NCBI GenBank assembly: GCA_014534425.1
Contig: JACVRN010000013.1
Coordinates: 1-64,000 of the forward strand
Length of the DNA stretch: 64,000 bases
Reading direction: 5' to 3'
Origin: Pyrinomonadaceae bacterium
Lineage (GTDB): Bacteria; Acidobacteriota; Blastocatellia; Pyrinomonadales; Pyrinomonadaceae
Below the pieces are notes generated by a model. It ran no database searches. It was not told the DNA's origin and saw nothing but the letters and a program-made list of their open reading frames with translations. Shown piece by piece: positions 1 to 64,000 of the stretch (positions are counted from its first letter, which is position 1; each line of letters begins with the position of its first letter). The position numbers and the translations under genes are program-made.

Positions 1-146
1 ACCGATTCGGGCGGCAGGAGTTTCAACGCCACGACGCGATTCAGCTTTTCGTCCAGCGCCTTGTAAACAGCGCCCATGCCGCCGGAGCCGATAGGCTCCA
101 GAATACGGTAATGAGCGATTAATGCACCCTTAGCTATAACGTCCAT
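1..146 (-). CDS. Serine/threonine protein kinase, N-terminal fragment
   Basis: Reading leftward from an ATG at 146, the first 48 codons give the glycine-rich nucleotide loop of a PknB/Hanks-type kinase ([18 protein letters not shown]). The VALK lysine motif (VALKLLP) that anchors ATP phosphates follows. The rest of the gene lies outside the window, so catalytic loop, sensor domain and membrane topology cannot be judged. Such kinases phosphorylate Ser/Thr on regulatory targets; the substrate here is unknown. It is divergent from glgX. Confidence 0.85.
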
Positions 147-308
147 AATCCATGCGCGCGAGCCTAGCCCCGTAGCGGCGGCGAATGTACGTTCTTTTGA
201 TTTGGTTGCGATTAATGCTGATTCGGGAGTTAACTGCCAAAAGCCTTATCTCTCAGGAAGCCATCATTATACCACTTACAAATTCATTAGCCGAATAAAG
301 CATGACTC

Positions 309-369
309 AAACAGGATAGAGAGGATAAAAGAAGAACTATTTCTATTTCTTTATCCTGTCCATCCTGTT
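309..369. repeat. Imperfect inverted repeat upstream of glgX
   Basis: AACAGGATAGAGAGGATAAA at 309-328 is largely complementary to TTTATCCTGTCCATCCTGTT at 350-369, with a short AT-rich loop. It would fold as a long hairpin in the 273-bp gap between the kinase and glgX. It could be a dispersed repeat or part of the 5' leader. No clear promoter was assigned in this gap. Confidence 0.55.
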
Positions 370-419
370 AATTCTCTTCTTTATTATAAGAGACAATTTC
401 GGGAAATTTTTCTGTTCAG

Positions 420-2582
420 ATGGCGCGCATGAAAGTATGGCCGGGGCAGCCTTATCCTTTGGGGGCGACGTGGGACGGCGCGGGTGTGAACTTCGCGCTC
501 TTTTCCGAGAATGCTACACGCGTGGAGTTGTGTCTCTTCGATTCGGCAGACGCTGGAAGAGAGACTGCGCGCATCGCCTTGCGCGAGCAGACAGATCAGG
601 TGTGGCACGCTTATCTGCCGGAAGCCAGGCCGGGACAGCTTTACGGCTATCGCGTACACGGCCCGTATGAGCCGCGCGCAGGGCATCGCTTCAATCCTCA
701 TAAGCTGCTGATTGACCCTTACGGGAAAGCCATCGCAAGCACTGTCAACTGGAGCGACGAGGTCTTCGGCTATCGCATAGGCGACGAGGGCGAAGACCTC
801 TCGTTTGACGAGCGCGACTCGGCTCCCTTTGTCCCTAAGTGCGTGGTGGTTGACCCCGCCTTTAGCTGGGGCGGCGACGAACACCCGCGCACTCCCTGGC
901 ACAAGACTTTAATCTACGAGATGCACGTCAAGGGTTTCACACGGCTTCACCCGGACGTGCCGGAGGGCCAGCGCGGAACCTACGCGGGCATGACGCACCC
1001 ATCGGTCATAGAATACCTGCTCTCTCTCGGAGTGACAGCCGTAGAATTGTTGCCCGTTCACCAGTTCGTCTCTGGCAAGCATCTTCAGGAGAAGGGGCTG
1101 ACGAACTACTGGGGTTATAACTCCATAGCTTTCCTTGCGCCGGACGTGCGCTATTCGAGCGGTGGAGCGATGGGCCAGCAGGTCACAGAGTTTAAGACTA
1201 TGGTCAAGACGCTGCACCGCGAAGGCATAGAGGTCATCCTGGACGTTGTCTACAATCACACGGGCGAAGGCAATCAGATGGGGCCAACGCTCGCGTTTCG
1301 CGGTATAGACAACGCGGCCTATTACCGACTGGTTGCGGAAGACCCGCGCTACTACATGGACTACACAGGCACGGGCAACACGCTGAACATGACGCACCCG
1401 CGCACTTTGCAGCTAATCATGGACTCCCTGCGCTACTGGGTTCTGGAGATGCACGTGGACGGGTTCCGCTTTGACTTGGCTTCGGCTCTGGCCCGTGAGC
1501 TTCATGAAGTAGACCGACTCGGCGCTTTCTTCGACATCATTCACCAAGACCCAGTGCTCTCGCAGGTCAAGCTGATAGCGGAGCCGTGGGATTTGGGCGA
1601 GGGCGGTTATCAGGTAGGAAACTTTCCTGTGTTGTGGGCCGAGTGGAACGGAATCTACCGCGACGTGGTGCGCGGCTTCTGGCGCGGAGACAAGGGGCTG
1701 ATTGATAACCTCGCTTATCGTCTGACGGGAAGCTCTGACCTCTATGAGCGAAGCGGTCGTCGTCCTTATGCGAGCATCAATTTCGTCACGGCGCACGACG
1801 GCTTCACCTTGAGGGATTTGGTCAGCTACAACGAGAAGCATAACGAGGCGAACGGGGAAGAGAACCGCGACGGGACGGACGATAACCTGAGCTTCAACTA
1901 CGGGGCCGAAGGCGAGACCGATGACCCGCAGATTCAAGCCGTGCGCGCTCGGCAGCAGAGGAATTTCATGGCGACGCTGCTTCTCTCTCAAGGCGTGCCC
2001 ATGCTTCAGGCTGGAGACGAGACGGGGCGAACACAGCACGGAAACAACAACGCCTACTGCCAGGACAACGAAATTTCGTGGCTCGACTGGAATCTGGACG
2101 CGACGAAATGGAAGCTGCTGGAATTCACGCGCAACGTCATCAGAATCTTTCACGACCATCCGGTCTTGCGCCGTCGAAAGTTTTTTCAGGGACGACAGAT
2201 TCGCGGCTCGGAGGTCAAAGACCTCTCGTGGTTTAGGGCCGACGGCGAGGAGATGCGGGACGAAGACTGGCACAATCGCTCGCTGCGCTCTCTGGGGATA
2301 CGCTTCGCCGGAGACGCCATTGACGAAGTGGACGAGCGCGGGCGACGCATCACGGACGACACGCTTCTACTCATCTTGAACGCGCACGACAAGCAGGTCT
2401 CCTTCGTCCTTCCGGCGCACCGCGCGGAAGTGCGCTGGGAACTGATGCTAGACACGCGCGAGCCTACGGGCCAGCCGCGTAATCGTCGCCAGGTAAAAGG
2501 CGGCCAGGCTTATAGACTGGAATCCCGCTCGCTCGCGCTCTTCTGCCTGCAACGCGACGAAGGCGCGGAAGAGAAGGATTGA
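420..2582 (+). CDS. glgX: Glycogen debranching enzyme GlgX (isoamylase type)
   Basis: 720 residues, the usual length for GlgX/TreX, a GH13_11 enzyme that hydrolyses alpha-1,6 branches of glycogen or limit dextrin in the cytoplasm. An N-terminal CBM48-like domain covers about 10-110, followed by the (beta/alpha)8 barrel. Visible GH13 motifs are DVVYNH (275-280), VDGFRFDLA with nucleophile Asp352, IAEPWDLG with acid Glu388, and a later VTAHDG motif. The start is uncertain. ATG 420 and ATG 429 are both in frame and neither has a clear ribosome site; homologues typically begin near MKVWPG, which favours 429. It lies next to the oppositely oriented treZ/GDE pair, which fits joint glycogen-to-trehalose metabolism. 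Confidence 0.95.
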
Positions 2583-2775
2583 GTCCTAACAAAAGAATTG
2601 ACTTCTTTCATCAACGGGAATATTTTGTCTGCGCTTTAGATTTGTGATGCCGCCGACAGGGGCCTCTGCCTTCTTCGGCTTCTCATTCCAACCTCTTGTT
2701 TCCGGCCAGGCGATTGCGGTCGCAACCCGCCGGTCTAGCTCAAACCCTGAAGCCGAAAGTGAGGGCCGACGCCAT

Positions 2776-3228
2776 ATGAAACAGAAGAAATCCTTCAGGA
2801 TAAAGAATGACGATAGCGAGGGGCGCGCCTATCGCGCAGCGCCCCTTAACATTACAGGTGCCAAGCAAAGCCCTCCGAAGTCGGAGCCGGAGGATAGGGA
2901 GAAAACCCTACGTGACCTTAATCAACGGATGGACGATACCTTCAGGAAGCTAACGGCGAAGAAATTGACCCCTGCGGATGCGCCGCACCTCTTCGACCTG
3001 TTAGACAGAATTACTGAAAGTGTTGAAAGAATAGACAAAGAAAACCCCACCGGCCCGGATGAAGAGACAGACCCGCGAATCGTTACGCTGCTTGAGATGG
3101 GGCAAAGAATCACGGATTTGCTTGACCCACTGGTGCGCGAGAACTTCAAGGACAACCCCGACAAACTGGCCGAGTGGGACGACATCATGCGTATGCGCGA
3201 CGTGCCTGAAGAAGGGAAAGACAGGTAA
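2776..3228 (+). CDS. Hypothetical hydrophilic protein
   Basis: About 150 residues from ATG 2776 (MKQKKSFRIK). The open frame extends back to 2644, but that upstream part looks like non-coding sequence and GTGAGGG precedes ATG 2776. The protein is charged and probably helical from about residue 45 onward (DREKTLRDLNQRMDDTFRKL). It has no signal peptide, transmembrane segment or recognised motif. It follows glgX on the same strand after a 190-bp gap and ends just before a palindromic repeat. Function unknown. Confidence 0.6.
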   Translation: MKQKKSFRIKNDDSEGRAYRAAPLNITGAKQSPPKSEPEDREKTLRDLNQRMDDTFRKLTAKKLTPADAPHLFDLLDRITESVERIDKENPTGPDEETDPRIVTLLEMGQRITDLLDPLVRENFKDNPDKLAEWDDIMRMRDVPEEGKDR

Positions 3229-3238
3229 ACAAGAAACA

Positions 3239-3270
3239 GTAGGGGCAGAGGACTTGTCCCCTGCCCCTAC
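3239..3270. repeat. Palindromic repeat family A, copy 1
   Basis: The 15-base arm GTAGGGGCAGAGGAC, a TT loop, and a right arm complementary except for one base. It sits between two convergent gene ends, where it could also act as a two-way terminator. The same unit recurs at 18504, 33891 and 59757, with a degenerate copy at 57047. Confidence 0.9.
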
Positions 3271-3273
3271 AAA

Positions 3274-5325
3274 CTAATCAGGCTCTTTTGAAGTCTCGAC
3301 CCAACACCTGAGGACTTCGGCAATGCTCCACGCCTGGGCTATGCAGCCGCGAGGGGTGAAGGGGGGGACGGCGTCGAAGACTTCGCTGATGGAGCCTACG
3401 CAGGCTTCGTTCAGGTGCGCGTGGAAGCCTTCTAGGAAGCGGCGAGCGCCCGCGCGGTCTTCGGGGTAAACCTTGAGCCACGCGTCTATGAAGGGGCCTA
3501 TGAGCCAGGCCCAGACCGTGCCCTGATGATAGGCGGCGTCGCGCGTTCTGAGATCGCCGTGATATGTAGGCTTGAACTCCGGGTCGTCGGGCGCAAGCGA
3601 GCGCAGGCCAACCGGCGTGAGCAGTTTGTCGTGAGCTACCTGAAGCACGGACTTCCAGCGCTCAGGCTCAAGCACCGCGTTCGGAAGCGAGATGCTGAAG
3701 AGTTGATTGGGACGGCACGAAGAATCATCGCCTCCCTCTTCCGTGTCAACCACATCGTACAGATAGCCGCCCGCCTCATACCAGAACCTCTTGTTGAATG
3801 ATTCGTAGGCACGACGCGCGTGCTCTACGAAGGGACGCGCCTCTGCTTCTCCCTTTATCTCCCTGACCCACTTTTCCAGAAGGCGCAGGGCGTTGTACCA
3901 GAGCGCGTTGATTTCCACGGCCTTGCCTCTGCGAGGCGTGACGACCCATCCGTCGCACTTGGCGTCCATCCACGTCAACTGGTAATTGGCCGCGCCCTGT
4001 CTGAGCAGCCCGTCGCTCGAATCAACGCCTATGCCGAAGCGCGTGCCGTTCATGTGATGCTCGGCTATGTCCAAGAGCTTCGGCAGAAAAAGCTCAAGCG
4101 ACGCGCGGTCGTTCGAGTAGCTCATGTATCTATCAATGGCGTGAAAATACCAGAGCGTTGCGTCCGCAGTGTGATACAGCCCCTCGTTCTCGCCTTCGGG
4201 GAACATGTTCGGGATGAGGCCGTCATGCACGTAATGCGCGAAGGTGCTCAGTACCCAGTCTGCTTCTCTTTGTCGCCCGGTCGTGAGCGACAAGCCTTCA
4301 AGGCTAATCATGGTGTCGCGTCCCCAGTCCGTGAACCAGTGATAACCGGCTATGACGGAGCGAACTTCTTCGCCTGCGGCGCGTGCGCGGGCTTCATCTT
4401 CGCGGCGGCCCGCAGGCTTGATGACGAACTGGTCTGCGGCCAGCACAAGCTCTGCCGCCACGCCTTCGCGCGCCTTCTCAGGAGCGCAGGAGATAAGACG
4501 CCGCCGCCGCTCGCTCTCCGCCTCGAAAGCCTCTTCGGGACTGAGCGCCGTGACTATCTCCCAGGATTCGGTGGAAGCTACGAGCGTGGCTGTGGTCTTA
4601 CGCGTCACGTCCACACTGAAATAGCCAGGACTCCAAAGCTCGCCCGTGTGGTCATAGCCGCGCTCTGCCTCAAGGCGATAAAAGACATCGTTCAGCTTTC
4701 CTCCGTCGAGCGTGAAGGTGGCGCGGTGGCCGTAGATTTTCAGTCGCAGGGGCGGAAAGGGTCTGCCGCTTGAAACCTCAAGGCGGTCTTCTATCGAAGT
4801 GACAGAGTACGGCTTCTTAATAGGCTTATTAACCGCGCCTTCGAGCGGGCGAAACTGCACCGAAGGCCGCAGCTTCAGCCGCACGCTCTGTTCGCCTTCC
4901 ACCAGCCTATAGTTTACGTAGACGCTGTTCTGCATGTGAGGCATAAGTATCCGCTTTTCCAGCACCGAGCCGCTCAACTCATAACGCCACACGGGCAGTC
5001 CCTCTTCAAGACGAAACTCTACCAGGTGAACCGCGCCGGGAAGCTCCAGCGTGCCGCTTGCGCGCTCCTGCCCGCCTATCAAAAAGTGCTGGCCGTCCGC
5101 CAGCCGCACCCACTCGACCAGATGATTGAGCATGATGGAGCGGCCCAAAGGCGTGGGCAGCGCCGAGATGAGCATGCCGTGATAACGGCGCGTCGCCACA
5201 CCGGCCACAGAGCTTGAAGCAAAGCCGCCGAGGCCGTTCGTCACAAGCCACTCGCGGCGCAGAAGCTCCTCCGGCCTGTGCGCGTCCTCTTCCGTGAAAG
5301 AAATCTTTCGAACCGTCTCAGTCAT
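3274..5325 (-). CDS. Amylo-alpha-1,6-glucosidase family glycogen debranching enzyme
   Basis: About 683 residues from ATG 5325, whose ATGA overlaps the treZ stop; GAGGTGG lies at good spacing upstream. A GTG 12 bases earlier (5337) is the alternative start. The N-terminal GDE_N region has the conserved EWLVTNGLGGFASSS and TRRYHGML motifs. The C-terminal (alpha/alpha)6-type region carries HWFTDWGRDTMISLEG and ends with RGCIAQAWSIAEVLR. The family removes alpha-1,6-linked glucose or branches from glycogen. The four-base overlap with treZ implies translational coupling, so branch removal and trehalose release are probably co-expressed. It differs from GlgX, so the cell encodes two debranching enzymes within 5 kb. 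Confidence 0.9.
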   Translation of the reverse strand: MTETVRKISFTEEDAHRPEELLRREWLVTNGLGGFASSSVAGVATRRYHGMLISALPTPLGRSIMLNHLVEWVRLADGQHFLIGGQERASGTLELPGAVHLVEFRLEEGLPVWRYELSGSVLEKRILMPHMQNSVYVNYRLVEGEQSVRLKLRPSVQFRPLEGAVNKPIKKPYSVTSIEDRLEVSSGRPFPPLRLKIYGHRATFTLDGGKLNDVFYRLEAERGYDHTGELWSPGYFSVDVTRKTTATLVASTESWEIVTALSPEEAFEAESERRRRLISCAPEKAREGVAAELVLAADQFVIKPAGRREDEARARAAGEEVRSVIAGYHWFTDWGRDTMISLEGLSLTTGRQREADWVLSTFAHYVHDGLIPNMFPEGENEGLYHTADATLWYFHAIDRYMSYSNDRASLELFLPKLLDIAEHHMNGTRFGIGVDSSDGLLRQGAANYQLTWMDAKCDGWVVTPRRGKAVEINALWYNALRLLEKWVREIKGEAEARPFVEHARRAYESFNKRFWYEAGGYLYDVVDTEEGGDDSSCRPNQLFSISLPNAVLEPERWKSVLQVAHDKLLTPVGLRSLAPDDPEFKPTYHGDLRTRDAAYHQGTVWAWLIGPFIDAWLKVYPEDRAGARRFLEGFHAHLNEACVGSISEVFDAVPPFTPRGCIAQAWSIAEVLRCWVETSKEPD

Positions 5326-7292
5326 TCGTTCGGCCACCTCGTCAGCATCTCTCTACGAACTTCCGCTTCCTCGCTCTCTTCGCCCGCGCCCGACGCCAAA
5401 TCCTCTACCTCGTCGGCGGGCGCTGCCTTCATGACGATTGCCGCGCGGCCCGGGAGATGCCAGTTGTTTCTGGTCTCGACGAGCGGAGTGCCAGAGCCGT
5501 TGTAGCGGCAATCTTCGCTAGACCAAAGCAGCGTCCAGAGCATGCCTTCGGGCGGAGCCAGCAGAGGCTCCGGCGCAGGATTCAGATTCAGGTCAACGCC
5601 CAAGTTAACCAGCATCAGTCGGTCGTCTCCCTCTTCGCTGAAGAAGCGCAGGACGAATGCTTCATCCCCCAGAACCGCACCGTCCAAGCCACGCGCGCGT
5701 TGGTTACTAAAAACGGCGTCTTCGCTTCTCAGCTTCAGCAGGTCGCGGTGCATCTCGTACATGGCGCAGTTCTTCTCGCGCTCGGAAAAATCCAGCTTGC
5801 TGCGTTCGAAGGCTTCGACGCTCGCGGGGTCAACCAGGCAGGCGCGCATCTCCGGCGTGGCTACGCTGCGAAACTGCGCCAGGAATTCCACGCGCCCCTT
5901 TCGCACAAGCTCTGCAAGCTCTCCCTTGTGATCCGCAAAGTAGTAGAAGGGCGAGGAGGCCGCGAACTCCTGCCCCTGAAAGAGCATAGGCGTGTTCGGA
6001 GCAAGAAGCATGAGCGCCGTCATGGCTCTATAAAGCCCCGGGCTGGTCAGAAGATGAATGCGCTCGCCGCGACCCGAATTGGCTATCTGGTCGTGGTTCT
6101 CCAGAAAGACCACAAACTGTTCGGGCTTGAGATTGAGGGCGGACGTGCCGCGCCTGTGACGCTGCCACTTGTAGCGCTGGCCCTGATACAGAAAGCCCCA
6201 CTTGAGCGCAGAGATGAATTCCTGCGGCCTGCCCCTGTAATCCGTATAGTAGGCTTCGCTCTTTCCCGTCAGCGCTACGTGCGCGGAGTGATGAAAGTCG
6301 TCGTTCCACAGCCCGTCCAACCCATAGCCGCCCTCAGCGCTCGGCGTCAGCATCTTCACTTCCTGCGGCTCGTTCTCTCCGACGATGATAGTCGCGCGCC
6401 CGCCGCCCGCGCGCCGCACCTCTCGCGTCATGGCCGCCAGTATGTGCTCGTCCGAGCCGTCATGAATGCTCTGCGTGGCGTCAAAGCGCAGGCCGTCCAT
6501 GTGAAATTCTCTAATCCAGTAGGAGGCGTTCGAGATGAAGAACTCGCGCACGGGCGCGGAAGTTTTCCCGTCGAAGTTGAGAGCATCGCCCCATTCCGTC
6601 TTGCGCTCTCGGTTGAAGTAGTCTTCGGAAAACTGGCTCAGATAATTCCCGTCCGGGCCAAGGTGGTTGTAGACGACATCCAGTATGACGGCCAGCCCAT
6701 GCGCGTGAGCTTCGTTGACGAAGCGGCGAAGCTCGTCCGGGTCGCCGTAGAGATGCGTAGGGGCGAACAGGTCTACGCCATCGTAGCCCCATCCGAAGCG
6801 CCCTGGAAATTCCGCGACCGGCATCATCTCTATGACTGTGATGCCCAGCCGGGCCAACTCTTCCATCTCGCGGCTAGCGGCCCGCCATGTTCCCTCGCGC
6901 GTGAATGTCCCTACGTGCATCTCGTATATGACCTGGCCGCGAAGGCTGCGGCCCTGCCACGCGTCGTCTGTCCAACAGAAACTGTTCGGGTCAATTACCT
7001 GCGAGCGCCCGTGCGGGCCGTCGGGTTGAAATCTGGAAGCCGGGTCTGGATAGAGATAATCGTCCTCGTCCAGTCGAAAGCTGTAGCGCGAGCTAGCCCG
7101 CGCCGCGTCGGCATGAACCGAATAGTAGCCGTTCGGCTCCCGCTCCATCTCTATAGTCTGCGGCTCGCCGTCTGTCTCCAGTCGAAGCACTACGCGCTTG
7201 CGACGCGGTGCCCAGACGCGAAAGTGTACGCCGCCTTCCGGCAAGACTTCCGCCCCGACCGGAAGCATCCTCTTCACCTTCGTCGCCTCCAT
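5322..7292 (-). CDS. treZ: Malto-oligosyltrehalose trehalohydrolase (first copy)
   Basis: 656 residues, slightly longer than typical TreZ. The enzyme releases trehalose from maltooligosyltrehalose made by TreY. An N-terminal CBM48-like domain (FRVWAPRRKRVVLRL) is followed by VIYEMHVGTFTREGTW, DVVYNHLGPDGNYL, MDGLRFDATQSI (nucleophile Asp) and the ENHDQIAN motif. The acid/base motif reads IIVGENE rather than the more usual IAESD seen in the second copy at 39552, so the two proteins are clearly diverged. It is the first gene of a two-gene leftward operon with the debrancher. A perfect 13-bp inverted repeat lies upstream at 7362-7414. Confidence 0.92.
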   Translation of the reverse strand: MEATKVKRMLPVGAEVLPEGGVHFRVWAPRRKRVVLRLETDGEPQTIEMEREPNGYYSVHADAARASSRYSFRLDEDDYLYPDPASRFQPDGPHGRSQVIDPNSFCWTDDAWQGRSLRGQVIYEMHVGTFTREGTWRAASREMEELARLGITVIEMMPVAEFPGRFGWGYDGVDLFAPTHLYGDPDELRRFVNEAHAHGLAVILDVVYNHLGPDGNYLSQFSEDYFNRERKTEWGDALNFDGKTSAPVREFFISNASYWIREFHMDGLRFDATQSIHDGSDEHILAAMTREVRRAGGGRATIIVGENEPQEVKMLTPSAEGGYGLDGLWNDDFHHSAHVALTGKSEAYYTDYRGRPQEFISALKWGFLYQGQRYKWQRHRRGTSALNLKPEQFVVFLENHDQIANSGRGERIHLLTSPGLYRAMTALMLLAPNTPMLFQGQEFAASSPFYYFADHKGELAELVRKGRVEFLAQFRSVATPEMRACLVDPASVEAFERSKLDFSEREKNCAMYEMHRDLLKLRSEDAVFSNQRARGLDGAVLGDEAFVLRFFSEEGDDRLMLVNLGVDLNLNPAPEPLLAPPEGMLWTLLWSSEDCRYNGSGTPLVETRNNWHLPGRAAIVMKAAPADEVEDLASGAGEESEEAEVRREMLTRWPNE

Positions 7293-7361
7293 CCTTTAAC
7301 TCTTAACCTTTTTCATTTGTGATTGACTATTAGATTAACACCGGAAGAAGGTAAAAGTGAA

Positions 7362-7414
7362 AACGGGTGACGGGAAAAGAAAAAACAATTATCTTTCTTC
7401 GCCCGTCACCCGTT
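7362..7414. repeat. Perfect inverted repeat upstream of treZ
   Basis: AACGGGTGACGGG at 7362-7374 is exactly complementary to CCCGTCACCCGTT at 7402-7414; the A/T-rich interior can extend the stem. It lies between the end of the small gene at 7425 and the start of treZ at 7292, both leftward. It may act as terminator/attenuator or be a dispersed repeat. Confidence 0.75.
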
Positions 7415-7424
7415 CCTGTCTTTA

Positions 7425-7700
7425 TTAATGAGCGCCCGCAGTGTGGCCTGTGTCGGTCAGGTCTTCCACGCGCCAGCGAGAGTTTGATTCGTCCAGCACT
7501 ATGCGGCCTCGCTCGTCCACCATGTAGTCCGGGTGGTCGTGAAAAGCCCAGGCGTAGCGGCTAAAAAGAAAGAAGATGTTGCCGAAGCCCGTCTCGATTG
7601 CTGCCTTGCCTGTCTGGAAAATGGAGCGGCGTGTGCGGCTGGCTACGAACTGCTTCCCCTCTGGAGTTCTATAAATGCCTCGTTCCCTTAACTCTCTCAC
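7425..7700 (-). CDS. Small hypothetical protein, family shared with 35485-35733
   Basis: 91 residues from a GTG start at 7700, with AAAGG directly upstream. It is not a family I can name. It shares a spaced pattern with the 82-residue protein at 35485: LRxxGxYxxPxGK near the N-terminus, an aromatic-rich middle with Trp and Tyr, then GR(I/L), ExLxDTG and an Ala. This protein carries about 15 extra residues in the middle. There is no signal peptide and no catalytic motif. It lies upstream of treZ on the same strand but is separated from it by the 7362 hairpin, so a shared transcript is uncertain. Confidence 0.65.
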   Translation of the reverse strand: MRELRERGIYRTPEGKQFVASRTRRSIFQTGKAAIETGFGNIFFLFSRYAWAFHDHPDYMVDERGRIVLDESNSRWRVEDLTDTGHTAGAH

Positions 7701-7821
7701 CCTTTGGATTCTCCCCTTGATAACGTGAGTTTCGGGGAGAGCATGTTTTAGATGCGCCAGCCCGCCCGCCGAGGTTGCCAGCCAGAGCCTTGAAAGAAGC
7801 CTTCCGTCTGAGGTAAAAAGA

Positions 7822-7838
7822 TTGATTCAACGAATCAA
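7822..7838. repeat. Palindromic repeat family B, short copy
   Basis: TTGATTC-AAC-GAATCAA, immediately before the ATG at 7844, where a ribosome site would be expected. It is related to the longer copies at 12811, 21579 and 35458. Confidence 0.6.
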
Positions 7839-7843
7839 TTCCC

Positions 7844-8101
7844 ATGACTCCAGAAGAAGCTGAACAAATAGATTTTCGCGCAGTGATACTGGTCAAGAGC
7901 GACACTCTTGCGCTGGTCGGGATGGCTACCACGCCGGAAGGGGCAAGGGTCGCGCGCTTTGACCCGCGCGCAGAGCCGCCCGTCAGCCTAGGCCCCCTGG
8001 AAGACCCGCCCAAGGTCGCCTACGCCTTCCGCCGCTCCGTCCAAACCAGCAAGACCAACGGCTGGACTGTCATCTACGACGGCCCACCCATCATTGGATA
8101 A
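7844..8101 (+). CDS. Small hypothetical protein
   Basis: 85 residues starting MTPEEAEQIDFRAV. It alternates short hydrophobic strands with turns (AVILVKSDTLALVGMAT, GWTVIYDGPPI), suggesting a small all-beta or alpha/beta fold. No known motif is visible. It stands alone between the leftward gene at 7425 and the leftward PilZ gene. The upstream bases are occupied by a palindrome rather than a Shine-Dalgarno site, which lowers confidence in the start. Confidence 0.55.
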   Translation: MTPEEAEQIDFRAVILVKSDTLALVGMATTPEGARVARFDPRAEPPVSLGPLEDPPKVAYAFRRSVQTSKTNGWTVIYDGPPIIG

Positions 8102-8112
8102 GAAGACAAATT

Positions 8113-8520
8113 TTACTTTCGCTGAGCAAGCTGTGCTTCGGCTCGCAGGAGCCAGGCGAGGCGTTTGCGGTCTTCTTCCGAGGCGGCTGTGAATTCTATG
8201 GCGAAGCCCATATCTTCGATTTTGTAGACGACGCGGCCATCTATCTTAATCTCGCCTTTCGGCAGTTGAATCTCAAGCTTGACGGGTTCGCCCGGCTTCA
8301 CCAAATCCGGCGTCAGTATGAAGCAGCCTGCGGCGCTGAGGTCTGTGATGTGCCCTTCGCGGCGCGCCCATGAGCCTTCCCATCGCGCCCTGAAATTGAC
8401 ACGTAGGCGACGGGCACGCCGACGCTCCGGGCCGCCATAGTCTCTTTTTGCATCCCTCATCTTAATCGCGGCCTGCTTCCACACGGTTTCCGAGCATGCT
8501 CTAAACTTATATCGAAGCAA
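8113..8520 (-). CDS. PilZ domain protein
   Basis: Up to 135 residues; the start may instead be the internal ATG at 8460 (MRDAKRDYGGPERR). The PilZ signature is visible as RRRARRLRVNFRARW followed by the DLSAAGCFI box, matching the RxxxR and (D/N)xSxxG residues that wrap c-di-GMP in this family. A beta-barrel follows (VKLEIQLPKGEIKIDGRVVY, GFAIEF). Single-domain PilZ proteins act as c-di-GMP receptors affecting motility, secretion or polysaccharide. No diguanylate cyclase is nearby, so the target process is unknown. Confidence 0.85.
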   Translation of the reverse strand: MLRYKFRACSETVWKQAAIKMRDAKRDYGGPERRRARRLRVNFRARWEGSWARREGHITDLSAAGCFILTPDLVKPGEPVKLEIQLPKGEIKIDGRVVYKIEDMGFAIEFTAASEEDRKRLAWLLRAEAQLAQRK

Positions 8521-8597
8521 GCCGCGCTGGCAACACCCGATACTCCCGAAGCGACAATCGCGGCCTCTTCCTGCTACACTCTAAAGCCTATCTAGAC

Positions 8598-9329
8598 ATG
8601 CAGAGCATCATTCTTCATACGCCTGAAACAGATAAAGAGCCGCTTGATGTCAGGGTTGAGATTGCGCGCCTCGAAGCTCTTCTGGAAGAGCGGCGGCGTG
8701 AGCTTGGCCTCTTGCAGGAAGAGATGCGCGTCTTCAAGGCTCGTTACACCGAAGCGGTCGGAAGTCGCCTCGCGGAGCTTGCGGAAATCGAGCGCGAGAT
8801 TAAGCAGGCCGAAGCGCGCCTGCTTGGGCTTGAGACAGAAGAAGCTGTGCCGGACGGCGAAGCAGAAGCGGACGGGCAGCGTGCTCAAGACGGCGTGGCC
8901 GTTCCCGTGGGCAAAGCCATGCGTAAGCTCTTCTGGGCCGTAGCCAAGATGTTTCACCCGGACAAGGCCGCAGATGAAAGGGAAGCAAAGGCGCGCCACA
9001 CTGTCATGGCAGAGGCCAGCCGCGCTTACCGCGAAGGCGATGTCGAAAGCCTTCACACGCTGCTCGGCGACGAGCAGTTGCAGTCTCTCTGTGCAGTCGG
9101 CGGCAAAGACGTGGAGACGGATGATGAGGAAGCGCGGCTGCTCGCGCTTGAGATAGAACTGCGTACTGTTCAATTCGGCATCAAGCGCATACGCCAGGAC
9201 GGTCTCTACAGAACCAAGGTCAAGGTCGAAGAGGAAGCGCGAGAGGGCCGCGACGCCCTCTCGCAGATGGCCGAGCAGATTGACAGGCAGATAACGAAGG
9301 CGCGTCACCGCCTCGCGCATCTATCATGA
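8598..9329 (+). CDS. Coiled-coil protein with J-domain-like HPD segment
   Basis: 243 residues. Residues 20-80 are strongly coiled coil ([19 protein letters not shown]). A J-like helical segment follows with [16 protein letters not shown]; the HPD tripeptide at 120-122 is the hallmark that activates Hsp70 ATPase in DnaJ proteins. A second helical region closes the protein. HPD lies between helices, as in real J-domains, but the segment sits in mid-protein and is divergent. A DnaK-partner role is therefore inferred only. Its end overlaps the convergent S9 peptidase gene by 6 bases. Confidence 0.75.
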
Positions 9330-11264
9330 CAGATTATCTATCCTGACAGGCTCCACCTCGTCCGCCAGTTCAAAGCCGAAGATTTTTGAGTAGAAGTAAA
9401 GCTCGCCGTCCAGCGCGCGTCTTATATTCTCTGCGCGACGAAAGCCGTGCTGCTCGCCTTCGAAGGGAACATAGGCGACGGGCAATCCTTTCTCGCGCAG
9501 CGCATCCACCATCATCTCCGCCTGATTCGGCAGCACTATCTTGTCTTCCAATCCCTGAAAGAAGATGACGGGGCACGAGAGCTTTTCTGTAAAGAAGAGC
9601 GGCGAGCGCTCGCGGTAAAGGTCTGCGCGCTCCGGGTACGGGCCAATCAGTCTATCAAGGTAGCGCGACTCGAACTTGTGGGTCTCGGTCGCAAGCGCCG
9701 CAAGGTCGCTGACGCCGAAGTGGCTTGCGCCAGCTTTGAAGAGGTCGCGGAAGGTCAGAGCGCAGAGCGTCGTGTAGCCTCCGGCACTTCCTCCGTCAAT
9801 CGCGCAGGCGTTCCTGTCAACCAGCCCACGCTCTATAAGGTAACGCGCGCCGTTCACGCAGTCGTCAACGTCCACTATGCCCCAACGGTCGTTTAACCTC
9901 CGGCGATACGCTCGACCGTAGCCAGTGCTTCCGCCGTAGTTGACATCCAGCACGGCTATGCCGCGACTCGTCCAGTACTGAATGCCAAGCGCGAAGGTCG
10001 TAGAAGTCGCAGAGGTGGGGCCGCCGTGGCTTTTGACCAGAAGCGGAGGCAAGCTGTTTTCCGGCGCAGAGTAATCGCAGTTGTGCGGCGGATAATAGAA
10101 GCCGTGCGCCGTCAATCCGTCTTCGGTCGGAAACTCTATGGCCTGCGGGACGGAGATGTAGCACTCGTCAATCCTTAAATCCGTAGCGCGACGCAGTGCC
10201 TCGTGCTTCATGGCGCTCAAATCGAGCGCGACGACTGCCGCCGCCTCTGTCGGAGAGCCTGCGCGAAAGACCGCGCGCCCCTCGGCTGCGCGAACGTACG
10301 TGATGTCGGAATACGGCAACTGAATCCGCTCAAGCTTTTTGCTCTCTGTATTGAGGCGCGCAAGACTCGTACGCCCTCTCTCCATAAAGGCGCAGATGAT
10401 TGAAGACTCGGATTCGAAGGCGTACATGGACTGGCCGAAGACCCACTGCGGCTGGCCGAACTCCGCTTCGAGCGGGCAGAGCGCTTCCGCTTCGCCCTCC
10501 GCGTTAAGACGATAAAGATTCCACCAACCGCTTCGGTCAGAGACGAAATAGAGCCTGCCCGACGGCGACCATTCGGGTTGAAAGACGGACTCTTCCGTGC
10601 CGTCCGCAACACGCGCGCTGTTCTGAACCGCGCCGCTTTCATCCAACTCGCACACCCAAAGCTCGCACCCGTCCCAAGGCATGTTCGGATGATTCCACGT
10701 CAGATATGCCAGCCGCTTTCCGTCCCGGCTCAGACGCGGGCTTGAGTAGAAATCATTACCGGAGGCCAACACCCGACTGGCATCGTTACCGTCAAGGCTG
10801 ACAGACGCAATTGTGTTCACGGCCTCGCGCTCGCTCTCGGTGTGGTCTTCGCGCACGCAGATGAGACGATTGCGCGCCGCGTCGATTATCATGTCCGCGT
10901 AGCGCATGTTTACGGCGGGCGTCAGCGCTTCAGGCTCTTCATTCCCGCGCAGCTTGCGATAGATTCTCTGGTCAGCGAAGTTCGAGAAATAGATAGTGCC
11001 GCCGGAGACTGCGTAGTCGCCGCCGCCGTACTCGTGAACACGCGTGCGAGCGTTGAAGTCGCGCGGTATGGCATCTTCAATCCCTCCATCGGGTGCGCGC
11101 CGGACTATGCAGTTGCGGCCAGCTTCCTGTGGCCGCCCCTCTATCCAGTATATGTCTTCGCCATCGAGCGCAATCTGGCCCAGGCCGATTGAGCCTTTGA
11201 CAATCAACTCCGACGTAATAAGCGATTTCCATGAGCCGTAAGGCGCCACCTGCTTTGAAGACAT
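9324..11264 (-). CDS. S9 family prolyl oligopeptidase-like peptidase
   Basis: 646 residues with the standard two-part layout. An N-terminal seven-bladed WD40/DPP-like propeller ([32 protein letters not shown]) is followed by a C-terminal alpha/beta hydrolase domain. The triad is visible: Ser493 in GGSAGGY, Asp574 in EDKIV, His606 in GEQHGF. No signal peptide is seen, so it is probably cytoplasmic. Such enzymes cleave short peptides or act as acyl-aminoacyl peptidases. It appears to be a single-gene unit. Confidence 0.93.
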
Positions 11265-11352
11265 CTTCGGTTTCCCCCGCAGAGATAAATTTTAGTCTTG
11301 AAGCGCTGCGCCTCAAGTATAACCGCAGAATCTGTATTAGAAGAAAGAGCGC

Positions 11353-12246
11353 TTAGCTTGAAGCCGACTCAGGCCCGCGCAGCACGTCTTTGATGACGTG
11401 CATGGGAGCGTTGACGGGTCTGCCCGACTCGTTGACAAAGATGCCCAGAGAATATTCGCGCGCAAGGAGTCGTCCCTTGTCCAGGGAATGTATTTCGTGC
11501 GTCCAGGCTCCGCGCACGCGCCCCACTTCGCAGACCCAACTCTTAATCTCAAGCTCTTCATTATCAAAGGCAGGCTCGAAATATTCTATGTCGTGGCCTC
11601 CCTGTAGCGCGAGCCAGCCTTCGGGCCGCGTGCGCTCGACAGGATGTCCAGCCGCGCGCAGCGCATCGAAGTACGCCTGCTCAATCCAGTTCAGGTAGAC
11701 TGCATGATTGACGTGCCGCAATGTATCAAGCTCGAAGGTCTGCACGCGTCGCCTCGTCAGGTAGCGGAAAGCTTCAGGTGTCTTCTGCCCTTTTTGTATG
11801 TGTATGCCTAATTCTTCTTCCCGTTCGTTCGTGGGCGCGAAGCGTTCCCTGATCTCCGGCGGCAGTCGCGCGAGCCTGCCAGTGCTTGAGTCCAGATAGA
11901 CCCACTGCACGCGGGCGCGTGCTATGCGCGAGCGGTCAGCCGTGCGAATAATCTCGTACTCGCGCGTGCAGGTAGCGCGTCGCACCTCGGAAATCCAGGT
12001 CGTGACTTCAATCTCGTCTTTGTAGACGGCGGGCAAAAGATAGCGAATCGCAAGCTTTCGTATGACCCAGTTGGTGCCGCGCTCCATGTACCAGCCGGGG
12101 CCGAAGCCCGCGTCGGCAGAGGCTTCGATGGCTGCCTCCTGCATGTAGTTTACGTAGACGGCATTGTTGACGTGGCCGAAAGAATCTATCTCGTACTGGC
12201 GCACGCGGAAACGTCTGGTGTAATGGCGCACGGCGCTCTTCTCCAC
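11353..12246 (-). CDS. Tandem hotdog-fold acyl-CoA thioesterase
   Basis: 297 residues from a GTG start. It consists of two 4-hydroxybenzoyl-CoA-thioesterase-type hotdog domains in a row, about 8-140 and 155-285. Each has its own active-site block: YEIDSFGHVNNAVYVNY and FELDTLRHVNHAVYLNW, with the Asp and HVN residues conserved in both. Most YbgC/FadM-type enzymes are single-domain; a fused pair resembles plant FatA/B thioesterases, where one half may be structural. The likely substrate is an acyl-CoA or acyl-ACP. It is divergent from the Nudix gene at 12336. Confidence 0.9.
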   Translation of the reverse strand: MEKSAVRHYTRRFRVRQYEIDSFGHVNNAVYVNYMQEAAIEASADAGFGPGWYMERGTNWVIRKLAIRYLLPAVYKDEIEVTTWISEVRRATCTREYEIIRTADRSRIARARVQWVYLDSSTGRLARLPPEIRERFAPTNEREEELGIHIQKGQKTPEAFRYLTRRRVQTFELDTLRHVNHAVYLNWIEQAYFDALRAAGHPVERTRPEGWLALQGGHDIEYFEPAFDNEELEIKSWVCEVGRVRGAWTHEIHSLDKGRLLAREYSLGIFVNESGRPVNAPMHVIKDVLRGPESASS

Positions 12247-12335
12247 GAAAGTTTGGACAAATTCTTTTACACGACGAACGGCGCGCGTGGCAAAGCAATA
12301 TTGATTCTGTCGGTGGTTTTAGTTAACAATCCGTC

Positions 12336-12806
12336 ATGCAGTACACGCCGCTCTCCCTTCTGTACAAGCTTGCTTACGCGTCGCTTCGCGTCTACTGGTT
12401 CCTCTTTCGTCCGCAGCTTTACGGCGTCAAGTGCCTGATTGAGTTCGATGGAAGAATACTGATGATTCGCAACACGTATGGCGATATGCACTGGACGTTT
12501 CCGGGCGGCGGCTTCAAGCGCAACGAGACGCCCGAAATGGCGGCCATGCGCGAAGTCAGCGAAGAGGTGGGAATCTCTTTGAGCGTCTTGCGCCCGCTCG
12601 GCGAATACACCAGCCGGGACGAGTTTAAGCGCGACACTGTGAAGTGCTACGCGGGAAGGGTGACGACGCCAGACTTCGAGATAGAAAGAAATGAGATATA
12701 CGAGGCGGCTTGGTTCGCCTGGGCCGAATTGCCGCAGCCCCTCGCCTCGGACGCCAGAAGAGTGATAGAGCTTTATAGAAATGCAGAAGGCCGCAGTGCA
12801 GAGTGA
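12336..12806 (+). CDS. Nudix hydrolase
   Basis: 156 residues. The Nudix box is complete at 58-80: G58, Glu64, then REVSEEVGI, matching GX5EX7REUXEEXGU, which binds the Mg2+ used to cleave a nucleoside-diphosphate-X bond. The N-terminus (about 1-30) is hydrophobic/aromatic and unlike the soluble MutT core, so membrane association is possible. The substrate cannot be read from the sequence. A family B palindrome follows the stop. Confidence 0.9.
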   Translation: MQYTPLSLLYKLAYASLRVYWFLFRPQLYGVKCLIEFDGRILMIRNTYGDMHWTFPGGGFKRNETPEMAAMREVSEEVGISLSVLRPLGEYTSRDEFKRDTVKCYAGRVTTPDFEIERNEIYEAAWFAWAELPQPLASDARRVIELYRNAEGRSAE

Positions 12807-12810
12807 AAAG

Positions 12811-12866
12811 AATTGATTCATTGAATCATTGTTTCATTGATTCAATGAACCGATGAATCAATGATA
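12811..12866. repeat. Palindromic repeat family B
   Basis: Interleaved copies of TTGATTCATTGAATCA and TGATTCAATGAACCGATG between the Nudix gene and the next rightward gene. It ends 11 bases before ATG 12877, so it could form part of that leader. It shares the CAATGAACCGATGAAT core with the copy at 21579-21629. Confidence 0.75.
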
Positions 12867-12876
12867 AAATTCTTTT

Positions 12877-13554
12877 ATGCAGGAGCAGGAATCATCTTGT
12901 GCTAATTGCGGGGCGGAATTGATGGCCGAGGCCAGGTTCTGTAGGCGGTGCGGGCAGCCTTCGAATACTCTGTCGCGCGGGAGCGTGACGGAGGTTACTA
13001 CGCGAAGGCTTGGGACGCCCGGAGCGCCTTTCATGCCGGGCGAAAATGTAGCCGGACAGCATCCGCTTGAGCAGTACGGCGGGCAGACGCGCGCGGCGCT
13101 GAGCGCCGACACGAAAAAACTCGCGCCCGCCTCTAAAGTTAAAAGATGGCTTCCGCTCCTGTTGCTCCTCTGCGTTGTCGTTCTTATTCCGACCGCCTAT
13201 CTTCTCGGACAGTGGCGGCAACCTACAAGGCTTGTGCGTCCTCCGACGCGGCCCCCTGCTGTACCGCCCAAGCCTCCGCAGAATCCCGCTAGCGCCGTGC
13301 CGGTTGACCCGCGCTTTGTTTATCCGGGCGCGAGCAAGACTATGGTCATGTCCAGAGCCGGTGAAGGCGACGTGGTGCAGCTACAAACGGCAGACGGGAT
13401 GGAAAAGGTCGCGGACTGGTACATAGAAAATTTGAAGCCGGAGAAGACAGTCAGGCTGCCCGAAAGCGTGATACTCAAATCCGGCGACGTTGGCATAGTC
13501 ATCACGCCGAACGGGAGCGGCAGCAACATCATGCTCAGGCAGGGAGCGGATTAA
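12877..13554 (+). CDS. Zinc-ribbon membrane protein
   Basis: 225 residues. Cys8, Cys11, Cys22 and Cys25 form a zinc ribbon (CANC and CRRC). A linker leads to one transmembrane segment at about 89-111 (LPLLLLLCVVVLIPTAYLLG), a Pro-rich stretch (RPPTRPPAVPPKPPQNP), and a C-terminal domain of about 90 residues. The ribbon should face the cytoplasm and the C-terminal domain the outside. The function of the C-terminal domain (VYPGASKTMVMSRAGEGDVV) is unknown. It is convergent with the Nudix gene at 13598. Confidence 0.8.
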   Translation: MQEQESSCANCGAELMAEARFCRRCGQPSNTLSRGSVTEVTTRRLGTPGAPFMPGENVAGQHPLEQYGGQTRAALSADTKKLAPASKVKRWLPLLLLLCVVVLIPTAYLLGQWRQPTRLVRPPTRPPAVPPKPPQNPASAVPVDPRFVYPGASKTMVMSRAGEGDVVQLQTADGMEKVADWYIENLKPEKTVRLPESVILKSGDVGIVITPNGSGSNIMLRQGAD

Positions 13555-13563
13555 TCACATCTC

Positions 13564-13599
13564 AAGGGATGAAAGACGCAAAGGAATCTTTCATCCCTT
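13564..13599. terminator. Bidirectional terminator hairpin
   Basis: A perfect 13-bp stem, AAGGGATGAAAGA / TCTTTCATCCCTT, with a 10-base loop lies between two convergent stop codons. It suits termination from both sides, although the flanking T-tracts are weak. Confidence 0.7.
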
Positions 13600-14029
13600 A
13601 CGCTTTTGCATCCCGCTCTAAAAGCCAGCGACGGTAGAATTCTTTGTCCTTCGCGTGCGTCAGCAGGTCTGCGACCTTCGTCGTCTCCATCCAGAGCGCT
13701 TCGGGGTTTTCAGGGTCTATGGGATTGAGCGCTTCCTGTTCGGTCTTGAAGAGAAACATGTGTATGGTCTTGAGTTCAGAAAAATCATCGTCGCCCGCAG
13801 CCGACAGCTTGTAGCGCTCGTAGCTTCCCAGTTTCTTCACAAGCTCAAGCTCCGTGATGCCCGCCTCTTCATAAATCTCGCGCCGCGCCGCTTCCAGATA
13901 ATCTTCGCCCGCTTCAACGCGTCCCTTCGGCAGCGACCATGAGGTGCCGTGCTGGCTGACGACCAGAACCTGCCCGCGAGCGTTCATGACGACTCCGCCT
14001 GCGCTCTCTGTGCGTTTCATATTTTCCAC
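13598..14029 (-). CDS. Nudix hydrolase
   Basis: 143 residues, short MutT/Ap4A-hydrolase-like protein. The N-terminus SAGGVVMNARGQVLVVSQHG is typical of bacterial Nudix enzymes acting on diadenosine polyphosphates or oxidised nucleotides. The Nudix box spans 36-58 (G36, Glu42, REIYEEAGI). It is distinct from the Nudix protein at 12336, being soluble throughout. It is probably a single gene. Confidence 0.92.
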   Translation of the reverse strand: MENMKRTESAGGVVMNARGQVLVVSQHGTSWSLPKGRVEAGEDYLEAARREIYEEAGITELELVKKLGSYERYKLSAAGDDDFSELKTIHMFLFKTEQEALNPIDPENPEALWMETTKVADLLTHAKDKEFYRRWLLERDAKA

Positions 14030-14113
14030 CTTATGCGCGTAAGCTTAAGAGCGAAAGTGTACCGGCTTCGTGTTCCGTGTCAATCAAGTAAAAGGAATTG
14101 GACTTCAGAGGTA

Positions 14114-14491
14114 ATGGCTAAACAGAGATTATTTGTGCTGGCGATGTATGCTATGAAGCTTGACCCGTCGCGCGTGCGATTTACGCCGCAGGAGGACGGC
14201 ACCGTTCACTGGGAGTTGAAGGAGATGCTGGACGAGCGCGCGGGGCTTTTCCCTTCGGTCTCGCTCTGGGCCGTGGCCGCTCTGGCAGAGTCCGAAGATG
14301 AAGCCAGGGAGATGGGGATGCAGAGGCTTCTGGAAGAATGCCCCTGGCAGGAAGGCTGGGTCAATCATCACGTCACCCTCAACACTGTGCCGCGCAAGAT
14401 TCTCTTAAAGGCCGCAGCAGTACCCGACGAAGATGAAGAAAGGGACGCGGACGACGACGACGGCGAGGACGAGCCGGAAGCGATTATGTGA
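14114..14491 (+). CDS. Hypothetical protein with acidic tail
   Basis: 125 residues from ATG 14114 (MAKQRLFVLAMYAMKLDPSR), preceded by AGAGGTA; the frame is open further back, but that part is antisense to the Nudix gene and its upstream region. The central part looks alpha/beta (VSLWAVAALAESEDEAREMG, WVNHHVTL). The last 25 residues are almost entirely Asp/Glu. No family was recognised. The acidic tail may be unstructured and interact with basic partners. Confidence 0.65.
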   Translation: MAKQRLFVLAMYAMKLDPSRVRFTPQEDGTVHWELKEMLDERAGLFPSVSLWAVAALAESEDEAREMGMQRLLEECPWQEGWVNHHVTLNTVPRKILLKAAAVPDEDEERDADDDDGEDEPEAIM

Positions 14492-14596
14492 GCGTGCGTA
14501 ATGTTTCACGCGGCTGTAAGCTTGGGAAGACTCCTGGTCGTAGCCTCGTGTAGAATCCGGTTGCCTCGCTTTTATCTATCAAAAAAGTAGGAGTTC

Positions 14597-15526
14597 ATGA
14601 TGGCTGATGCGAATGTTTTGGGCAGTCCTGATAAATCAGAGGTGTGGCCGAGCCTTCCCTTGGAAGAGTGGGAGGCTACGCGCGCTACGCTGCACATGTG
14701 GACGCAGGTCATAGGCAAGATACGGCTGGCGCAGATGCCGCCCGTTAATCACTGGTGGAACGTTCCTCTTTACGTGAGCGCGCGGGGCCTGACAACGCAC
14801 GCCATGCCGTACAATGAGCGCACCTTCGAGATTGACTTTGACTTCATAGACCACAAGCTCAATATCAAGACGAGCGAAGGCGCGCATCAGGAGTTGGAGC
14901 TTATCCCGCGCTCGGTCGCAGCCTTTTATAAAGAAGTCATGCTGCGCTTGCGCGAACTTGATATTGAAGTGAAGATTTGGACGACGCCAGTTGAGATACC
15001 TGACCCCATCCCTTTCGAGAAGGATGAAACGCACGCTTCTTATGACGCCGTATATGCCGGAAAATTCTGGCGCATACTCTTGCAGGCGACGAAGGTCTTC
15101 GAAGAGTTTCGTTCGCGCTTCATAGGCAAGTGCAGCCCCGTGCATTTTTTCTGGGGAAGCTTTGATTTGGCCGTGACGCGATTTTCCGGTCGGCCCGCGC
15201 CCGAACGCCCCGGCGCAGACCCCATCACGCGCGAAGCCTACTCGCACGAAGTCATCAGTCACGGCTTCTGGCCCGGCACCGTTGGCGCAGTCAACGCACC
15301 CGCCTTCTATTCTTACACAGCGCCGGAGCCAGCCGGATTGTCCGAAGAAAAGATTCGCCCCGAAAAGGCTTTCTATCATCAGGAGTTGAAAGAGTTCCTG
15401 CTTTACTACGACGACGTTCGCCTCGCTTCCGTGCCGGAAGAAGCGCTGATGGAGTTTATGCAAAGCACCTACGAAGCCGGAGCGAGGCTGGCAGGTTGGG
15501 ATCGCGCCGCGCTTGAGAGAGCATAA
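14597..15526 (+). CDS. DUF5996 family protein
   Basis: 309 residues. The N-terminal block WPSLPLEEWEATRATLHMWTQVIGKIRL, followed by HWWNVPLYVSARGLTT and FDFIDHKL, is the recognisable DUF5996 signature. HFFWGSFDLAVTRFSGRPAP follows in the middle, and conserved His and aromatic residues recur (YSHEVISHGFWPG). The biochemical role of the family is unknown. There is no signal peptide, so it is expected to be cytoplasmic. It ends 12 bases before the CvpA-CAP gene, so the two may be co-transcribed. Confidence 0.85.
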   Translation: MMADANVLGSPDKSEVWPSLPLEEWEATRATLHMWTQVIGKIRLAQMPPVNHWWNVPLYVSARGLTTHAMPYNERTFEIDFDFIDHKLNIKTSEGAHQELELIPRSVAAFYKEVMLRLRELDIEVKIWTTPVEIPDPIPFEKDETHASYDAVYAGKFWRILLQATKVFEEFRSRFIGKCSPVHFFWGSFDLAVTRFSGRPAPERPGADPITREAYSHEVISHGFWPGTVGAVNAPAFYSYTAPEPAGLSEEKIRPEKAFYHQELKEFLLYYDDVRLASVPEEALMEFMQSTYEAGARLAGWDRAALERA

Positions 15527-15538
15527 AGAGCAAGGGGC

Positions 15539-16504
15539 TTGGAAGTTTTGAATCTGATAGACCTGTTTCTGGTTCTGATAGTCTTGGCGAGCGCGCTGTT
15601 CGGCTGGCAGCGCGGCCTCATACTTGGCTTGCTAGACCTTGTGCGCTGGATTGGAAGCCTGCTCTTAGCCCTGCGCTTTTATCAACCCGCAGCACGCTGG
15701 CTCGGCAGCGTCTTCGGCTGGCAGGACGTGTGGGCCTTGCCCGCAGGCTTTCTGCTGGTGGCAATCGTGTCGGGCTTCCTGATACATCTGCTGGGCTACG
15801 CGCTTTTAAGAAGATTGCCGCGCTCTCTGCATCACGGTCGGTTGAACAGAATCCTTGGTCTCATCCCAGGCTTCATTAACGGCCTCATCTTCGCTGCGAT
15901 TCTCTCGCCACTGATTTTAGCCGCGCCGTTGCCGGACGGCCTGCGCGAGCACAGCCGAGACAGCGCACTCGCAAACCGCTTGGCCTCCGTCACAGAAGAG
16001 CTTGAGGCGCAGCTACGGCCCATCTTCGACGAAGCCATACGGCAGACGCTCACCATGCGTACTATCCGCCCGGACTCCGGCGAGACCGTTGAGCTTCCCT
16101 TCAAAGTCACGAATCCGAAGCCGCGCCCCGACTTGGAAGCGGAGATGCTACAGATGGTCAACCGCGAGCGTGTGGCCGCCGGTCTGAAGCCGCTTGAGGC
16201 AGACCCGGAGCTTCTGCCTGTGGCACGCGCGCATTCCGTTGACATGTTCGCGCGCGGTTATTTCTCGCACTACACGCCGGAGGGCCTCAGCCCCTTTGAC
16301 CGCATCAAGGAGGCGCGCGTCTCTTTCACCATCGCGGGCGAAAATCTTGCGCTCGCGCCTACGCTGACAATGGCGCACACGGGACTGATGAACTCTCCTG
16401 GGCACCGCGCCAACATCCTGCGGCCACAGTTCGGGCGCGTAGGCATAGGCATCATGGACGGAGGCATACGCGGCCTCATGGTGACGCAGAACTTCCGCAA
16501 TTAG
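15539..16504 (+). CDS. CvpA-like membrane domain fused to CAP domain
   Basis: 321 residues; TTG start at 15539 or, better spaced from AAGGGG, TTG at 15548. Residues 1-130 resemble colicin V production protein CvpA with four hydrophobic segments (LIDLFLVLIVLASALFGWQRG, GLIPGFINGLIFAAIL). Residues about 195-318 are a CAP/SCP domain (MVNRERVAAGLKPLEADPELLPVARAHSVDMFARGYFSH, then GENLA and SPGHRANIL) with the conserved His/Glu cavity residues. The CAP domain is likely periplasmic. The role is not established; CvpA proteins are linked to envelope and secretion phenotypes. Confidence 0.88.
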   Translation: MEVLNLIDLFLVLIVLASALFGWQRGLILGLLDLVRWIGSLLLALRFYQPAARWLGSVFGWQDVWALPAGFLLVAIVSGFLIHLLGYALLRRLPRSLHHGRLNRILGLIPGFINGLIFAAILSPLILAAPLPDGLREHSRDSALANRLASVTEELEAQLRPIFDEAIRQTLTMRTIRPDSGETVELPFKVTNPKPRPDLEAEMLQMVNRERVAAGLKPLEADPELLPVARAHSVDMFARGYFSHYTPEGLSPFDRIKEARVSFTIAGENLALAPTLTMAHTGLMNSPGHRANILRPQFGRVGIGIMDGGIRGLMVTQNFRN

Positions 16505-16518
16505 AAAGGCGCGTTTTA

Positions 16519-16624
16519 GGGCAACAGGCCCGTGGGGCATCGCATCAAAGGAAAGGCAATTTGATTTCTCCCACGAGACGAAAATTCCGTGCGGCGCGTT
16601 AGATTCGGTTCTAACGCCTTTTTT
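16519..16624 (+). ncRNA. Candidate structured RNA / leader with terminator
   Basis: The gap after 16504 can fold into several stems: GGGC/GCCC (519-522 with 528-531), CGTGGG/CCCACG (531-536 with 570-575) enclosing ATCAAA/TTTGAT (544-549 with 560-565), and a final GC stem followed by six T residues (16596-16624). This could be a 3' UTR plus terminator for the CAP gene, a small RNA, or an attenuating leader for the Cys-rich gene at 16667. It matches no riboswitch class I recognise. Confidence 0.4.
16596..16624 (+). terminator. Rho-independent terminator
   Basis: 8-bp stem GCGTTAGA / TCTAACGC with a six-base loop, followed by C and six T residues. Confidence 0.85.
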
Positions 16625-16666
16625 GTCTGGAGAGATTAGGGAGAAGCCTTTAAGGACACAAGGGAG

Positions 16667-16888
16667 ATGGCTGAAGAGAAGATTTTAATACCGGCTTATA
16701 AAAGGACTGCCAGTTGCGCGCGTTGCGGGGCGGATATTTATTCGCCCGACCTGAATCAGAAAGGCGGCTGGCCTTTGATGTCTGCCTGCGCCTGCGAGCA
16801 TGGGCCGCAGATGGCTGGCCGCAAGCCGACACAGGATTCCAGGCGGAGCAGGGAAGCGAAGCCCGAAGAGCGCGCACAGGCTGCATAA
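16667..16888 (+). CDS. Small Cys-containing protein
   Basis: 73 residues starting MAEEKILIPAYKRTASC after AGGGAG. It has a CARC pair and a later CAC, spaced like a small metal-binding knuckle, then a charged Arg/Lys/Glu-rich tail. No family was recognised. It lies 11 bases upstream of the next small gene, so the two probably form a transcript. Confidence 0.6.
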   Translation: MAEEKILIPAYKRTASCARCGADIYSPDLNQKGGWPLMSACACEHGPQMAGRKPTQDSRRSREAKPEERAQAA

Positions 16889-16899
16889 AGGGGGAAGAG

Positions 16900-17124
16900 A
16901 TGAAAGAGCAAAGAAGAGCTAAGAAAGAGAAGGCGAGCGCGAGCTTTAAGGCTGCGGCGGTCAGCTTTGAAGTCAATCCTTACTACGAGCAGTTGCTTGA
17001 GATGAGAGAGAAGAAGCCTGCGGCCTACAGGACTATGAGCACAGCAACGCGGCTGGCCGTAGAAGCATACATCAAAGCGAAAGAGGCTGCGGCAGGTGAG
17101 GTCGTGAGAAAAGCTGCCGCCTGA
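16900..17124 (+). CDS. Small basic hypothetical protein
   Basis: 74 residues from ATG 16900, with GGGGAAGAG directly upstream. The open frame reaches back to 16714 but that part overlaps the previous gene. The N-terminal 14 residues are Lys/Arg-rich (KEQRRAKKEK); the remainder is helical (YYEQLLEMREKKPAAYRTMSTATRLAVEAYIKAKEAA). It could bind nucleic acid, but no motif proves this. A good terminator follows at 17174. Confidence 0.6.
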   Translation: MKEQRRAKKEKASASFKAAAVSFEVNPYYEQLLEMREKKPAAYRTMSTATRLAVEAYIKAKEAAAGEVVRKAAA

Positions 17125-17173
17125 TTATTCGCGGGAAGCAAGTAGCGCCCGCCTTTGATTTCCAGATTCCTTC

Positions 17174-17210
17174 AAGCAGTGAGTTACGGGTTCCGTCCGG
17201 CTCACTGCTT
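17174..17210. terminator. Bidirectional terminator
   Basis: A perfect 10-bp stem AAGCAGTGAG / CTCACTGCTT with T residues on the right side. The right arm overlaps the end of msrB, so it serves both convergent genes. Confidence 0.8.
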
Positions 17211-17726
17211 TTTAATGAATTTCATAGCCACGCCGTTCATGCAGTAGCGCAGGCCCGTAGGCTGCGGCCCGTCGTCGAAGACGTGCCCAAGGTGTGCATC
17301 GCAACGCGCGCACAGAACCTCAGTTCGCGTCTCAGCCAGGCTGTTATCCGCCGTCTCGCGTACGTTCTGTTTGGCAATGGGTGCCCAGAAGCTGGGCCAG
17401 CCCGTGTGCGAGTCGAATTTCGTGCGCGAGCTAAAGAGCGGAAGCTCGCAGCAGACGCAAGCGAAAATCCCTTTATCGTGAATCTCGTTTAAGGGGCTGG
17501 AATAGGGCGCTTCCGTTCCCTTCTGCCTGGTCACGTAGAATTGTTCTGGCGTCAGAATCCTCTTCCACTCTTCATCCGTCTTAATCACTTTTGGAAAGGG
17601 CGAATCCGTCTTCACCTTACCCGCTTTCATAGTCTGCGCTCGCGCGGTCTGAGATGAAACGGCGTAAAGGCTGACGCCTCCTGCGCCCGCCGCCAGGATG
17701 TAGGAAAGAAATGAACGTCTATCCAT
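17202..17726 (-). CDS. msrB: Peptide-methionine (R)-S-oxide reductase, exported form
   Basis: 174 residues. The N-terminus MDRRSFLSYILAAGAGGVSLYAV has the twin-arginine pattern (RRSFL), so the enzyme is probably exported folded by Tat to repair envelope proteins. Zinc ligands are Cys90/Cys93 and Cys139/Cys142. The catalytic Cys162 lies in RYCMNG, where RYCIN is more common. HTGWPSFW and GHVFDDGPQPTGLR are diagnostic. MsrB reduces methionine-R-sulfoxide. The partner MsrA is encoded separately at 33280 and lacks a signal peptide. Confidence 0.95.
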   Translation of the reverse strand: MDRRSFLSYILAAGAGGVSLYAVSSQTARAQTMKAGKVKTDSPFPKVIKTDEEWKRILTPEQFYVTRQKGTEAPYSSPLNEIHDKGIFACVCCELPLFSSRTKFDSHTGWPSFWAPIAKQNVRETADNSLAETRTEVLCARCDAHLGHVFDDGPQPTGLRYCMNGVAMKFIKKQ

Positions 17727-17760
17727 GTTGAAGATTCCCTGAACTGATAGCCTTGAATAA

Positions 17761-17804
17761 GAGAGAGGCGCTTACTGCTCGCTTTAGCTAAAAGCGCCTC
17801 TCTC
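17761..17804 (-). terminator. Terminator-like hairpin after the fasciclin gene
   Basis: A perfect 13-bp stem GAGAGAGGCGCTT / AAGCGCCTCTCTC, just past the stop of the leftward fasciclin gene. The T-tract on the minus strand is poor. Confidence 0.65.
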
Positions 17805-17820
17805 TCAAGAGCAGCTTCGT

Positions 17821-18384
17821 TTATTGGGGCAGTATTACAGTGTCAATGACGTGTATGACTCCGTTTGATTGATACACGTCTGCGGTCGTGACCTCGGACG
17901 AGCCGCCCATCTCATCCATGAGTGTAATGCCGCCCGCGCCGTTTATGCGAGCCGTCAAAGTATCGCCGCTCACGGTCATCAATTTGGCAGAGCCTCCGCC
18001 CTTCTTAATCATCTGCATCAGCCTTTTCGAGTCGTAGCGGCCCGCCAGCACATGATAAGTCAGAACCTTCGTCAGCTTAGCCTTGTTCTCAGGCTTGAGC
18101 AAAGTTTCGACCGTTCCTGCCGGAAGCTTGTCAAAGGCCGCGTTGGTCGGCGCAAAGACCGTGAAAGGGCCTTTGCCTTTAAGCGTCTGAATCAGGTCGG
18201 CTGCCTTGACCGCCGCCACCAGCGTAGTGTGGTCTGCGGAGTTCACTGCGTTGTCAATAATATCCTTTGTGCGATACATGGGCGCGCCGCCGACCATAGG
18301 GTTATTGCCTTGGGCTAGAGCCTCGGATGTAACGAATGTCAGTGGCGCTAATGTTAATACCAGCGCGACGAAAAACTTTTTCAC
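17821..18384 (-). CDS. Secreted fasciclin (FAS1) domain protein
   Basis: About 187 residues from GTG 18384, chosen because AAGGGAGG lies directly before it; a TTG at 18402 only extends across that ribosome site. The signal peptide KKFFVALVLTLAPLTFVTSEALAQG should be cleaved. One FAS1 domain follows: the H1-like block GPFTVFAPTNAAFDKLPAGTVE, the YHVLAGRY region, and the closing NGVIHVIDTVILP. FAS1 domains mediate adhesion or matrix contacts; in bacteria single-domain forms are often periplasmic or secreted. Confidence 0.92.
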   Translation of the reverse strand: MKKFFVALVLTLAPLTFVTSEALAQGNNPMVGGAPMYRTKDIIDNAVNSADHTTLVAAVKAADLIQTLKGKGPFTVFAPTNAAFDKLPAGTVETLLKPENKAKLTKVLTYHVLAGRYDSKRLMQMIKKGGGSAKLMTVSGDTLTARINGAGGITLMDEMGGSSEVTTADVYQSNGVIHVIDTVILPQ

Positions 18385-18503
18385 GTTTCCTCCCTTACGC
18401 AATCACAAGTTAATGTTTGTGGCGTTCGGGAGACTATACGCGAGCCGTTGGGATGGCGGATTGCGCGGATGGAATAAATTTAAGGAGAGCGATTACCAAA
18501 ACT

Positions 18504-18535
18504 GTAGGGGCAGAGGACTTGTCCTCTGCCCCTAC
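18504..18535. repeat. Palindromic repeat family A, copy 2
   Basis: Perfect palindrome: GTAGGGGCAGAGGAC, TT loop, exact complement. It lies just past the stop of the leftward gene at 18565. Confidence 0.95.
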
Positions 18536-18564
18536 GAACAATGTGACGGCGGAGCGAGAAGCCT

Positions 18565-19029
18565 CTAATCAGTGGTCGGGGCCAGATTGGATTTGTACTT
18601 GGTACTCGTCTGCCGGTCGTTCATCTCTATATAAATCCAGCTTGGGGGAAGCACGCCCTCTTCAAGCGCGAACCAGAGCTTGTCCAGGTCGTTGTTACTG
18701 CCGAGCGCGCAAAATCCGTAGAGCCGCTTTCCGTTCTGGTCATAGATGTCCACCCATGTGCGCGACGCTTTGGTGTTCTTGCCGCAGGGCGGAAGGTTGG
18801 GCGAGGCCGCGAACATAGTGTTCGGATACTCAGCCTTGTTGAATACATAGTACTTGTATCGTATCCAATTCTTGCCGCCCGTCTGATACGGTTCCTGCCC
18901 TATAAATACCAGCACGGGATTAGGAATCGGAGGCGGCGCTGAAGCCGTAGAGACCCTATCGGTTGCAAGGGGCAACAGGAACAGACCGGCTAAAAGCAGT
19001 ATGCTTATTCTACCGATGCTTACTCTCAT
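18565..19029 (-). CDS. Secreted hypothetical protein
   Basis: 154 residues with a signal peptide (ISILLLAGLFLLPLATDRVSTASA) and AAAGGAAAC before the ATG. The mature part has two Cys (PPCGKN and YGFCALG) that may form a disulfide, and many Tyr/Trp/Asn, suggesting an all-beta domain (WIRYKYYVFNKAEYPNTMFAASP). No family was recognised. It is upstream of the fasciclin gene on the same strand but is separated by 160 bases and repeat A. Confidence 0.75.
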   Translation of the reverse strand: MRVSIGRISILLLAGLFLLPLATDRVSTASAPPPIPNPVLVFIGQEPYQTGGKNWIRYKYYVFNKAEYPNTMFAASPNLPPCGKNTKASRTWVDIYDQNGKRLYGFCALGSNNDLDKLWFALEEGVLPPSWIYIEMNDRQTSTKYKSNLAPTTD

Positions 19030-19907
19030 GGTTGTTTCCTTTCTCGTAGGAATAAAGGGGCCTGGGCTTGTCCACGGAAGCAGAGAGAGAAGCTTCTGAT
19101 TCCGTGAGAGAAGTCGGCTTGAGGTGGATTCATCGCGGGCCTTTTCTCCTCGCTACAAAGTTGGAGATTGCGACTACTGACCCCTGCATGTAGGAAAACT
19201 GTTGATAGGCCGACGAAGGTCAGGCTTCTCGTCGGCGAGAACCATCCAAGATGCGTGAAAAGATATGCCTCTATTTTTAGAATGTCAATAATTAAGAAAA
19301 GAATTTAATCATTGGAATGTAAGTGCGCGTGCCGTCCAGGCGGCGCGAACGATAACCATGCAAGGATACACACCGAAAGTATAAAAGCGATGCAAGGCAG
19401 CCCCGTTTAAGAGCGGCCCACATGCAGCGTGAGTCTTGCGCTCAGAACTAAATGAAGACCGATTTTATAAGGTTATTAAATCTTCCGCCCGTTTGAAATT
19501 TGAAGCGGCGGCAAGAGTGGTACGGTCATTGCTGTAATCCATCTCGGTAATAAGAGGGAAAGAAATAGATCGGGTCAGGCTCTTTGAGACAGCAGGTGGA
19601 TGAAAGCTTTGGGGGAGGCTCTCGTTCACAATCTTTCGATGATGGCCCTTTGGGGGAGGGGCAATCATTATTTTAGCTGTCTACAGGGGCAACAAATGGG
19701 GCTGTTAATCTTTCTAAGCGATTTGGGGGAGTCGCTTTGAACGACTAGCAGCCCTAATTTTTGTTTGTTTCCAGGCAAAGAAAATTCCCGCCCGTTCCAA
19801 ATTCTTCATAAAGTCAAAACGGTTTCAGAAAGTTAAAGGGTTTCACTTCTCAAAAGATAAGCTTTATCATCGGTGATTATTTTTCCGGGCGCATAAGAGA
19901 GCAGAAG
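19030..19907. other. Gene-poor 880-bp interval
   Basis: No convincing gene was found. It is noticeably more A/T-rich than its surroundings. A 67-codon leftward frame at 19465-19668 lacks a ribosome site and protein-like composition. A small TTCTCG-TCGG-CGAGAA hairpin is at 19226-19241. Several GGGGGAG tracts occur near 19611, 19651 and 19726. The promoter of the MFS gene at 19908 should lie near its right end, but no hexamer pair is clear. Confidence 0.6.
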
Positions 19908-21572
19908 ATGTCGGAGTTCGCAGACGTACAGACTATAGTTGAAGAGCCGCCGCTTGAGATGTCCAAGCGCAGGCGTTGGGCCGTAACCATAGGCGTGATG
20001 ACGGGAATGTTTCTGGCCGCGCTTGAGGCCACAGTGGTCTCGACGGCCATGCCCACAGTCATAGCCTCGCTCGGCGGCCTGAGCCATTACAGTTGGGTCT
20101 TCTCGGCCTATCTCATCACCTCTACTGTGACGGTTCCGGTCTGGGGAAAGCTCTCTGACCTTTACGGTCGCCGCCTCTTTTATCAACTGGGCATAGCCAT
20201 CTTTCTCTTAGGCTCAATCCTGTCGGGGATGTCCACGTCCATGACGCAACTTATAGCCTTTCGCGCGATTCAGGGCCTGGGCGCGGGCGCGCTCATCCCG
20301 CTCGGCATGACCATCATAGGCGACATCTACACGCTCAAGGAGAGGGCGCGCATGCAGGCGCTCTTTAGCGGCGTGTGGGGATTTTCCAGCGTCATAGGCC
20401 CCGTCGCAGGCGGCTTCATCACAGACCAACTCTCCTGGCGATGGGTCTTTTACATAAACATTCCCGTAGGACTCGCGGCGGCTCTCATCATGGGGCTGGC
20501 TTTGAAGGAGCCTAGACGACACGCTCGGCCTGCGATTGATTACGCGGGCGCAGCCGTCCTGATGATAGCGATTACGCTCCTGATGCTGGCGCTGGTAGAA
20601 GGCGGGGCAAGCATTCAGACGCTCACAAGCCCGCCCAACCTTGCGCTCTTCGCAGGCGCGGCACTGCTCACGGCACTCTTCGTCTGGATAGAGCTTCGGG
20701 CGCAAGACCCAATCGTTCCGTTTGCGCTCTTTCGCAATCGTGTCGTCGCCGTCTCCATCATCGCGGGCTTCCTCGCGGGCGTCGCCATGTTCGGAGCTAT
20801 CACATTCGTCCCGCTCTTTGCACAGGGAGCGCTCGGCGCGACCGCCACGGAAGCGGGATCGCTCTTGACGCCGCTCATGCTCAGTTGGGTGGGACTGTCC
20901 GTCATTGGCGGGCGACTGCTCCTGCGCGTAGGCTACAAGCCCACAAGCATAGTCGGCTTCATACTGCTCACGGCGGGCCTAGCCCTGCTTGCGAGCTTTA
21001 ACCGTGACACGCGGCGCGTGCTGCTCTATCTGGATCTGGTAATGATTGGAGCCGGTCTGGGATTAACCATGCTCACGCTTCTGATAGCCGTGCAGCAATC
21101 CGTGCCGCGCGCACAGCTTGGCATAGCCACGTCCCTCAACCAGTTTTCCAGAAGCATCGGCGGTGCTGTAGGCGTAGCCGTCATGGGCACAGTGCTCTCA
21201 GCCGGGCTGACTTCCTACCTGAGCGATTTTGCCGGCAGGAATCCGAACGCGCTCACGCCGCAGAGAGCCGCAGAGCTTGCCGCAAATCCTAACGCGCTGA
21301 TAGAGCCTGCTGCGCGTGCAACGTTGCCGCCCGTAGCGCTAGGCGCGCTTCAGAGCGCACTCGCCTCGGCCATACACAATGTCTTCTGGGTAGCCACGGT
21401 CGTAGCCGCCCTCGCGCTCCTGGCCTCCTTCGCCCTGCCACGCGCACGCGACGGCGCAGCATCACAACCCCCCACCGAAGCCACCTGCTCGCCCGAACAG
21501 TGCGAGCGACTGGTCGCAGCCGAACTCGCAACCTTTGACCCCGAACACGAACCAGTGGAAATGCAGGGATAA
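19908..21572 (+). CDS. DHA2 family MFS drug exporter (EmrB/QacA type)
   Basis: 554 residues and about 14 hydrophobic segments, as expected of the DHA2 family of proton antiporters in the inner membrane. Visible motifs are GKLSDLYGRR (motif A between TM2 and TM3), FRAIQGLGAGALIPLG (motif B), and SSVIGPVAGGFITDQLSWRWVFYINIPVG (motif C). The C-terminal tail is polar and contains a Cys pair. Substrates cannot be read from sequence; family members export lipophilic cations and other drugs. It is not obviously in an operon. Confidence 0.93.
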   Translation: MSEFADVQTIVEEPPLEMSKRRRWAVTIGVMTGMFLAALEATVVSTAMPTVIASLGGLSHYSWVFSAYLITSTVTVPVWGKLSDLYGRRLFYQLGIAIFLLGSILSGMSTSMTQLIAFRAIQGLGAGALIPLGMTIIGDIYTLKERARMQALFSGVWGFSSVIGPVAGGFITDQLSWRWVFYINIPVGLAAALIMGLALKEPRRHARPAIDYAGAAVLMIAITLLMLALVEGGASIQTLTSPPNLALFAGAALLTALFVWIELRAQDPIVPFALFRNRVVAVSIIAGFLAGVAMFGAITFVPLFAQGALGATATEAGSLLTPLMLSWVGLSVIGGRLLLRVGYKPTSIVGFILLTAGLALLASFNRDTRRVLLYLDLVMIGAGLGLTMLTLLIAVQQSVPRAQLGIATSLNQFSRSIGGAVGVAVMGTVLSAGLTSYLSDFAGRNPNALTPQRAAELAANPNALIEPAARATLPPVALGALQSALASAIHNVFWVATVVAALALLASFALPRARDGAASQPPTEATCSPEQCERLVAAELATFDPEHEPVEMQG

Positions 21573-21578
21573 AGAAGA

Positions 21579-21629
21579 ATTTAATCATCGGTTCATTTCT
21601 TCATTGAATCAATGAACCGATGAATAAAT
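21579..21629. repeat. Palindromic repeat family B, long copy
   Basis: ATTTAATCATCGGTTCATT at 21579-21597 pairs with AATGAACCGATGAATAAAT at 21611-21629 with one mismatch, between two convergent genes. It may double as a terminator. Confidence 0.8.
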
Positions 21630-21642
21630 GAATCAATCTCTT

Positions 21643-22425
21643 TCATCCCTGAAGTAGTGACTGTGCGCCGTCTATCCAGATTTCTGTGCCGGAGATGTGA
21701 TTGGAGGCGTCCGATGCCAGGAAGAGCACAAGCTCTGCCACCTGCTCGGATGTCCCAGGCTTGCCGTCTGTTAATGGAATCTCGCCTTCAGGGAACTCGA
21801 CCGGCTCGCGTACCTTTTCAAGCTCGCGCTCTTCTCCGCTATCGCTGATTTCCGTCTCAATCGCGCCGGGACAGATGACGTTGACGCGTATGCGATGCTC
21901 TGCCAATTCAAGCGCCATCATCTTCGTGAAGGCGACCTGCGCGGCCTTGGAACATGAATAAGCGGTCGCGCCCGTGTTGCTGAAGATGCGCGTGCCGTTG
22001 ACGGACGATGTGACTATGACGGAGCCTCCGCGTTTCTTCAGATAAGGCACGGCGTACTTGACCGTCAGAAACGTTCCCCTCAAATTGATGTTCAGAGTCC
22101 TGTCCCACTCCTTCGGCGTTAACTCTTCAATGGGTGCCCACACGCCGTTGATGCCTGCGTTGGCGAAGACAATATCAATGCGTCCCCACTTGTCCGCGAG
22201 TTGCTCCACGGCGCGCATCATCTCTTCCGGCTGAGAGATGTCCGCCTCAAGAGCTATCGCCTGACCCTTAGCCCTCTTAATCGCCCTCACAGTCTCTTTA
22301 AGCTCATCCTCCGTGCGGCCCAGAGCGCCTATGCGCGCCCCCTCTTTGGCAAGCAAGAGCGCCGCAGCCTTTCCTATCCCCGAGCCTGCCCCCGTCACCA
22401 GCGCCACGCGACCCTTTAGCTGCAT
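21643..22425 (-). CDS. Short-chain dehydrogenase/reductase
   Basis: 260 residues, classical SDR. The cofactor motif TGAGSGIG is at 11-18 and an NAG motif at about 89-91. The catalytic Ser140/141, Tyr156 and Lys160 (YSCSK) are all present. ADIS after beta-3 and GRTED after beta-2 suggest NADP(H) use, but this is not decisive. The C-terminal SGTEIWIDGAQSLLQG is typical of FabG-like members. It is divergent from the tetR gene 120 bases away, so a role in the TetR-controlled lipid locus is plausible but inferred. Confidence 0.92.
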   Translation of the reverse strand: MQLKGRVALVTGAGSGIGKAAALLLAKEGARIGALGRTEDELKETVRAIKRAKGQAIALEADISQPEEMMRAVEQLADKWGRIDIVFANAGINGVWAPIEELTPKEWDRTLNINLRGTFLTVKYAVPYLKKRGGSVIVTSSVNGTRIFSNTGATAYSCSKAAQVAFTKMMALELAEHRIRVNVICPGAIETEISDSGEERELEKVREPVEFPEGEIPLTDGKPGTSEQVAELVLFLASDASNHISGTEIWIDGAQSLLQG

Positions 22426-22493
22426 CCTTCCGATTCCTCCCCTTGTATCGTTCTCATTGCTGAATAAGCTACTTTAGCCGAGAAAAGAAAGAC

Positions 22494-22521
22494 TTGACAA
22501 AAGCCTCTGGAGGAATAAAAT
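22494..22521 (+). promoter_or_regulatory. Sigma-70-type promoter of tetR
   Basis: TTGACA at 22494-22499, a 16-base spacer, and TAAAAT at 22516-22521, 28 bases before the ATG at 22549. Confidence 0.75.
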
Positions 22522-22537
22522 ACGAGCGTTCGTTTTT
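22518..22537. promoter_or_regulatory. Candidate TetR operator 1
   Basis: AAATACG-AGCGTT-CGTTTTT: seven-base arms around a six-base centre, overlapping the -10 box of the tetR promoter. It has the same design as the site at 23326. Binding would block transcription, giving autorepression. Confidence 0.65.
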
Positions 22538-22548
22538 TAGGTGCGGTC

Positions 22549-23244
22549 ATGCCCAAACTCAGCCACGAGGTCATTGAAGAGAAGAAGGGACGCATTGAGG
22601 AGGCGGCTAAGCAGCTTTTTATCAAGCAGGGCTTTCATGCCACCTCTATGCGCGACATAGCGGCACGCACGGGTGCCAGCCTGGGCAATCTTTACAATTA
22701 CTACTGCACCAAAGAGGAAATCCTGGAGTCCATCATAGGCAAGTACCAGAAGGTAATTGACGCGCGCCTGCGAGCAATCTTCGACGAGATAGAGGAGCCT
22801 TTCGAGCCTGAGAGCATGACGAACTTCGGGCGGCTCGTCAAAGAGATGGTCAACGACCATCATGACTTCTGGCTCCTGATGTACATAGACGTACTGGAAT
22901 TCGAGAATCGCCACTTTCGCAAGATGTTCGAGGGGCTGGCGCAGAACCTACGCCGCCGCTTTTCAGGTTACTTCGCTGAGTTGAGACGAAGGGAAGCGCT
23001 CTATGACGGCATAGACCCTGCGGTGGGGTTCACTGCCGTCTACATGCAGTTCTTCAACTACTTTCTGGTCGAGAAACTGTTCGGCGGCAACCGGCACTTC
23101 GGCATCACGGACGATCAGGTAATTGTGAAACTGACGGAGATTTTTCGTCGCGGCATATTGAAGCCGGATAGCAAGCAACTCAAGGCGGCTCGACGGGGAC
23201 GCGCTCGCCAGAGCCGTTCCAGGTCTCAGAAGAAAGCCGATTAA
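22549..23244 (+). CDS. TetR/AcrR family regulator
   Basis: 231 residues. The N-terminal helix-turn-helix is clear (EAAKQLFIKQGFHATSMRDIAARTGASLGNLYNYYCTKEEIL), with the usual YNYY/K-E-E turn. The larger C-terminal ligand domain is aromatic-rich (FNYFLVEKLFGG), compatible with a hydrophobic ligand. The last 25 residues are very basic (RRGRARQSRSRSQKKAD). Its own promoter carries an operator-like palindrome, and the same motif lies upstream of the receptor at 23421. It is probably a repressor answering to an acyl compound; this is inference from context. Confidence 0.93.
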   Translation: MPKLSHEVIEEKKGRIEEAAKQLFIKQGFHATSMRDIAARTGASLGNLYNYYCTKEEILESIIGKYQKVIDARLRAIFDEIEEPFEPESMTNFGRLVKEMVNDHHDFWLLMYIDVLEFENRHFRKMFEGLAQNLRRRFSGYFAELRRREALYDGIDPAVGFTAVYMQFFNYFLVEKLFGGNRHFGITDDQVIVKLTEIFRRGILKPDSKQLKAARRGRARQSRSRSQKKAD

Positions 23245-23325
23245 AAAAGTAGCCTGTGAAATAATCTAAAAGAGGGCGCGTGGAAAAGTCGTATCAAAAA
23301 CGCGCCCGTTCAATCTTGCGGAAAT

Positions 23326-23345
23326 AAAAACGTACGTCCGTTTTT
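23326..23345. promoter_or_regulatory. Candidate TetR operator 2, upstream of receptor
   Basis: AAAAACGTACGTCCGTTTTT is a 20-base palindrome with one mismatched pair, 75 bases before the receptor start. Its arms match operator 1 in all but one position of the left arm. Confidence 0.7.
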
Positions 23346-23420
23346 ATCGGGGGCGGCTCAAGGAGAAGCGCCCGCCCACTCTTTTCTAGGTAAAGCTCAA
23401 TCAGCTTGGAGGTTTACAAA

Positions 23421-26400
23421 ATGGTTCGGAGCAGATGGTTCAATCTTTTGATGCTCGTCGGCCTTCTCTTATCCGTCAGCCTTCCCGCTTACGCACAGGG
23501 CGCTACGGGCCAACTGAGCGGGACGGTCGTGGACGCACAGGGCGGGCGCGTGCCCAATGCATCGGTCAAGATAACAAACCGCGACACGGCGTTTGAGCGC
23601 GAGGTGGTCACGGACGAGAACGGCAACTTCGCCGTGCAGCTTCTGCCTCCGGGCAAGTACCGCGCCGAGGTCAACGCTCAGGGCTTTAAAGCAGCCGTGG
23701 CCGAAGAAGTCAACGTCAACGTGGCGCAGACGGCCAGCTTGGACATCACGCTCGAAGCCGCGACCGTTCAGGGCGGGACTGTGACGGTGACCGCAGAGCA
23801 GCCGCTAGCGCAGACGGAAAGCTCGCAGGTCGGTCGAGTCATAGAAGAGACTCAGATTCGACAGTTGCCTCTGCCCACGCGCAACTTCCAGCAGCTTCTG
23901 ACGCTCTCGCCCGGCACCAGCAGTTCCGTGTCGAACAATACGGAGCTTGGGCGCGGCGACACGACCATCACCGTCAACGGCCAGCGCACGACCTCGAACA
24001 ACGTACGCATCAACGGCATTGACGCCAACTCCATAGGCACCAATTCGACTCCGAACATAGCCGTGCCTGCAACGGACAGCCTTCAGGAGTTCATAGTACA
24101 GACGAGCCTTTACGACGCATCACAAGGGCGTAACGCTGGCGGCAACGTCGAGGCGATTACCAAATCAGGCTCGAACGAGTTCCACGGCAACGTCTACGAG
24201 TTCTTCCGCAACAAGGCGCTCAACGCCAATGACTTCTTCCTAGAGAGACAGGGACAGCCCAAGCCTGTTCTGTCGCGCAATCAGTTCGGCGGAACCATCG
24301 GCGGCCCCATAGTCAGAGACCGGGCCTTCTTCTTCGCTTCGTATCAGGGCACGCGCGAGCGCAACGGCGCGTCTTTGATTAACAGTCTGATGTCTCCAAC
24401 GCTGCCGCCTTTTTTGACGGACGCGAATCGCACTGCGGCAGGAATCGCTGCGGCCTTCAACGTCTACAACGCGACGCTGCCCATAGCGCAGCAGCAGGCC
24501 GCTCTGGCCGCAGGTTCCATCAGCCCGGTTGCCATTGCGCTCCTGAATGCGCGCTTGCCGAACGGGCAGTTCGCTATTCCGTCGGCTTCTACCTCCACGG
24601 GTTCCGTGACCATCTCGGACATCTCCACCTTCCGAGAGGATCAGTTCAACGGCAACTTCGACTTGAAGCTGAGCGAGAACCATTCCTTCTCGGCCAAGGC
24701 TTTCTTTGCCAGCAATCCGACGACGCAGGCTAACTACAACTTCGCGGGACTCGGCAACGGGCCGACGCAGCTTCCGGGCTTCGGCGGAAACCTGGACATC
24801 ATACAGAGCCTTGCTTCGTTGACGGACACGTACGTCTTCAGCCCGAACGTGGTTAACCAGGCGCGATTCGGTTTCAGCCGCCTTCGCGTGACCTCTGTCC
24901 CCGTTGAGCCTTTCACGGGCGCGCAGTTCGGCATCACGAATCCGATTGGAAATCTCTTTCCGGGGCTGCCGACCATAGTGCTGCCGGGGCTTTTCACGCT
25001 CGGCTCAAGCAGCTTCGCGGATCAATCGTCGCGCATCAACGCCTGGAGCGTGAACGACACGCTTTCAATCGTCGCGGGCAATCATCGCCTGCGCGTGGGC
25101 GGCGAGTATCGCTACTCGCAGGTGAACTTTTACTTCAACGCCTTCTCGCGCGGCTTCCTGCAATTCTCGCCTACGACGCTCAATCCCTTCTCGGCTTTCA
25201 CAAATTTCCTGACGGGCACAGGCATCTCCATCATAGGCTCGGGCGTTTACGACCGCGCGCTGAGGGTGAATGACCTGGGCCTTTATGTTCAGGACGATTG
25301 GAAAGTATCGAATCGTCTGACGCTGAACCTTGGTTTGCGCTATGACTTCTACGGCTATCCGAAGGACATACGCGGACGCCTTGTGAACTTCCTGCCGGAG
25401 CAGTTCAGGGCGGGGACTACGGCAGCGCCCGCAGGGCCGCCGAACGGTTTTGTGCAGGCGGGCAACGCGACCAATCCCATTCCGGGCGTGCCGCTTGTGG
25501 ACGACACTCTGGTTCCGAACGATAAGAACAACTTCGCGCCGCGCGTGGGCTTCGCTTACAACGTTTCCGAATCGGAGCGAGTGGTGCTGCGCGGAGGCTA
25601 CGGCATTTACTACGACAGACTGTCTACGCGCTACGCCAACACGCAGCTTTTGAACTTCCCTTACTTAGCGCTGGCCGTAGGCGTGGTCAATCCTCTCGGA
25701 GGAATAGTGCCGGGCCTGCTTCCTTATTCGAACCCGTTTGTGCCCGTGCCGCAGCCCACGCAGTTCCCTGTCAATGCGACTATCCCAAGCCCTTTAAGCC
25801 CGCTCACGCCTCTGGTAGGCGTTCCCATTAGCGGCATCTTCATCGACCCGAACCTTCGCACGCCCTACATACAGCAGTACAACACGAACGTGCAGTGGGA
25901 GTTTGCGAACAACTTCCTGCTTGAGATGGGCTACGTTGGCGCGAGCGGCAGAAAGCTGCTTCAGGTGATTACGCTCAACCAGCCGGTTTATAATCGCGCG
26001 ACCAACAGCTTCGCTGCTCCTCTGGGCACGGCTCTTTCGACGCAGAAAAATAGCGCGGGCGGCATACAGCAGGTTCAGTCAAGCTCTAACTCGCAGTACA
26101 ACTCGCTGCAAATCAGCGTCACGAAGCGTTTCAGCCGTGGGCTTCAATTCCTGGCGGCTTATACGCTGAGCGATTCAACGGACTACTATTCGGGCACGGC
26201 TGTTAACGAGTTGCAGGCGGTGGCGGGCGACCAGGTCAACTGGCGCACCAATCGCGGGCCTTCGGATTTCGAGCGCAGGAACCGCTTCGTCTACAGCTTC
26301 GTTTACGACCTGCCAAAGTCCAACTCAGACTCCAGCGCCGCGCGCGTCCTGCTCAACAACTGGCAGATTGCGGGCATACTGACGTTGCAGTCGGGGCTTC

Positions 26401-26858
26401 CTTTCTCCATCATTGACAACCCGAACAACAACATCATTCAGCGAGCCAATCTGGCCCAGGGGTTTTCGGGTTTAATCTACACGAGCGGCGACGTCACAGA
26501 CCGTTTGAATGCTTACTTCAACACGGCTGCGTTCGCCACCTCGCGCCCGATTGTGGCCGGAGGCGCAGTGGGCGCTGTCAACAATCCGACCTTCGACCCG
26601 TTGTTCCCCTTCGGCAACACGCCGCGAAATTTCCTGCGCGGCCCGGGCCAGAAGAATCTGGACTTTTCAGTGGTTCGGTTCATCCCGTTCACGGAGAGCG
26701 TGCGCGGCGAGTTCCGCGCGGAGTTCTTCAATCTCTTTAACTGGACGAACTTCGCCAACCCGAACAACAACATCGCCGTGCCAGCCACGTTCGGTCGCAT
26801 CACGCAGACGACCACAGGGCCGCGCGTTATCCAACTCGCGTTCAAGCTTAACTTCTAA
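23421..26858 (+). CDS. TonB-dependent receptor, Oar-like, with carboxypeptidase-regulatory domain
   Basis: 1145 residues from ATG 23421, which has TTGGAGG at the right distance (a TTG at 23406 lies inside that ribosome site). Signal peptide at about 1-26 (WFNLLMLVGLLLSVSLPAYAQ). A CarboxypepD_reg/CnaB-like domain follows (LSGTVVDAQGGRVPNASVKITN, then FAVQLLPPGKYRAEV), then a plug-like region (RQLPLPTRNFQQLLTLSPGTSSS, NVRINGIDANS) and a long beta-barrel ending in aromatic-rich strands and KLNF. It should sit in the outer membrane and import a substrate with TonB energy. Its place in the TetR-controlled locus suggests a lipid or ester ligand; this is inference. Confidence 0.93.
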   Translation: MVRSRWFNLLMLVGLLLSVSLPAYAQGATGQLSGTVVDAQGGRVPNASVKITNRDTAFEREVVTDENGNFAVQLLPPGKYRAEVNAQGFKAAVAEEVNVNVAQTASLDITLEAATVQGGTVTVTAEQPLAQTESSQVGRVIEETQIRQLPLPTRNFQQLLTLSPGTSSSVSNNTELGRGDTTITVNGQRTTSNNVRINGIDANSIGTNSTPNIAVPATDSLQEFIVQTSLYDASQGRNAGGNVEAITKSGSNEFHGNVYEFFRNKALNANDFFLERQGQPKPVLSRNQFGGTIGGPIVRDRAFFFASYQGTRERNGASLINSLMSPTLPPFLTDANRTAAGIAAAFNVYNATLPIAQQQAALAAGSISPVAIALLNARLPNGQFAIPSASTSTGSVTISDISTFREDQFNGNFDLKLSENHSFSAKAFFASNPTTQANYNFAGLGNGPTQLPGFGGNLDIIQSLASLTDTYVFSPNVVNQARFGFSRLRVTSVPVEPFTGAQFGITNPIGNLFPGLPTIVLPGLFTLGSSSFADQSSRINAWSVNDTLSIVAGNHRLRVGGEYRYSQVNFYFNAFSRGFLQFSPTTLNPFSAFTNFLTGTGISIIGSGVYDRALRVNDLGLYVQDDWKVSNRLTLNLGLRYDFYGYPKDIRGRLVNFLPEQFRAGTTAAPAGPPNGFVQAGNATNPIPGVPLVDDTLVPNDKNNFAPRVGFAYNVSESERVVLRGGYGIYYDRLSTRYANTQLLNFPYLALAVGVVNPLGGIVPGLLPYSNPFVPVPQPTQFPVNATIPSPLSPLTPLVGVPISGIFIDPNLRTPYIQQYNTNVQWEFANNFLLEMGYVGASGRKLLQVITLNQPVYNRATNSFAAPLGTALSTQKNSAGGIQQVQSSSNSQYNSLQISVTKRFSRGLQFLAAYTLSDSTDYYSGTAVNELQAVAGDQVNWRTNRGPSDFERRNRFVYSFVYDLPKSNSDSSAARVLLNNWQIAGILTLQSGLPFSIIDNPNNNIIQRANLAQGFSGLIYTSGDVTDRLNAYFNTAAFATSRPIVAGGAVGAVNNPTFDPLFPFGNTPRNFLRGPGQKNLDFSVVRFIPFTESVRGEFRAEFFNLFNWTNFANPNNNIAVPATFGRITQTTTGPRVIQLAFKLNF

Positions 26859-26872
26859 AAGCAGTGATAAGA

Positions 26873-26950
26873 AGCAATCAGCCATCAGCAATCAGCGTTC
26901 AGCAAGAAGAATCGGCGCTTGCTTTTGCTGACTGCTGATGGCTGATTGCT
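26873..26950. repeat. Long inverted repeat between receptor and hydrolase
   Basis: 24-base arms at 26873-26896 and 26927-26950 pair with one mismatch; the core unit is AGCAATCAGCCATCAGC. The 30-base loop contains a further AGCAAG/CTTGCT pair. It may attenuate transcription between the receptor and the enzyme genes. Confidence 0.85.
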
Positions 26951-26963
26951 GACTGTTATTCTT

Positions 26964-27788
26964 ATGCCGAAGATTGTTGCGGGCGAGATAGAGCTTTACT
27001 ATGAAGAGTACGGCGAGGGCGCGCCGCTCGTCTTGATTCCAGGCTTCGGCACGGGCTTGTGGATTTGGTTCAAGCAGGTTCCGGCCTTCTCAAGAGAGTT
27101 TCGCACCCTCGTCTTCGATCCGCGCGGCATCTCTCGCTCCGATGCGCCGAACGCGCCCATCACCATCAGAACGATTGCGGACGACTTGGCCGCGCTCCTC
27201 TATGCTCTGCGGATTGAGAGCGCGCACATCCTCGGCGCATCCTTCGGCGGCTTCGTGGCGCAGGAGTTCGCGCTCGCTTATCCCGCGATGACAAGGAGCC
27301 TGACGCTTTGCTGCACAAGCTTCGGCGGCCCCGGCCACGTCCCGCCCTCGCTTGAGACGCTGCAAGCGCTCGCTTCCACGAAGGGGCTGAACACGCAACA
27401 GCGCGTGCGCGAAAATCTGCTGCTGGCCTTTTCGCCCGCGTACGTCGAGCGAAACCACGAAGAAGTGGAGAAGGTGATATGTTTGCGCGCAGAGAACTTC
27501 GTGCCCGAACACGCTTACCTTCACCAGCTTCAGGCTGCCATGGCCTTCAACACGGAAGAGCGTGTCTCGCAGATAAGTGCGCCCACGCTCGTCTTAACCG
27601 GCGACGCGGACATCATCGTGCCCGAAGAGAACTCGCGCAACCTGGCCGCACGCATCCCCGACGCGCGGCTCGTCACCATCAAAGGCGGCAGCCACACATT
27701 TTTCATAGAGCAAGCGGACGAATTCAACACGGCTGTCATAGAGTTCATTAAAGAAATCGAGAAGGCATCATGCGCTACGCAAAGATAG
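26964..27788 (+). CDS. Alpha/beta-fold hydrolase
   Basis: 274 residues from ATG 26964; the open frame extends 18 bases upstream into the hairpin, which is less likely coding. The fold is intact: oxyanion region LIPGFGTGLW, DPRGISRSD, nucleophile elbow GASFGG with Ser93, an Asp in TGDADIIVP (about 216) and His244 in GGSHTFF. No signal peptide, so cytoplasmic. The likely reaction is ester, lactone or thioester hydrolysis. The last 19 bases overlap the KAS III-like gene, pointing to coupled translation and a shared pathway. Confidence 0.92.
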   Translation: MPKIVAGEIELYYEEYGEGAPLVLIPGFGTGLWIWFKQVPAFSREFRTLVFDPRGISRSDAPNAPITIRTIADDLAALLYALRIESAHILGASFGGFVAQEFALAYPAMTRSLTLCCTSFGGPGHVPPSLETLQALASTKGLNTQQRVRENLLLAFSPAYVERNHEEVEKVICLRAENFVPEHAYLHQLQAAMAFNTEERVSQISAPTLVLTGDADIIVPEENSRNLAARIPDARLVTIKGGSHTFFIEQADEFNTAVIEFIKEIEKASCATQR

Positions 27789-28759
27789 TTGGCACGGGTT
27801 CATACGTGCCTGAAAAAATTCTGACAAATGACGACCTGAGCCGTATGCTGGGCGAAGACATCAACGAGTTCGTCTCGCAAATCCTTGGGATACGCGAGCG
27901 CCACATCTGCGCGCCGGATGAGAGCACGGCTGACCTTGCTACGGCTGCCGCAGAGCGTGCGCTTACGACTTCGGGCGTCAAGGCGGAAGACCTGGACTTA
28001 ATCGTGCTTGCGACTGATACGCCGGAATACGTCTCGCCTGCGACCTCGGTCGTCGTGCAGTACCGCCTGGGCGCAAAGAGCGCTGGCACCTTCGACATGA
28101 ACTGCGCCTGCGCGGGCTTCGTCACGGCTCTGGACACCGCTTCCAAATACATCATCGCGGACGAGTCTTACAGAAACGTGCTGGTCATAGGCGCGTACGC
28201 CATGAGCAAGTACGTTGACTGGACGGACAAGAAGACCTGCACGATATTCGCGGACGGAGCGGGCGCGCTCGTGCTTCAGGCTTCCACGGATGGGCCGGGA
28301 TTTCTGGCCTCAAAGCTCGTCGCCGAAGGCAGCTTTCACGACCACATGGGAATCTACGCGGGCGGCACATACATGCCCGTCACCGAAGAGGTCTTGCGCG
28401 AAGGCACCTGGGCCAAGCTGCGCTTTGCCAAAAAGTATCCGGCGGAAGTCAATAATGAAGGCTGGCCCGCAATCGTGCGCGACGTGCTTCGGAAAGCAGG
28501 ACTGACGCTCGACGACATCCCGCTCTTTCTCTTTACGCAGGTCAACCTGAGCACGATAAAGGAAGTGATGTCCAGACTTGACCTTCCCATGTCGCGCACG
28601 CACACAATCATGGGCAAGTGGGGCTACACAGGCTCGGCCTGCATCCCTATGGTACTCGACGACGCCATACGGGAAGGAAAGCTGAAACGAGGCGACAACT
28701 TCGTGATGTGCGCCTCCGGTGGCGGCCTCAACATGGCCTGCGTAGCCTTTCATTACTAA
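27770..28759 (+). CDS. 3-oxoacyl-ACP synthase III-like enzyme with altered active site
   Basis: 329 residues, full FabH length. The thiolase-fold N-half has the acyl-accepting Cys114 in NCACAGFVTALD. In the C-half the FabH motif around the catalytic His (PHQAN in E. coli FabH) reads FTQVN, placing Thr256 at the His position. The usual GNTSAAS motif reads GYTGSAC, with Tyr286 in place of Asn. His and Asn normally drive malonyl decarboxylation, so standard KAS III condensation looks unlikely; acyl transfer or another thiolase-fold reaction is possible. It lies between an alpha/beta hydrolase (19-base overlap) and an acyl-CoA synthetase (10-base gap). Confidence 0.88.
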   Translation: MRYAKIVGTGSYVPEKILTNDDLSRMLGEDINEFVSQILGIRERHICAPDESTADLATAAAERALTTSGVKAEDLDLIVLATDTPEYVSPATSVVVQYRLGAKSAGTFDMNCACAGFVTALDTASKYIIADESYRNVLVIGAYAMSKYVDWTDKKTCTIFADGAGALVLQASTDGPGFLASKLVAEGSFHDHMGIYAGGTYMPVTEEVLREGTWAKLRFAKKYPAEVNNEGWPAIVRDVLRKAGLTLDDIPLFLFTQVNLSTIKEVMSRLDLPMSRTHTIMGKWGYTGSACIPMVLDDAIREGKLKRGDNFVMCASGGGLNMACVAFHY

Positions 28760-28769
28760 AAACTGTTTT

Positions 28770-30584
28770 ATGAAGTATCCGAATATCTACACGCTGTTCC
28801 GCGAGAGGGTGGAGCAGTACTCGGCAGGCGCTGGACGGTCGCGCGCTTGTTTCTACGTGCGCGAGGGGGCCGAGTGGAAGGGCATCTCGTGGGAGCGCTT
28901 TGATAGAGAGGCGCACGAGTTCGGGTGTGCGCTGCTGGCTTCTGGACTGACGCGCGGCGCTTCCGTCTGCATACTGATGGGCAATGTCCCCAAATGGCCC
29001 ATCGCGGACATAGGCGTTATCGCGGCGGGCGGCATCTCCGTCGGCCTGTACCCCACAAGCTCTGCGGAGCAGTGCCGTTACATCATCAATCATTCGGACG
29101 CGGAGTTCGTGCTGGTTGATAGCCTTCAACAGTTGGAAAAAATCCTGAGCGTCCGGCAGGAGCTTCCAAAAGTTAAAGCCGTCATAGCGCTTGATGAAGA
29201 AGCTGCGCGAGAGCATCCCCTTGTAACCGGCTACAGTGATTTTCTTCAGTTGGGACGGGATGCAAACGCTGGCGTCATGCCTCTGCTCAGGGAAAATGCT
29301 TTGAGCGCAGACCCCGACGACGTAGCCATAATGGTCTACACCTCCGGCACAACGGGACTTCCTAAAGGCGCATGCCTGAGCCATCGCTACATCATCAACA
29401 GCGTGGAGTCCTTGCGCGAGACAATCCCCGTTTACGATTGGGATGTCTGCTTTTCTTATCTGCCTTACTGCCATGTGGCAGAGCGCATCAGTGGTCTCTA
29501 CAATCGGCTGTACGCCGGAACGCCAGCCTATTTCGTAGACGACCTTTCAAAGCTCTGGGCCTACATGATGGAGGTGCGGCCAACCGTCTTTGCGAGCCTT
29601 CCACGCTTTTTCGAGAAGGTTCACGCGCGCATCATCAGCGATTTAGAGAAGGCTACGGAAGAAGAGCGGAAGCGATTCTATGAAGCGCTCGAAGTGGGAA
29701 GACGAGTCAGCCGCTTGCGACAGGCCAGGGAAGCTGTCCCGGAAGAGTTGCTGAAGGAGTATGAAGAACGCGCTCTTCCCACGCTCTCTTCTGTCAACGA
29801 CTATTTCGGCGGGCGCATGCGGCTGGCTACTTCGGGGGGCGCGCCCTTGCTGATGGAGGTCGCGGAGTTCTTCGACGCCGCAGGCATTCCTATTCTTCAG
29901 GCGTACGGGCTGACGGAGAATGTCTGCGTGGCCTTCAATCGCCCGGACAATTACAAGTTCGGCACGGTCGGGCCGCCAATGCCCGGCTGCTCGGTTCGCA
30001 TTGAAGAGGACGGCGAGATTCTTGTCAGAAGCGAGATGATGTTTAGCGGTTATTACAAGGAGCCTGAAAGAAGCGCGGAGGTGATGCGCGACGGGTGGCT
30101 CCTGACGGGCGACCTTGGGGAAATGGACGCTGACGGCTTCCTACGCATCACTGGCCGCAAGAAGGAACTCATTATCACTTCTACCGGAAAGAACGTCGCG
30201 CCCGCGCTCGTTGAGAATCTAATCAAGGAGCATCACCTAATCAGCCACGCTCTGCTTTACGGCGAAGGCAAGAGCTACCTGGTCGCGCTGATTACGCTCA
30301 ATCAGTTGGAGGCGGAAGAGTATGCGCGCTCGCGCGGGGTTTCGTTCGAGAGCTTCGCAGAACTCACGCGTCACCCTGAAATCGTGCGGCTGGTGCAGGA
30401 GATTGTTGATAAGACAAACGCCCGCGTCTCTTCCACTGAGGCCGTCAAGCGATTTGTTATACTTGAGCGCGACCTTCAGATTGAAGCGGACGAAGTGACG
30501 CCGACTATGAAAATCAAGCGCAATGTTGTGAGCGAACGCTTCAAGGAGCTTTTGGAGAATTTATATAAGGGGCCGGGAATATGA
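28770..30584 (+). CDS. Long-chain acyl-CoA synthetase (AMP-forming)
   Basis: 604 residues, ANL superfamily of the FAA1/bacterial long-chain type. The P-loop motif VYTSGTTGLPKG is at 189-200. QAYGLTE (A5 motif), the LTGDLGEMDADGFLRITGRKKELI hinge region (A7/A8), and a C-terminal Lys in TPTMKIKRN are all visible. It activates a fatty acid with ATP and transfers it to CoA. The start is 10 bases past the KAS III-like gene, and its stop overlaps the next gene (ATGA), so it is inside an operon. Confidence 0.95.
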   Translation: MKYPNIYTLFRERVEQYSAGAGRSRACFYVREGAEWKGISWERFDREAHEFGCALLASGLTRGASVCILMGNVPKWPIADIGVIAAGGISVGLYPTSSAEQCRYIINHSDAEFVLVDSLQQLEKILSVRQELPKVKAVIALDEEAAREHPLVTGYSDFLQLGRDANAGVMPLLRENALSADPDDVAIMVYTSGTTGLPKGACLSHRYIINSVESLRETIPVYDWDVCFSYLPYCHVAERISGLYNRLYAGTPAYFVDDLSKLWAYMMEVRPTVFASLPRFFEKVHARIISDLEKATEEERKRFYEALEVGRRVSRLRQAREAVPEELLKEYEERALPTLSSVNDYFGGRMRLATSGGAPLLMEVAEFFDAAGIPILQAYGLTENVCVAFNRPDNYKFGTVGPPMPGCSVRIEEDGEILVRSEMMFSGYYKEPERSAEVMRDGWLLTGDLGEMDADGFLRITGRKKELIITSTGKNVAPALVENLIKEHHLISHALLYGEGKSYLVALITLNQLEAEEYARSRGVSFESFAELTRHPEIVRLVQEIVDKTNARVSSTEAVKRFVILERDLQIEADEVTPTMKIKRNVVSERFKELLENLYKGPGI

Positions 30585-31486
30585 CGAACATCATCTTCAA
30601 CAATGCGCGCCGCGCTCTCTTCCTGTTCGCGGCGCTTCTACTTTTTCTAGGCGCTTCGAGCGCTCAAACGCCTGCGCCGCAGCGTACAGAGAAAGAGGTC
30701 AGGATTTACGGGCAGAAGATTCGTTATGTTGAAGCGGGCGCGGGCGAGCAAGTGGTAATTCTGCTGCACGGGCTGGGCGGGAATTCCTCTAACTGGACTC
30801 TGAACATCAATCCATTGGCGGCCAAATATCGCGTCATAGTTCCAGACCAGATAGGTTTCGGCCAATCGGACAAGCCTCTGATTAACTATCGCGTAGGCAC
30901 CTACGTCGATTTTCTGGACAGGCTCTACAGCGAGTTGAAGATTGAGCGGGCGACGCTGGTCGGCAATTCTATGGGCGGTTGGATAGCTGCGCTCTATGCG
31001 ATTGCTCATCCCGAACGAGTGGAGCGGCTAGTCCTGGTCGATGCCGCAGGTTTCGCTCCGCCGAAGGATTTCGACATGAAGCAGTTGGCGATCCTCAATC
31101 CCTCCACGCGTGAAGAAATGAAGGCGCTGATCGCGCTCGCCTTCTACAACAAGCAGCTTTACGCTTCGGACGAGGCCATTGATTTTGCTCTCACACAACG
31201 CATGGCTGCGGGCGACGGCTACACCATACAGAGCCTGATGGAATCCGTTGCGCGGCGCGAAGACATGGTGGACGGGCGGCTGTCGGCTATCAAGCAGCCC
31301 ACGCTGCTCATATGGGGACGCCAGGACGGGCTGACGCCGCTCGCCGAGTTCGGCGAAAGATTCAAGCGAGAGATTGCGGGCGCGGAGTTAATCATCTTCG
31401 ACCAGTGCGGCCACGTCCCTATGGTAGAGAAGGCTGCCGAATTCAATGCCGCGCTCCTGAAGTTTTTAGCAGAAACACGGAAATAA
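30581..31486 (+). CDS. Exported alpha/beta hydrolase
   Basis: 301 residues with an N-terminal signal segment (RRALFLFAALLLFLGASSAQT), so probably periplasmic or lipid-facing. HGLGGNSSNW forms the oxyanion region. Catalytic residues are Ser130 (GNSMGG), Asp249 (GRQDGLTP) and His278 (QCGHVPM). The sequence around them resembles meta-cleavage/haloperoxidase-type esterases. It begins with a four-base overlap with the acyl-CoA synthetase. In context it could release fatty acids from an imported ester before activation; that order of events is inferred. Confidence 0.92.
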   Translation: MTNIIFNNARRALFLFAALLLFLGASSAQTPAPQRTEKEVRIYGQKIRYVEAGAGEQVVILLHGLGGNSSNWTLNINPLAAKYRVIVPDQIGFGQSDKPLINYRVGTYVDFLDRLYSELKIERATLVGNSMGGWIAALYAIAHPERVERLVLVDAAGFAPPKDFDMKQLAILNPSTREEMKALIALAFYNKQLYASDEAIDFALTQRMAAGDGYTIQSLMESVARREDMVDGRLSAIKQPTLLIWGRQDGLTPLAEFGERFKREIAGAELIIFDQCGHVPMVEKAAEFNAALLKFLAETRK

Positions 31487-31505
31487 TTCTGAGTGGAGAG
31501 CATTA

Positions 31506-31907
31506 ATGTCTTTAAAGGTCGGGGACACGGATTCGGTAACGAAGACTATCACGGATGACGACATCAGAGCGTTCGCAGCTTTGACGGGCGACAACAATCC
31601 TGTTCATCTGGACGACGATTTTGCAAAGACGACTCGCTTCGGTCGCCGCATAGCGCACGGCATGTTGAGCGCGGGGCTTATCTCAGCAGTGCTGGCGAAC
31701 AAACTGCCCGGTACCGTCTATCTCAGTCAGACGCTCACCTTCGTCGCGCCCGTCTATCCGGGCGACACCATCACGGCCCGCGTCACCGTCACGCGCGTCA
31801 GGGAAGACAAACCCATCGTCACGCTCGAAACCATCTGCACCAATCAGAAAGACGAGCCGGTCATACGCGGCGAAGCCGTCGTGCTGGCCGCAACGATTCT
31901 GGATTAA
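31506..31907 (+). CDS. MaoC-like (R)-specific enoyl-CoA hydratase
   Basis: 133 residues, single hotdog domain of the PhaJ type. The hydratase signature is complete: FAALTGDNNPVHLDDDFA with Asp29 and His34, then RRIAHGMLSAGLISAVLANKLPGT. It adds water to trans-2-enoyl-CoA to give (R)-3-hydroxyacyl-CoA. The two-base gap to the next gene and 19-base gap from the previous one place it in the lipid operon, where it could feed beta-oxidation or a hydroxyacyl product. Confidence 0.93.
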   Translation: MSLKVGDTDSVTKTITDDDIRAFAALTGDNNPVHLDDDFAKTTRFGRRIAHGMLSAGLISAVLANKLPGTVYLSQTLTFVAPVYPGDTITARVTVTRVREDKPIVTLETICTNQKDEPVIRGEAVVLAATILD

Positions 31908-31909
31908 GC

Positions 31910-33184
31910 ATGGCGACGAAAACAACTGTCTACGGCAAGGACGAATCTGCAACGCAGAGGGTCTCCGCTTATGCCTGGTACGCGCTCGCACTTTTGACGC
32001 TCGTTTACGCTCTGAACTTTTTAGACCGCACGCTCATCTACATACTGTTTACGCCCATCCAGAAGGATTTGAATTTCTCGGACACGCAACTGGCTTTCAT
32101 AGGGCCGACTGCGTTCGCCATCTTCTACACGGTGCTCGGCATTCCTTTCGGGCGCATGGCAGACCGCAGGACTAGAAAATATCTGATTGCCGCAGGTCTC
32201 GCCGTGTGGAGCCTCTTTTCGGGGCTGACGGGCTTCGCCAGCAGCTTCAACACAATCCTTCTGTGTCGCATCATGGTCGGAGTTGGCGAAGCCACACTTG
32301 GGCCTGCCGCGCTCTCACTGCTCAGCGATTACTTTCCACCGCGAATGCGCGCCACGACTCAGGCGGTCTATTCTTCCGGCATCTCCATAGGCGGAGCCGT
32401 AGCTTATTCCCTTGGCGGATGGATTGCGGCTAATCACGGCTGGCGCTGGTCGTTTTATCTGCTCGGATTTCCAGGACTAATACTCGCCGTGCTGGTCATG
32501 CTGCTGAGGGAAGAAGCGCGCGGGCGAACAGAAACGAAGACGGTCAGCTACACTAGCCGCGACTGGAAGATTCTCTTTCAATCCGTCCCGCTTCGTTATC
32601 TTTATATAGGCTACGCGCTGTTCGGGCTGGCCTCCAACAACCTTGGCATCTGGGGGCCTAGCTTTTTCATTCGCGTGCATAAGCTGGACGTTAAGCTGGT
32701 AGGAATGTTCGCCGGACTGATTTCGGTGGCGGCTGGCGTGCCTGGAACAATCCTTGGCGGGTACGTGACGGACAGAATGAGGCGCACGGGTCGCGGAGGC
32801 CGCATGCTCTTTAGCGCCTGTGCGGCGCTCGTCTCAGTCCCGCTCTGGCTTGCGATACTTTTTAGCAACAACCTTGCTGTACTTGCCGTCGTCAACTTCA
32901 TCTTGCTCGGCCTGGTCTTGATGTGGGTAGCGCCTGCCGCCGCAGACGTTCACGAAATCGCTGGGCCGCAACTGCGCGGTCTAGGGATAGGCATCTACTT
33001 CTTCACAGTCATCATTGCAGCCTACGGCGTAGGCTCTCTGCTCATAGGCAGGCTCAACGACTGGGCGAATATCGCTGCCAACCCGCAGATGATGAGATAC
33101 ACGCTGCTGGTCTGCCCCATAGCCAGCGCCCTCGGCGCGCTCTTCCTGTGGCTCGGCAGCCTCTCGCTTGAACGGGGCGAGTAA
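31910..33184 (+). CDS. Spinster-type MFS transporter
   Basis: 424 residues, 12 hydrophobic segments, no signal peptide. The N-half has LNFLDRTLIYILFTPIQKDLNFSDTQLA, GIPFGRMADRRTRK (motif A) and FCRIMVGVGEATLGPAA-like sequence, typical of the Spns/MFS_1 lipid and organic-acid transporters. It is the last gene of the operon. Family members in animals move sphingosine-1-phosphate or lysophospholipids, so a lipid-like or carboxylate substrate fits the neighbours, but it is not proven. Confidence 0.9.
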   Translation: MATKTTVYGKDESATQRVSAYAWYALALLTLVYALNFLDRTLIYILFTPIQKDLNFSDTQLAFIGPTAFAIFYTVLGIPFGRMADRRTRKYLIAAGLAVWSLFSGLTGFASSFNTILLCRIMVGVGEATLGPAALSLLSDYFPPRMRATTQAVYSSGISIGGAVAYSLGGWIAANHGWRWSFYLLGFPGLILAVLVMLLREEARGRTETKTVSYTSRDWKILFQSVPLRYLYIGYALFGLASNNLGIWGPSFFIRVHKLDVKLVGMFAGLISVAAGVPGTILGGYVTDRMRRTGRGGRMLFSACAALVSVPLWLAILFSNNLAVLAVVNFILLGLVLMWVAPAAADVHEIAGPQLRGLGIGIYFFTVIIAAYGVGSLLIGRLNDWANIAANPQMMRYTLLVCPIASALGALFLWLGSLSLERGE

Positions 33185-33279
33185 AGCAGGTCTCGCGCCA
33201 AACGAGCAGCATGTGCGCTATACTTGCGGGACTGGAAAATTTTTAAGCTCGGGCGCTTTTCAGTAGAAAGAGGGTTTGT

Positions 33280-33855
33280 ATGAGTAGAGATTTAGGTTCG
33301 TCTTCAAGCGGGGATAAGAGGGAAGTGGCTACGCTTGCGGGTGGTTGCTTCTGGTGTCTTGAGGCAGTCTATAACCAGTTGCGCGGGGTGCTGAAGGTGG
33401 AGTCGGGTTACGCCGGAGGCCACATTCCGAATCCAACTTACCAGCAGGTCTGCACAGGCAGCACGGGCCACGCCGAAGTTGTTCAAATCACCTTCGACCC
33501 CGAAGTAATCACCTTCCGAGACCTGCTAGAAATCTTCTTTACCATACACGACCCCACGACGCTCAACCGACAGGGCGCGGACGTTGGCACGCAGTATCGC
33601 TCGGCCATCTTCTATCACACGCCGGAGCAGAAGGAAGTGGCCGAGCAGATTATCGCGGAGATGAGCGATGAAAAGGTCTGGGACAATCCAATCGTGACGG
33701 AGGTCGCGCCCCTGGAAGTTTTCTACAGCGCGGAGGCTTATCATCAGGAGTACTATCAGAACAACCCGTCGCAGCCCTACTGCCAGGTCGTCATAGCGCC
33801 CAAGGTCGCCAAGTTCCGTCAGAAGTATCTGGAAAAGTTAAAGAGAGAAAACTAA
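33280..33855 (+). CDS. msrA: Peptide-methionine (S)-S-oxide reductase
   Basis: 191 residues. The catalytic motif GGCFWCLE gives Cys23 as nucleophile and Cys26. YAGGHIPNPTYQQVCTGSTGHAEVV and the HDPTTLNRQGADVGTQYRS block are diagnostic, as is the YCQVVIAPK end. It reduces methionine-S-sulfoxide, free or in protein, with thioredoxin. No signal peptide, so cytoplasmic, unlike the Tat-exported MsrB at 17202. A family A repeat follows the stop. Confidence 0.97.
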   Translation: MSRDLGSSSSGDKREVATLAGGCFWCLEAVYNQLRGVLKVESGYAGGHIPNPTYQQVCTGSTGHAEVVQITFDPEVITFRDLLEIFFTIHDPTTLNRQGADVGTQYRSAIFYHTPEQKEVAEQIIAEMSDEKVWDNPIVTEVAPLEVFYSAEAYHQEYYQNNPSQPYCQVVIAPKVAKFRQKYLEKLKREN

Positions 33856-33890
33856 GAGCGCCAAACAAAACCTCCGGCGTCATGATATTT

Positions 33891-33922
33891 GTAGGGGCAG
33901 AGGACTTGTCCTCTGCCCCTAT
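33891..33922. repeat. Palindromic repeat family A, copy 3
   Basis: GTAGGGGCAGAGGAC, TT loop and exact complement except the last base. It occupies most of the short gap between msrA and the HXXEE gene, 15 bases before the latter. Confidence 0.92.
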
Positions 33923-33936
33923 AGAGGAGCCTGCAA

Positions 33937-34437
33937 ATGAGCAGAAAGACTTTGCTCTGGTTAGTGCCTGTCTTGCTCACCCTTCATAATCTGGAAGAGG
34001 CTTTTCTGATGCCAGCTTTCATAGAGAAGCGCAATGCTTCGGTTCAGGGAGCCATGCGCGGCGTTGTCCCGCCCGTCACGTATAAACAGTTTCTCATAGC
34101 TCTAGTAATCATCACCGTCATTCCTTACCTCATAGCGCTTCTCTGGCTTGGCCGTAGGTGGGCCGTTTACCTGCTGGTGGGCTTTCAGGTGGTGATGCTC
34201 ATTAACGTCTTCGCGCATACTTTGATGGCGCTCTTTCTGCACGGCTATGCGCCGGGGCTTGTGACGGCGATTCTTATTAACCTGCCGTTCTCGCTCTACC
34301 TGTTAAAGCGCGCCGTAGGTGAAAGGTGGATGAGCAAACGGGCTGTGGCCTGGATGTTCCCCATAGGGCTTTTGATTCACGGGCCAGCGCTGGCGGGCTT
34401 GATGCTGCTCTCAGGCGCGATTGCTGACATGGCTTAA
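33937..34437 (+). CDS. HXXEE domain membrane protein
   Basis: 166 residues, four to five hydrophobic segments. The family-naming motif is HNLEE (residues 17-21), inside the first membrane segment, followed by a polar loop. A second His motif ([18 protein letters not shown]) is typical of the family. The function of HXXEE proteins is unknown; His and Glu in the membrane suggest metal or proton handling. Its 3' end overlaps the convergent heme A synthase gene by 27 bases. Confidence 0.85.
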
Positions 34438-35412
34438 GGCAGTCTCTTCGCCTAGCGCCGAGGCGGTCAGCAGCACCAGGCAAGTCCAGACGAGGTCTGC
34501 CAGCAAGAGATGCACAATCTGCATTGGTATCGGAGCCAGGAGAATCAGGTTGACCAGCCCCGCGCAGAGTTCTATGAGAACTAGAATCGCAAGCGCCCAC
34601 GCCAGGCGCTTTGTAGTTCGTACGGGGCGCTTGTCTGCTGCAAAGCGCGCCGCGAAGATTAGAAGGGAACTCACCAGCAGCGCAATCGTGGGATGCAGCA
34701 CACGCAGGCGTACCAGTATGTGAGCCGTCGGAGAAAAGTCGTCCCGCAAGCCTCCCATCAAAGTGCTGCCCGGAAAGAGAGTGTCGCCCAAAGCAGTCAC
34801 AGCCCCGCTTACGCCAAGCACGAGCGCTCCCACCAGACCCGCGCAGAGGATTAATGAAAGCGCGCCGTGCCCTCTTAACTTCAAAGCGCTGCCGCCCGAA
34901 GCCCACCATGCAGTGAGCGCCAGCGCAGCCAGAAGTAGAAAGGTATTGACGAGGTGTATAGATAAATAGACGGCGCGGCCAATCGAATCATTGTCGGCGA
35001 CGAAGCCGAACAGCACCAGCCCCGCGCCTATCAATGCTTCTGTGATGATGAAGAAGACGGAGAGCACGGCTCCGAGCCTCGCAGGATGTTTGCGCGGAAA
35101 GGCTCTGAACGCCCAGACCAGCAGACCAAGAACCAGCAGGAGCGCTACGCCGCTAGTCGTGCGATGCGTCAACTCTATGAGGGTTTCTGCTCCACGCGTG
35201 CGCGGCACAACCTCACCGTTGCAGAGCGGCCAATGGCTGCCACAGCCCGCGCCCGAACCGCTCGCGCGCACGTACGCGCCCCACAGAATTACCAGCAGGT
35301 TAAATCCCAGGACGACCCACGCGTAGACAGAGAATCGCCCGGTCTTTCTATCGAGCTTTATTGAAGTTGGGATTGTCTCTCGGACACTAGCCCCGTAAGC
35401 GCTCTCGACCAC
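34411..35412 (-). CDS. ctaA: Heme A synthase, COX15/CtaA family
   Basis: About 333 residues from GTG 35412, preceded by GGAGAGG at good spacing. An in-frame ATG at 35466 gives 351 residues but lies inside the family B palindrome with no ribosome site. About eight membrane segments. Heme-ligand regions are visible: [21 protein letters not shown] and [16 protein letters not shown], with a repeat of the pattern in the C-half ([26 protein letters not shown]). [19 protein letters not shown] contains the conserved Cys pair. The enzyme oxidises the heme O methyl group to make heme A for aa3 oxidases. No oxidase genes are adjacent. Confidence 0.92.
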
Positions 35413-35457
35413 CTCTGATTTCCTCTCCGAAGTGGCGACAGAATAACACAAAAGCAA

Positions 35458-35482
35458 TTGATTCATTGATTCAATGAATCAA
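35458..35482. repeat. Palindromic repeat family B, perfect copy
   Basis: Two 12-base arms (TTGATTCATTGA and its complement) around a single base. It lies between the leftward small gene 35485-35733 and ctaA. Confidence 0.85.
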
Positions 35483-35484
35483 TC

Positions 35485-35733
35485 CTAAAGCAGTCTGCTG
35501 CTCCTGGGGTATTGGGCGCGGCGGCCCGTGTCCACGAGTTGTTCTATGGAGAGGTTAGTGGGCTTGCCCTTGATGAGCAGCCGCCCTTCTCTTGTGACCA
35601 GATACTCCGTGCTCCTGAATTGATTCCAGAGTTGCGTCGGGTATAAACGATAGCCTGCGCCTGGTTCCACTTCTGCTATTAATTCTTTTCCGTCCGGCAG
35701 GGTATAGACACCCAGATTTCTTAACTTTTTCAT
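35485..35733 (-). CDS. Small hypothetical protein, family shared with 7425-7700
   Basis: 82 residues from ATG 35733 with GGGAAGTGG upstream. It shares LRxxGxYxxPxGK, a Trp/Tyr-rich middle, a YxVxxxGR(L/I) segment and an ExLxDTG ending with the protein at 7425. The DTG is followed by charged residues here (DTGRRAQYPRSS). The fold is unknown; spacing of aromatic and Gly residues suggests a small beta-sheet protein. It is upstream of ctaA on the same strand but separated by the palindrome. Confidence 0.7.
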   Translation of the reverse strand: MKKLRNLGVYTLPDGKELIAEVEPGAGYRLYPTQLWNQFRSTEYLVTREGRLLIKGKPTNLSIEQLVDTGRRAQYPRSSRLL

Positions 35734-35844
35734 ACAGCCACTTCCCTTTGTTCACAGAGGTTGAGGTCTTTCTCAAATGCCAGAGGGGGAAGGCTGACTA
35801 TCTTGAGTTTTAAGCGATGCGAAATTTTATCAAAACTATTAAAT

Positions 35845-35890
35845 GAGTCTGTACGATAGCGAACGAAAAAGTCCGTTATCGTACAGACTC
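35845..35890. repeat. Strong hairpin, possible regulatory palindrome
   Basis: GAGTCTGTACGATA at 35845-35858 pairs perfectly with TATCGTACAGACTC at 35877-35890, and a further AACG/CGTT pairing is possible inside. It lies in the divergent gap between the leftward 82-residue gene and the zinc-ribbon gene at 36009. Confidence 0.75.
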
Positions 35891-36008
35891 GACTCTCATT
35901 CGGGGCTTAAACTTCCATGAAAAATTCCCCTGTCGAAAAATGGCTCAAAAGAGTGGCGAAAAAGCTTTTGCCTGCGTCGCTCTCTTTTTTTCATGGAGGT
36001 GAGTTCCA

Positions 36009-36209
36009 GTGAGGTGTCTTTACTGCGGGATTAGATTGAAGATTGCCAAGCATGCCAAGGTGATAGAGCATTGCCCGGAATGCAGCTTGAGAATGGAGCA
36101 GGAAGGCAGACAGGAGTCTCGTCTTCTTCGCGCCGAAGATAAAAACAGGAGCGCGCGGGCGCAGACGCCTCGCCCTCTGGCAGCTTTCGCCGCTATGAAG
36201 AACGCCTGA
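36009..36209 (+). CDS. Small zinc-ribbon protein
   Basis: 66 residues from GTG 36009, with GGAGGTGA upstream. Cys3/Cys6 (CLYC) and Cys22/Cys25 (CPEC) form a compact zinc ribbon; the rest is a basic, probably disordered tail (RLLRAEDKNRSARAQTPRP). Partner unknown; such small ribbons often bind nucleic acid or larger complexes. Confidence 0.7.
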   Translation: MRCLYCGIRLKIAKHAKVIEHCPECSLRMEQEGRQESRLLRAEDKNRSARAQTPRPLAAFAAMKNA

Positions 36210-36337
36210 GACGGTTTTAAACTGCGAAGACGTGAATCTCTTTTGAACTTTAGAGCGGCTGGTGTTGCAGGATTTCGAGTTACTACAGTAACATTCAGGG
36301 CACAGATAACCTGTAAATTTAATTATCTATTTCAGTC

Positions 36338-36382
36338 GGGCTGCTGCCCGCTCTTCCGGCGGAGAGCGGAAATCGGCAGCCC
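36338..36382. repeat. Hairpin upstream of treY
   Basis: GGGCTGC at 36338-36344 pairs with GCAGCCC at 36376-36382, and an inner CCGCTCT/AGAGCGG stem extends it. It lies about 30 bases before the treY ATG, so it may be in the leader. Confidence 0.6.
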
Positions 36383-36413
36383 TTAAATTTGTCGAATACT
36401 TGTTAAGCTCATC

Positions 36414-39314
36414 ATGCGGGCGCGTATCCCTGTCTCAACTTACAGGCTGCAATTCAACAATCAGTTTCCCTTTGCGGGCGCAGAGGCGATTACGGATTAC
36501 CTTGCTGAGCTTGGCATCACGGACATTTATTCGTCCCCGATTTTGATGGCGCGCCCAGGCAGCCTGCACGGCTACGACGTTGTGGATCACACGAGGATTA
36601 ATCCTGAGCTTGGGACGGAAGACGAGTTCGTGCGCTTCGCGCATGAGCTTAGAGCGCGCGGCATGGGTGTTTTGATGGACGTTGTGCCCAACCACATGTG
36701 CATAGCAAGCTCTGAGAATCGCTGGTGGCAGGACGTGCTTGAGAACGGCCCCGGCTCGCCTTACGCGCGCTTCTTCGACATAGACTGGCACCCGCCGAAA
36801 GAGAATTTCGCAAACAAAGTCCTGCTGCCGACCCTGGGCGACCAGTACGGGCGCGTGCTTGAGAATCAGGAGATAAAGATAACTTATCGCGGCGGCGCGT
36901 TCTTCACGAACTATTATGAAACGAGCCTGCCGCTAGCGCCCCGCTCCACGACCCACATCTTGCAGCTTGCGCTCACAGAGTTGAGAAAAGCCGTCAACGA
37001 TTCGCACCCGGACGTGCTTGAGCTTGAAAGCATCATGACGGCCCTCAATCATCTTCCGCCGCGCACCGAATCCAACCCTGAAAGAGTAAGAGAGCGGCGC
37101 AGGGAAACGGTCGTCATCAAGCGCAGGCTTTCAAACTTAGTCAAGAGCAGCCAGCAGGTGCGGCACGCGGTTCACCAGGCGCTCATGGAGATAAACGGCA
37201 GGCGCGACGACCCGCGCAGCTTTGATTTACTGGAACAGCTTCTCTCAGAGCAGGCTTATCGTCTCTCTTACTGGCGGGTCGCTGCCGACGAGATTAATTA
37301 TCGCCGCTTCTTCGACATTAACGAACTGGCCGCCGTGCGCGTGGAAGAGCGCCCCGTCTTCACGGCCATACACGAAGTCACCTTTCGCCTGATGAAGAAG
37401 GGATGCATCACTGGGCTTCGCATAGACCACGTTGACGGCCTGCTTGACCCTGAAAAGTACCTGCGCGATTTACAGCGCGCCTGTGCCGCCGCTTCGGGTC
37501 AGATGCAGAGCGCCAGAGAAAAAGAGAAGCCCTTCTACGTAGTGGTGGAAAAGATTCTGGGGCATGACGAGTTGCTCAGGACGGACTGGCCTATTTACGG
37601 GACGACCGGCTACGAGTTCATGAACCTGCTCAACGGCGTCTTCGTCGACACCGCGAACGGCCAGGCGTTTCACGAGCTTTACAGGAATTTCACGGGCGTC
37701 TCCGAAAGCTTCGGCAAGATTCTGTACGACGCGAAGAAGTTGATTCTGAGAGTCGCAATGTCGAGCGAGCTTCACGTACTGGCGCGCCGCCTAGACCGCA
37801 TCTCTGAGCAGCACCGCTTTTCGCGCGACTTCACCTTCAACAGTCTGCACGACGCCTTGAGCGAGGTGATAGCGTCGTTTCCGGTTTACAGAAGCTACAT
37901 TCGCCGCACGTTGACGAGCGTGAGCGCCGACGACCGCCTGCACATCAAGGCGGCCATACGCGCGGCCAAGCGGCGCAACCCCGGCATCAACGCCTCCATC
38001 TTCGACTTCATAGAATCCATACTGCTCCTGCAAGACCCGAAGGGCTTGAGCGAAGAGCACAAAGCGGAGCGCAGAAACTTCGTCATGCGCTTTCAGCAGT
38101 TGACCGCACCCGTCACCGCTAAGGGTCTCGAAGACACGGCCTTCTATCGCTTCTATCCTCTGGCGTCTTTGAACGAGGTGGGCGGCGAGCCAGCCATCTT
38201 CGGCGTCTCCATGGAGCGCTTTCACCGCCGCAACCAGGAGCGCATGGAGTTCTGGCCCGCAACGCTGTCCGCCACCGCAACGCACGACACCAAGCGCGGC
38301 GAAGACGTGCGTGCGCGCATCAACGTTCTCTCCGAGATGCCGGAAGAGTGGAACGACGCCATTCACCTGTGGCGCGAGTTGAATCATGACAAGAAGACAA
38401 AGGTCTCCGGCGAGCTTGCGCCGGACGGCAACGAAGAATACCTGCTCTATCAAACGCTGGTCGGCGCATGGCCCTTCGCGGAGATGACGGCGGAGGCGCA
38501 CGACGAGTTCACTTCGCGCGTACAGCAGTACATGAACAAGGCTCTGAAGGAGGCGAAGGTTCATACTAGCTGGATAAGCGCGGACGAGGATTACGAGCGA
38601 GCCGTGCGCGATTTTGTGGCGGGGATTCTCTCGCGCCATGAGCAGAACCAGTTCCTTCGTGAGTTCGCGCCGTTTCAAAGAAGGGTTACGCGCGCGGGGA
38701 TATTCAACTCGCTTTCGCAAACGCTCCTGAAGATTACAGCGCCCGGCGTGCCAGATTTTTATCAGGGCACAGAAGTCTGGAACCTGAGCCTGGTTGACCC
38801 GGACAATCGCCGCCCCGTGGATTACGCACGAAGCCAAGAGCTTCTTAAGTCCATCAAGGTTGCAGAGGAAGAAAACGCTACGGCGCTCGTTGATGAATTG
38901 ATGAGAGAGCCGGAAGACGACCGCCTCAAGCTTTACCTGACCCGTCGCGCTCTCAAGCTTCGTGTGCGCGAGGGCGAACTGTTCGCAAGGGGCGGCTATG
39001 TTCCCCTGCGCGCTATGGGGGCGCGTTCTCATCACGCAATCTCTTTCGCGCGCAGGCTCGAAGAGAAAGAGGTCGTCATGGTAGCCGGTCGCTTCTTTAC
39101 AAGGCTCTGCGATATGGAAAGGGAGTTGCCGGTCGGGCCTAGAGCCTGGCGCGACACGGTCGTTCTTTTAGGAGAGCAGGCGGCTGTCGGTACGACTTAC
39201 AGGGACGCTTTGACCGGAAGGAGATTTCGTGCCGTGGATTACAACGGCACGAGCGCGCTCATCCTGCTGGACGTTCTGGCGCACCTGCCCGTAGCTTTGC
39301 TTGAGCGTCTTTGA
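36414..39314 (+). CDS. treY: Malto-oligosyltrehalose synthase
   Basis: 966 residues, within the long TreY range. It is a GH13_26 enzyme that turns the reducing-end alpha-1,4 bond of a maltodextrin into an alpha,alpha-1,1 trehalose bond. The N-terminus is canonical ([37 protein letters not shown]), followed by [11 protein letters not shown] and [24 protein letters not shown] carries the nucleophile Asp, [14 protein letters not shown] the acid Glu, and [15 protein letters not shown] the third carboxylate region; [12 protein letters not shown] also fits. It starts the rightward treY-treZ-GH57 run; its product is the TreZ substrate. Confidence 0.95.
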
Positions 39315-39381
39315 TGAAGAAGTAAAAGGATGATGCGGTTTCATAAGTTTTAAGTAGAGATGAGTGTGAGGCAGGTTGATA

Positions 39382-39471
39382 TTCATCACAGAGGCACAGA
39401 GAGCACAGAGATAGCACAGAGGGTTGAATTCCTCTGTGCATCCTCTGCATCCTCTATGCCTCTGTGATGAA
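39382..39471. repeat. Long imperfect palindrome between treY and treZ
   Basis: Left arm from 39382 built of ATCACAGAGGCACAGAG-type units; the right arm to 39471 is largely complementary (CCTCTGTGCATCC ... GCCTCTGTGATGAA). Arms of about 38 bases with a few mismatches and an 8-base loop. Confidence 0.85.
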
Positions 39472-39551
39472 ATCCGACTCTCATCACACTCAACCCTGAA
39501 TTGAACTGAAGTTTTAAGAGCAAGGGGTTTGCCCCGAAGGAAAATATCCTT

Positions 39552-41486
39552 ATGTCCTCAGCACAGATTAGCCACGCGCGCACGGACGCGGCGTGGGAGT
39601 TGGAGTTCGGCGCGCGTCCGCAGCCTGACGGAAGCACAAGGTTTCGCGTCTGGGCACCGCGAGCGCAGAGTCTTTCGGTCAAAATCTTCGGAGAGAGCGA
39701 GCGCACGCTGCGTATGGAGCGCTCCGCAGATAATCTATTTGAAGCCCTGGCTCCTGACGTGGGCGCGGGCGCGGATTACAAGTACATCATCGATGATGAA
39801 AGAGAGCGTCCCGACCCTGTTTCGCGCTGGCAGCCCGAAGGCGTTCACGGCCCCTCGCGCGTAGTCGACCCTGAAGAGTTCGACTGGACGGATGAGGACT
39901 GGAAAGGCGTGCCGCTCAAAGACCTCATCGTCTACGAGCTTCATGTGGGAACCTTTACGCCGGAAGGCACCTTCGAGGCAGCAATAGAAAAGCTTCCGTA
40001 CCTGAAGAACCTAGGCATCACGGCCATAGAGATAATGCCCGTCGCGGAGTTTCCGGGCGGGCGCAACTGGGGATACGACGGCGCGCATCTTTACGCTCCG
40101 CAGTCAACCTACGGCGGCCCACACGGGCTTAAAACTCTGGTCGACGCATGCCACCGCGCAGGGCTTGCCGTCATACTGGATGTCGTCTACAACCACCTTG
40201 GGCCAGAGGGAAATTACCTTGGCGAGTACGCGCCCATCTTCAGCAAAAGCTATCGCACGCCCTGGGGCGATGCGCTCAACTTCGACTCTGCGGAGTCGGA
40301 CGGGGTGCGCCGTTACTTTGTAGAGAACGCGCTCTACTGGCTGACCGAGTATCACGTGGACGGCCTGCGCCTTGATGCCATTCACCGCATCATGGATAAA
40401 AGCCCCAAGCATATTCTTCAAGAGATAGCCGAAGAGTTCGAGCGGCAGGCGCGGCTTCTGGGCCGCATGGCCTGGACGATTGCCGAGAGCGATTTGAATG
40501 ACGTGCGCGTTATCAAGCCGCGAGAGGAAGGCGGTTACGGCCTCAATGCTCAGTGGAGCGACGACTTTCATCACTCGCTTCATGCTGTCCTGACCGGGAC
40601 GGGCCGTGGCTACTTCGCGGACTTCGGGCGTATGGAAGACGTAGCCAAGTCCATCTGCGAGGGTTTCGTCTACGACGGGCGCAGGTCTGAGTTTCGCAAG
40701 CGACGACACGGCACACCGAGCGCGGACTTGCCAGGCGAGCGCTTCGTGGTCTTCACACAGAATCACGACCAGATTGCGAACGGCTACTGGGGCGACCGCT
40801 TGGCGGCGCTGGTCACGCCCGCTCAACAAAGAATCGCAGCCGCGCTGCTTTTGACTGCGCCGAACCTGCCGCTCTTCTTCATGGGTCAGGAGTGGGGAGA
40901 AACCGCGCCCTTCCTCTACTTCACCAGCCACACGGACGAGAATCTGGCCGAAGGCGTGCGCGAAGGTCGCAAGGAAGAGTACGCATCCTTTCTTGAGACG
41001 GAAGAGATAGGCTCGTCTTCCATGCACGAAGGCTTCGCAGACCCGCAAGACGTTGAGACCTTCAACCGCTCAAAGCTCAACTGGTCGCTCGGCACGGAAG
41101 CGCCGCACAGGGGGATACTGAATTTCTACCGCGAACTGCTCGCGCTCAGACGTGAGCATCCTTCGCTTTCAAACTGCGACAAGCGTTTGACGCGCGTGCA
41201 GTATGACGATAGCGAAAGATGGATTGCGGTCGAGCGCGGCGACGAATCCGGCGAAGCCTCTCTGCTGGTCTGCAACCTGAGCGCGGATGCGCGCAGCCTT
41301 GAGCTTAAAGTGGGACGCGGGCGCTGGCGTCTGATACTATGGAGCAACGATGCACAGTACGGAGGCGAGCCTGAGAATGCATCGCCGCCGCCCGTGCTGC
41401 CCGTCGAAGGCGAAGGAGAGATTTTTATACCGCTCTCAGGCTGGAGCGCTTGCCTATACATGCAGAATCACGAGCCGGAAGGATAA
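39552..41486 (+). CDS. treZ: Malto-oligosyltrehalose trehalohydrolase (second copy)
   Basis: 644 residues, GH13_10. N-terminal CBM48-like domain (TRFRVWAPRAQSLSVKIFG), VYELHVGTFTPEGTF, DVVYNHLGPEGNYLGEYAP, VDGLRLDAIHRIMD (nucleophile Asp), AWTIAESDLNDVRV (acid Glu), and FTQNHDQIANGYWGDR are all canonical. This copy has the textbook IAESD motif that the copy at 5322 lacks, and it lies directly after treY, so it is the more likely TreY partner. It ends 12 bases before the GH57 gene, so the two are probably co-transcribed. Confidence 0.95.
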   Translation: MSSAQISHARTDAAWELEFGARPQPDGSTRFRVWAPRAQSLSVKIFGESERTLRMERSADNLFEALAPDVGAGADYKYIIDDERERPDPVSRWQPEGVHGPSRVVDPEEFDWTDEDWKGVPLKDLIVYELHVGTFTPEGTFEAAIEKLPYLKNLGITAIEIMPVAEFPGGRNWGYDGAHLYAPQSTYGGPHGLKTLVDACHRAGLAVILDVVYNHLGPEGNYLGEYAPIFSKSYRTPWGDALNFDSAESDGVRRYFVENALYWLTEYHVDGLRLDAIHRIMDKSPKHILQEIAEEFERQARLLGRMAWTIAESDLNDVRVIKPREEGGYGLNAQWSDDFHHSLHAVLTGTGRGYFADFGRMEDVAKSICEGFVYDGRRSEFRKRRHGTPSADLPGERFVVFTQNHDQIANGYWGDRLAALVTPAQQRIAAALLLTAPNLPLFFMGQEWGETAPFLYFTSHTDENLAEGVREGRKEEYASFLETEEIGSSSMHEGFADPQDVETFNRSKLNWSLGTEAPHRGILNFYRELLALRREHPSLSNCDKRLTRVQYDDSERWIAVERGDESGEASLLVCNLSADARSLELKVGRGRWRLILWSNDAQYGGEPENASPPPVLPVEGEGEIFIPLSGWSACLYMQNHEPEG

Positions 41487-41498
41487 TAGTTCGGAAGA

Positions 41499-43973
41499 AT
41501 GAAACCCTCTCTGGTCATACACGGCCATTTTTACCAGCCGCCGCGCGAGAACCCCTGGACGGATACTGTCGAGCGCGAGGCGGGCGCGCATCCCTTTCAT
41601 GACTGGAACGAGCGCATACATTACGAATGCTATCGTGCCAACGCCTTCGCACGCATCAGCGACCGCTACAACCGCGTAGAGGCAATCGTCAACAACTATC
41701 AGAAGCTGAGCTTCAACTTCGGCCCCACGCTTCTGACCTGGCTTGAGCGCTATCACCCAAAAACATACGAGCGCATCCTGGAAGCAGACCGCTTGAGCGC
41801 TAGCCTCCGAAACGGTCACGGCAACGCCATCGCGCAGGGCTACAATCACGCCATCCTTCCGCTCTCGAACGAGCGAGACCGGCGCACGCAGATACGCTGG
41901 GGCATAGAAGACTTTCGCTTCCGCTTCAAACGCGACCCGGAATCCCTGTGGCTGCCTGAGACGGGCTGCGACGATGCGACGCTCGGCGCGCTGATTGATG
42001 AGGGCCTGGCTTACGTCATTCTCTCTCCGTTTCAGGCCGAGCGCGTCCGTCGCATAGGCGGCGAGGAGTGGCGCAACGCCACGGACGGCAACATAGACAC
42101 GAGCATACCCTATCGCTACTTTCATAGAGACGGTACGGGACGCTCCATAGCCGTCTTCTTCTACAACGGTGCGCTTGCGCGCTCCATAGCTTTCGAGGGC
42201 GCGCTCGCTTCCAGCCGCGCGCTCGTTGAGCGATTCGTGCAGGCGTCTCAAGCAGGCGAAGGCAATCTGGTCTCGGTTGCGACCGACGGCGAAACCTACG
42301 GGCATCACTTCCGCTTCGGCGACCGTGGCCTGGCCCACGCTCTTGAAGTCGAAGCCGTGCAGCAGGGCCTCCGCGTCACAAACTACGGCGAGTACCTGGA
42401 AGAGAACCCGCCGACCTGGGAAGTAGAGATAAACCTTGGGCCTCTGGGCGAGGGAACTTCTTGGAGTTGCGCGCACGGCGTCAGTCGTTGGATGCGCGAT
42501 TGCGGGTGCACTACGGATTCGACCGAAGGCTGGACGCAGCAGTGGCGTGCGCCCGTCCGAGCGGCGCTCGATTTCCTGCGGGACGAAGCGGCGCTCGTCT
42601 TTGAAGAGACGGCGGGCAGCCTCTTCCAAGACCCGTGGGCTACGCGCGACGATTACATCAAGCTGATTGTCAGCCGCCATCGCTTCCGCGAAGAGTTTCT
42701 ATATCGCCACGCGGGGCGCTGGCTTCAGGAAGAAGAGAAGGAGCGCGCCCTCACCTTTCTCGAATTGCAGCGCCACTCCATGCTCATGTACACAAGCTGC
42801 GGCTGGTTCTTCTCAGACATCTCCGGCATAGAGACCTTGCAGGATTTAGAGTACGCAGGCCGCGTCCTAGACCTCATGCAGGAACTCGGCATAGAGCCGC
42901 CGCGTGAGCGCTTTCTGGAGATTCTGTCCGAAGCTAAAAGCAATCGTCCAGAGATGGGAAACGGCGCGGACATCTTTCGCCGCTTCGTTGACACTGTGAG
43001 GGTGAGGCCCGCCGCCATAGCATCGAGCCACGCCATCTCAAGCCTGGTCAGCCACGAGCCTGAAGAGGGAGAGATGGCCGGCTTTCGCTTCCGGCGCGAA
43101 GAGTTCAATCGTCGTCAGCACGGGCGACTGAAGCTTGCCACGGGTCGCGTGATGATGGATTCCGTCTGGACTGGCCGCCACTACGACTACGCGTTCGCGG
43201 CCATGCATTTCGGCGGCGTGGATTTTCTCTGCACGCTAAAAAGTTTTCCGGGCGAGGCGGAATTTCGTGAGGCTGCGGAAAAGCTGTGGAGCAATTTTCG
43301 CACGGCCTCTTTGCCCACGATGCTGAGACTCATGCAGGCTCTCTTCGGCCCTGAAGAGTTCGGCCTTGAGCACGTCCTGCCCGAAGGCCGCGAGCGCATT
43401 GCCGAAATCATCTTCAAGAATCTGGTCAAGCGCTTCACGGACGAGTACGCGCTGCTTTACAGGGAGAACCGCCGCCGCATAGAGATGCTGCAACGCGCGG
43501 GCTTCGAATTGCCGCAGGAGCTTCGCGCGGCTGCCGAGTTCACCTTCAGCAAACGCTTCGAGGAAGAGATACGCCGCCAGCACCAGAGCCTAGACCCCGT
43601 AGCCTACAGAAAGGCCGTGCAGATTGCTCACGAGGCGGCAAAGCGCAACTACAAATTCGACCGCTCGTCTTCGCGCCCCGTCTTTGAAGAGATGATTGGC
43701 GGCGCGGTTCGTTTGGCCGTGACCGAAGCTACGGACGAAAACATACATTCGGCGCTCGCGCTGCTCTCGCTCGCAGAGGCTTTAGGGATAGACGTTAACC
43801 TGGACAAGCCGCAGGAAGAGATTTACGAGGCGCTTGAGAAGGGAAGCGTAAACGCAGAAGCCGTCAGCGAGCTTGCATTGAAAGTCGGACTTGCGCCGAG
43901 CGTGCTTTCGAAATCTGAACCGGAAAGGCTCAAGGAAGCCCAAGGCTCATCGGAAGAAGCTATAGTCTCATAA
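41499..43973 (+). CDS. GH57-family protein with DUF3536 domain
   Basis: 824 residues. The N-terminal GH57 (beta/alpha)7 domain begins VIHGHFYQPPRENPW. Nucleophile Glu154 lies in WLPETGCDD and the later VATDGETYGHHF supplies the Asp acid. A long C-terminal DUF3536-type helical region follows from about 400, with LMYTSCGWFFSDISGIE. Known GH57 enzymes include alpha-amylases, amylopullulanases and branching enzymes. Its position in a treY-treZ run suggests action on alpha-glucans. The exact reaction is not known for DUF3536 members. Confidence 0.9.
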   Translation: MKPSLVIHGHFYQPPRENPWTDTVEREAGAHPFHDWNERIHYECYRANAFARISDRYNRVEAIVNNYQKLSFNFGPTLLTWLERYHPKTYERILEADRLSASLRNGHGNAIAQGYNHAILPLSNERDRRTQIRWGIEDFRFRFKRDPESLWLPETGCDDATLGALIDEGLAYVILSPFQAERVRRIGGEEWRNATDGNIDTSIPYRYFHRDGTGRSIAVFFYNGALARSIAFEGALASSRALVERFVQASQAGEGNLVSVATDGETYGHHFRFGDRGLAHALEVEAVQQGLRVTNYGEYLEENPPTWEVEINLGPLGEGTSWSCAHGVSRWMRDCGCTTDSTEGWTQQWRAPVRAALDFLRDEAALVFEETAGSLFQDPWATRDDYIKLIVSRHRFREEFLYRHAGRWLQEEEKERALTFLELQRHSMLMYTSCGWFFSDISGIETLQDLEYAGRVLDLMQELGIEPPRERFLEILSEAKSNRPEMGNGADIFRRFVDTVRVRPAAIASSHAISSLVSHEPEEGEMAGFRFRREEFNRRQHGRLKLATGRVMMDSVWTGRHYDYAFAAMHFGGVDFLCTLKSFPGEAEFREAAEKLWSNFRTASLPTMLRLMQALFGPEEFGLEHVLPEGRERIAEIIFKNLVKRFTDEYALLYRENRRRIEMLQRAGFELPQELRAAAEFTFSKRFEEEIRRQHQSLDPVAYRKAVQIAHEAAKRNYKFDRSSSRPVFEEMIGGAVRLAVTEATDENIHSALALLSLAEALGIDVNLDKPQEEIYEALEKGSVNAEAVSELALKVGLAPSVLSKSEPERLKEAQGSSEEAIVS

Positions 43974-44170
43974 TGACTCCGCAATTCATTCTGACCTGCC
44001 AGAAAGACTAATACCTGGCTCATGCTTTAAGAATCATTCGTCGAAAAACAGGGATTTTCAAGATGTTTCCGCCTGATTACGAAGGTGGCACATCCCATGC
44101 AGACGTGTGTGCGGGGCAGCAAGTGCCGCCCGCCAATTGTCATTAACGATTACATTGCCCTGTAAAGACT

Positions 44171-46174
44171 ATGCGAAGATCAGCCCTCGTCTCCCTCTTT
44201 ATCATCTGCGCGCTGTTGTTCTCGCTCGGCGCGGTTGGCTTGAGCACCAGTGGCGCGAGCGCTCAGGCGGACAAGGCTGAGCAGAAGGCCAAGAAGGGCA
44301 AGCCCCGGCGCACGAAGGATGAAAAGGTCTCTGAGACTTTGCGCGGGCGCGGTAAAGCCGGCGCGCCGTCAGCCGCAGACGAAACCGTCAGAATTATTCT
44401 TCAGTTTAACAGTGAGCCTGGCGGGCGTTTGAAGTCACTGCTTAAACGAAACGGCGTGCGCGTCAAAGACGAGTTCGCGGACTTCAACTCTGCGGTCGTA
44501 GAGCTTCCCGCAAGCGTCGTCGCCGAGCTATCCGAGTTTGATGAAGTCGAATTCATCTCGCTCGACAGGGAAGTGCGGCTGTTGGGACACGTCGAAGAGA
44601 CTACGGGCGCTGTAGACATGCGCTTGCAGTCCGGCAATAGCGGCATCAAGGGTAAAGACGTAAACATAGCCGTACTCGATTCCGGCATAGATAAAGACCA
44701 TCACCAGATTGGCAGCCGCATAGAGGCTCAATTCGATTTCACTGGCGAAGGGCGCACGGACGACCCTTACGGCCACGGCACGCACGTAGCTTCGCTGGCC
44801 GCAGGCACAGACCACGTCTCGCACGGCGCTTACACGGGCGTCGCTCCCGAAGCCAAGGTCATAAACCTGCGCGTCCTGAACTCGCAGGGCGTAGGCTCTG
44901 TCTCAAGCGTGCTGAAGGCGCTCAACTGGATTCTCGCGCCCGTTGACCCCAGCAAGCCGCTCGGCGAAAAGAATTATCAGAAGTACAAAATCAGAGTCGT
45001 TAACATGAGCCTGGGCTCACCCGCCGTAGATTCATACCTGGACGACCCGCTTTGCATAGCCGCGCGCCGTCTTGTCAACGCGGGCATCGTTGTCGTGGCG
45101 GCTGCGGGCAACGACGGCACGGACTCAACGGGCAGAAAAGTTTACGGTCGCATACACGCGCCCGGCAACGACCCTTCCGTGATTACTGTCGGCGCGAGCA
45201 ACACCTTCGGCACGGACAGTCGCGCGGATGACGGCGTGACTACTTATAGCTCGCGCGGGCCTACCCGTAGCTACCGAATCGTAGACGGCGTCAAAATTTA
45301 CGACCACCTCATCAAGCCGGATTTGGTCGCGCCCGGTAACAAGCTCATAGGCGCGGAGGCCAAGGCAAACAGGCTCGTCTCCGAATACAAACAGTTGGAA
45401 GCGACGCCTAGTAGCAACGCCAATCACAAGATGATGAAGATGAGTGGCACCTCCATGGCGACGCCGCTCGTCTCCGGCACAGTCTCTCTGCTCCTACAGG
45501 CCAACCCGAAGTTGACGCCGAACATGGTGAAGATGATTTTGATGTACACGGCACAGCAACTCGCGGGCGCAAACATGCTTGAGCAGGGCGCGGGCGAGCT
45601 TAATATTGAAGGCGCTGTGCGGTTGGCTAAGCTCGTTCGCACAGACCTTACGAACTCGACTCCGCTCAACGCGCAGCTTTTAACCACCACCACGCCGCCC
45701 AATCCTTTCTCGACCGTTGAAGGCTACACCTTCACCTGGTCGCAGGGAATATTGCTCAATCGCGGCTACGCCACGGGCACGAATCTCATCACGAAGTACC
45801 AGAGGATTTATGACCTCGGCGTGGTGATGGGTGATGGCATACTGTTCTCAGATGGCGTTGTCATGGGCGACGGTATCCTGTTCTCGGACGGTGTTGTTAT
45901 GGGTGATGGTGTGGTGATGGGCGATCAGATACTCACCAGCACGGGCGTAGTGATGGGCGACGGAGTTCTTTTCCTTCCATGCTTTATGCTGGCAAACGGT
46001 GTAGTGATGGGCGACGGCGTCGTGATGGGAGATGGCATTTTGTTCTCGGACGGCGTTGTCATGGGCGACCGCGTGGCCGATGGCGACGCGGCTATATGGG
46101 CGCTCTCGGTGCTCACGAAAGGAGATGATACAGCCGGGATGAGCGCCGTACAGGAAGACGGCTCAGTGCCGTAA
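44171..46174 (+). CDS. Secreted subtilisin-like S8 peptidase with hexapeptide-repeat tail
   Basis: 667 residues. Signal peptide at about 1-32 (LVSLFIICALLFSLGAVGLSTSGASAQA), an inhibitor-like propeptide (VRIILQFNSEPGGRLKSLLKRNG), then the catalytic domain with Asp170 (VLDSGID), His205 (GHGTHV) and Ser428 (GTSMATP). Residues 551-634 are a six-residue repeat: VVMGD occurs eight times at intervals that are all multiples of six, mixed with ILFSDG units. The tail may fold as a beta-helix or roll and could act in anchoring, folding or metal binding; none of this is proven. A terminator follows at 46201. Confidence 0.93.
   Translation: MRRSALVSLFIICALLFSLGAVGLSTSGASAQADKAEQKAKKGKPRRTKDEKVSETLRGRGKAGAPSAADETVRIILQFNSEPGGRLKSLLKRNGVRVKDEFADFNSAVVELPASVVAELSEFDEVEFISLDREVRLLGHVEETTGAVDMRLQSGNSGIKGKDVNIAVLDSGIDKDHHQIGSRIEAQFDFTGEGRTDDPYGHGTHVASLAAGTDHVSHGAYTGVAPEAKVINLRVLNSQGVGSVSSVLKALNWILAPVDPSKPLGEKNYQKYKIRVVNMSLGSPAVDSYLDDPLCIAARRLVNAGIVVVAAAGNDGTDSTGRKVYGRIHAPGNDPSVITVGASNTFGTDSRADDGVTTYSSRGPTRSYRIVDGVKIYDHLIKPDLVAPGNKLIGAEAKANRLVSEYKQLEATPSSNANHKMMKMSGTSMATPLVSGTVSLLLQANPKLTPNMVKMILMYTAQQLAGANMLEQGAGELNIEGAVRLAKLVRTDLTNSTPLNAQLLTTTTPPNPFSTVEGYTFTWSQGILLNRGYATGTNLITKYQRIYDLGVVMGDGILFSDGVVMGDGILFSDGVVMGDGVVMGDQILTSTGVVMGDGVLFLPCFMLANGVVMGDGVVMGDGILFSDGVVMGDRVADGDAAIWALSVLTKGDDTAGMSAVQEDGSVP
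45821..46072 (+). repeat. Coding hexapeptide repeat array
   Basis: Encodes about 14 six-residue units of the type VVMGDG/ILFSDG in the subtilase tail. Codons vary between units (gtg/gtt/gtc for Val, ggt/ggc for Gly), so the array is not a recent DNA duplication. Confidence 0.85.
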
Positions 46175-46200
46175 ACTTTAAACCATAATCTAACCCGTGG

Positions 46201-46243
46201 GGCCGGTCGCTTTTATCGAACGAGAAGCGTCCGGCCTCTTTTT
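46201..46243 (+). terminator. Rho-independent terminator after subtilase gene
   Basis: GGCCGG/CCGGCC outer stem with an inner CGCTT/AAGCG stem, followed by TCTTTTTG. Confidence 0.85.
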
Positions 46244-46344
46244 GTTTGCTTCTGCTGCGGCTGCTCGGCTTGCATTCACACTCTTGTCTCACTATCTTTA
46301 TCTGGTTCATCAACAGTTCACAATTTAAGGGGCGCTTGAGGGGC

Positions 46345-47991
46345 ATGGTGGATTCGGGGAAACTCCGTGATGATCCATTGTGGTACAAGGACGCGGTCTT
46401 TTATGAAGTTTACGTGCGCGGCTTTTATGATTCGAACGGGGACGGCATAGGCGATTTCCGTGGGCTGACGGAGAAGCTGGATTATCTGGAATGGCTGGGG
46501 GTGGATTGCCTATGGCTGCTGCCCATGTACGTTTCACCTTTGAGGGACGGCGGCTACGACATCTCGGACTATTACACGATTCTTCCAGAGTTCGGCACCA
46601 TAGAAGATTTCAAAACCTTTCTTGACGAAGCGCACGCGCGGGGCATACGCGTCATCACAGACCTCGTCATCAATCACACCTCAGACCAGCATCCCTGGTT
46701 TCAGGAAGCGCGCTCGTCGCCCGCGTCGCCTAAGCGCGACTGGTACGTCTGGAGCGACACGGCTGAAAAATACACGGGCGCTCGCATCATCTTCCTGGAC
46801 ACGGAACACTCCAACTGGACATGGGACGACCAGGCGCAAGCCTTCTACTGGCATCGCTTCTTCAGCCACCAGCCGGATTTGAATTACGACAACCCGGAAG
46901 TTCACAAGGCCATGCTCGACGTGGTGGACTTCTGGCTTGAGATGGGCGTCGACGGCTTTCGCGTGGACGCAGTGCCTTACCTTTATGAGCGCGAGGGCAC
47001 TAACTGCGAGAACCTGAAAGAGACGCACGCCTTCATCAAAAAGCTGCGTGCTCATGTTGAAAAGCATTTCCCTAACCGCCTTCTGCTTGGCGAAGCCAAC
47101 CAGTGGCCCGAAGACGTGGTGGCATATTTCGGCGATGACGACGAGTTCCAGATGAACTATCACTTCCCGATTATGCCAAGACTCTTTATGGCCTTGAGAC
47201 AGGAAGACCGTCATCCGATGACGGAAATACTGGAGGGCACGCCCGACATCCCTCCCAACAGCCAGTGGGGAATCTTCCTGCGTAATCACGACGAGCTGAC
47301 ATTGGAGATGGTGACGGACGAGGAGCGCGACTATCTCTATAACGAGTACGCCAAGGACAGGCGCATGCGCTTGAACTTAGGCATACGACGACGCCTTGCG
47401 CCACTCTTGGACAACAGCCGCCGCCGCATGGAGCTTTTGAACGGACTGCTCTTCAGTCTTCCGGGCAGCCCCTTTCTTTATTACGGCGATGAGATTGGCA
47501 TGGGCGACAACATCTATCTGGGCGACCGCGATGGCGTACGCACACCCATGCAATGGACAGCCGACCGCAACGCCGGATTCTCTCGCGCGGACTTCGCGCG
47601 TCTCTATTTTCCGGTCATCATGGATCCCGTCTACGGCTATCAGTCCGTCAACGTAGAAGCGCAGTTGCGCTTTGATTCATCCCTGCTCTACTGGATGCAG
47701 CAGGTGATTCGGCTGCGTAAAGACCACAAGGTCTTCGGTCGCGGCTCTCTGGAATTCGTCAGGCCGGAGAACAGAAAAATCTTTGCCTTCACGCGCGAGT
47801 ACGACGGCGAGACTGTGCTCTGCGTCTTTAATCTCTCGCGCTATCCGCAGCCGGTCGAGCTTGATTTGAGTAAGTACGCGGGGCGCACGCCGATTGTGAT
47901 GGTCGGCGAAACCACTTTCCCCGTAATCGAAGACCGCCCGTATCAGTTGGCCCTGAGCGGCTACGGCTTCTACTGGTTTCTTTTGAAGTAA
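46345..47991 (+). CDS. treS: Maltose alpha-D-glucosyltransferase (trehalose synthase)
   Basis: 548 residues from ATG 46345 ([27 protein letters not shown]). The frame is open back to 46246, but that part covers the terminator tail and is not protein-like. GH13_16: [27 protein letters not shown] (nucleophile Asp), [12 protein letters not shown] (acid Glu) and [13 protein letters not shown] are visible. TreS interconverts maltose and trehalose and can supply maltose for glucan synthesis. It lacks the fused maltokinase domain found in some bacteria, and no maltokinase gene is in the window. malQ follows after 33 bases. Confidence 0.95.
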
Positions 47992-48024
47992 GGTATTGAA
48001 CAACAGACGAGCAAAGGGTAAAAA

Positions 48025-49602
48025 ATGAGGTTTCCCAGATCAAGCGGCATCTTGCTGCATCCGACTTCGCTTCCCGGACGATACGGCATTGGCGAGCTTG
48101 GCCTTGAGGCTTACAGTTTCGTTGACGCACTTCAACAAGCGCGACAGACGCTCTGGCAGGTTCTTCCTCTTGGGCCTACGGGCTACGGCGATTCGCCCTA
48201 TCAATCCTTCTCGGCCTTTGCCGGAAACACTCTGCTCATCAGCTTAGACCTCCTGGTCAAAGAAGGATTGTTGACGGGGGAAGAGCTTGAGGGCGCGCCC
48301 GCCTTTGCCGAAGACCGTGTGGATTTCGGCGGCGTCATAGAATTCAAGAACGCGCAGCTTGAGCGAGCTTACCGTTGCTTCAAGCAATCGGGGAGCGAGC
48401 ATCTGCGCCGCGCCTTCGAGGTCTTTCAATCTTACGCCGCCGCGTGGCTCGATGACTACGGCCTCTTTCGCGCCATCAAGAATCATCAGGACGGGAAGGT
48501 CTGGAGCGAGTGGGATAAAGAACTCGCTTTGCGCGATAACGCTGCTATGAAGAGCGCGCGTGAAGAACTTGCGGATGAAATCGAGGCGCAGGAGTTCTAC
48601 CAGTTCCTATTCTTCCGACAGTGGGCCGCGCTCAAAAAATATGCGAATCAGAAGGGCGTCTCGATTGTAGGGGACATTCCCATCTTCGTCTCCTACGATT
48701 CGGCGGACGTGTGGACGCACCCGCAACTCTTCAAGCTGGACAAGCACGGCAAGCCGGTCGTAGTCGCGGGCGTGCCGCCGGATTACTTCAGCGCGACCGG
48801 CCAGCTTTGGGGCAACCCGATTTACGACTGGGAGCGCATGCGGCAGGATGGTTTCAGTTGGTGGACTGAGCGCGTCTCTGCCTCGTTCGAGTTGATGGAC
48901 ATTCTTCGCATAGACCATTTCCGTGGCTTCGCCGCCGCGTGGGAAATTCCTGCGGGCCACGAAACGGCGGAGCATGGGAAATGGGTCAAGGTGCCCGGGC
49001 GTGAACTGTTCAGCACCTTGCGAAAAGAGCTAGGCGGCAATCTTCCAATCATCGCGGAGAACCTCGGCCTCATCACGCCCGATGTCGAAAGCCTGAGGCG
49101 TGAGTTCGGCTTTCCGGGCATGAGAATCTTGCAGTTCGGCTTCTCATCAGACGCGGAGAACAAATTCCTCCCGCACAATTACGAGCACGAAGACGTGGCA
49201 TACACGGGCACGCACGACAACGACACGACCGTTGGCTGGTTCAACGCCGAAGAGGGCGCAGGCTCCACGCGCACAGCCGCGCAGATTGAGAAGGAGCGCG
49301 CCTACTCTCTGAAGTACCTGGCGACGGACGGGCGCGAGATTCACTGGGACTTCATACGAGCCGTCTTCGCGTCTGTCGCCGACATAGCGATTATCCCCTT
49401 GCAGGACGTGCTCGGCCTGGGCACGGAGGCGCGCATGAATCTTCCTGCCAGCACTTCGGGCAACTGGGACTGGCGCTTTCGCAAGGGCGATTTGAAGAGC
49501 AGCATGCTAGCGCGTCTCGCAGAGCTATCCGAGACCTACGGCAGAAATATGCCCGCGAAGACGGAAGCCAAAGATGAGACGGGCGATGCCGCTATGGGCT
49601 GA
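48025..49602 (+). CDS. malQ: 4-alpha-glucanotransferase
   Basis: 525 residues, GH77. The N-terminus RSSGILLHPTSLPGRYGIGELG is diagnostic. LGPTGYGDSPYQSFSAFAGNTLLI, GDIPIFVSYDSADVW, LRIDHFRGFAAAWEIPAGH (nucleophile Asp), IAENLGLITPDV (acid Glu) and GTHDNDTTVGW complete the active site. The enzyme moves maltosyl units between alpha-glucans in the cytoplasm. With treS upstream it forms a short rightward unit feeding maltodextrin back to the TreY/TreZ route. Confidence 0.95.
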   Translation: MRFPRSSGILLHPTSLPGRYGIGELGLEAYSFVDALQQARQTLWQVLPLGPTGYGDSPYQSFSAFAGNTLLISLDLLVKEGLLTGEELEGAPAFAEDRVDFGGVIEFKNAQLERAYRCFKQSGSEHLRRAFEVFQSYAAAWLDDYGLFRAIKNHQDGKVWSEWDKELALRDNAAMKSAREELADEIEAQEFYQFLFFRQWAALKKYANQKGVSIVGDIPIFVSYDSADVWTHPQLFKLDKHGKPVVVAGVPPDYFSATGQLWGNPIYDWERMRQDGFSWWTERVSASFELMDILRIDHFRGFAAAWEIPAGHETAEHGKWVKVPGRELFSTLRKELGGNLPIIAENLGLITPDVESLRREFGFPGMRILQFGFSSDAENKFLPHNYEHEDVAYTGTHDNDTTVGWFNAEEGAGSTRTAAQIEKERAYSLKYLATDGREIHWDFIRAVFASVADIAIIPLQDVLGLGTEARMNLPASTSGNWDWRFRKGDLKSSMLARLAELSETYGRNMPAKTEAKDETGDAAMG

Positions 49603-49930
49603 AGAAAGCTTTCACGTAGAGCGCGGCTTTTGCACTCTTGTAAGCCTTGGGATTAAACTCTAAGCAAGCTAGGGTACAGAAGCCGCTAGAGCCTGATTGT
49701 TATATTCCCTCTTTCCTCTCGAAATTCATTTCCCCCGCCCGACGCGAGTCCCAAAAAAGGCGTAACCGCCCTTGGCTTCCGAGCGTCTTTAGCTCTTGAG
49801 CAGCAATCCGGCCACGACCGGCGCTAAAACAATCCTCCCCCAACCAATGCCCGGTGGCAGATTTGCAGTAGCTTCCGAAGGCTTAAAGGCTTCCACGAAG
49901 CATCATCGTTCATAAACAGGCAGGATAATA
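49603..49930. other. Intergenic interval, no recognised feature
   Basis: 328 bases between malQ and the DUF5666 gene. I see no open frame with a ribosome site, no clear hairpin with a T-tract, and no tRNA-like fold. Confidence 0.5.
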
Positions 49931-51202
49931 ATGAGAATACTGGCAAGACTATTAACGGCAGCCGCGCTCGCTCTACTCTTGGGCGGAGTTTCGCAGGACG
50001 CTCGCAGCTTTGCTCAGCAGACAAGCGCTGCGAGCCAGGAGACGCCGAGCGCGCAGAACCGTCTGGTCGGCGAAGTTCAGACGGCCAACGCGGGCGCAGG
50101 CGAGTTCACGATTAAGACGGACGACGGGCGCACCGTGACTCTGAAGACTGCGGACAAAGTTTCTGTGCTGAGGATTCCTCCGGGCGAAACCAGCACTCAG
50201 AGCGCAACAAAGATTACGCTCGCGGACGTGGCCGTAGGCGACCGCGTCTTTGCTCGCGGCGCTCTCGCTGCGGACGGCCAGAGCTTTAGCGCGCGTCAGA
50301 TTGTCGTCGCCAACAAGCAGGCCGTAGCGCAGACGCAGGAAGCGCAGCGCGAGGACTGGCAGCGTCGCGGAGTCTTCGGTCGCATAGAGGCCATCAACGC
50401 CGACCGTAAAGAGATAACCATTCGCACGCGCGGGCGCGAAGGCGCGGCGCAAACGGTCGTCGTAGACGCTTCTGGCAAAGTCAAATTCATGCGTAACGCT
50501 CCAGACTCGTCTCGCTCGCAGGACGCGCTCGCAAGCTCTTTCTCGGAATTAAGAGTCGGCGACCAGCTTCGCGCTCGCGGCGAGCGTTCTGCGGACGGCA
50601 CGCGCATCACAGCCGAAGAGATAGTCACCAGCAACGTGCAGAGAACCGGCGGCACAGTTCAATCCGTCTCGGCTTCGACAAACGAGATAGTCGTTCACAA
50701 CGACCAGACGGGACAGACGCAGACCATAGTAATAGGTCAGCGAACAATGCTCAGGCGCATCACGCCTGAGATGGCTTCGCAGATGGCTGCGCGCAGGGCG
50801 CAGGCCGGTGGAGGCGGCGCAAACGCTGCTGGCGGCGGACGCGGCCAGGGCGAAGCTGGCGCGCGTAGAGGCGGACAAGGCGGCGCGGGCGAAGGTCAGC
50901 AGAGGCGCGGCCCCGGTGGCGGCGGTCGCGGCGGCGGCATGCAAGAGATGCTTCAGAATCTTCCAGCCGTCAGCATCGGTGAATTGAAGAAAGGCGACGT
51001 GGTGATAGTGACAGGCTCCGCTTCGGGCACGGACAGGTCACGCTTGACGGCCATCACGCTCATCACGGGCGATGCGGATTTCCTGAAGCGACTGATGCAG
51101 TTTCAGGGAAGACCTAACCGCGACGGGCAGAACATGAGTCCGGGGCTTCCTTCGGATGTGGTCGGCGGCGGGACACAGAACACGCCGCGCGAGCAGCCGT
51201 AA
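49931..51202 (+). CDS. Secreted protein with DUF5666-type repeats and Gly/Arg-rich segment
   Basis: 423 residues with a signal peptide (LLTAAALALLLGGVSQDARSFAQQ). Three OB-like beta units of DUF5666 type follow at about 43-130, 145-236 and 238-380. Each pairs a strand such as GEFTIKTDDGRTVTLKTA with LADVAVGDRVFARG or LRVGDQLRARG. The third unit is interrupted at 293-337 by a stretch of almost only Gly, Arg, Gln and Ala (RRGGQGGAGEGQQRRGPGGGG). Function unknown. The next gene, a TonB-dependent receptor 66 bases on, has a similar Gly/Arg-rich insert, so the two proteins may work together at the envelope. Confidence 0.85.
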   Translation: MRILARLLTAAALALLLGGVSQDARSFAQQTSAASQETPSAQNRLVGEVQTANAGAGEFTIKTDDGRTVTLKTADKVSVLRIPPGETSTQSATKITLADVAVGDRVFARGALAADGQSFSARQIVVANKQAVAQTQEAQREDWQRRGVFGRIEAINADRKEITIRTRGREGAAQTVVVDASGKVKFMRNAPDSSRSQDALASSFSELRVGDQLRARGERSADGTRITAEEIVTSNVQRTGGTVQSVSASTNEIVVHNDQTGQTQTIVIGQRTMLRRITPEMASQMAARRAQAGGGGANAAGGGRGQGEAGARRGGQGGAGEGQQRRGPGGGGRGGGMQEMLQNLPAVSIGELKKGDVVIVTGSASGTDRSRLTAITLITGDADFLKRLMQFQGRPNRDGQNMSPGLPSDVVGGGTQNTPREQP

Positions 51203-51268
51203 CCGTTAAAGCCAGCCCTAAATTTTCTTCCCCCGTTCTATTTAATCAACTTGGGTTTCGGGTCAGGG

Positions 51269-54200
51269 ATGATGAAAGTGTTTCAAAGAGTAATGGGTCG
51301 TGTACTAATTATGCTGCTGGTCTTGCTGGCGCTCGGTTCTTTCAACCTGTTCGCGCAGCAGCAATCAACGGCTACGCTGCGCGGCACCGTGGCGGATGAG
51401 TTCGGAGGATTGATAGTTGGCGCGACCGTCACGGTGGCCGACGCTAGCGGCGTGCAGAAGCAGGCGACCACGGACGAGGAGGGCCGTTATACTTTCACAG
51501 GGCTTGCGCCTGGCCGCTACACTGTGAACGTGAGCGCGCCTGGCTTTGCGGCCTACGACAACGAAGGGGTGGAATTGACTGTCGGGCGCACAGACCCGCT
51601 CAACGTCACCTTACGCATAGCGGTCGAGCAGGTAGAGGTCACTGTCTCTGCGGAAGAGGCCATAAGCACAGACCCGGAAAATAACCTGGGCGCGGTCACG
51701 CTGCGCGGCACGGATTTGGACGCTTTGCCGGATGACCCTGACGATTTAACCGAAGCCTTGCAGGCTCTTGCAGGCCCTTCGGCTGGTCAGGAGGGCGGAG
51801 AGATTTTCATTGACGGCTTTTCCGGCGGGCGGCTTCCTCCGAAAGAGTCTATACGAGAGATTCGCATTAACCGTAATCCCTTCTCGGCTGAGTACGACCG
51901 GCTGGGCTACGGGCGCATAGAGATTTTCACCAAGCCCGGAACGGACAGGTTTCGCGGCCAGGGCTTCATCAACTTTAATGACGAGAGCCTGAACTCGCGT
52001 AATCCGTTTGCGCCGAACCGCGCTCCGTATCAGGTGCGACGCTACGGCGGAAACTTTAGCGGCCCCATAAGCCGGAAGCGCGCCTCTTTCTTCTTCGACG
52101 TGCAGCGCAACGAGACGGATGATAACGATGTCATCAACGCCATCATCCTAGACCCTGCGTTCAACATCGTGCCGTTTCTCTCGACCGTATTGACGCCGAG
52201 GCGAACGATTAGCTTCAGCCCGCGACTTGATTATCAAATCAACAGCACGAACACTTTGGTCGCGCGCTACACTTATCAGAAGACCGAGAGGCAGAACATG
52301 GGACTCGGGAGTGGCTTTGCGTTGCCGAGCGTGGCCTTTGACTCCGAGAGCACGCAGCAGACTTTCCAGTTGACGGAAACATCCGTCATCAACAAGAAGA
52401 TAATCAACGAGACGCGCTTTCAATATATACGCCAGCGCAGTAACCAGACGGGCGCAAACGCCCTGCCGACCATCCGAGTGCTCGAAGCCTTCACGGGCGG
52501 AGGCTCGAACGTAGGCTTCTCGTTCGATAACGAAGACCGCTTTGAGCTTTCGAATTTCACTTCATGGGCCGTGGGCACGCACGCGCTCAAAGCTGGCGGG
52601 CGGCTCAGAGTGGTGCGCGTGCTGGATGTCTCGCCGCAGAATTTCAACGGCACGTTTACGTTCGCTGGCGGCACCGCGCCGCTTCTTGATGCGAACAACC
52701 AGATTGTGCTGGATGCCCAGGGCCAGCCCGTACTGACGACCATCACGAGCATAGAGCGCTATCGCCGCACGCTCCTTTTTCAGCAGCAGGGATTCACCAA
52801 CGCGCAGATACGCGCGCTCGGCGGCGGGCCAACGCAGTTCTCCATAGCGGGCGGCGACCCCAAAGCGAGCGTCACGCAGGCGGATTTCGGCGGCTTCATA
52901 CAGGACGACTGGCGCGTGCGACCCAACTTCACGCTCTCTCTGGGATTGCGCTACGAGACGCAGAACAACGTGCATAGCTGGACGGACTTTGCCCCGCGCG
53001 TGGCTTTCGCGTGGGCACCCGGCGCAGGCGCAAACGCTCGCCAGCAGAAGACGGTGATTCGCGGCGGCTTCGGTCTCTTCTACACGCGCGTAGCTGATTC
53101 TCTGACGCTGCAAGCCAACCGCTTCAACGGCACGAACCAGCAGCAGTTCGTCGTCACGGCGAACACCGTCGGCGGCCTTGGCGTATTGAATCAGGCTACG
53201 TTCACGAACGCCGGTGTCTCGAACGTTCCGACGACCGCAGAGCTAACTGCTTTTCAGATTCCGCAGACGACACGTCAACTCTCTGGAGACCTGCGGACGC
53301 CCTACACCATGCAGACCGCTTTGAGCCTTGAGCGGCAGTTGCCGTACAACATAGGGCTGTCCGTGAACTTCATCAACACGCGAACGCTTCACGTTCTGAG
53401 GTCGCGCAACATCAACGCGCCGCTTCCCGGAAGCATCACCGTGGCGAACCCCGGAGGCGTGCGTCCCCTTGGCGACATAGGCAATATCTTTCAGTACGAG
53501 TCAACGGGCCGCTTTAACCAGAGCCAGTTGATTGTGAGCCTCAACAGCCGTTTCAGCCGCAACTACACGCTCTTTGCGACCTACACGTATAACCGTGCGC
53601 GCAGCGACACGGATGGAGCGAATACTTTCCCCGCGAACCAGTATGATTTAACGACCGAATACGGTCGCTCGTTCCAGGACATAAGGCATCGCTTCTCGAT
53701 AGTAGGTTCCATCAGTGGGCTGCCCTGGGGAATACGTCTTAACCCGTACGTCGTAGCCTACTCCGGCGTGCCCTTTAACATCACGATTGGTCGTGACATA
53801 AACGGCGACACGCTCTTTACAGAGCGGCCAGCGTTCGCCACGGATTTAACCAGGCCGAGCGTAGTCGCCACTCGCTTCGGAACCTTTGACACTAATCCCG
53901 TAGCGGGACAGGAGATTATTCCGCGCAACTTCGGACAGGGGCCAGCCTTCTTCACCACGAATCTTCGCATCAGCAAGACCTGGGGCTTCGGCGGTGAGCG
54001 TCCGCTTCAGGGCGCGGGCGCAGGCGGTCAGACCGGCGGCGGTCGCGGACAGCGCGGGGCCGGAGGCGGCGGCGGTGGCGGTCGCGGTGGCCGAGGTGGT
54101 CGCGGTGGCGGCGGCTTCGGCGGAGGAATGGGCGGCGCTGATGCAGGCGGCGGCACAGCCGAGCGCTATAACCTGACATTCTCCGTCAGCATTCAGAACA

Positions 54201-54352
54201 TCTTCAACAACGTGAACCTTGCTCCGCCGGTAGGAAACCTCTCTTCGCCGCTCTTCGGCCAATCGGTTTCCACGGCAGGACGCTACGGCTTCGGCGGCAA
54301 TCAGGCCGCAGGAAATAGAACTATAGAAGCGATGCTGCGTTTCAGCTTCTAG
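51269..54352 (+). CDS. TonB-dependent receptor with Gly-rich insert
   Basis: About 1027 residues from ATG 51269 or the next codon (TTG 51251 is an upstream option). Signal peptide (VLIMLLVLLALGSFNLFAQQ), then a CarboxypepD_reg domain (TLRGTVADEFGGLIVGATVTVAD, TGLAPGRYTVNVSAPGF), a plug-like region (AVTLRGTDLDALPDDPDDL, FIDGFSGGRLPPKESI) and a long beta-barrel ending MLRFSF. Codons near 53989-54160 encode a run of Gly/Arg before the last strands, which would form a flexible loop. Outer-membrane import driven by TonB is expected; ligand unknown. It is distinct from the receptor at 23421. Confidence 0.92.
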   Translation: MMKVFQRVMGRVLIMLLVLLALGSFNLFAQQQSTATLRGTVADEFGGLIVGATVTVADASGVQKQATTDEEGRYTFTGLAPGRYTVNVSAPGFAAYDNEGVELTVGRTDPLNVTLRIAVEQVEVTVSAEEAISTDPENNLGAVTLRGTDLDALPDDPDDLTEALQALAGPSAGQEGGEIFIDGFSGGRLPPKESIREIRINRNPFSAEYDRLGYGRIEIFTKPGTDRFRGQGFINFNDESLNSRNPFAPNRAPYQVRRYGGNFSGPISRKRASFFFDVQRNETDDNDVINAIILDPAFNIVPFLSTVLTPRRTISFSPRLDYQINSTNTLVARYTYQKTERQNMGLGSGFALPSVAFDSESTQQTFQLTETSVINKKIINETRFQYIRQRSNQTGANALPTIRVLEAFTGGGSNVGFSFDNEDRFELSNFTSWAVGTHALKAGGRLRVVRVLDVSPQNFNGTFTFAGGTAPLLDANNQIVLDAQGQPVLTTITSIERYRRTLLFQQQGFTNAQIRALGGGPTQFSIAGGDPKASVTQADFGGFIQDDWRVRPNFTLSLGLRYETQNNVHSWTDFAPRVAFAWAPGAGANARQQKTVIRGGFGLFYTRVADSLTLQANRFNGTNQQQFVVTANTVGGLGVLNQATFTNAGVSNVPTTAELTAFQIPQTTRQLSGDLRTPYTMQTALSLERQLPYNIGLSVNFINTRTLHVLRSRNINAPLPGSITVANPGGVRPLGDIGNIFQYESTGRFNQSQLIVSLNSRFSRNYTLFATYTYNRARSDTDGANTFPANQYDLTTEYGRSFQDIRHRFSIVGSISGLPWGIRLNPYVVAYSGVPFNITIGRDINGDTLFTERPAFATDLTRPSVVATRFGTFDTNPVAGQEIIPRNFGQGPAFFTTNLRISKTWGFGGERPLQGAGAGGQTGGGRGQRGAGGGGGGGRGGRGGRGGGGFGGGMGGADAGGGTAERYNLTFSVSIQNIFNNVNLAPPVGNLSSPLFGQSVSTAGRYGFGGNQAAGNRTIEAMLRFSF

Positions 54353-54361
54353 AAAACGCAG

Positions 54362-54434
54362 AAGTCAGAATGCCGCAATGATGAATGAAAAGCTTTTGGC
54401 GCTTTAATTCATCATTGTGGCATTCTGACTTTTA
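54362..54434 (+). terminator. Long hairpin terminator / inverted repeat
   Basis: 25-base arms at 54362-54386 and 54407-54431 pair with one G-T; core unit AAGTCAGAATGCC. TTT follows. It separates the receptor gene from the peptide cassette. Confidence 0.8.
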
Positions 54435-54523
54435 CCTTACCTTCTGCATTGTCTTTTCCGTCTTCTCGTACTAAGCTACAGGTCAATCGCCATCAATTCA
54501 AAAATCGCTTAGGAGGAATGGGA

Positions 54524-54871
54524 ATGTCAGAACAAGTTAATCCTGTGCCTGCGGAAGAGAGAGAGTCTCAATCGGGTCTTCTTCTATCCGTAGAGCCTTT
54601 GGAAAAGAGCGCGAAGCTCCATGCAACCGACACGGTAGACGGCGGCGCAGACTCGGACGTGACGGGCGCTGATACAGATACGACCGACCGCTCGGACTCG
54701 GACGGCACAGACCTCCTTTCGGATTCTGACGGCACGGACAGTTCGGATTCGGATGGAACCGATGCTTCGGATGCCGATGGCTCTGATTTAACAGACAAGG
54801 TCAAGGATGCGCTCGGCATGGATTCCGACCGTTCTGACACTGTCGACGCGGACGGCACAGACTCGCGTTGA
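54524..54871 (+). CDS. Asp-rich repeat peptide, candidate modified-peptide precursor
   Basis: 115 residues from ATG 54524, with AGGAGG seven bases upstream. Residues 1-35 (MSEQVNPVPAEERESQSGLL...) look like a leader: no signal peptide and mixed composition. Residues 36-115 hold 27 Asp among mostly Ser, Thr, Gly and Ala. D(S/A)DG(T/S)D occurs five times (58-63, 67-72, 75-80, 83-88, 108-113). It has no Cys. It resembles Ca2+-binding DxDxDG loops, so an acidic calcium-binding protein is an alternative. Directly downstream are a JmjC/ROX oxygenase and a 2Fe-2S protein, which together suggest a hydroxylated ribosomal peptide; that reading is inference. Confidence 0.75.
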   Translation: MSEQVNPVPAEERESQSGLLLSVEPLEKSAKLHATDTVDGGADSDVTGADTDTTDRSDSDGTDLLSDSDGTDSSDSDGTDASDADGSDLTDKVKDALGMDSDRSDTVDADGTDSR

Positions 54872-54894
54872 TTAAAGAAGAGGTAAGGCGTGGC

Positions 54895-56097
54895 ATGGCG
54901 GCTCTCTATCCTCTGGAAAAGATTTTGGAGCCATGCCGAGCGGAGGAGTTTTTTGCCTCCTACTGGGGACAGAGCTACAAGCACATAAAGGGTTGGCCGG
55001 AAAAGTTCCGGGCGCTGCTGCCTTGGCCTGAGTTGAATGAAATCCTGCGGCGGCATCGCCTGGACTTTCCACGCCTGCGCCTCATGCGCGACGGCCAGAG
55101 GGTTCCCGTCTCATCCTACATACGCCACGCCACGACGGCACGCACCAAGACTTCTATCCCAAGACTGCTGCCCGCAGAGTTAACCAAGCATTTAAGAGAA
55201 GGCGCAACGCTCGTCCTCGACGCCGTGGACGAGCTTTATCGTCCCATAGAAGAGTTGGCCGAAGGTCTTGAGTTTATCTTCCGTGAGCACGTACAGGTGA
55301 ACATGTACGCCGGTTGGCAAACCTCGCGCGGCTTTGACCTTCACTGGGACGACCACGACGTTTTCATACTACAGGTCACAGGCAGAAAGCTCTGGCGCAT
55401 CTACGGCGAGACTAGACAAGCGCCCATCACAGGCGACACTGCGGAAAAGCCTGCCGATATAGATGCCCCGCTCTGGGAAGCCATGCTCGAAGACGGCGAC
55501 CTGCTTTATATCCCGCGCGGTTGGTGGCACGTTGCGTTTCCACAGCAGGAGCCTACGCTGCACCTGACCGTGGGCATACACAACTGCACCGGGCTGGACT
55601 TGTTGAGGTGGACGGCGGATAAGCTGCGCGAGAGCGAGGAGTTTCGCCGTGACCTTCCGCGCTTCGCTTCAACCGAAGAGAAACGCGCTCATCTGGACAG
55701 GCTGCGCGCAGAGATTGTCAGGGCACTGAATGACGAAGCTCTTGAGAGTTTCTTACGCGAGCACGACGAGGCGGCCAGCCCCCGCGCTCATCTCAGTTTG
55801 CCCTGGAGCGGAACAGAGGAGATTCTGCCCGAAGCTGCGGAGGCGCGCGTGCGTTTTCTGCCCCCGCGTCCAGTGGAGATTAAAGTCGAAGGCGGGGTGA
55901 TAGAATTTTCCTGTCTTAAAAAGCGCTGGCGCTTCGCAGAGGATGCGGCGCTTCTTTTGAAGCCTCTCATGGAGCGGCGCGTCTGTTCCGTGGCGGAATT
56001 GATTGACGCTACGAGCGCCCGCTTGGACGAGAGCCGTGTGCGGCTGTTTCTGTCCGAGCTTATAGCGCACGGGATGGTCTGTGTGGTCGAAGATTAA
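54895..56097 (+). CDS. JmjC/ROX-type 2-oxoglutarate-dependent oxygenase
   Basis: 400 residues from ATG 54895, with AGAGGTAAGG upstream. A TTG at 54868, overlapping the peptide stop, adds nine codons. The cupin core has the iron triad: His150 and Asp152 in GFDLHWDDHDVF and His212 in IPRGWWHVAF. The sequence after it, QVTGRKLWRIYG, is the usual JmjC block. The C-terminal part (CSVAELIDATSARLDESRVRLFLSELIAHGM) looks like a winged helix. This is the JmjC/dimerisation/winged-helix layout of ribosomal oxygenases such as YcfD/RoxA, which hydroxylate protein residues. Substrate unknown; the Asp-rich peptide immediately upstream is the prime candidate. Confidence 0.88.
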   Translation: MAALYPLEKILEPCRAEEFFASYWGQSYKHIKGWPEKFRALLPWPELNEILRRHRLDFPRLRLMRDGQRVPVSSYIRHATTARTKTSIPRLLPAELTKHLREGATLVLDAVDELYRPIEELAEGLEFIFREHVQVNMYAGWQTSRGFDLHWDDHDVFILQVTGRKLWRIYGETRQAPITGDTAEKPADIDAPLWEAMLEDGDLLYIPRGWWHVAFPQQEPTLHLTVGIHNCTGLDLLRWTADKLRESEEFRRDLPRFASTEEKRAHLDRLRAEIVRALNDEALESFLREHDEAASPRAHLSLPWSGTEEILPEAAEARVRFLPPRPVEIKVEGGVIEFSCLKKRWRFAEDAALLLKPLMERRVCSVAELIDATSARLDESRVRLFLSELIAHGMVCVVED

Positions 56098-56102
56098 ATC
56101 AG

Positions 56103-57023
56103 ATGGTTCAGCAAGATTTTTATTGTTCTCAACTCTCGCGCAACGCCGAAGAGAATACTTTCGGCACCGCTTCGGTCGGTGAAGTGTGGCTGCTGGTGGA
56201 ATACACAGAGCCTTGGGGGATTAAGGCTCTGAACGACAGCAGCCTCTCTACGGAAGTCAAAAATTACCTGGGCCAGCTTATACGAAGAATCCCTCGCTCG
56301 CGCCTGCTTTTTATCAAACAGGAGAGGCGCAATCAAAAGCGCTTCAACTTCTTCATCGTACGTGCGCGCGAGCGCAATCCCTTCATAGTCAGGTTCGAGC
56401 TTGATGATTACGAGAAGCTGCGCGAGCACTACCTTGATGTCGCTGCGTGCGCGGCGGGCGAAAAGACTGCGGGCGGAGAAATCATCACCGAGCCGCTTTA
56501 TCTGGTCTGCACTCACGGGAAGCGAGACAAGTGCTGCGCCAAGTTCGGCTTTCCCCTTTACAAGTCTTTGAGAGAAGAGCGCGACGGGCTGGTTTGGCAA
56601 TCTTCGCACGTTGGCGGAGACCGCTTCGCGGCCAATCTCCTGTGCTTCCCGCACGGCCTCTTCTACGCACACATGACGGAAGAGAGCGCGCGTACGGTTG
56701 TTGCGCGCTACGAAGGGCAGCAGATTGTGCTGGATAAATTTCGTGGCCGCGCCTGTTACTCTTATCCGGTTCAGGCTGCAGAGTTCTTCATACGCAGGGA
56801 GACGGGACGGACTGGCATAAATGAGTTGCGCGGCTTGAGCAGCGAGCGCGTGGAGGACGACGCCTGGCGCGTGCGCTTCGGCACACGGGACGCCAGGGAG
56901 ATTCACGAGGTCGTCATACGACGCCGCCATTCCGATTTTCACAACTACATCACTTGCAGCGACGTTGAGCGAAAACAGGTCGTACAGTTTTTCATGGAAG
57001 ATTACAATGTGTCTAAGGTCTGA
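56103..57023 (+). CDS. Sucrase/ferredoxin-like [2Fe-2S] protein
   Basis: 306 residues, thioredoxin-like ferredoxin family (sucrase/ferredoxin-like, related to yeast Apd1). Motifs VCTHGKRDKCCAKFG and SSHVGGDRFAANLLCFPHG are diagnostic. In Apd1 the cluster is held by two Cys nine positions apart and two His four apart. Here Cys136/Cys145 and His169 match, but Asp173 replaces the second His. Cys144 and Cys181 are extra candidates. The gene starts five bases after the oxygenase stop, so they are co-translated. It may deliver electrons to keep the oxygenase iron reduced or act on the peptide; both are inference. Confidence 0.88.
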   Translation: MVQQDFYCSQLSRNAEENTFGTASVGEVWLLVEYTEPWGIKALNDSSLSTEVKNYLGQLIRRIPRSRLLFIKQERRNQKRFNFFIVRARERNPFIVRFELDDYEKLREHYLDVAACAAGEKTAGGEIITEPLYLVCTHGKRDKCCAKFGFPLYKSLREERDGLVWQSSHVGGDRFAANLLCFPHGLFYAHMTEESARTVVARYEGQQIVLDKFRGRACYSYPVQAAEFFIRRETGRTGINELRGLSSERVEDDAWRVRFGTRDAREIHEVVIRRRHSDFHNYITCSDVERKQVVQFFMEDYNVSKV

Positions 57024-57046
57024 AAGTTGCGGTCAGCATAATGGTT

Positions 57047-57069
57047 GTAGGGGCGGGGCTTGTCCCTAC
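57047..57069. repeat. Palindromic repeat family A, degenerate copy
   Basis: GTAGGGG, then CGGGGCTTGT, then CCCTAC: shortened and with a changed middle, just past the sucrase/ferredoxin-like gene. Confidence 0.7.
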
Positions 57070-57087
57070 GATTTATCTCAAAATAAA

Positions 57088-57131
57088 AGGGGCTTACGGG
57101 GCCTGGCGACTCCGTAAGCTCCTTTCTTTTT
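57088..57131 (+). terminator. Rho-independent terminator after the peptide cassette
   Basis: AGGGGCTTACGG pairs with CCGTAAGCTCCT (one G-T), followed by TTCTTTTT. It would end the three-gene transcript begun near 54500. Confidence 0.85.
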
Positions 57132-57330
57132 CCGTCTTCAGGCTTTAGATGGTGATTCCATCTTTGGAGGGACTGCAAAATTAAACCCTTCCGGCTCCTG
57201 AGTCGGTACGGTACAGAACAAAAAAGGCTTTTTCTTAGCGGCGCGGCTCAGGAATCTTTATTCTTTCGCTACATCTTTGCGAACCAATTTGAAAATCATA
57301 AGAGCTTTAGTGATAAGAGGGGCAAAGTTT

Positions 57331-57504
57331 ATGAGCAAGCATAAAAGGGCAGGGGATGAGAAGGCGGAAGTGGGCAAGTCGGGCGCTCCGCCTAGCGGCA
57401 CGGAGAACGAGAAGGCCGTGGACGAAAAGGAAGAGAGCAGGAGCGTGCCGAAAGTTAGTAAAAAGGATGTCGGCGAAGGCTCTCGCGGCGGCGGGCTGCA
57501 CTGA
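57331..57504 (+). CDS. Small charged disordered protein
   Basis: 57 residues from ATG 57331 (MSKHKRAGDEKAEVGKSG) with GAGGGG upstream. Almost all residues are Lys, Glu, Asp, Ser, Gly or Arg; no hydrophobic core. The end is Gly-rich (GSRGGGLH). No family was recognised. It sits 52 bases before another small hydrophilic gene, and two more lie at 59808-60244, suggesting a shared stress or nucleic-acid role; this is a guess. Confidence 0.55.
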   Translation: MSKHKRAGDEKAEVGKSGAPPSGTENEKAVDEKEESRSVPKVSKKDVGEGSRGGGLH

Positions 57505-57556
57505 AGCTTCGCGCCTGAACTTTCAAAATTGAAAAAGGGTATGGAGGAGAAGAGTA

Positions 57557-57745
57557 ATGTCAGAGAAGAAGCGGCAGAAAAAGGACGGCCAGCGAAAAGA
57601 TAAACAGAACCAGGCGATGCGCGAGGCTGTGAATGAAAGAAAGCAGGCCGACCCGACGGAGGGCGTGAGCAATGCTACCAATCTGTCGGAGTCTGGAGAG
57701 GGCGCAACCGACCGCGCGCGGGGCGCTGGCGGCGAGCGTCAATAA
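57557..57745 (+). CDS. Small basic disordered protein
   Basis: 62 residues from ATG 57557, with GGAGG about ten bases before it. The first half is Lys/Arg/Gln-rich (SEKKRQKKDGQRKDKQNQ), the second half Ser/Gly/Ala-rich. No hydrophobic core and no known motif. Co-transcription with the gene at 57331 is likely. Confidence 0.6.
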   Translation: MSEKKRQKKDGQRKDKQNQAMREAVNERKQADPTEGVSNATNLSESGEGATDRARGAGGERQ

Positions 57746-57765
57746 CAAACAGAAGTTCCGACTTC

Positions 57766-58188
57766 TTACTTCACGGTGTACTCTGCGCTGGCGGGTTCGT
57801 ACCTGACGCGGCTTCCTGCCTGGACCGCGCCTTTTAAATAATCCAGCCGGACGGGCAATTCACCTTCAGGGTAAACAAGCACGGCGTAGCGCGTGCCCTG
57901 TTCCTCGTTCTCCACGAGCCTGTCCACCTCTGCTTCGTGCGCTCCCAGCAGGTGATGCTTGAGGAATATGGCTACGGCCAGGGGGCCGCGCACCTCTAGG
58001 CTCTGCGCCGCTTCGATGGCGCGTTTCATCTGGGCGGCGTCCATCTTTTCCATCTCTGAAAGAAGCGCTCGCACTTTCCTGAAACTATAATTATCGGGTA
58101 GCTCTGCGGGCAGCAGTCCCGCTTCCATAAGGCTGTGGTGAATATCTAACAACGCGCTGCACCTCCGTTTTGACTGGACTAAGAGCAT
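57766..58188 (-). CDS. Hypothetical helical protein
   Basis: 140 residues from ATG 58188; a TTG at 58152 has a better ribosome site (CGGAGG) and would remove 12 residues. The N-half is helical (LRKVRALL-type: FRKVRALLSEMEKMDAAQMKRAIEAAQ). The C-half is beta-rich (RYAVLVYPEGELPVRLDYLKGAVQAGSRVRY). No family was recognised and no signal peptide is seen. Confidence 0.65.
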   Translation of the reverse strand: MLLVQSKRRCSALLDIHHSLMEAGLLPAELPDNYSFRKVRALLSEMEKMDAAQMKRAIEAAQSLEVRGPLAVAIFLKHHLLGAHEAEVDRLVENEEQGTRYAVLVYPEGELPVRLDYLKGAVQAGSRVRYEPASAEYTVK

Positions 58189-58293
58189 CCTGAACAGTAT
58201 AATCCATCGCCTTTGTAGCCCCTCGTCGGGCTGAGAGTTTTCCTTTCAGCCCTTCAACCGCAACCAGCTACCGCTTTTGAAGGAGTATGATCC

Positions 58294-59733
58294 ATGAACA
58301 AATACGCCTATCTTTGTATCCTCGCCCTGCTGTGTATCCTGAGCTTTTCCACCTTCGCCCAAGCTCAACAAGTCAGAATCGTCCACATAGATGTCGGGCA
58401 GGGCGATTCTACGCTGATAGTAGGCCCGACGAAAACGCTGCTTTTCGACGCCGGAGTGACCGGCTCAGGGACGGATATTCGCGCAGTGCTGAATTCCCTG
58501 GGCATCACCTCGATTGACTATTTCGTGGCAGGCCATTACCACGCAGACCACATAGGGGCCATAGACGAAGTAATCAACGGCGGCATCCCCATCAACATAG
58601 CCTCTTATGACCGTGGAGGAAGCTATTCCTCCCAAACCTATACGGATTACGTCAACGCTGTCGGCGCAAAACGCACGACCATCACCTTGAACCAGCAGAT
58701 AGATTTAGGTGGCGGCTGCATTTTGACCTGCATAGCCGTCAACGGACAGACCAATCACGGCAACGTGACTATGACGGGCGAGAACGACCGCTCGATTGCG
58801 CTCGTCTTGAGGTACGGAACCTTCGACTACTTCATCGCTTCGGATTTAACCGGAGGCGGGGCCTCTACGCCGGACGTGGAGACGAAGATTGCCGTGGACG
58901 CTGGCGACGTTGATGTCCTTCACGTAGGCCATCACGGCAGCAACACCTCCACGAATCAGACGCTCGTAGACACCTTGAAGCCGGAACAGGCCGTCATCAG
59001 TTGCGGCGACGGGAACAGCTACGGCCATCCCGTACAATCAACGCTCGACCGCTTGGCGGCAGCCACGCAGATGAACACCATCTGGCAAACCGAAGGCGGA
59101 AACGGCGGCACGTCTTCAAAGGTCAGGGTCGGAGGCAACATCACCTTCCTGACGGACGGCAGCACCTATTCCGTCACCATTAGCTCTACGGGTCAGACCT
59201 ACAACTACAACACGGATGGAGTCTACAGCCAGGCTCCGGCTGTGGTCATCAACGAAGTCGCGTGGGCAGGCTCTTCGGCCTCAGCCTACGACGAGTGGAT
59301 AGAGCTTTATAACACCACGGGCAGCGCCATAAGTCTTACTGGCTGGAAGATAGTCGATGACGCTGGCGCTCAAACCTATAACCTTTCGGGCACCATCGCG
59401 GCGAACGGCTATTTCCTGGTAGAGCGCTCTCAGGCAGTGACAAGTGTGACGGCTGACGTGCTGGTCTCAGGCATCAGTTTAGCCAACACGGGGGACACGC
59501 TGGAATTGCAGGACGCAAGTGGAAATCGCGTAGACCTTGTCAACTCGTCGGGCGGCGCGTGGTACGCCGGATCGACTACGGGCTATTACACTATGGAGAG
59601 GATAAGCGCTGCTGTGAGCGGCAGTTCTGCGTCCAACTGGTCGAACAACAACGGCGTCACACGCAACGGCACCAACTCAGGCGGCACAGCCATCAACGGA
59701 ACTCCTCGCGCCAAGAACTCTGTCACGCCCTGA
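58294..59733 (+). CDS. Secreted metallo-beta-lactamase-fold protein with lamin-tail domain
   Basis: 479 residues. Signal peptide LCILALLCILSFSTFAQAQ. A ComEC/Rec2-like metallo-beta-lactamase domain follows: VGQGDSTLIVGPTKTLLFDAG, then the metal motif HYHADH (His81, His83, Asp85, His86) and DVLHVGHHGSNTS. Residues about 312-425 form a lamin-tail (LTD) domain (VINEVAWAGSSASAYDEWIELYN, GWKIVDDAGAQTYNL). Similar combinations occur in secreted nucleases or phosphoesterases, where LTD aids binding; the activity here is inferred. Single gene, followed by a family A repeat. Confidence 0.9.
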   Translation: MNKYAYLCILALLCILSFSTFAQAQQVRIVHIDVGQGDSTLIVGPTKTLLFDAGVTGSGTDIRAVLNSLGITSIDYFVAGHYHADHIGAIDEVINGGIPINIASYDRGGSYSSQTYTDYVNAVGAKRTTITLNQQIDLGGGCILTCIAVNGQTNHGNVTMTGENDRSIALVLRYGTFDYFIASDLTGGGASTPDVETKIAVDAGDVDVLHVGHHGSNTSTNQTLVDTLKPEQAVISCGDGNSYGHPVQSTLDRLAAATQMNTIWQTEGGNGGTSSKVRVGGNITFLTDGSTYSVTISSTGQTYNYNTDGVYSQAPAVVINEVAWAGSSASAYDEWIELYNTTGSAISLTGWKIVDDAGAQTYNLSGTIAANGYFLVERSQAVTSVTADVLVSGISLANTGDTLELQDASGNRVDLVNSSGGAWYAGSTTGYYTMERISAAVSGSSASNWSNNNGVTRNGTNSGGTAINGTPRAKNSVTP

Positions 59734-59754
59734 ACTATCCTGACGGGCGAAAAA

Positions 59755-59790
59755 TTGTAGGGGCAGAGGACATGTCCTCTGCCCCTACAA
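59755..59790. repeat. Palindromic repeat family A, copy 5
   Basis: Fully symmetric: TTGTAGGGGCAGAGGACA continues into its exact complement without a loop. It lies between two convergent gene ends. Confidence 0.95.
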
Positions 59791-59807
59791 TCATTATGCT
59801 GGCCGCT

Positions 59808-60044
59808 TCAGCCGCTAGCGTTGGGTGTGCTGCCAGTGTTGCCGCCCTGCTTTGAGCTATCCGTGCCGCCTCCCTGTCTGGAGACGTTCGCGCCGCCCGC
59901 ATCATTGGCGGGTTCTGTCTCGGTCGGCTCCACATCGCCCGCGTACTGGTTATCCGCGAACGAAGAAGCATCCTTCGGTTTGTCGCGCAGCACGCCCTGC
60001 ATAGTCTCCTGATTGCCCGCGCCTTTATTCTGACTATCAGCCAT
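59808..60044 (-). CDS. Small Gly/Asn-rich disordered protein
   Basis: 78 residues from ATG 60044 (MADSQNKGAGNQETMQ); an upstream ATG at 60062 overlaps the previous stop (TAATG), but GGAGGGG is placed for the inner start. Composition is Gly, Asn, Ser, Thr, Asp and Gln; the KDASSFADNQYAGDVEPTE stretch is the most protein-like. No known family. It is probably co-transcribed with the gene at 60062-60244. Confidence 0.55.
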   Translation of the reverse strand: MADSQNKGAGNQETMQGVLRDKPKDASSFADNQYAGDVEPTETEPANDAGGANVSRQGGGTDSSKQGGNTGSTPNASG

Positions 60045-60061
60045 CTCTAGTTTCCCCTCCA

Positions 60062-60244
60062 TTAACTGTGACGTTCGCCGCCGGGCGTGCCGCTCTTTTT
60101 ACCACTGCCTTCGCCCTTGTTAGTGCTGCCAGCGCCTTCGCTCCTGCTGCCGGAGTCGCCGCGCTTGCCTTCGCCGCCCTTCTGGCGCGTCCCGCCCGAA
60201 TGACCGCTCCCGCCCTGCTTGTTGCTTTCGCTATCTGCGCCCAT
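60062..60244 (-). CDS. Small Gly/Ser/Lys-rich disordered protein
   Basis: 60 residues from ATG 60244 with GGGGGAG upstream. Nearly all Gly, Ser, Lys, Glu and Arg (GGTRQKGGEGKRGDSGSRSE). It resembles small stress-type KGG proteins in composition only. Its stop overlaps an ATG in the next gene. Confidence 0.55.
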   Translation of the reverse strand: MGADSESNKQGGSGHSGGTRQKGGEGKRGDSGSRSEGAGSTNKGEGSGKKSGTPGGERHS

Positions 60245-60382
60245 GACCTTAATCTCCCCCTTTTAATCAGAGTACTGCTTTAGAGATTAAGAGCCATGTT
60301 TGGGGGAAGTATGATTTTTGTGGAACGAACTGTTTACATTTATCAGGATGCCGGGCGACGCTTGCCGTTGATTCTCTTTCTA

Positions 60383-60411
60383 TTGACAGCTTATTGCTTC
60401 AGGCATATCTT
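60383..60411 (+). promoter_or_regulatory. Candidate promoter for gene at 60534
   Basis: TTGACA at 60383-60388, 17-base spacer, TATCTT at 60406-60411. It leaves a leader of about 115 bases that can form GGTG-AGAG-CACC inside an ACGGG/CCCGT stem (60436-60476 region). Confidence 0.5.
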
Positions 60412-60533
60412 CTCTGGCGGCGCTGTCCGGGTGTAATCAACTTACGGGTGAGAGCACCGCACCTGGAAACCCCGTGACGGTTCTAAATCACTATAATTGA
60501 TTGGCGATGGCAATAAGCCGAAAGGAGGAAGTT

Positions 60534-61001
60534 ATGCCTAGTATTTTGGAGAGCATCAGGGTCGGAAGCGTACTTCAATTCGTAGCGCCCATGGGTTTCG
60601 TTGTCCCCAAATTCTTTCAAGCCAAGCACATTACTATTCTCTGCGTTGACTATTATCCTATGGATTTCACAGTGTCATGGTATGAGTTTAACGGAGGCGA
60701 CGAAGCCAAGATTTCGCTGAGGCAATCGGGAGACTTTGGCTTCTGGGCTGTCGGTCGGCCCGATGCTGGCGGGCTAAAGAACCCGATTATCATCGCTCCT
60801 ACAGAAGACCGGTTTGTAATCACGGACAGGGGGGCTGAAAAATTCTCCATCAAGAACATCTTCGCGCCCCCGGCGCCCTTCATAAAGCCTGTGGAAACGT
60901 CAGAGGGCACTATCCTGTCCTACGGGTTTGATAGTCCCGAGCCGGATGGCCTGTTCAATATACTGCTCCTTCAGCAAAGCGAATCTAACCCTAGTGCGTA
61001 G
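60534..61001 (+). CDS. Hypothetical protein
   Basis: 155 residues from ATG 60534 (MPSILESIRVGSVLQFVAPMGFVVPKFFQ), preceded by AAAGGAGG; the longer frame to 60501 runs through this ribosome site. It alternates beta-like strands (HITILCVDYYPMDFTVSWYEF, RFVITDRGAEKFSIKN) and has many Phe/Tyr. No signal peptide and no recognised family. It is convergent with the large regulator gene. Confidence 0.65.
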   Translation: MPSILESIRVGSVLQFVAPMGFVVPKFFQAKHITILCVDYYPMDFTVSWYEFNGGDEAKISLRQSGDFGFWAVGRPDAGGLKNPIIIAPTEDRFVITDRGAEKFSIKNIFAPPAPFIKPVETSEGTILSYGFDSPEPDGLFNILLLQQSESNPSA

Positions 61002-61041
61002 TCATAGTCTGAGGCGAGACAGGATTCGCGCGCCTCTGCAT

Positions 61042-63681
61042 TTACTTTAAGGCATAGGCGACAATCTGCTCTATATTCATGGTGCGGCCTTCGAGCCAGA
61101 GTGAGGTGAACTTTTCCTCACCGAGCGCCTCGCGGGCCGTCTTCAGGTAATGGTCTCTGTCTTCATGCTCGACTTGGGGCAGGGGAGTGCCGACCGCTTC
61201 GCGCAGGGCTTCGGCTGAGCCTAGCAGCTTGGCCGAACGCTCATGCTCCTGCTGCTCGCTGGCGATTGCCGCCAGGCTTTCCAGCACGCTTGCGACCCTC
61301 CACCTGTCCTGCAACTCGTAATGCAACTCAAGGCTCTCGCGCAGCAGGGCTTTGCCTCTCTCAAATTGTCCCTGACGCCGCGCGACGTTTCCCCAGATGT
61401 TCAGCGCCCAAGCGATTCCCTCCTTGTATCCTATCTCGCGCGACTGGGCCAGGCTCTCGCTACAGAGCGAAGCCGCCACGTCGTATCTGGCCCTGTAATA
61501 CATGACCGCAGACATGTTCATGAGCGACCATACTATGCCTTCCTTGTCGCCAAGTTCGCGGAACAGCCCGAGGGTTTCTTCACAGACGGTTGTTGTTTTC
61601 TCAAAGTCGCCATGCAGCCAGGAGGCGAAGCCTATGTAGTTTAAGGAGCGCGCGATGCCGCGCTTGTTATTCAGCGCTCGCCAGAGCGTGAGGCTTTCCT
61701 GATGAAGCTCAATCGAGCGAGCATAATCGCCGCGCTCGCGCGCTACGCTGCCTAATAGCTGGAGCGCCGTAGCGATTGATTCCTGGTCGGATAATTCACG
61801 CGCCAGCGCAAGGCCCTCTTCCAGCAGCTTCTCCGACAGAGAGTATTCGCATTGCAGGAACGCCAGCCCGCCCGCTCCTATCAGCGCGCGGTCTCTGAAG
61901 GTCGTTCGCAACTCTCTGCCTTCCTCCAGCACCTTTTCGAGCCACGCGCGCCCCTCGCTGTAATGACCGTGCAGATACCAGAACCACCAGAGAGAAGCAG
62001 CCAGGCGCAGCGCGACCTCTGCCTGACGCGCCCTGAGCGACCAGCGAAGCGCCGCCCTGAAATTGTCGTGCTCCTGTTCCAGATAAGCCAGCCAGAACGA
62101 TTGCTCCGTTGTGCCAAGCTCAGGCTCCGCGCGCTCTGCCAGTTGAAGGTAGAGGCTGGCGTGGCGGCTTCTGAAAACCTCCTCCTCGCCGCAGACCCTC
62201 AGACATTCCAGCCCGTACTCCCTTATCGTCTCCATCATCACAAAGCGAGGCTCGCCACCGGCCTGCTCTATCTGCTGTATCAGGCTCTTGTCTACGAGCG
62301 ACGAGACGCCTTCGTCTATCTCTATCCCGCAGCCGCGCTCGGCGTTGCAGATTGACTCCGCAGCTTCCAGAGTAAATCCGCCACGGAAGACGGCCAGCCG
62401 CCGGAAGAGAGATTTTTCCGGCTTGTCCAGAAGGTCGTAGCTCCACGCAATCGTCTCGTGCATGGTGCGCTGTCGAGCGGGCGCGTCGCGCGTCCCGCCG
62501 GTTAAAAGCTTGAAGGGCGATTCCAGCCGCACAAGCATGGCCTGCGGCGGCAGCAGCTTGATGCGCGCTGCCGCAAGCTCTATAGCCAGAGGAAGCCCGT
62601 CCAGCCGCGTGCAAATCTCCGCGACAGCGCGGGCGTTTCTTTCCGTCAACAGAAAGTCGGATTTCGCGGCCATCGCTCGCTGCGTGAAGAGCGCTACCGA
62701 CGAGCAATGCACCAAATCCGAGACGGGCGGCAGGCTCTCAAGGTTGGGCAGGTGAAGCGGCGGCACCTGATACTCCTGCTCTCCGCTCACGCGCAGGGCC
62801 GCGCGACTCGTTACCAGAAACACAATCCCAGGCGCAGACATCAATAGGTGAGAGACGAGCGGCCCTGCTGCCGCCACATGCTCGAAGTTATCCAGAATCA
62901 GGAGCATTCGTTTATCCCGCAGGTACTTCTTCAAGCTCTCTGCTAGCGGCGCGTCGGATGCTTCCTTGACGCCGAGCGTCTGGGCTATGACGGAGACCAC
63001 AAGGCCAGCGTCGGTTATAGGCTCAAGGGCTACGAAGAAGGTGCCGTCGGGGAACTCTGCGCGAAGGTTCTCGGCCACCTTCAGGGCAAGACGGCTCTTG
63101 CCTGTGCCGCCCGGCCCCGTGAGCGTTAGCAGGCGAACGTCCTTGCGCCTGAGCAATCGCTCCACGGCGGCTATCTCGGCCTTGCGCCCGATGAAGGGCG
63201 TGAGCGGCACGGGCAGGTTCGTAGCATAAATCTCCGGCTGGAAAGCCTGTGAAGCTGTATCCGCGAGTCGTCCACTCGCGCCTTGAGACTCTGCTTTGAG
63301 CGTCGCTTCCGGCCTGCTTTCCGGGGCGCTGCCGGAAGTCTCAGGCTCATCCGCGAAGGCGCGCACGTCAGCCGTGAAGCGATAGCCGTGGCGCGGGACA
63401 GTCTCTATATATTTTTCGCCCGTGGGATTGTCGCCGAGCACACGCCGCAGCAGCGAGATGGATTGAGCCAGATTGTTTTCCTCTACGAAACTATCCGGCC
63501 AAACCTTGCTCATGAGGTCTTCTTTGGTGAGCAGACGGCCATTGTGCTCCACGAGCACCAACAGCACATCGAATGCCTTGGAGGTCAGTTTTTGCCGCGC
63601 GCCTTCGCAGAAAAGGAGCCGCTCCTCAACATCTATGCGAAAGCGCCCGAACTCGTAGAAGCGTTTTTCTGGCTTGTTCAT
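61042..63681 (-). CDS. Winged-helix / NB-ARC / TPR transcriptional regulator
   Basis: 879 residues. Residues 8-105 form an OmpR/CadC-type winged helix ([53 protein letters not shown]). An NB-ARC/AfsR-like ATPase follows from about 165, with the P-loop [13 protein letters not shown], a Walker B-like [10 protein letters not shown] and [17 protein letters not shown]. From about 550 to the end are TPR-type helices ([25 protein letters not shown]). Such proteins activate transcription after ligand and ATP-driven oligomerisation. No membrane segment. The regulated genes are not evident. Confidence 0.93.
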
Positions 63682-63869
63682 ATCCGTCCGCCTGGGCCCG
63701 TTCGGAGATAATTCAGAGTAATTTCAGAAATTTCTAAGGATGTTTATCCATCCTTACCTGTACCGTCGGTCACGTTGTCTGAGGGGGAATCCCATAAGGG
63801 ACTTCCAGGGCAGCAGATTTTGCAGTTTATTGTAGCGCAATCTTACAGGGAGAAGTAGGAAGAGACAAG

Positions 63870-64000
63870 ATGAAATTTCACAGGAGCGGACAAATCACCT
63901 CCAGGGACAATCACAAACCCTGGTACATACGCCAGGGCGGGCACCAGCCCAGGATGTTCTGCGCCGAATGCACCGAACGGATTCAGATGATAACTCTGGA
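63870..64000 (+). CDS. N-terminal fragment of a Cys-containing hypothetical protein
   Basis: The first 43 codons from ATG 63870 (MKFHRSGQITSRDNHKPWYI) with GGAAGAGAC upstream; the gene runs off the window. A CAEC pair ends the visible part, suggesting a metal knuckle. Nothing more can be said. Confidence 0.5.
   Translation, partial: MKFHRSGQITSRDNHKPWYIRQGGHQPRMFCAECTERIQMITL

Follow-up and report, generated by a model that had tools for sequence, protein, structure and literature searches.

An Asp-rich repeat peptide, a JmjC_2 oxygenase, and a [2Fe-2S] protein form a probable RiPP-like peptide-modification cassette in Pyrinomonadaceae

In biphenomycin biosynthesis, RiPP precursors are substrates of JmjC/cupin hydroxylases (PMC12707348, PMC12257519). 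The enzymes BipG and PbsQ of biphenomycin-type RiPPs are JmjC-type Fe(II)/2-oxoglutarate (2OG) enzymes that are encoded beside a small precursor and hydroxylate its side chain, which is what we propose for the locus described here. They differ in that they act on arginase-made ornithine in MNIO/B12-radical-SAM (rSAM) clusters, whereas the present cassette contains no MNIO (DUF692), arginase, rSAM, or TldD and has an Asp-rich, multirepeat core. Bufferins are ribosomal peptides that chelate copper via Cys-derived ligands, whereas carboxylate and hydroxyl ligands are proposed here. They are MNIO-made metallophores (PMC12452194), and the likeness, proposed as an analogy only, lies in a ribosomal peptide that an iron oxygenase alters for metal binding; the bufferin enzyme is an MNIO, not a JmjC protein, and an SF (sucrase/ferredoxin-like) protein is not known to take part. 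Since the enzyme here belongs to PF08007, the cassette is not an MNIO-metallophore locus. PF08007 proteins with RRE-like folds have been noted in RiPP-like contexts (PMC12710340); that report briefly mentions ~30% identical bacterial homologues of fish and algal proteins, and we found neither an Asp-repeat precursor nor an SF partner described in it.

The window analyzed here is a stretch of 64,000 nucleotides from a Pyrinomonadaceae bacterium, an acidobacterium from soil. On its forward strand, a repeat peptide, a JmjC_2/ROX-type oxygenase, and an SF protein form a tight three-gene unit between two strong hairpins. The initial annotation had described this trio (a 115-amino-acid [aa] peptide, a JmjC/ROX oxygenase, and an SF-like protein) and its boundaries, and open reading frames (ORFs), profiles, and folds bear the description out. 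The upstream hairpin (54366 to 54427), which carries a TTTT tail and would terminate the preceding gene or bound the cassette, has a 21-bp outer stem and a folding energy of −38.7 kcal/mol versus −12.4 ± 2.5 in shuffles (z = −10.4). A Shine-Dalgarno (SD) sequence, AGGAGG (54511 to 54516), lies 7 nt 5′ of the peptide ATG, and a G-rich SD-like sequence is present in most homologues. The genes for the peptide (54524 to 54871), the oxygenase (400 aa; 54895 to 56097), and the SF protein (306 aa; 56103 to 57023) follow, and a rho-independent terminator of 16 pairs plus a T tail (57086 to 57125) closes the cassette. The oxygenase had been placed "24 bases later" than the peptide, which is correct as the offset from stop to start; the intergenic gap is 23 nt, and 5 nt separate the oxygenase and SF genes. 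A promoter search gave no sigma-70-like match, and an Rfam search of positions 54300 to 57300 gave no match, so an RNA element is not supported. In the host genome, which is ~90% complete, these are the sole PF08007 and PF06999 genes found.

The peptide resembles a precursor, with a leader of about residues 1 to 34 and an Asp-rich core of about residues 35 to 115. The core holds five D-x-D-G-[TS]-D units, at residues 58, 67, 75, 83, and 108 (54695 to 54865). Together, 16 homologous peptides contain 66 such units, whereas shuffles that preserve composition average 1.9 (maximum, 8); thus, the repeats are not due to chance. Repeat units identical in protein sequence carry differing codons, and dN/dS for the peptide gene is 0.2 to 0.4, like that of the enzyme genes. 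The peptides are under purifying selection. The leader motif SGLLLSVEPL (residues 17 to 26; 54572 to 54601) is conserved (shared among the peptides as SGLLLSVDPL), with S17, G18, L19, S22, and P25 invariant in 13 homologues, and the 13 to 16 homologues combine this invariant SGL..S..P leader with a variable Asp-repeat core. Of 7,389 small ORFs scanned, 19 carry a motif of this class, which is common to Acidobacteriota and two actinobacteria, and 14 of the 19 lie directly upstream of an oxygenase. Searches against Pfam and NCBIfam up to an E value of 1 returned no match for the peptide, and EF-hand or another known repeat family was rejected on this ground. At position 5 of the repeat (DG?D), 83 of 99 cases have T or S, whereas S, A, G, and T interchange freely at position 2. 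This strict position 5 leaves Thr/Ser as a possible target, and Asp-rich tracts bind Ca2+ unmodified; both points count against the reading that we favor below.

The oxygenase matches PF08007 (E = 1.8e-28), and its predicted fold is a double-stranded beta-helix with an HxD...H triad whose ligands (H150, D152, and H212) are invariant in 24 sequences, as in JmjC_2/ROX-type enzymes. Its closest solved relative is human NO66, which is also the best Foldseek match (E = 1.9e-24) of the AlphaFold model (mean pLDDT, 84.7). NO66, MINA53, and RoxA (YcfD) have the fold, the metal-binding triad, and a C-terminal winged helix in common with this oxygenase; they are 21 to 22% identical to it, and the type found here is set apart by its constant place in a peptide-SF cassette. 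In the model, the C-terminal domain (55846 to 56088) comprises strands 330 to 332, 335 to 340, and 343 to 348 and helices 349 to 360, 366 to 373, and 379 to 391, with a pLDDT of about 73 to 88 over residues 330 to 391. Under the RRE definition of PMC12710340, this winged-helix/RRE-like domain is a candidate leader-binding domain, and it probably serves in that way. Because NO66 and MINA53 also have a C-terminal winged helix, and the winged helices of ROX proteins are placed as this domain is, this feature is not proof of leader binding. In a tree that was built without NO66 and MINA53, the oxygenase groups with other peptide-linked JmjC proteins, and Escherichia coli RoxA lies far outside on a very long branch.

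The SF protein matches PF06999 (E = 8.5e-24), and its model (pLDDT, 86.2) has as top Foldseek hits the Aquifex thioredoxin-like [2Fe-2S] ferredoxin (1m2b and 1f37; E = 0.015 and 0.041; probability, 1.00), so that profile and predicted model both place it among PF06999 proteins with a thioredoxin-like ferredoxin fold. A sequence search of PDB chains with the SF profile gave no match. It shares this family, fold, and a Cys-x8-Cys pair with a downstream His with Apd1/Aim32-type and bacterial SF proteins. The Apd1 site is 2Cys2His (PMC11126956), whereas in SF proteins of the Asp-peptide family the second His is replaced by Asp (HxGGDRF). The probable cluster ligands are C136, C145, H169, and D173; with Asp173 at the fourth position in nearly all aligned rows, the site is a variant of the Apd1 type with a putative [2Fe-2S] cluster. 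Five of eight sampled plasmid loci with SF relatives are siderophore, iron-transport, or NRPS loci; the siderophore-locus homologues are <30% identical to the SF protein of the window, and three of the eight have no iron link, both points that weigh against the reading favored below. A Nonomuraea SF protein (37% identity) was rejected as a cassette member, having no JmjC gene beside it.

Conserved co-occurrence of the oxygenase, the repeat ORF, and the SF gene, which the initial annotation had put forward as the check on its proposal, was found across the family. The oxygenase gene is sporadic, being absent from most relatives, but where it occurs in the family it is always in the cassette: it is present in 17 of 119 Pyrinomonadaceae genomes, with the SF gene directly downstream in all 17 and an Asp-rich repeat peptide directly upstream in 16 (a contig end truncates two of these). 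The 17th contig breaks off within the oxygenase gene, and a matching peptide is present at the end of another contig. One genome without the oxygenase (G001) is detected by the peptide profile, and there the contig stops within the core. A repeat cluster in another (G050, L058) seemed to be an exception without an oxygenase and proved to be a short tandem repeat with a broken frame rather than a precursor. Genus g8 has a divergent trio (43% and 37% identity), which the peptide pattern revealed without recourse to the enzyme search. No neighbor other than the three genes is conserved around the trio, and the unit therefore moves as three genes. Among these neighbors there is no conserved protease, exporter, or immunity gene; the lack of a conserved protease or exporter for leader removal and product destination also counts against our favored reading, although such functions may lie elsewhere in the genome or be dispensable.

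Beyond the family, two genomes of Phenylobacterium (Alphaproteobacteria) also carry the trio, at 33 to 36% identity. A Nostoc plasmid carries the oxygenase and SF genes behind two short ORFs with acidic tails; the cores there are Gly/Glu-rich, and the SF protein keeps His-x3-His. On Streptomyces linear plasmids, a related oxygenase is found with 43- to 49-aa ORFs bearing the core SDGGGTG[KR]SDGND and with an aldo/keto reductase, and one alphaproteobacterium has a similar set. JmjC_2 genes fetched from elsewhere in Acidobacteriota and from Caulobacteraceae had no Asp-peptide and no SF gene beside them; the Asp-rich matches near those genes were Tat-signal lipoprotein-like tails on the opposite strand.

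The gene organization is, read from the sequence, RiPP-like in its anatomy. We consider it probable that the locus is a RiPP-like peptide-modification cassette in which the oxygenase binds the leader and oxidizes the Asp-rich core, the product then being handled by the SF protein. The first gene would supply the precursor, and the JmjC_2 enzyme, probably through its C-terminal domain, would bind the leader and oxidize core residues using Fe(II), O2, and 2-oxoglutarate. That the peptide is the substrate is very likely, and co-conservation of the trio supports the earlier proposal of a dedicated modification unit acting on it. The core consists almost entirely of D, G, S, T, and A, which makes Asp beta-hydroxylation plausible. 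Asp is also its most frequent and most invariant residue, with hardly any His, Arg, or Asn present, so that beta-hydroxyaspartate (at the Asp Cβ) would be the likeliest product at the repeated positions; whether Asp is in fact the modified residue we judge to be evenly balanced. Several beta-hydroxyaspartates in a chain, with Asp carboxylates beside them, would make a strong ligand for hard metals such as Fe3+, and the [2Fe-2S] SF protein would then most likely act on the product as a ferric reductase, releasing or reloading iron. Iron as the purpose of the cassette is a tentative suggestion. The initial annotation had the Fe-S protein supplying electrons to the oxygenase. This role is disfavored because 2OG oxygenases need no external reductase for turnover; an aldo/keto reductase takes the place of the SF protein beside a related JmjC enzyme and SF relatives often sit in siderophore loci, pointing to another redox role, and on the latter ground reduction of peptide-bound iron is the likelier function.

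Alternatively, the oxygenase may modify the peptide while the SF protein is a redox partner or second maturation enzyme, either re-reducing Fe(III) in the oxygenase or reducing or oxidizing a hydroxylated intermediate, with a signaling or antimicrobial product rather than an iron ligand. The strict adjacency of the SF gene to the oxygenase gene fits this, as does the aldo/keto reductase that occupies the second-enzyme position in the cassettes from Streptomyces and the alphaproteobacterium, suggesting that the core undergoes redox chemistry in two steps. We nevertheless regard it as rather unlikely, given turnover of 2OG oxygenases without an external reductase, the lack of a conserved exporter or immunity gene, and the length of the Asp-rich cores, which would be unusual for antimicrobials. 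Hydroxylation could also fall on Thr/Ser (or Gly), with Asp as recognition context only and the product perhaps rearranged further (e.g., to a carbonyl or cross-link). The T/S preference at position 5 beside a freely varying position 2 speaks for such a target, and 2OG-oxygenase macrocyclization in RiPPs, as announced in the title of one report (cited in PMC12710340), offers a precedent; however, the cores from actinobacteria retain SDG/SDGND and have just one Thr, the Nostoc cores differ as described above, and Asp beta-hydroxylation has solid precedent among RiPPs (PMC13060819), making this reading unlikely.

The peptide might instead be an unmodified acidic protein binding Ca2+ or another metal, merely coregulated with an oxygenase and SF protein that act elsewhere (e.g., on a ribosomal protein). 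The ribosomal-oxygenase type of fold (NO66/MINA53/RoxA) and the general resemblance of DxDG motifs to Ca2+-binding loops would accord with this, but gene adjacency and order are strict across phyla despite different flanks, the peptide has an invariant leader motif and no family match, and related oxygenases in other phyla have quite dissimilar short ORFs as partners, a pattern more in keeping with a substrate than with a coregulated bystander. Absence of the gene from most relatives is likewise unlike a housekeeping modification, and we consider this explanation very improbable. An ordinary ribosomal oxygenase, considered because NO66 is the best structural match, was rejected in view of the gene context, the sporadic distribution, and the tree. 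The same evidence (the oxygenase is sporadic, always in the cassette, and groups with peptide-linked JmjC proteins) speaks against the alternative offered in the initial annotation, an acidic peptide lying by chance beside an unrelated ribosomal oxygenase.

Among the open papers that our literature search covered, none described Asp-repeat precursors together with JmjC and SF proteins. If the peptide is the substrate, the cassette would be a clear and simple case (one precursor, a JmjC oxygenase, and an Fe-S protein) of ribosomal-oxygenase-type enzymes as peptide tailors, connecting folds like those of human NO66/MINA53 with peptide natural products, and the oxygenase would be a multisite Asp (or Thr/Ser) hydroxylase that a short leader directs. 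Relatives that can be tested include one in a named strain, Phenylobacterium deserti YIM 73061, and the plasmid-borne ones in Streptomyces. A broader picture, in which JmjC_2-made ribosomal peptides are widespread (Acidobacteriota, Alphaproteobacteria, Actinomycetota, and Cyanobacteriota) and one branch, equipped with a [2Fe-2S] ferric reductase of its own, converts Asp-rich repeat precursors into poly-beta-hydroxyaspartate ligands for iron, is doubtful at present; such ligands, if real, would amount to a ribosomally encoded siderophore-like or iron-storage peptide. Should the product bind iron, uncultured soil bacteria would possess a ribosomal equivalent of the beta-hydroxyaspartate siderophores.

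The genes that the initial annotation read as a candidate peptide-modification system lie where it placed them: an Asp-repeat peptide gene (54524-54871; 115 aa), a JmjC_2 (ROX-type) oxygenase gene (54895-56097; 400 aa) after a gap of 23 nt, and a sucrase/ferredoxin-like (SF) protein gene (56103-57023; 306 aa) after a further 5 nt. As also described there, two hairpins bound this trio, one on the 5' side with a 21-bp outer stem (54366-54427; z = -10.4) and a 16-pair terminator on the 3' side (57086-57125). The oxygenase matched PF08007 (E = 1.8e-28) and the SF protein PF06999 (E = 8.5e-24), each the one such gene found in the source assembly (~90% complete); the window peptide had zero matches in Pfam or NCBIfam. 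A large TonB-dependent/Oar-like receptor, identified by eye, lies 5' of the cassette (51251-54352), across the strong 5' hairpin, and is not a conserved neighbour of the trio elsewhere. Also nearby are several small low-complexity ORFs of very hydrophilic composition, Lys/Glu-rich on the + strand (57332-57745) and Gly/Ser/Asp-rich on the - strand (59808-60244); they are possibly stress-type disordered proteins.

Recurrence of the trio in other genomes, the check proposed in the initial annotation, was borne out. We searched 97 and then 119 Pyrinomonadaceae genomes with an oxygenase profile, which separated a specific clade (>500 bits) from other JmjC_2 genes (<170 bits). This clade was present in 17/119 genomes; an SF gene lay directly 3' of the oxygenase in all 17, and an Asp-rich DxDG(T/S)D peptide lay directly 5' in 16, including two that are partly truncated at contig ends. 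The oxygenase of the seventeenth genome is cut off by a contig end; this genome has a matching peptide at the terminus of a different contig. In the opposite direction, a peptide profile matched 16 genomes, only one of which lacked the oxygenase; its contig ends in the peptide core. One full trio (43% and 37% identity) was found from its peptide DNA pattern before its enzyme, and the leader of this peptide differs from those of other members. When all ORFs from 15 loci were clustered, only the trio genes were common to nearly all loci; flanking genes were common to close relatives only, and the remaining multi-locus groups were out-of-frame ORFs over trio genes. Further JmjC_2 genes retrieved from 396 Acidobacteriota genomes adjoined neither peptide nor SF gene, and the same was true of those from 249 Phenylobacterium-family genomes, except for complete trios in two Phenylobacterium genomes.

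The peptide is a selected protein composed of a leader and a core. Its gene has a pairwise dN/dS of 0.2-0.4, similar to the enzyme genes, and repeat units of the window peptide that are identical in protein differ in codons. An SGLLLSVDPL-type N-terminal motif is common to 13 homologues (invariant S17, G18, L19, S22, and P25). Asp makes up 33% of the core, Gly 19%, and Ser/Ala/Thr together 35%; aromatic, Cys, His, Arg, and Asn residues are almost absent. The D-[SAGT]-D-G-[TS]-D unit occurs 66 times, versus 1.9 in shuffled cores; repeat position 5 is T/S in 83/99 cases, and position 2 is unconstrained among small residues. One locus (L028, 4106-4941) carries two tandem Asp-rich precursors, whose leaders are nearly identical and whose cores have diverged, before one oxygenase.

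The HxD...H triad is invariant in 24 oxygenase sequences, and the AlphaFold model of the oxygenase (pLDDT 84.7) matches NO66, MINA53, and RoxA along almost its entire length. PF08007 proteins with RRE-like domains, and bacterial homologues in contexts resembling those of ribosomally synthesised, post-translationally modified peptides (RiPPs), have been noted (PMC12710340). Human ROX enzymes also align across the C-terminal RRE-like winged helix, the candidate leader-binding region; thus, the fold alone is no proof of leader binding. In our tree, the Asp-peptide oxygenases form one group in 54% of bootstraps, without strong support, and the sequences are compatible with a single origin; actinobacterial oxygenases lie near this group, and Escherichia coli RoxA falls outside on a very long branch.

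Oxygenase relatives in other phyla are repeatedly preceded by a short ORF. On all seven Streptomyces linear plasmids examined (L170, L171, L172, L175, L176, L177, and L179, including pSV2 and pSglau1), this ORF ends in SDGGGTG[KR]SDGND or a variant; it is annotated as 43-49 aa in six, and in L177 we read it from a frame that carries no annotation. The plasmid JmjC_2 "cupin" is 37-41% identical to the window enzyme and in 6/7 is followed by an aldo/keto reductase plus an additional protein that is uncharacterised (about 270-285 aa). This conserved plasmid cassette looks like an undescribed RiPP-like family. A similar cassette in a 1.6-Mb alphaproteobacterial genome (L140, reverse-complement strand) encodes a peptide ending SDGGGGRSDNNDCG, a JmjC_2 oxygenase, and a third protein resembling an aldo/keto reductase. 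On Nostoc sp. C057 plasmid p057_I (L178, 3018-5677), two related 43-46-aa ORFs (QPKFTKxxW/RPKFTKQTW, with acidic, Gly/Glu/Asp-rich tails) precede a JmjC_2 oxygenase (27% identity) and an annotated sucrase ferredoxin (29%); transposases lie downstream. Mini-ORFs 5' of the oxygenase in two Pseudonocardiaceae share the leader motif class (LIFEIDPIE and LLVEIDPVE). This class occurs in 19/7389 small ORFs, 14 of them directly 5' of an oxygenase, a count that is partly post hoc since we had seen the two Pseudonocardiaceae ORFs before defining the motif. On the 7.9-kb mobilizable E. coli plasmid pEC16II (L174, 3620-6830), genes for an ABC transporter and a 227-aa hypothetical protein immediately precede a JmjC_2 "cupin" gene, RiPP/microcin-like in arrangement; 25 Escherichia plasmid records match.

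The sole high-probability match to the SF model (pLDDT 86.2) was the Aquifex thioredoxin-like [2Fe-2S] ferredoxin. C136, C145, and H169 are conserved. The Apd1 site is 2Cys2His (PMC11126956), with His in the fourth position, where the Asp-peptide family has Asp173; His-x3-His is kept in the Nostoc relative. Among eight SF relatives sampled on plasmids, five (Leptolyngbya, Picosynechococcus, Deinococcus ficus, Gloeocapsopsis, and Gloeothece) adjoin iron-siderophore transporters, TonB siderophore receptors, or NRPS/MbtH genes, and three have no siderophore, iron-transport, or NRPS/MbtH neighbours. Such sucrase-ferredoxin genes are part of loci for siderophore synthesis/uptake (L183, L184, L185, L186, and L187), alongside NRPS, TonB-receptor, and iron-siderophore ABC-transporter genes; in L187, from a Gloeothece citriformis PCC 7424 plasmid (470-5845), the gene is beside a cupin-like protein. 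This setting suggests a ferric-siderophore reductase role for some bacterial PF06999 proteins.

Collectively, the trio is a real, conserved, RiPP-like peptide modification cassette, a combination that none of the open papers searched reports. We call it RiPP-like rather than a proven RiPP because core modification is predicted and the cassette includes no conserved function for removing the leader. Going by cassette anatomy, the peptide would be the precursor and the oxygenase the tailoring enzyme. Proof that JmjC/cupin enzymes can hydroxylate RiPPs comes from biphenomycin pathways (PMC12257519, PMC12707348), and RiPP Asp beta-hydroxylation is known with other enzymes (PMC13060819). The core composition limits the target residue to Asp, Thr, Ser, Gly, or Ala, and we predict that Asp is most likely the modified residue. 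The presence of SF relatives in siderophore/NRPS loci suggests that the SF protein reduces chelated iron and, with that, raises the tentative guess that the modified peptide may be an iron ligand.
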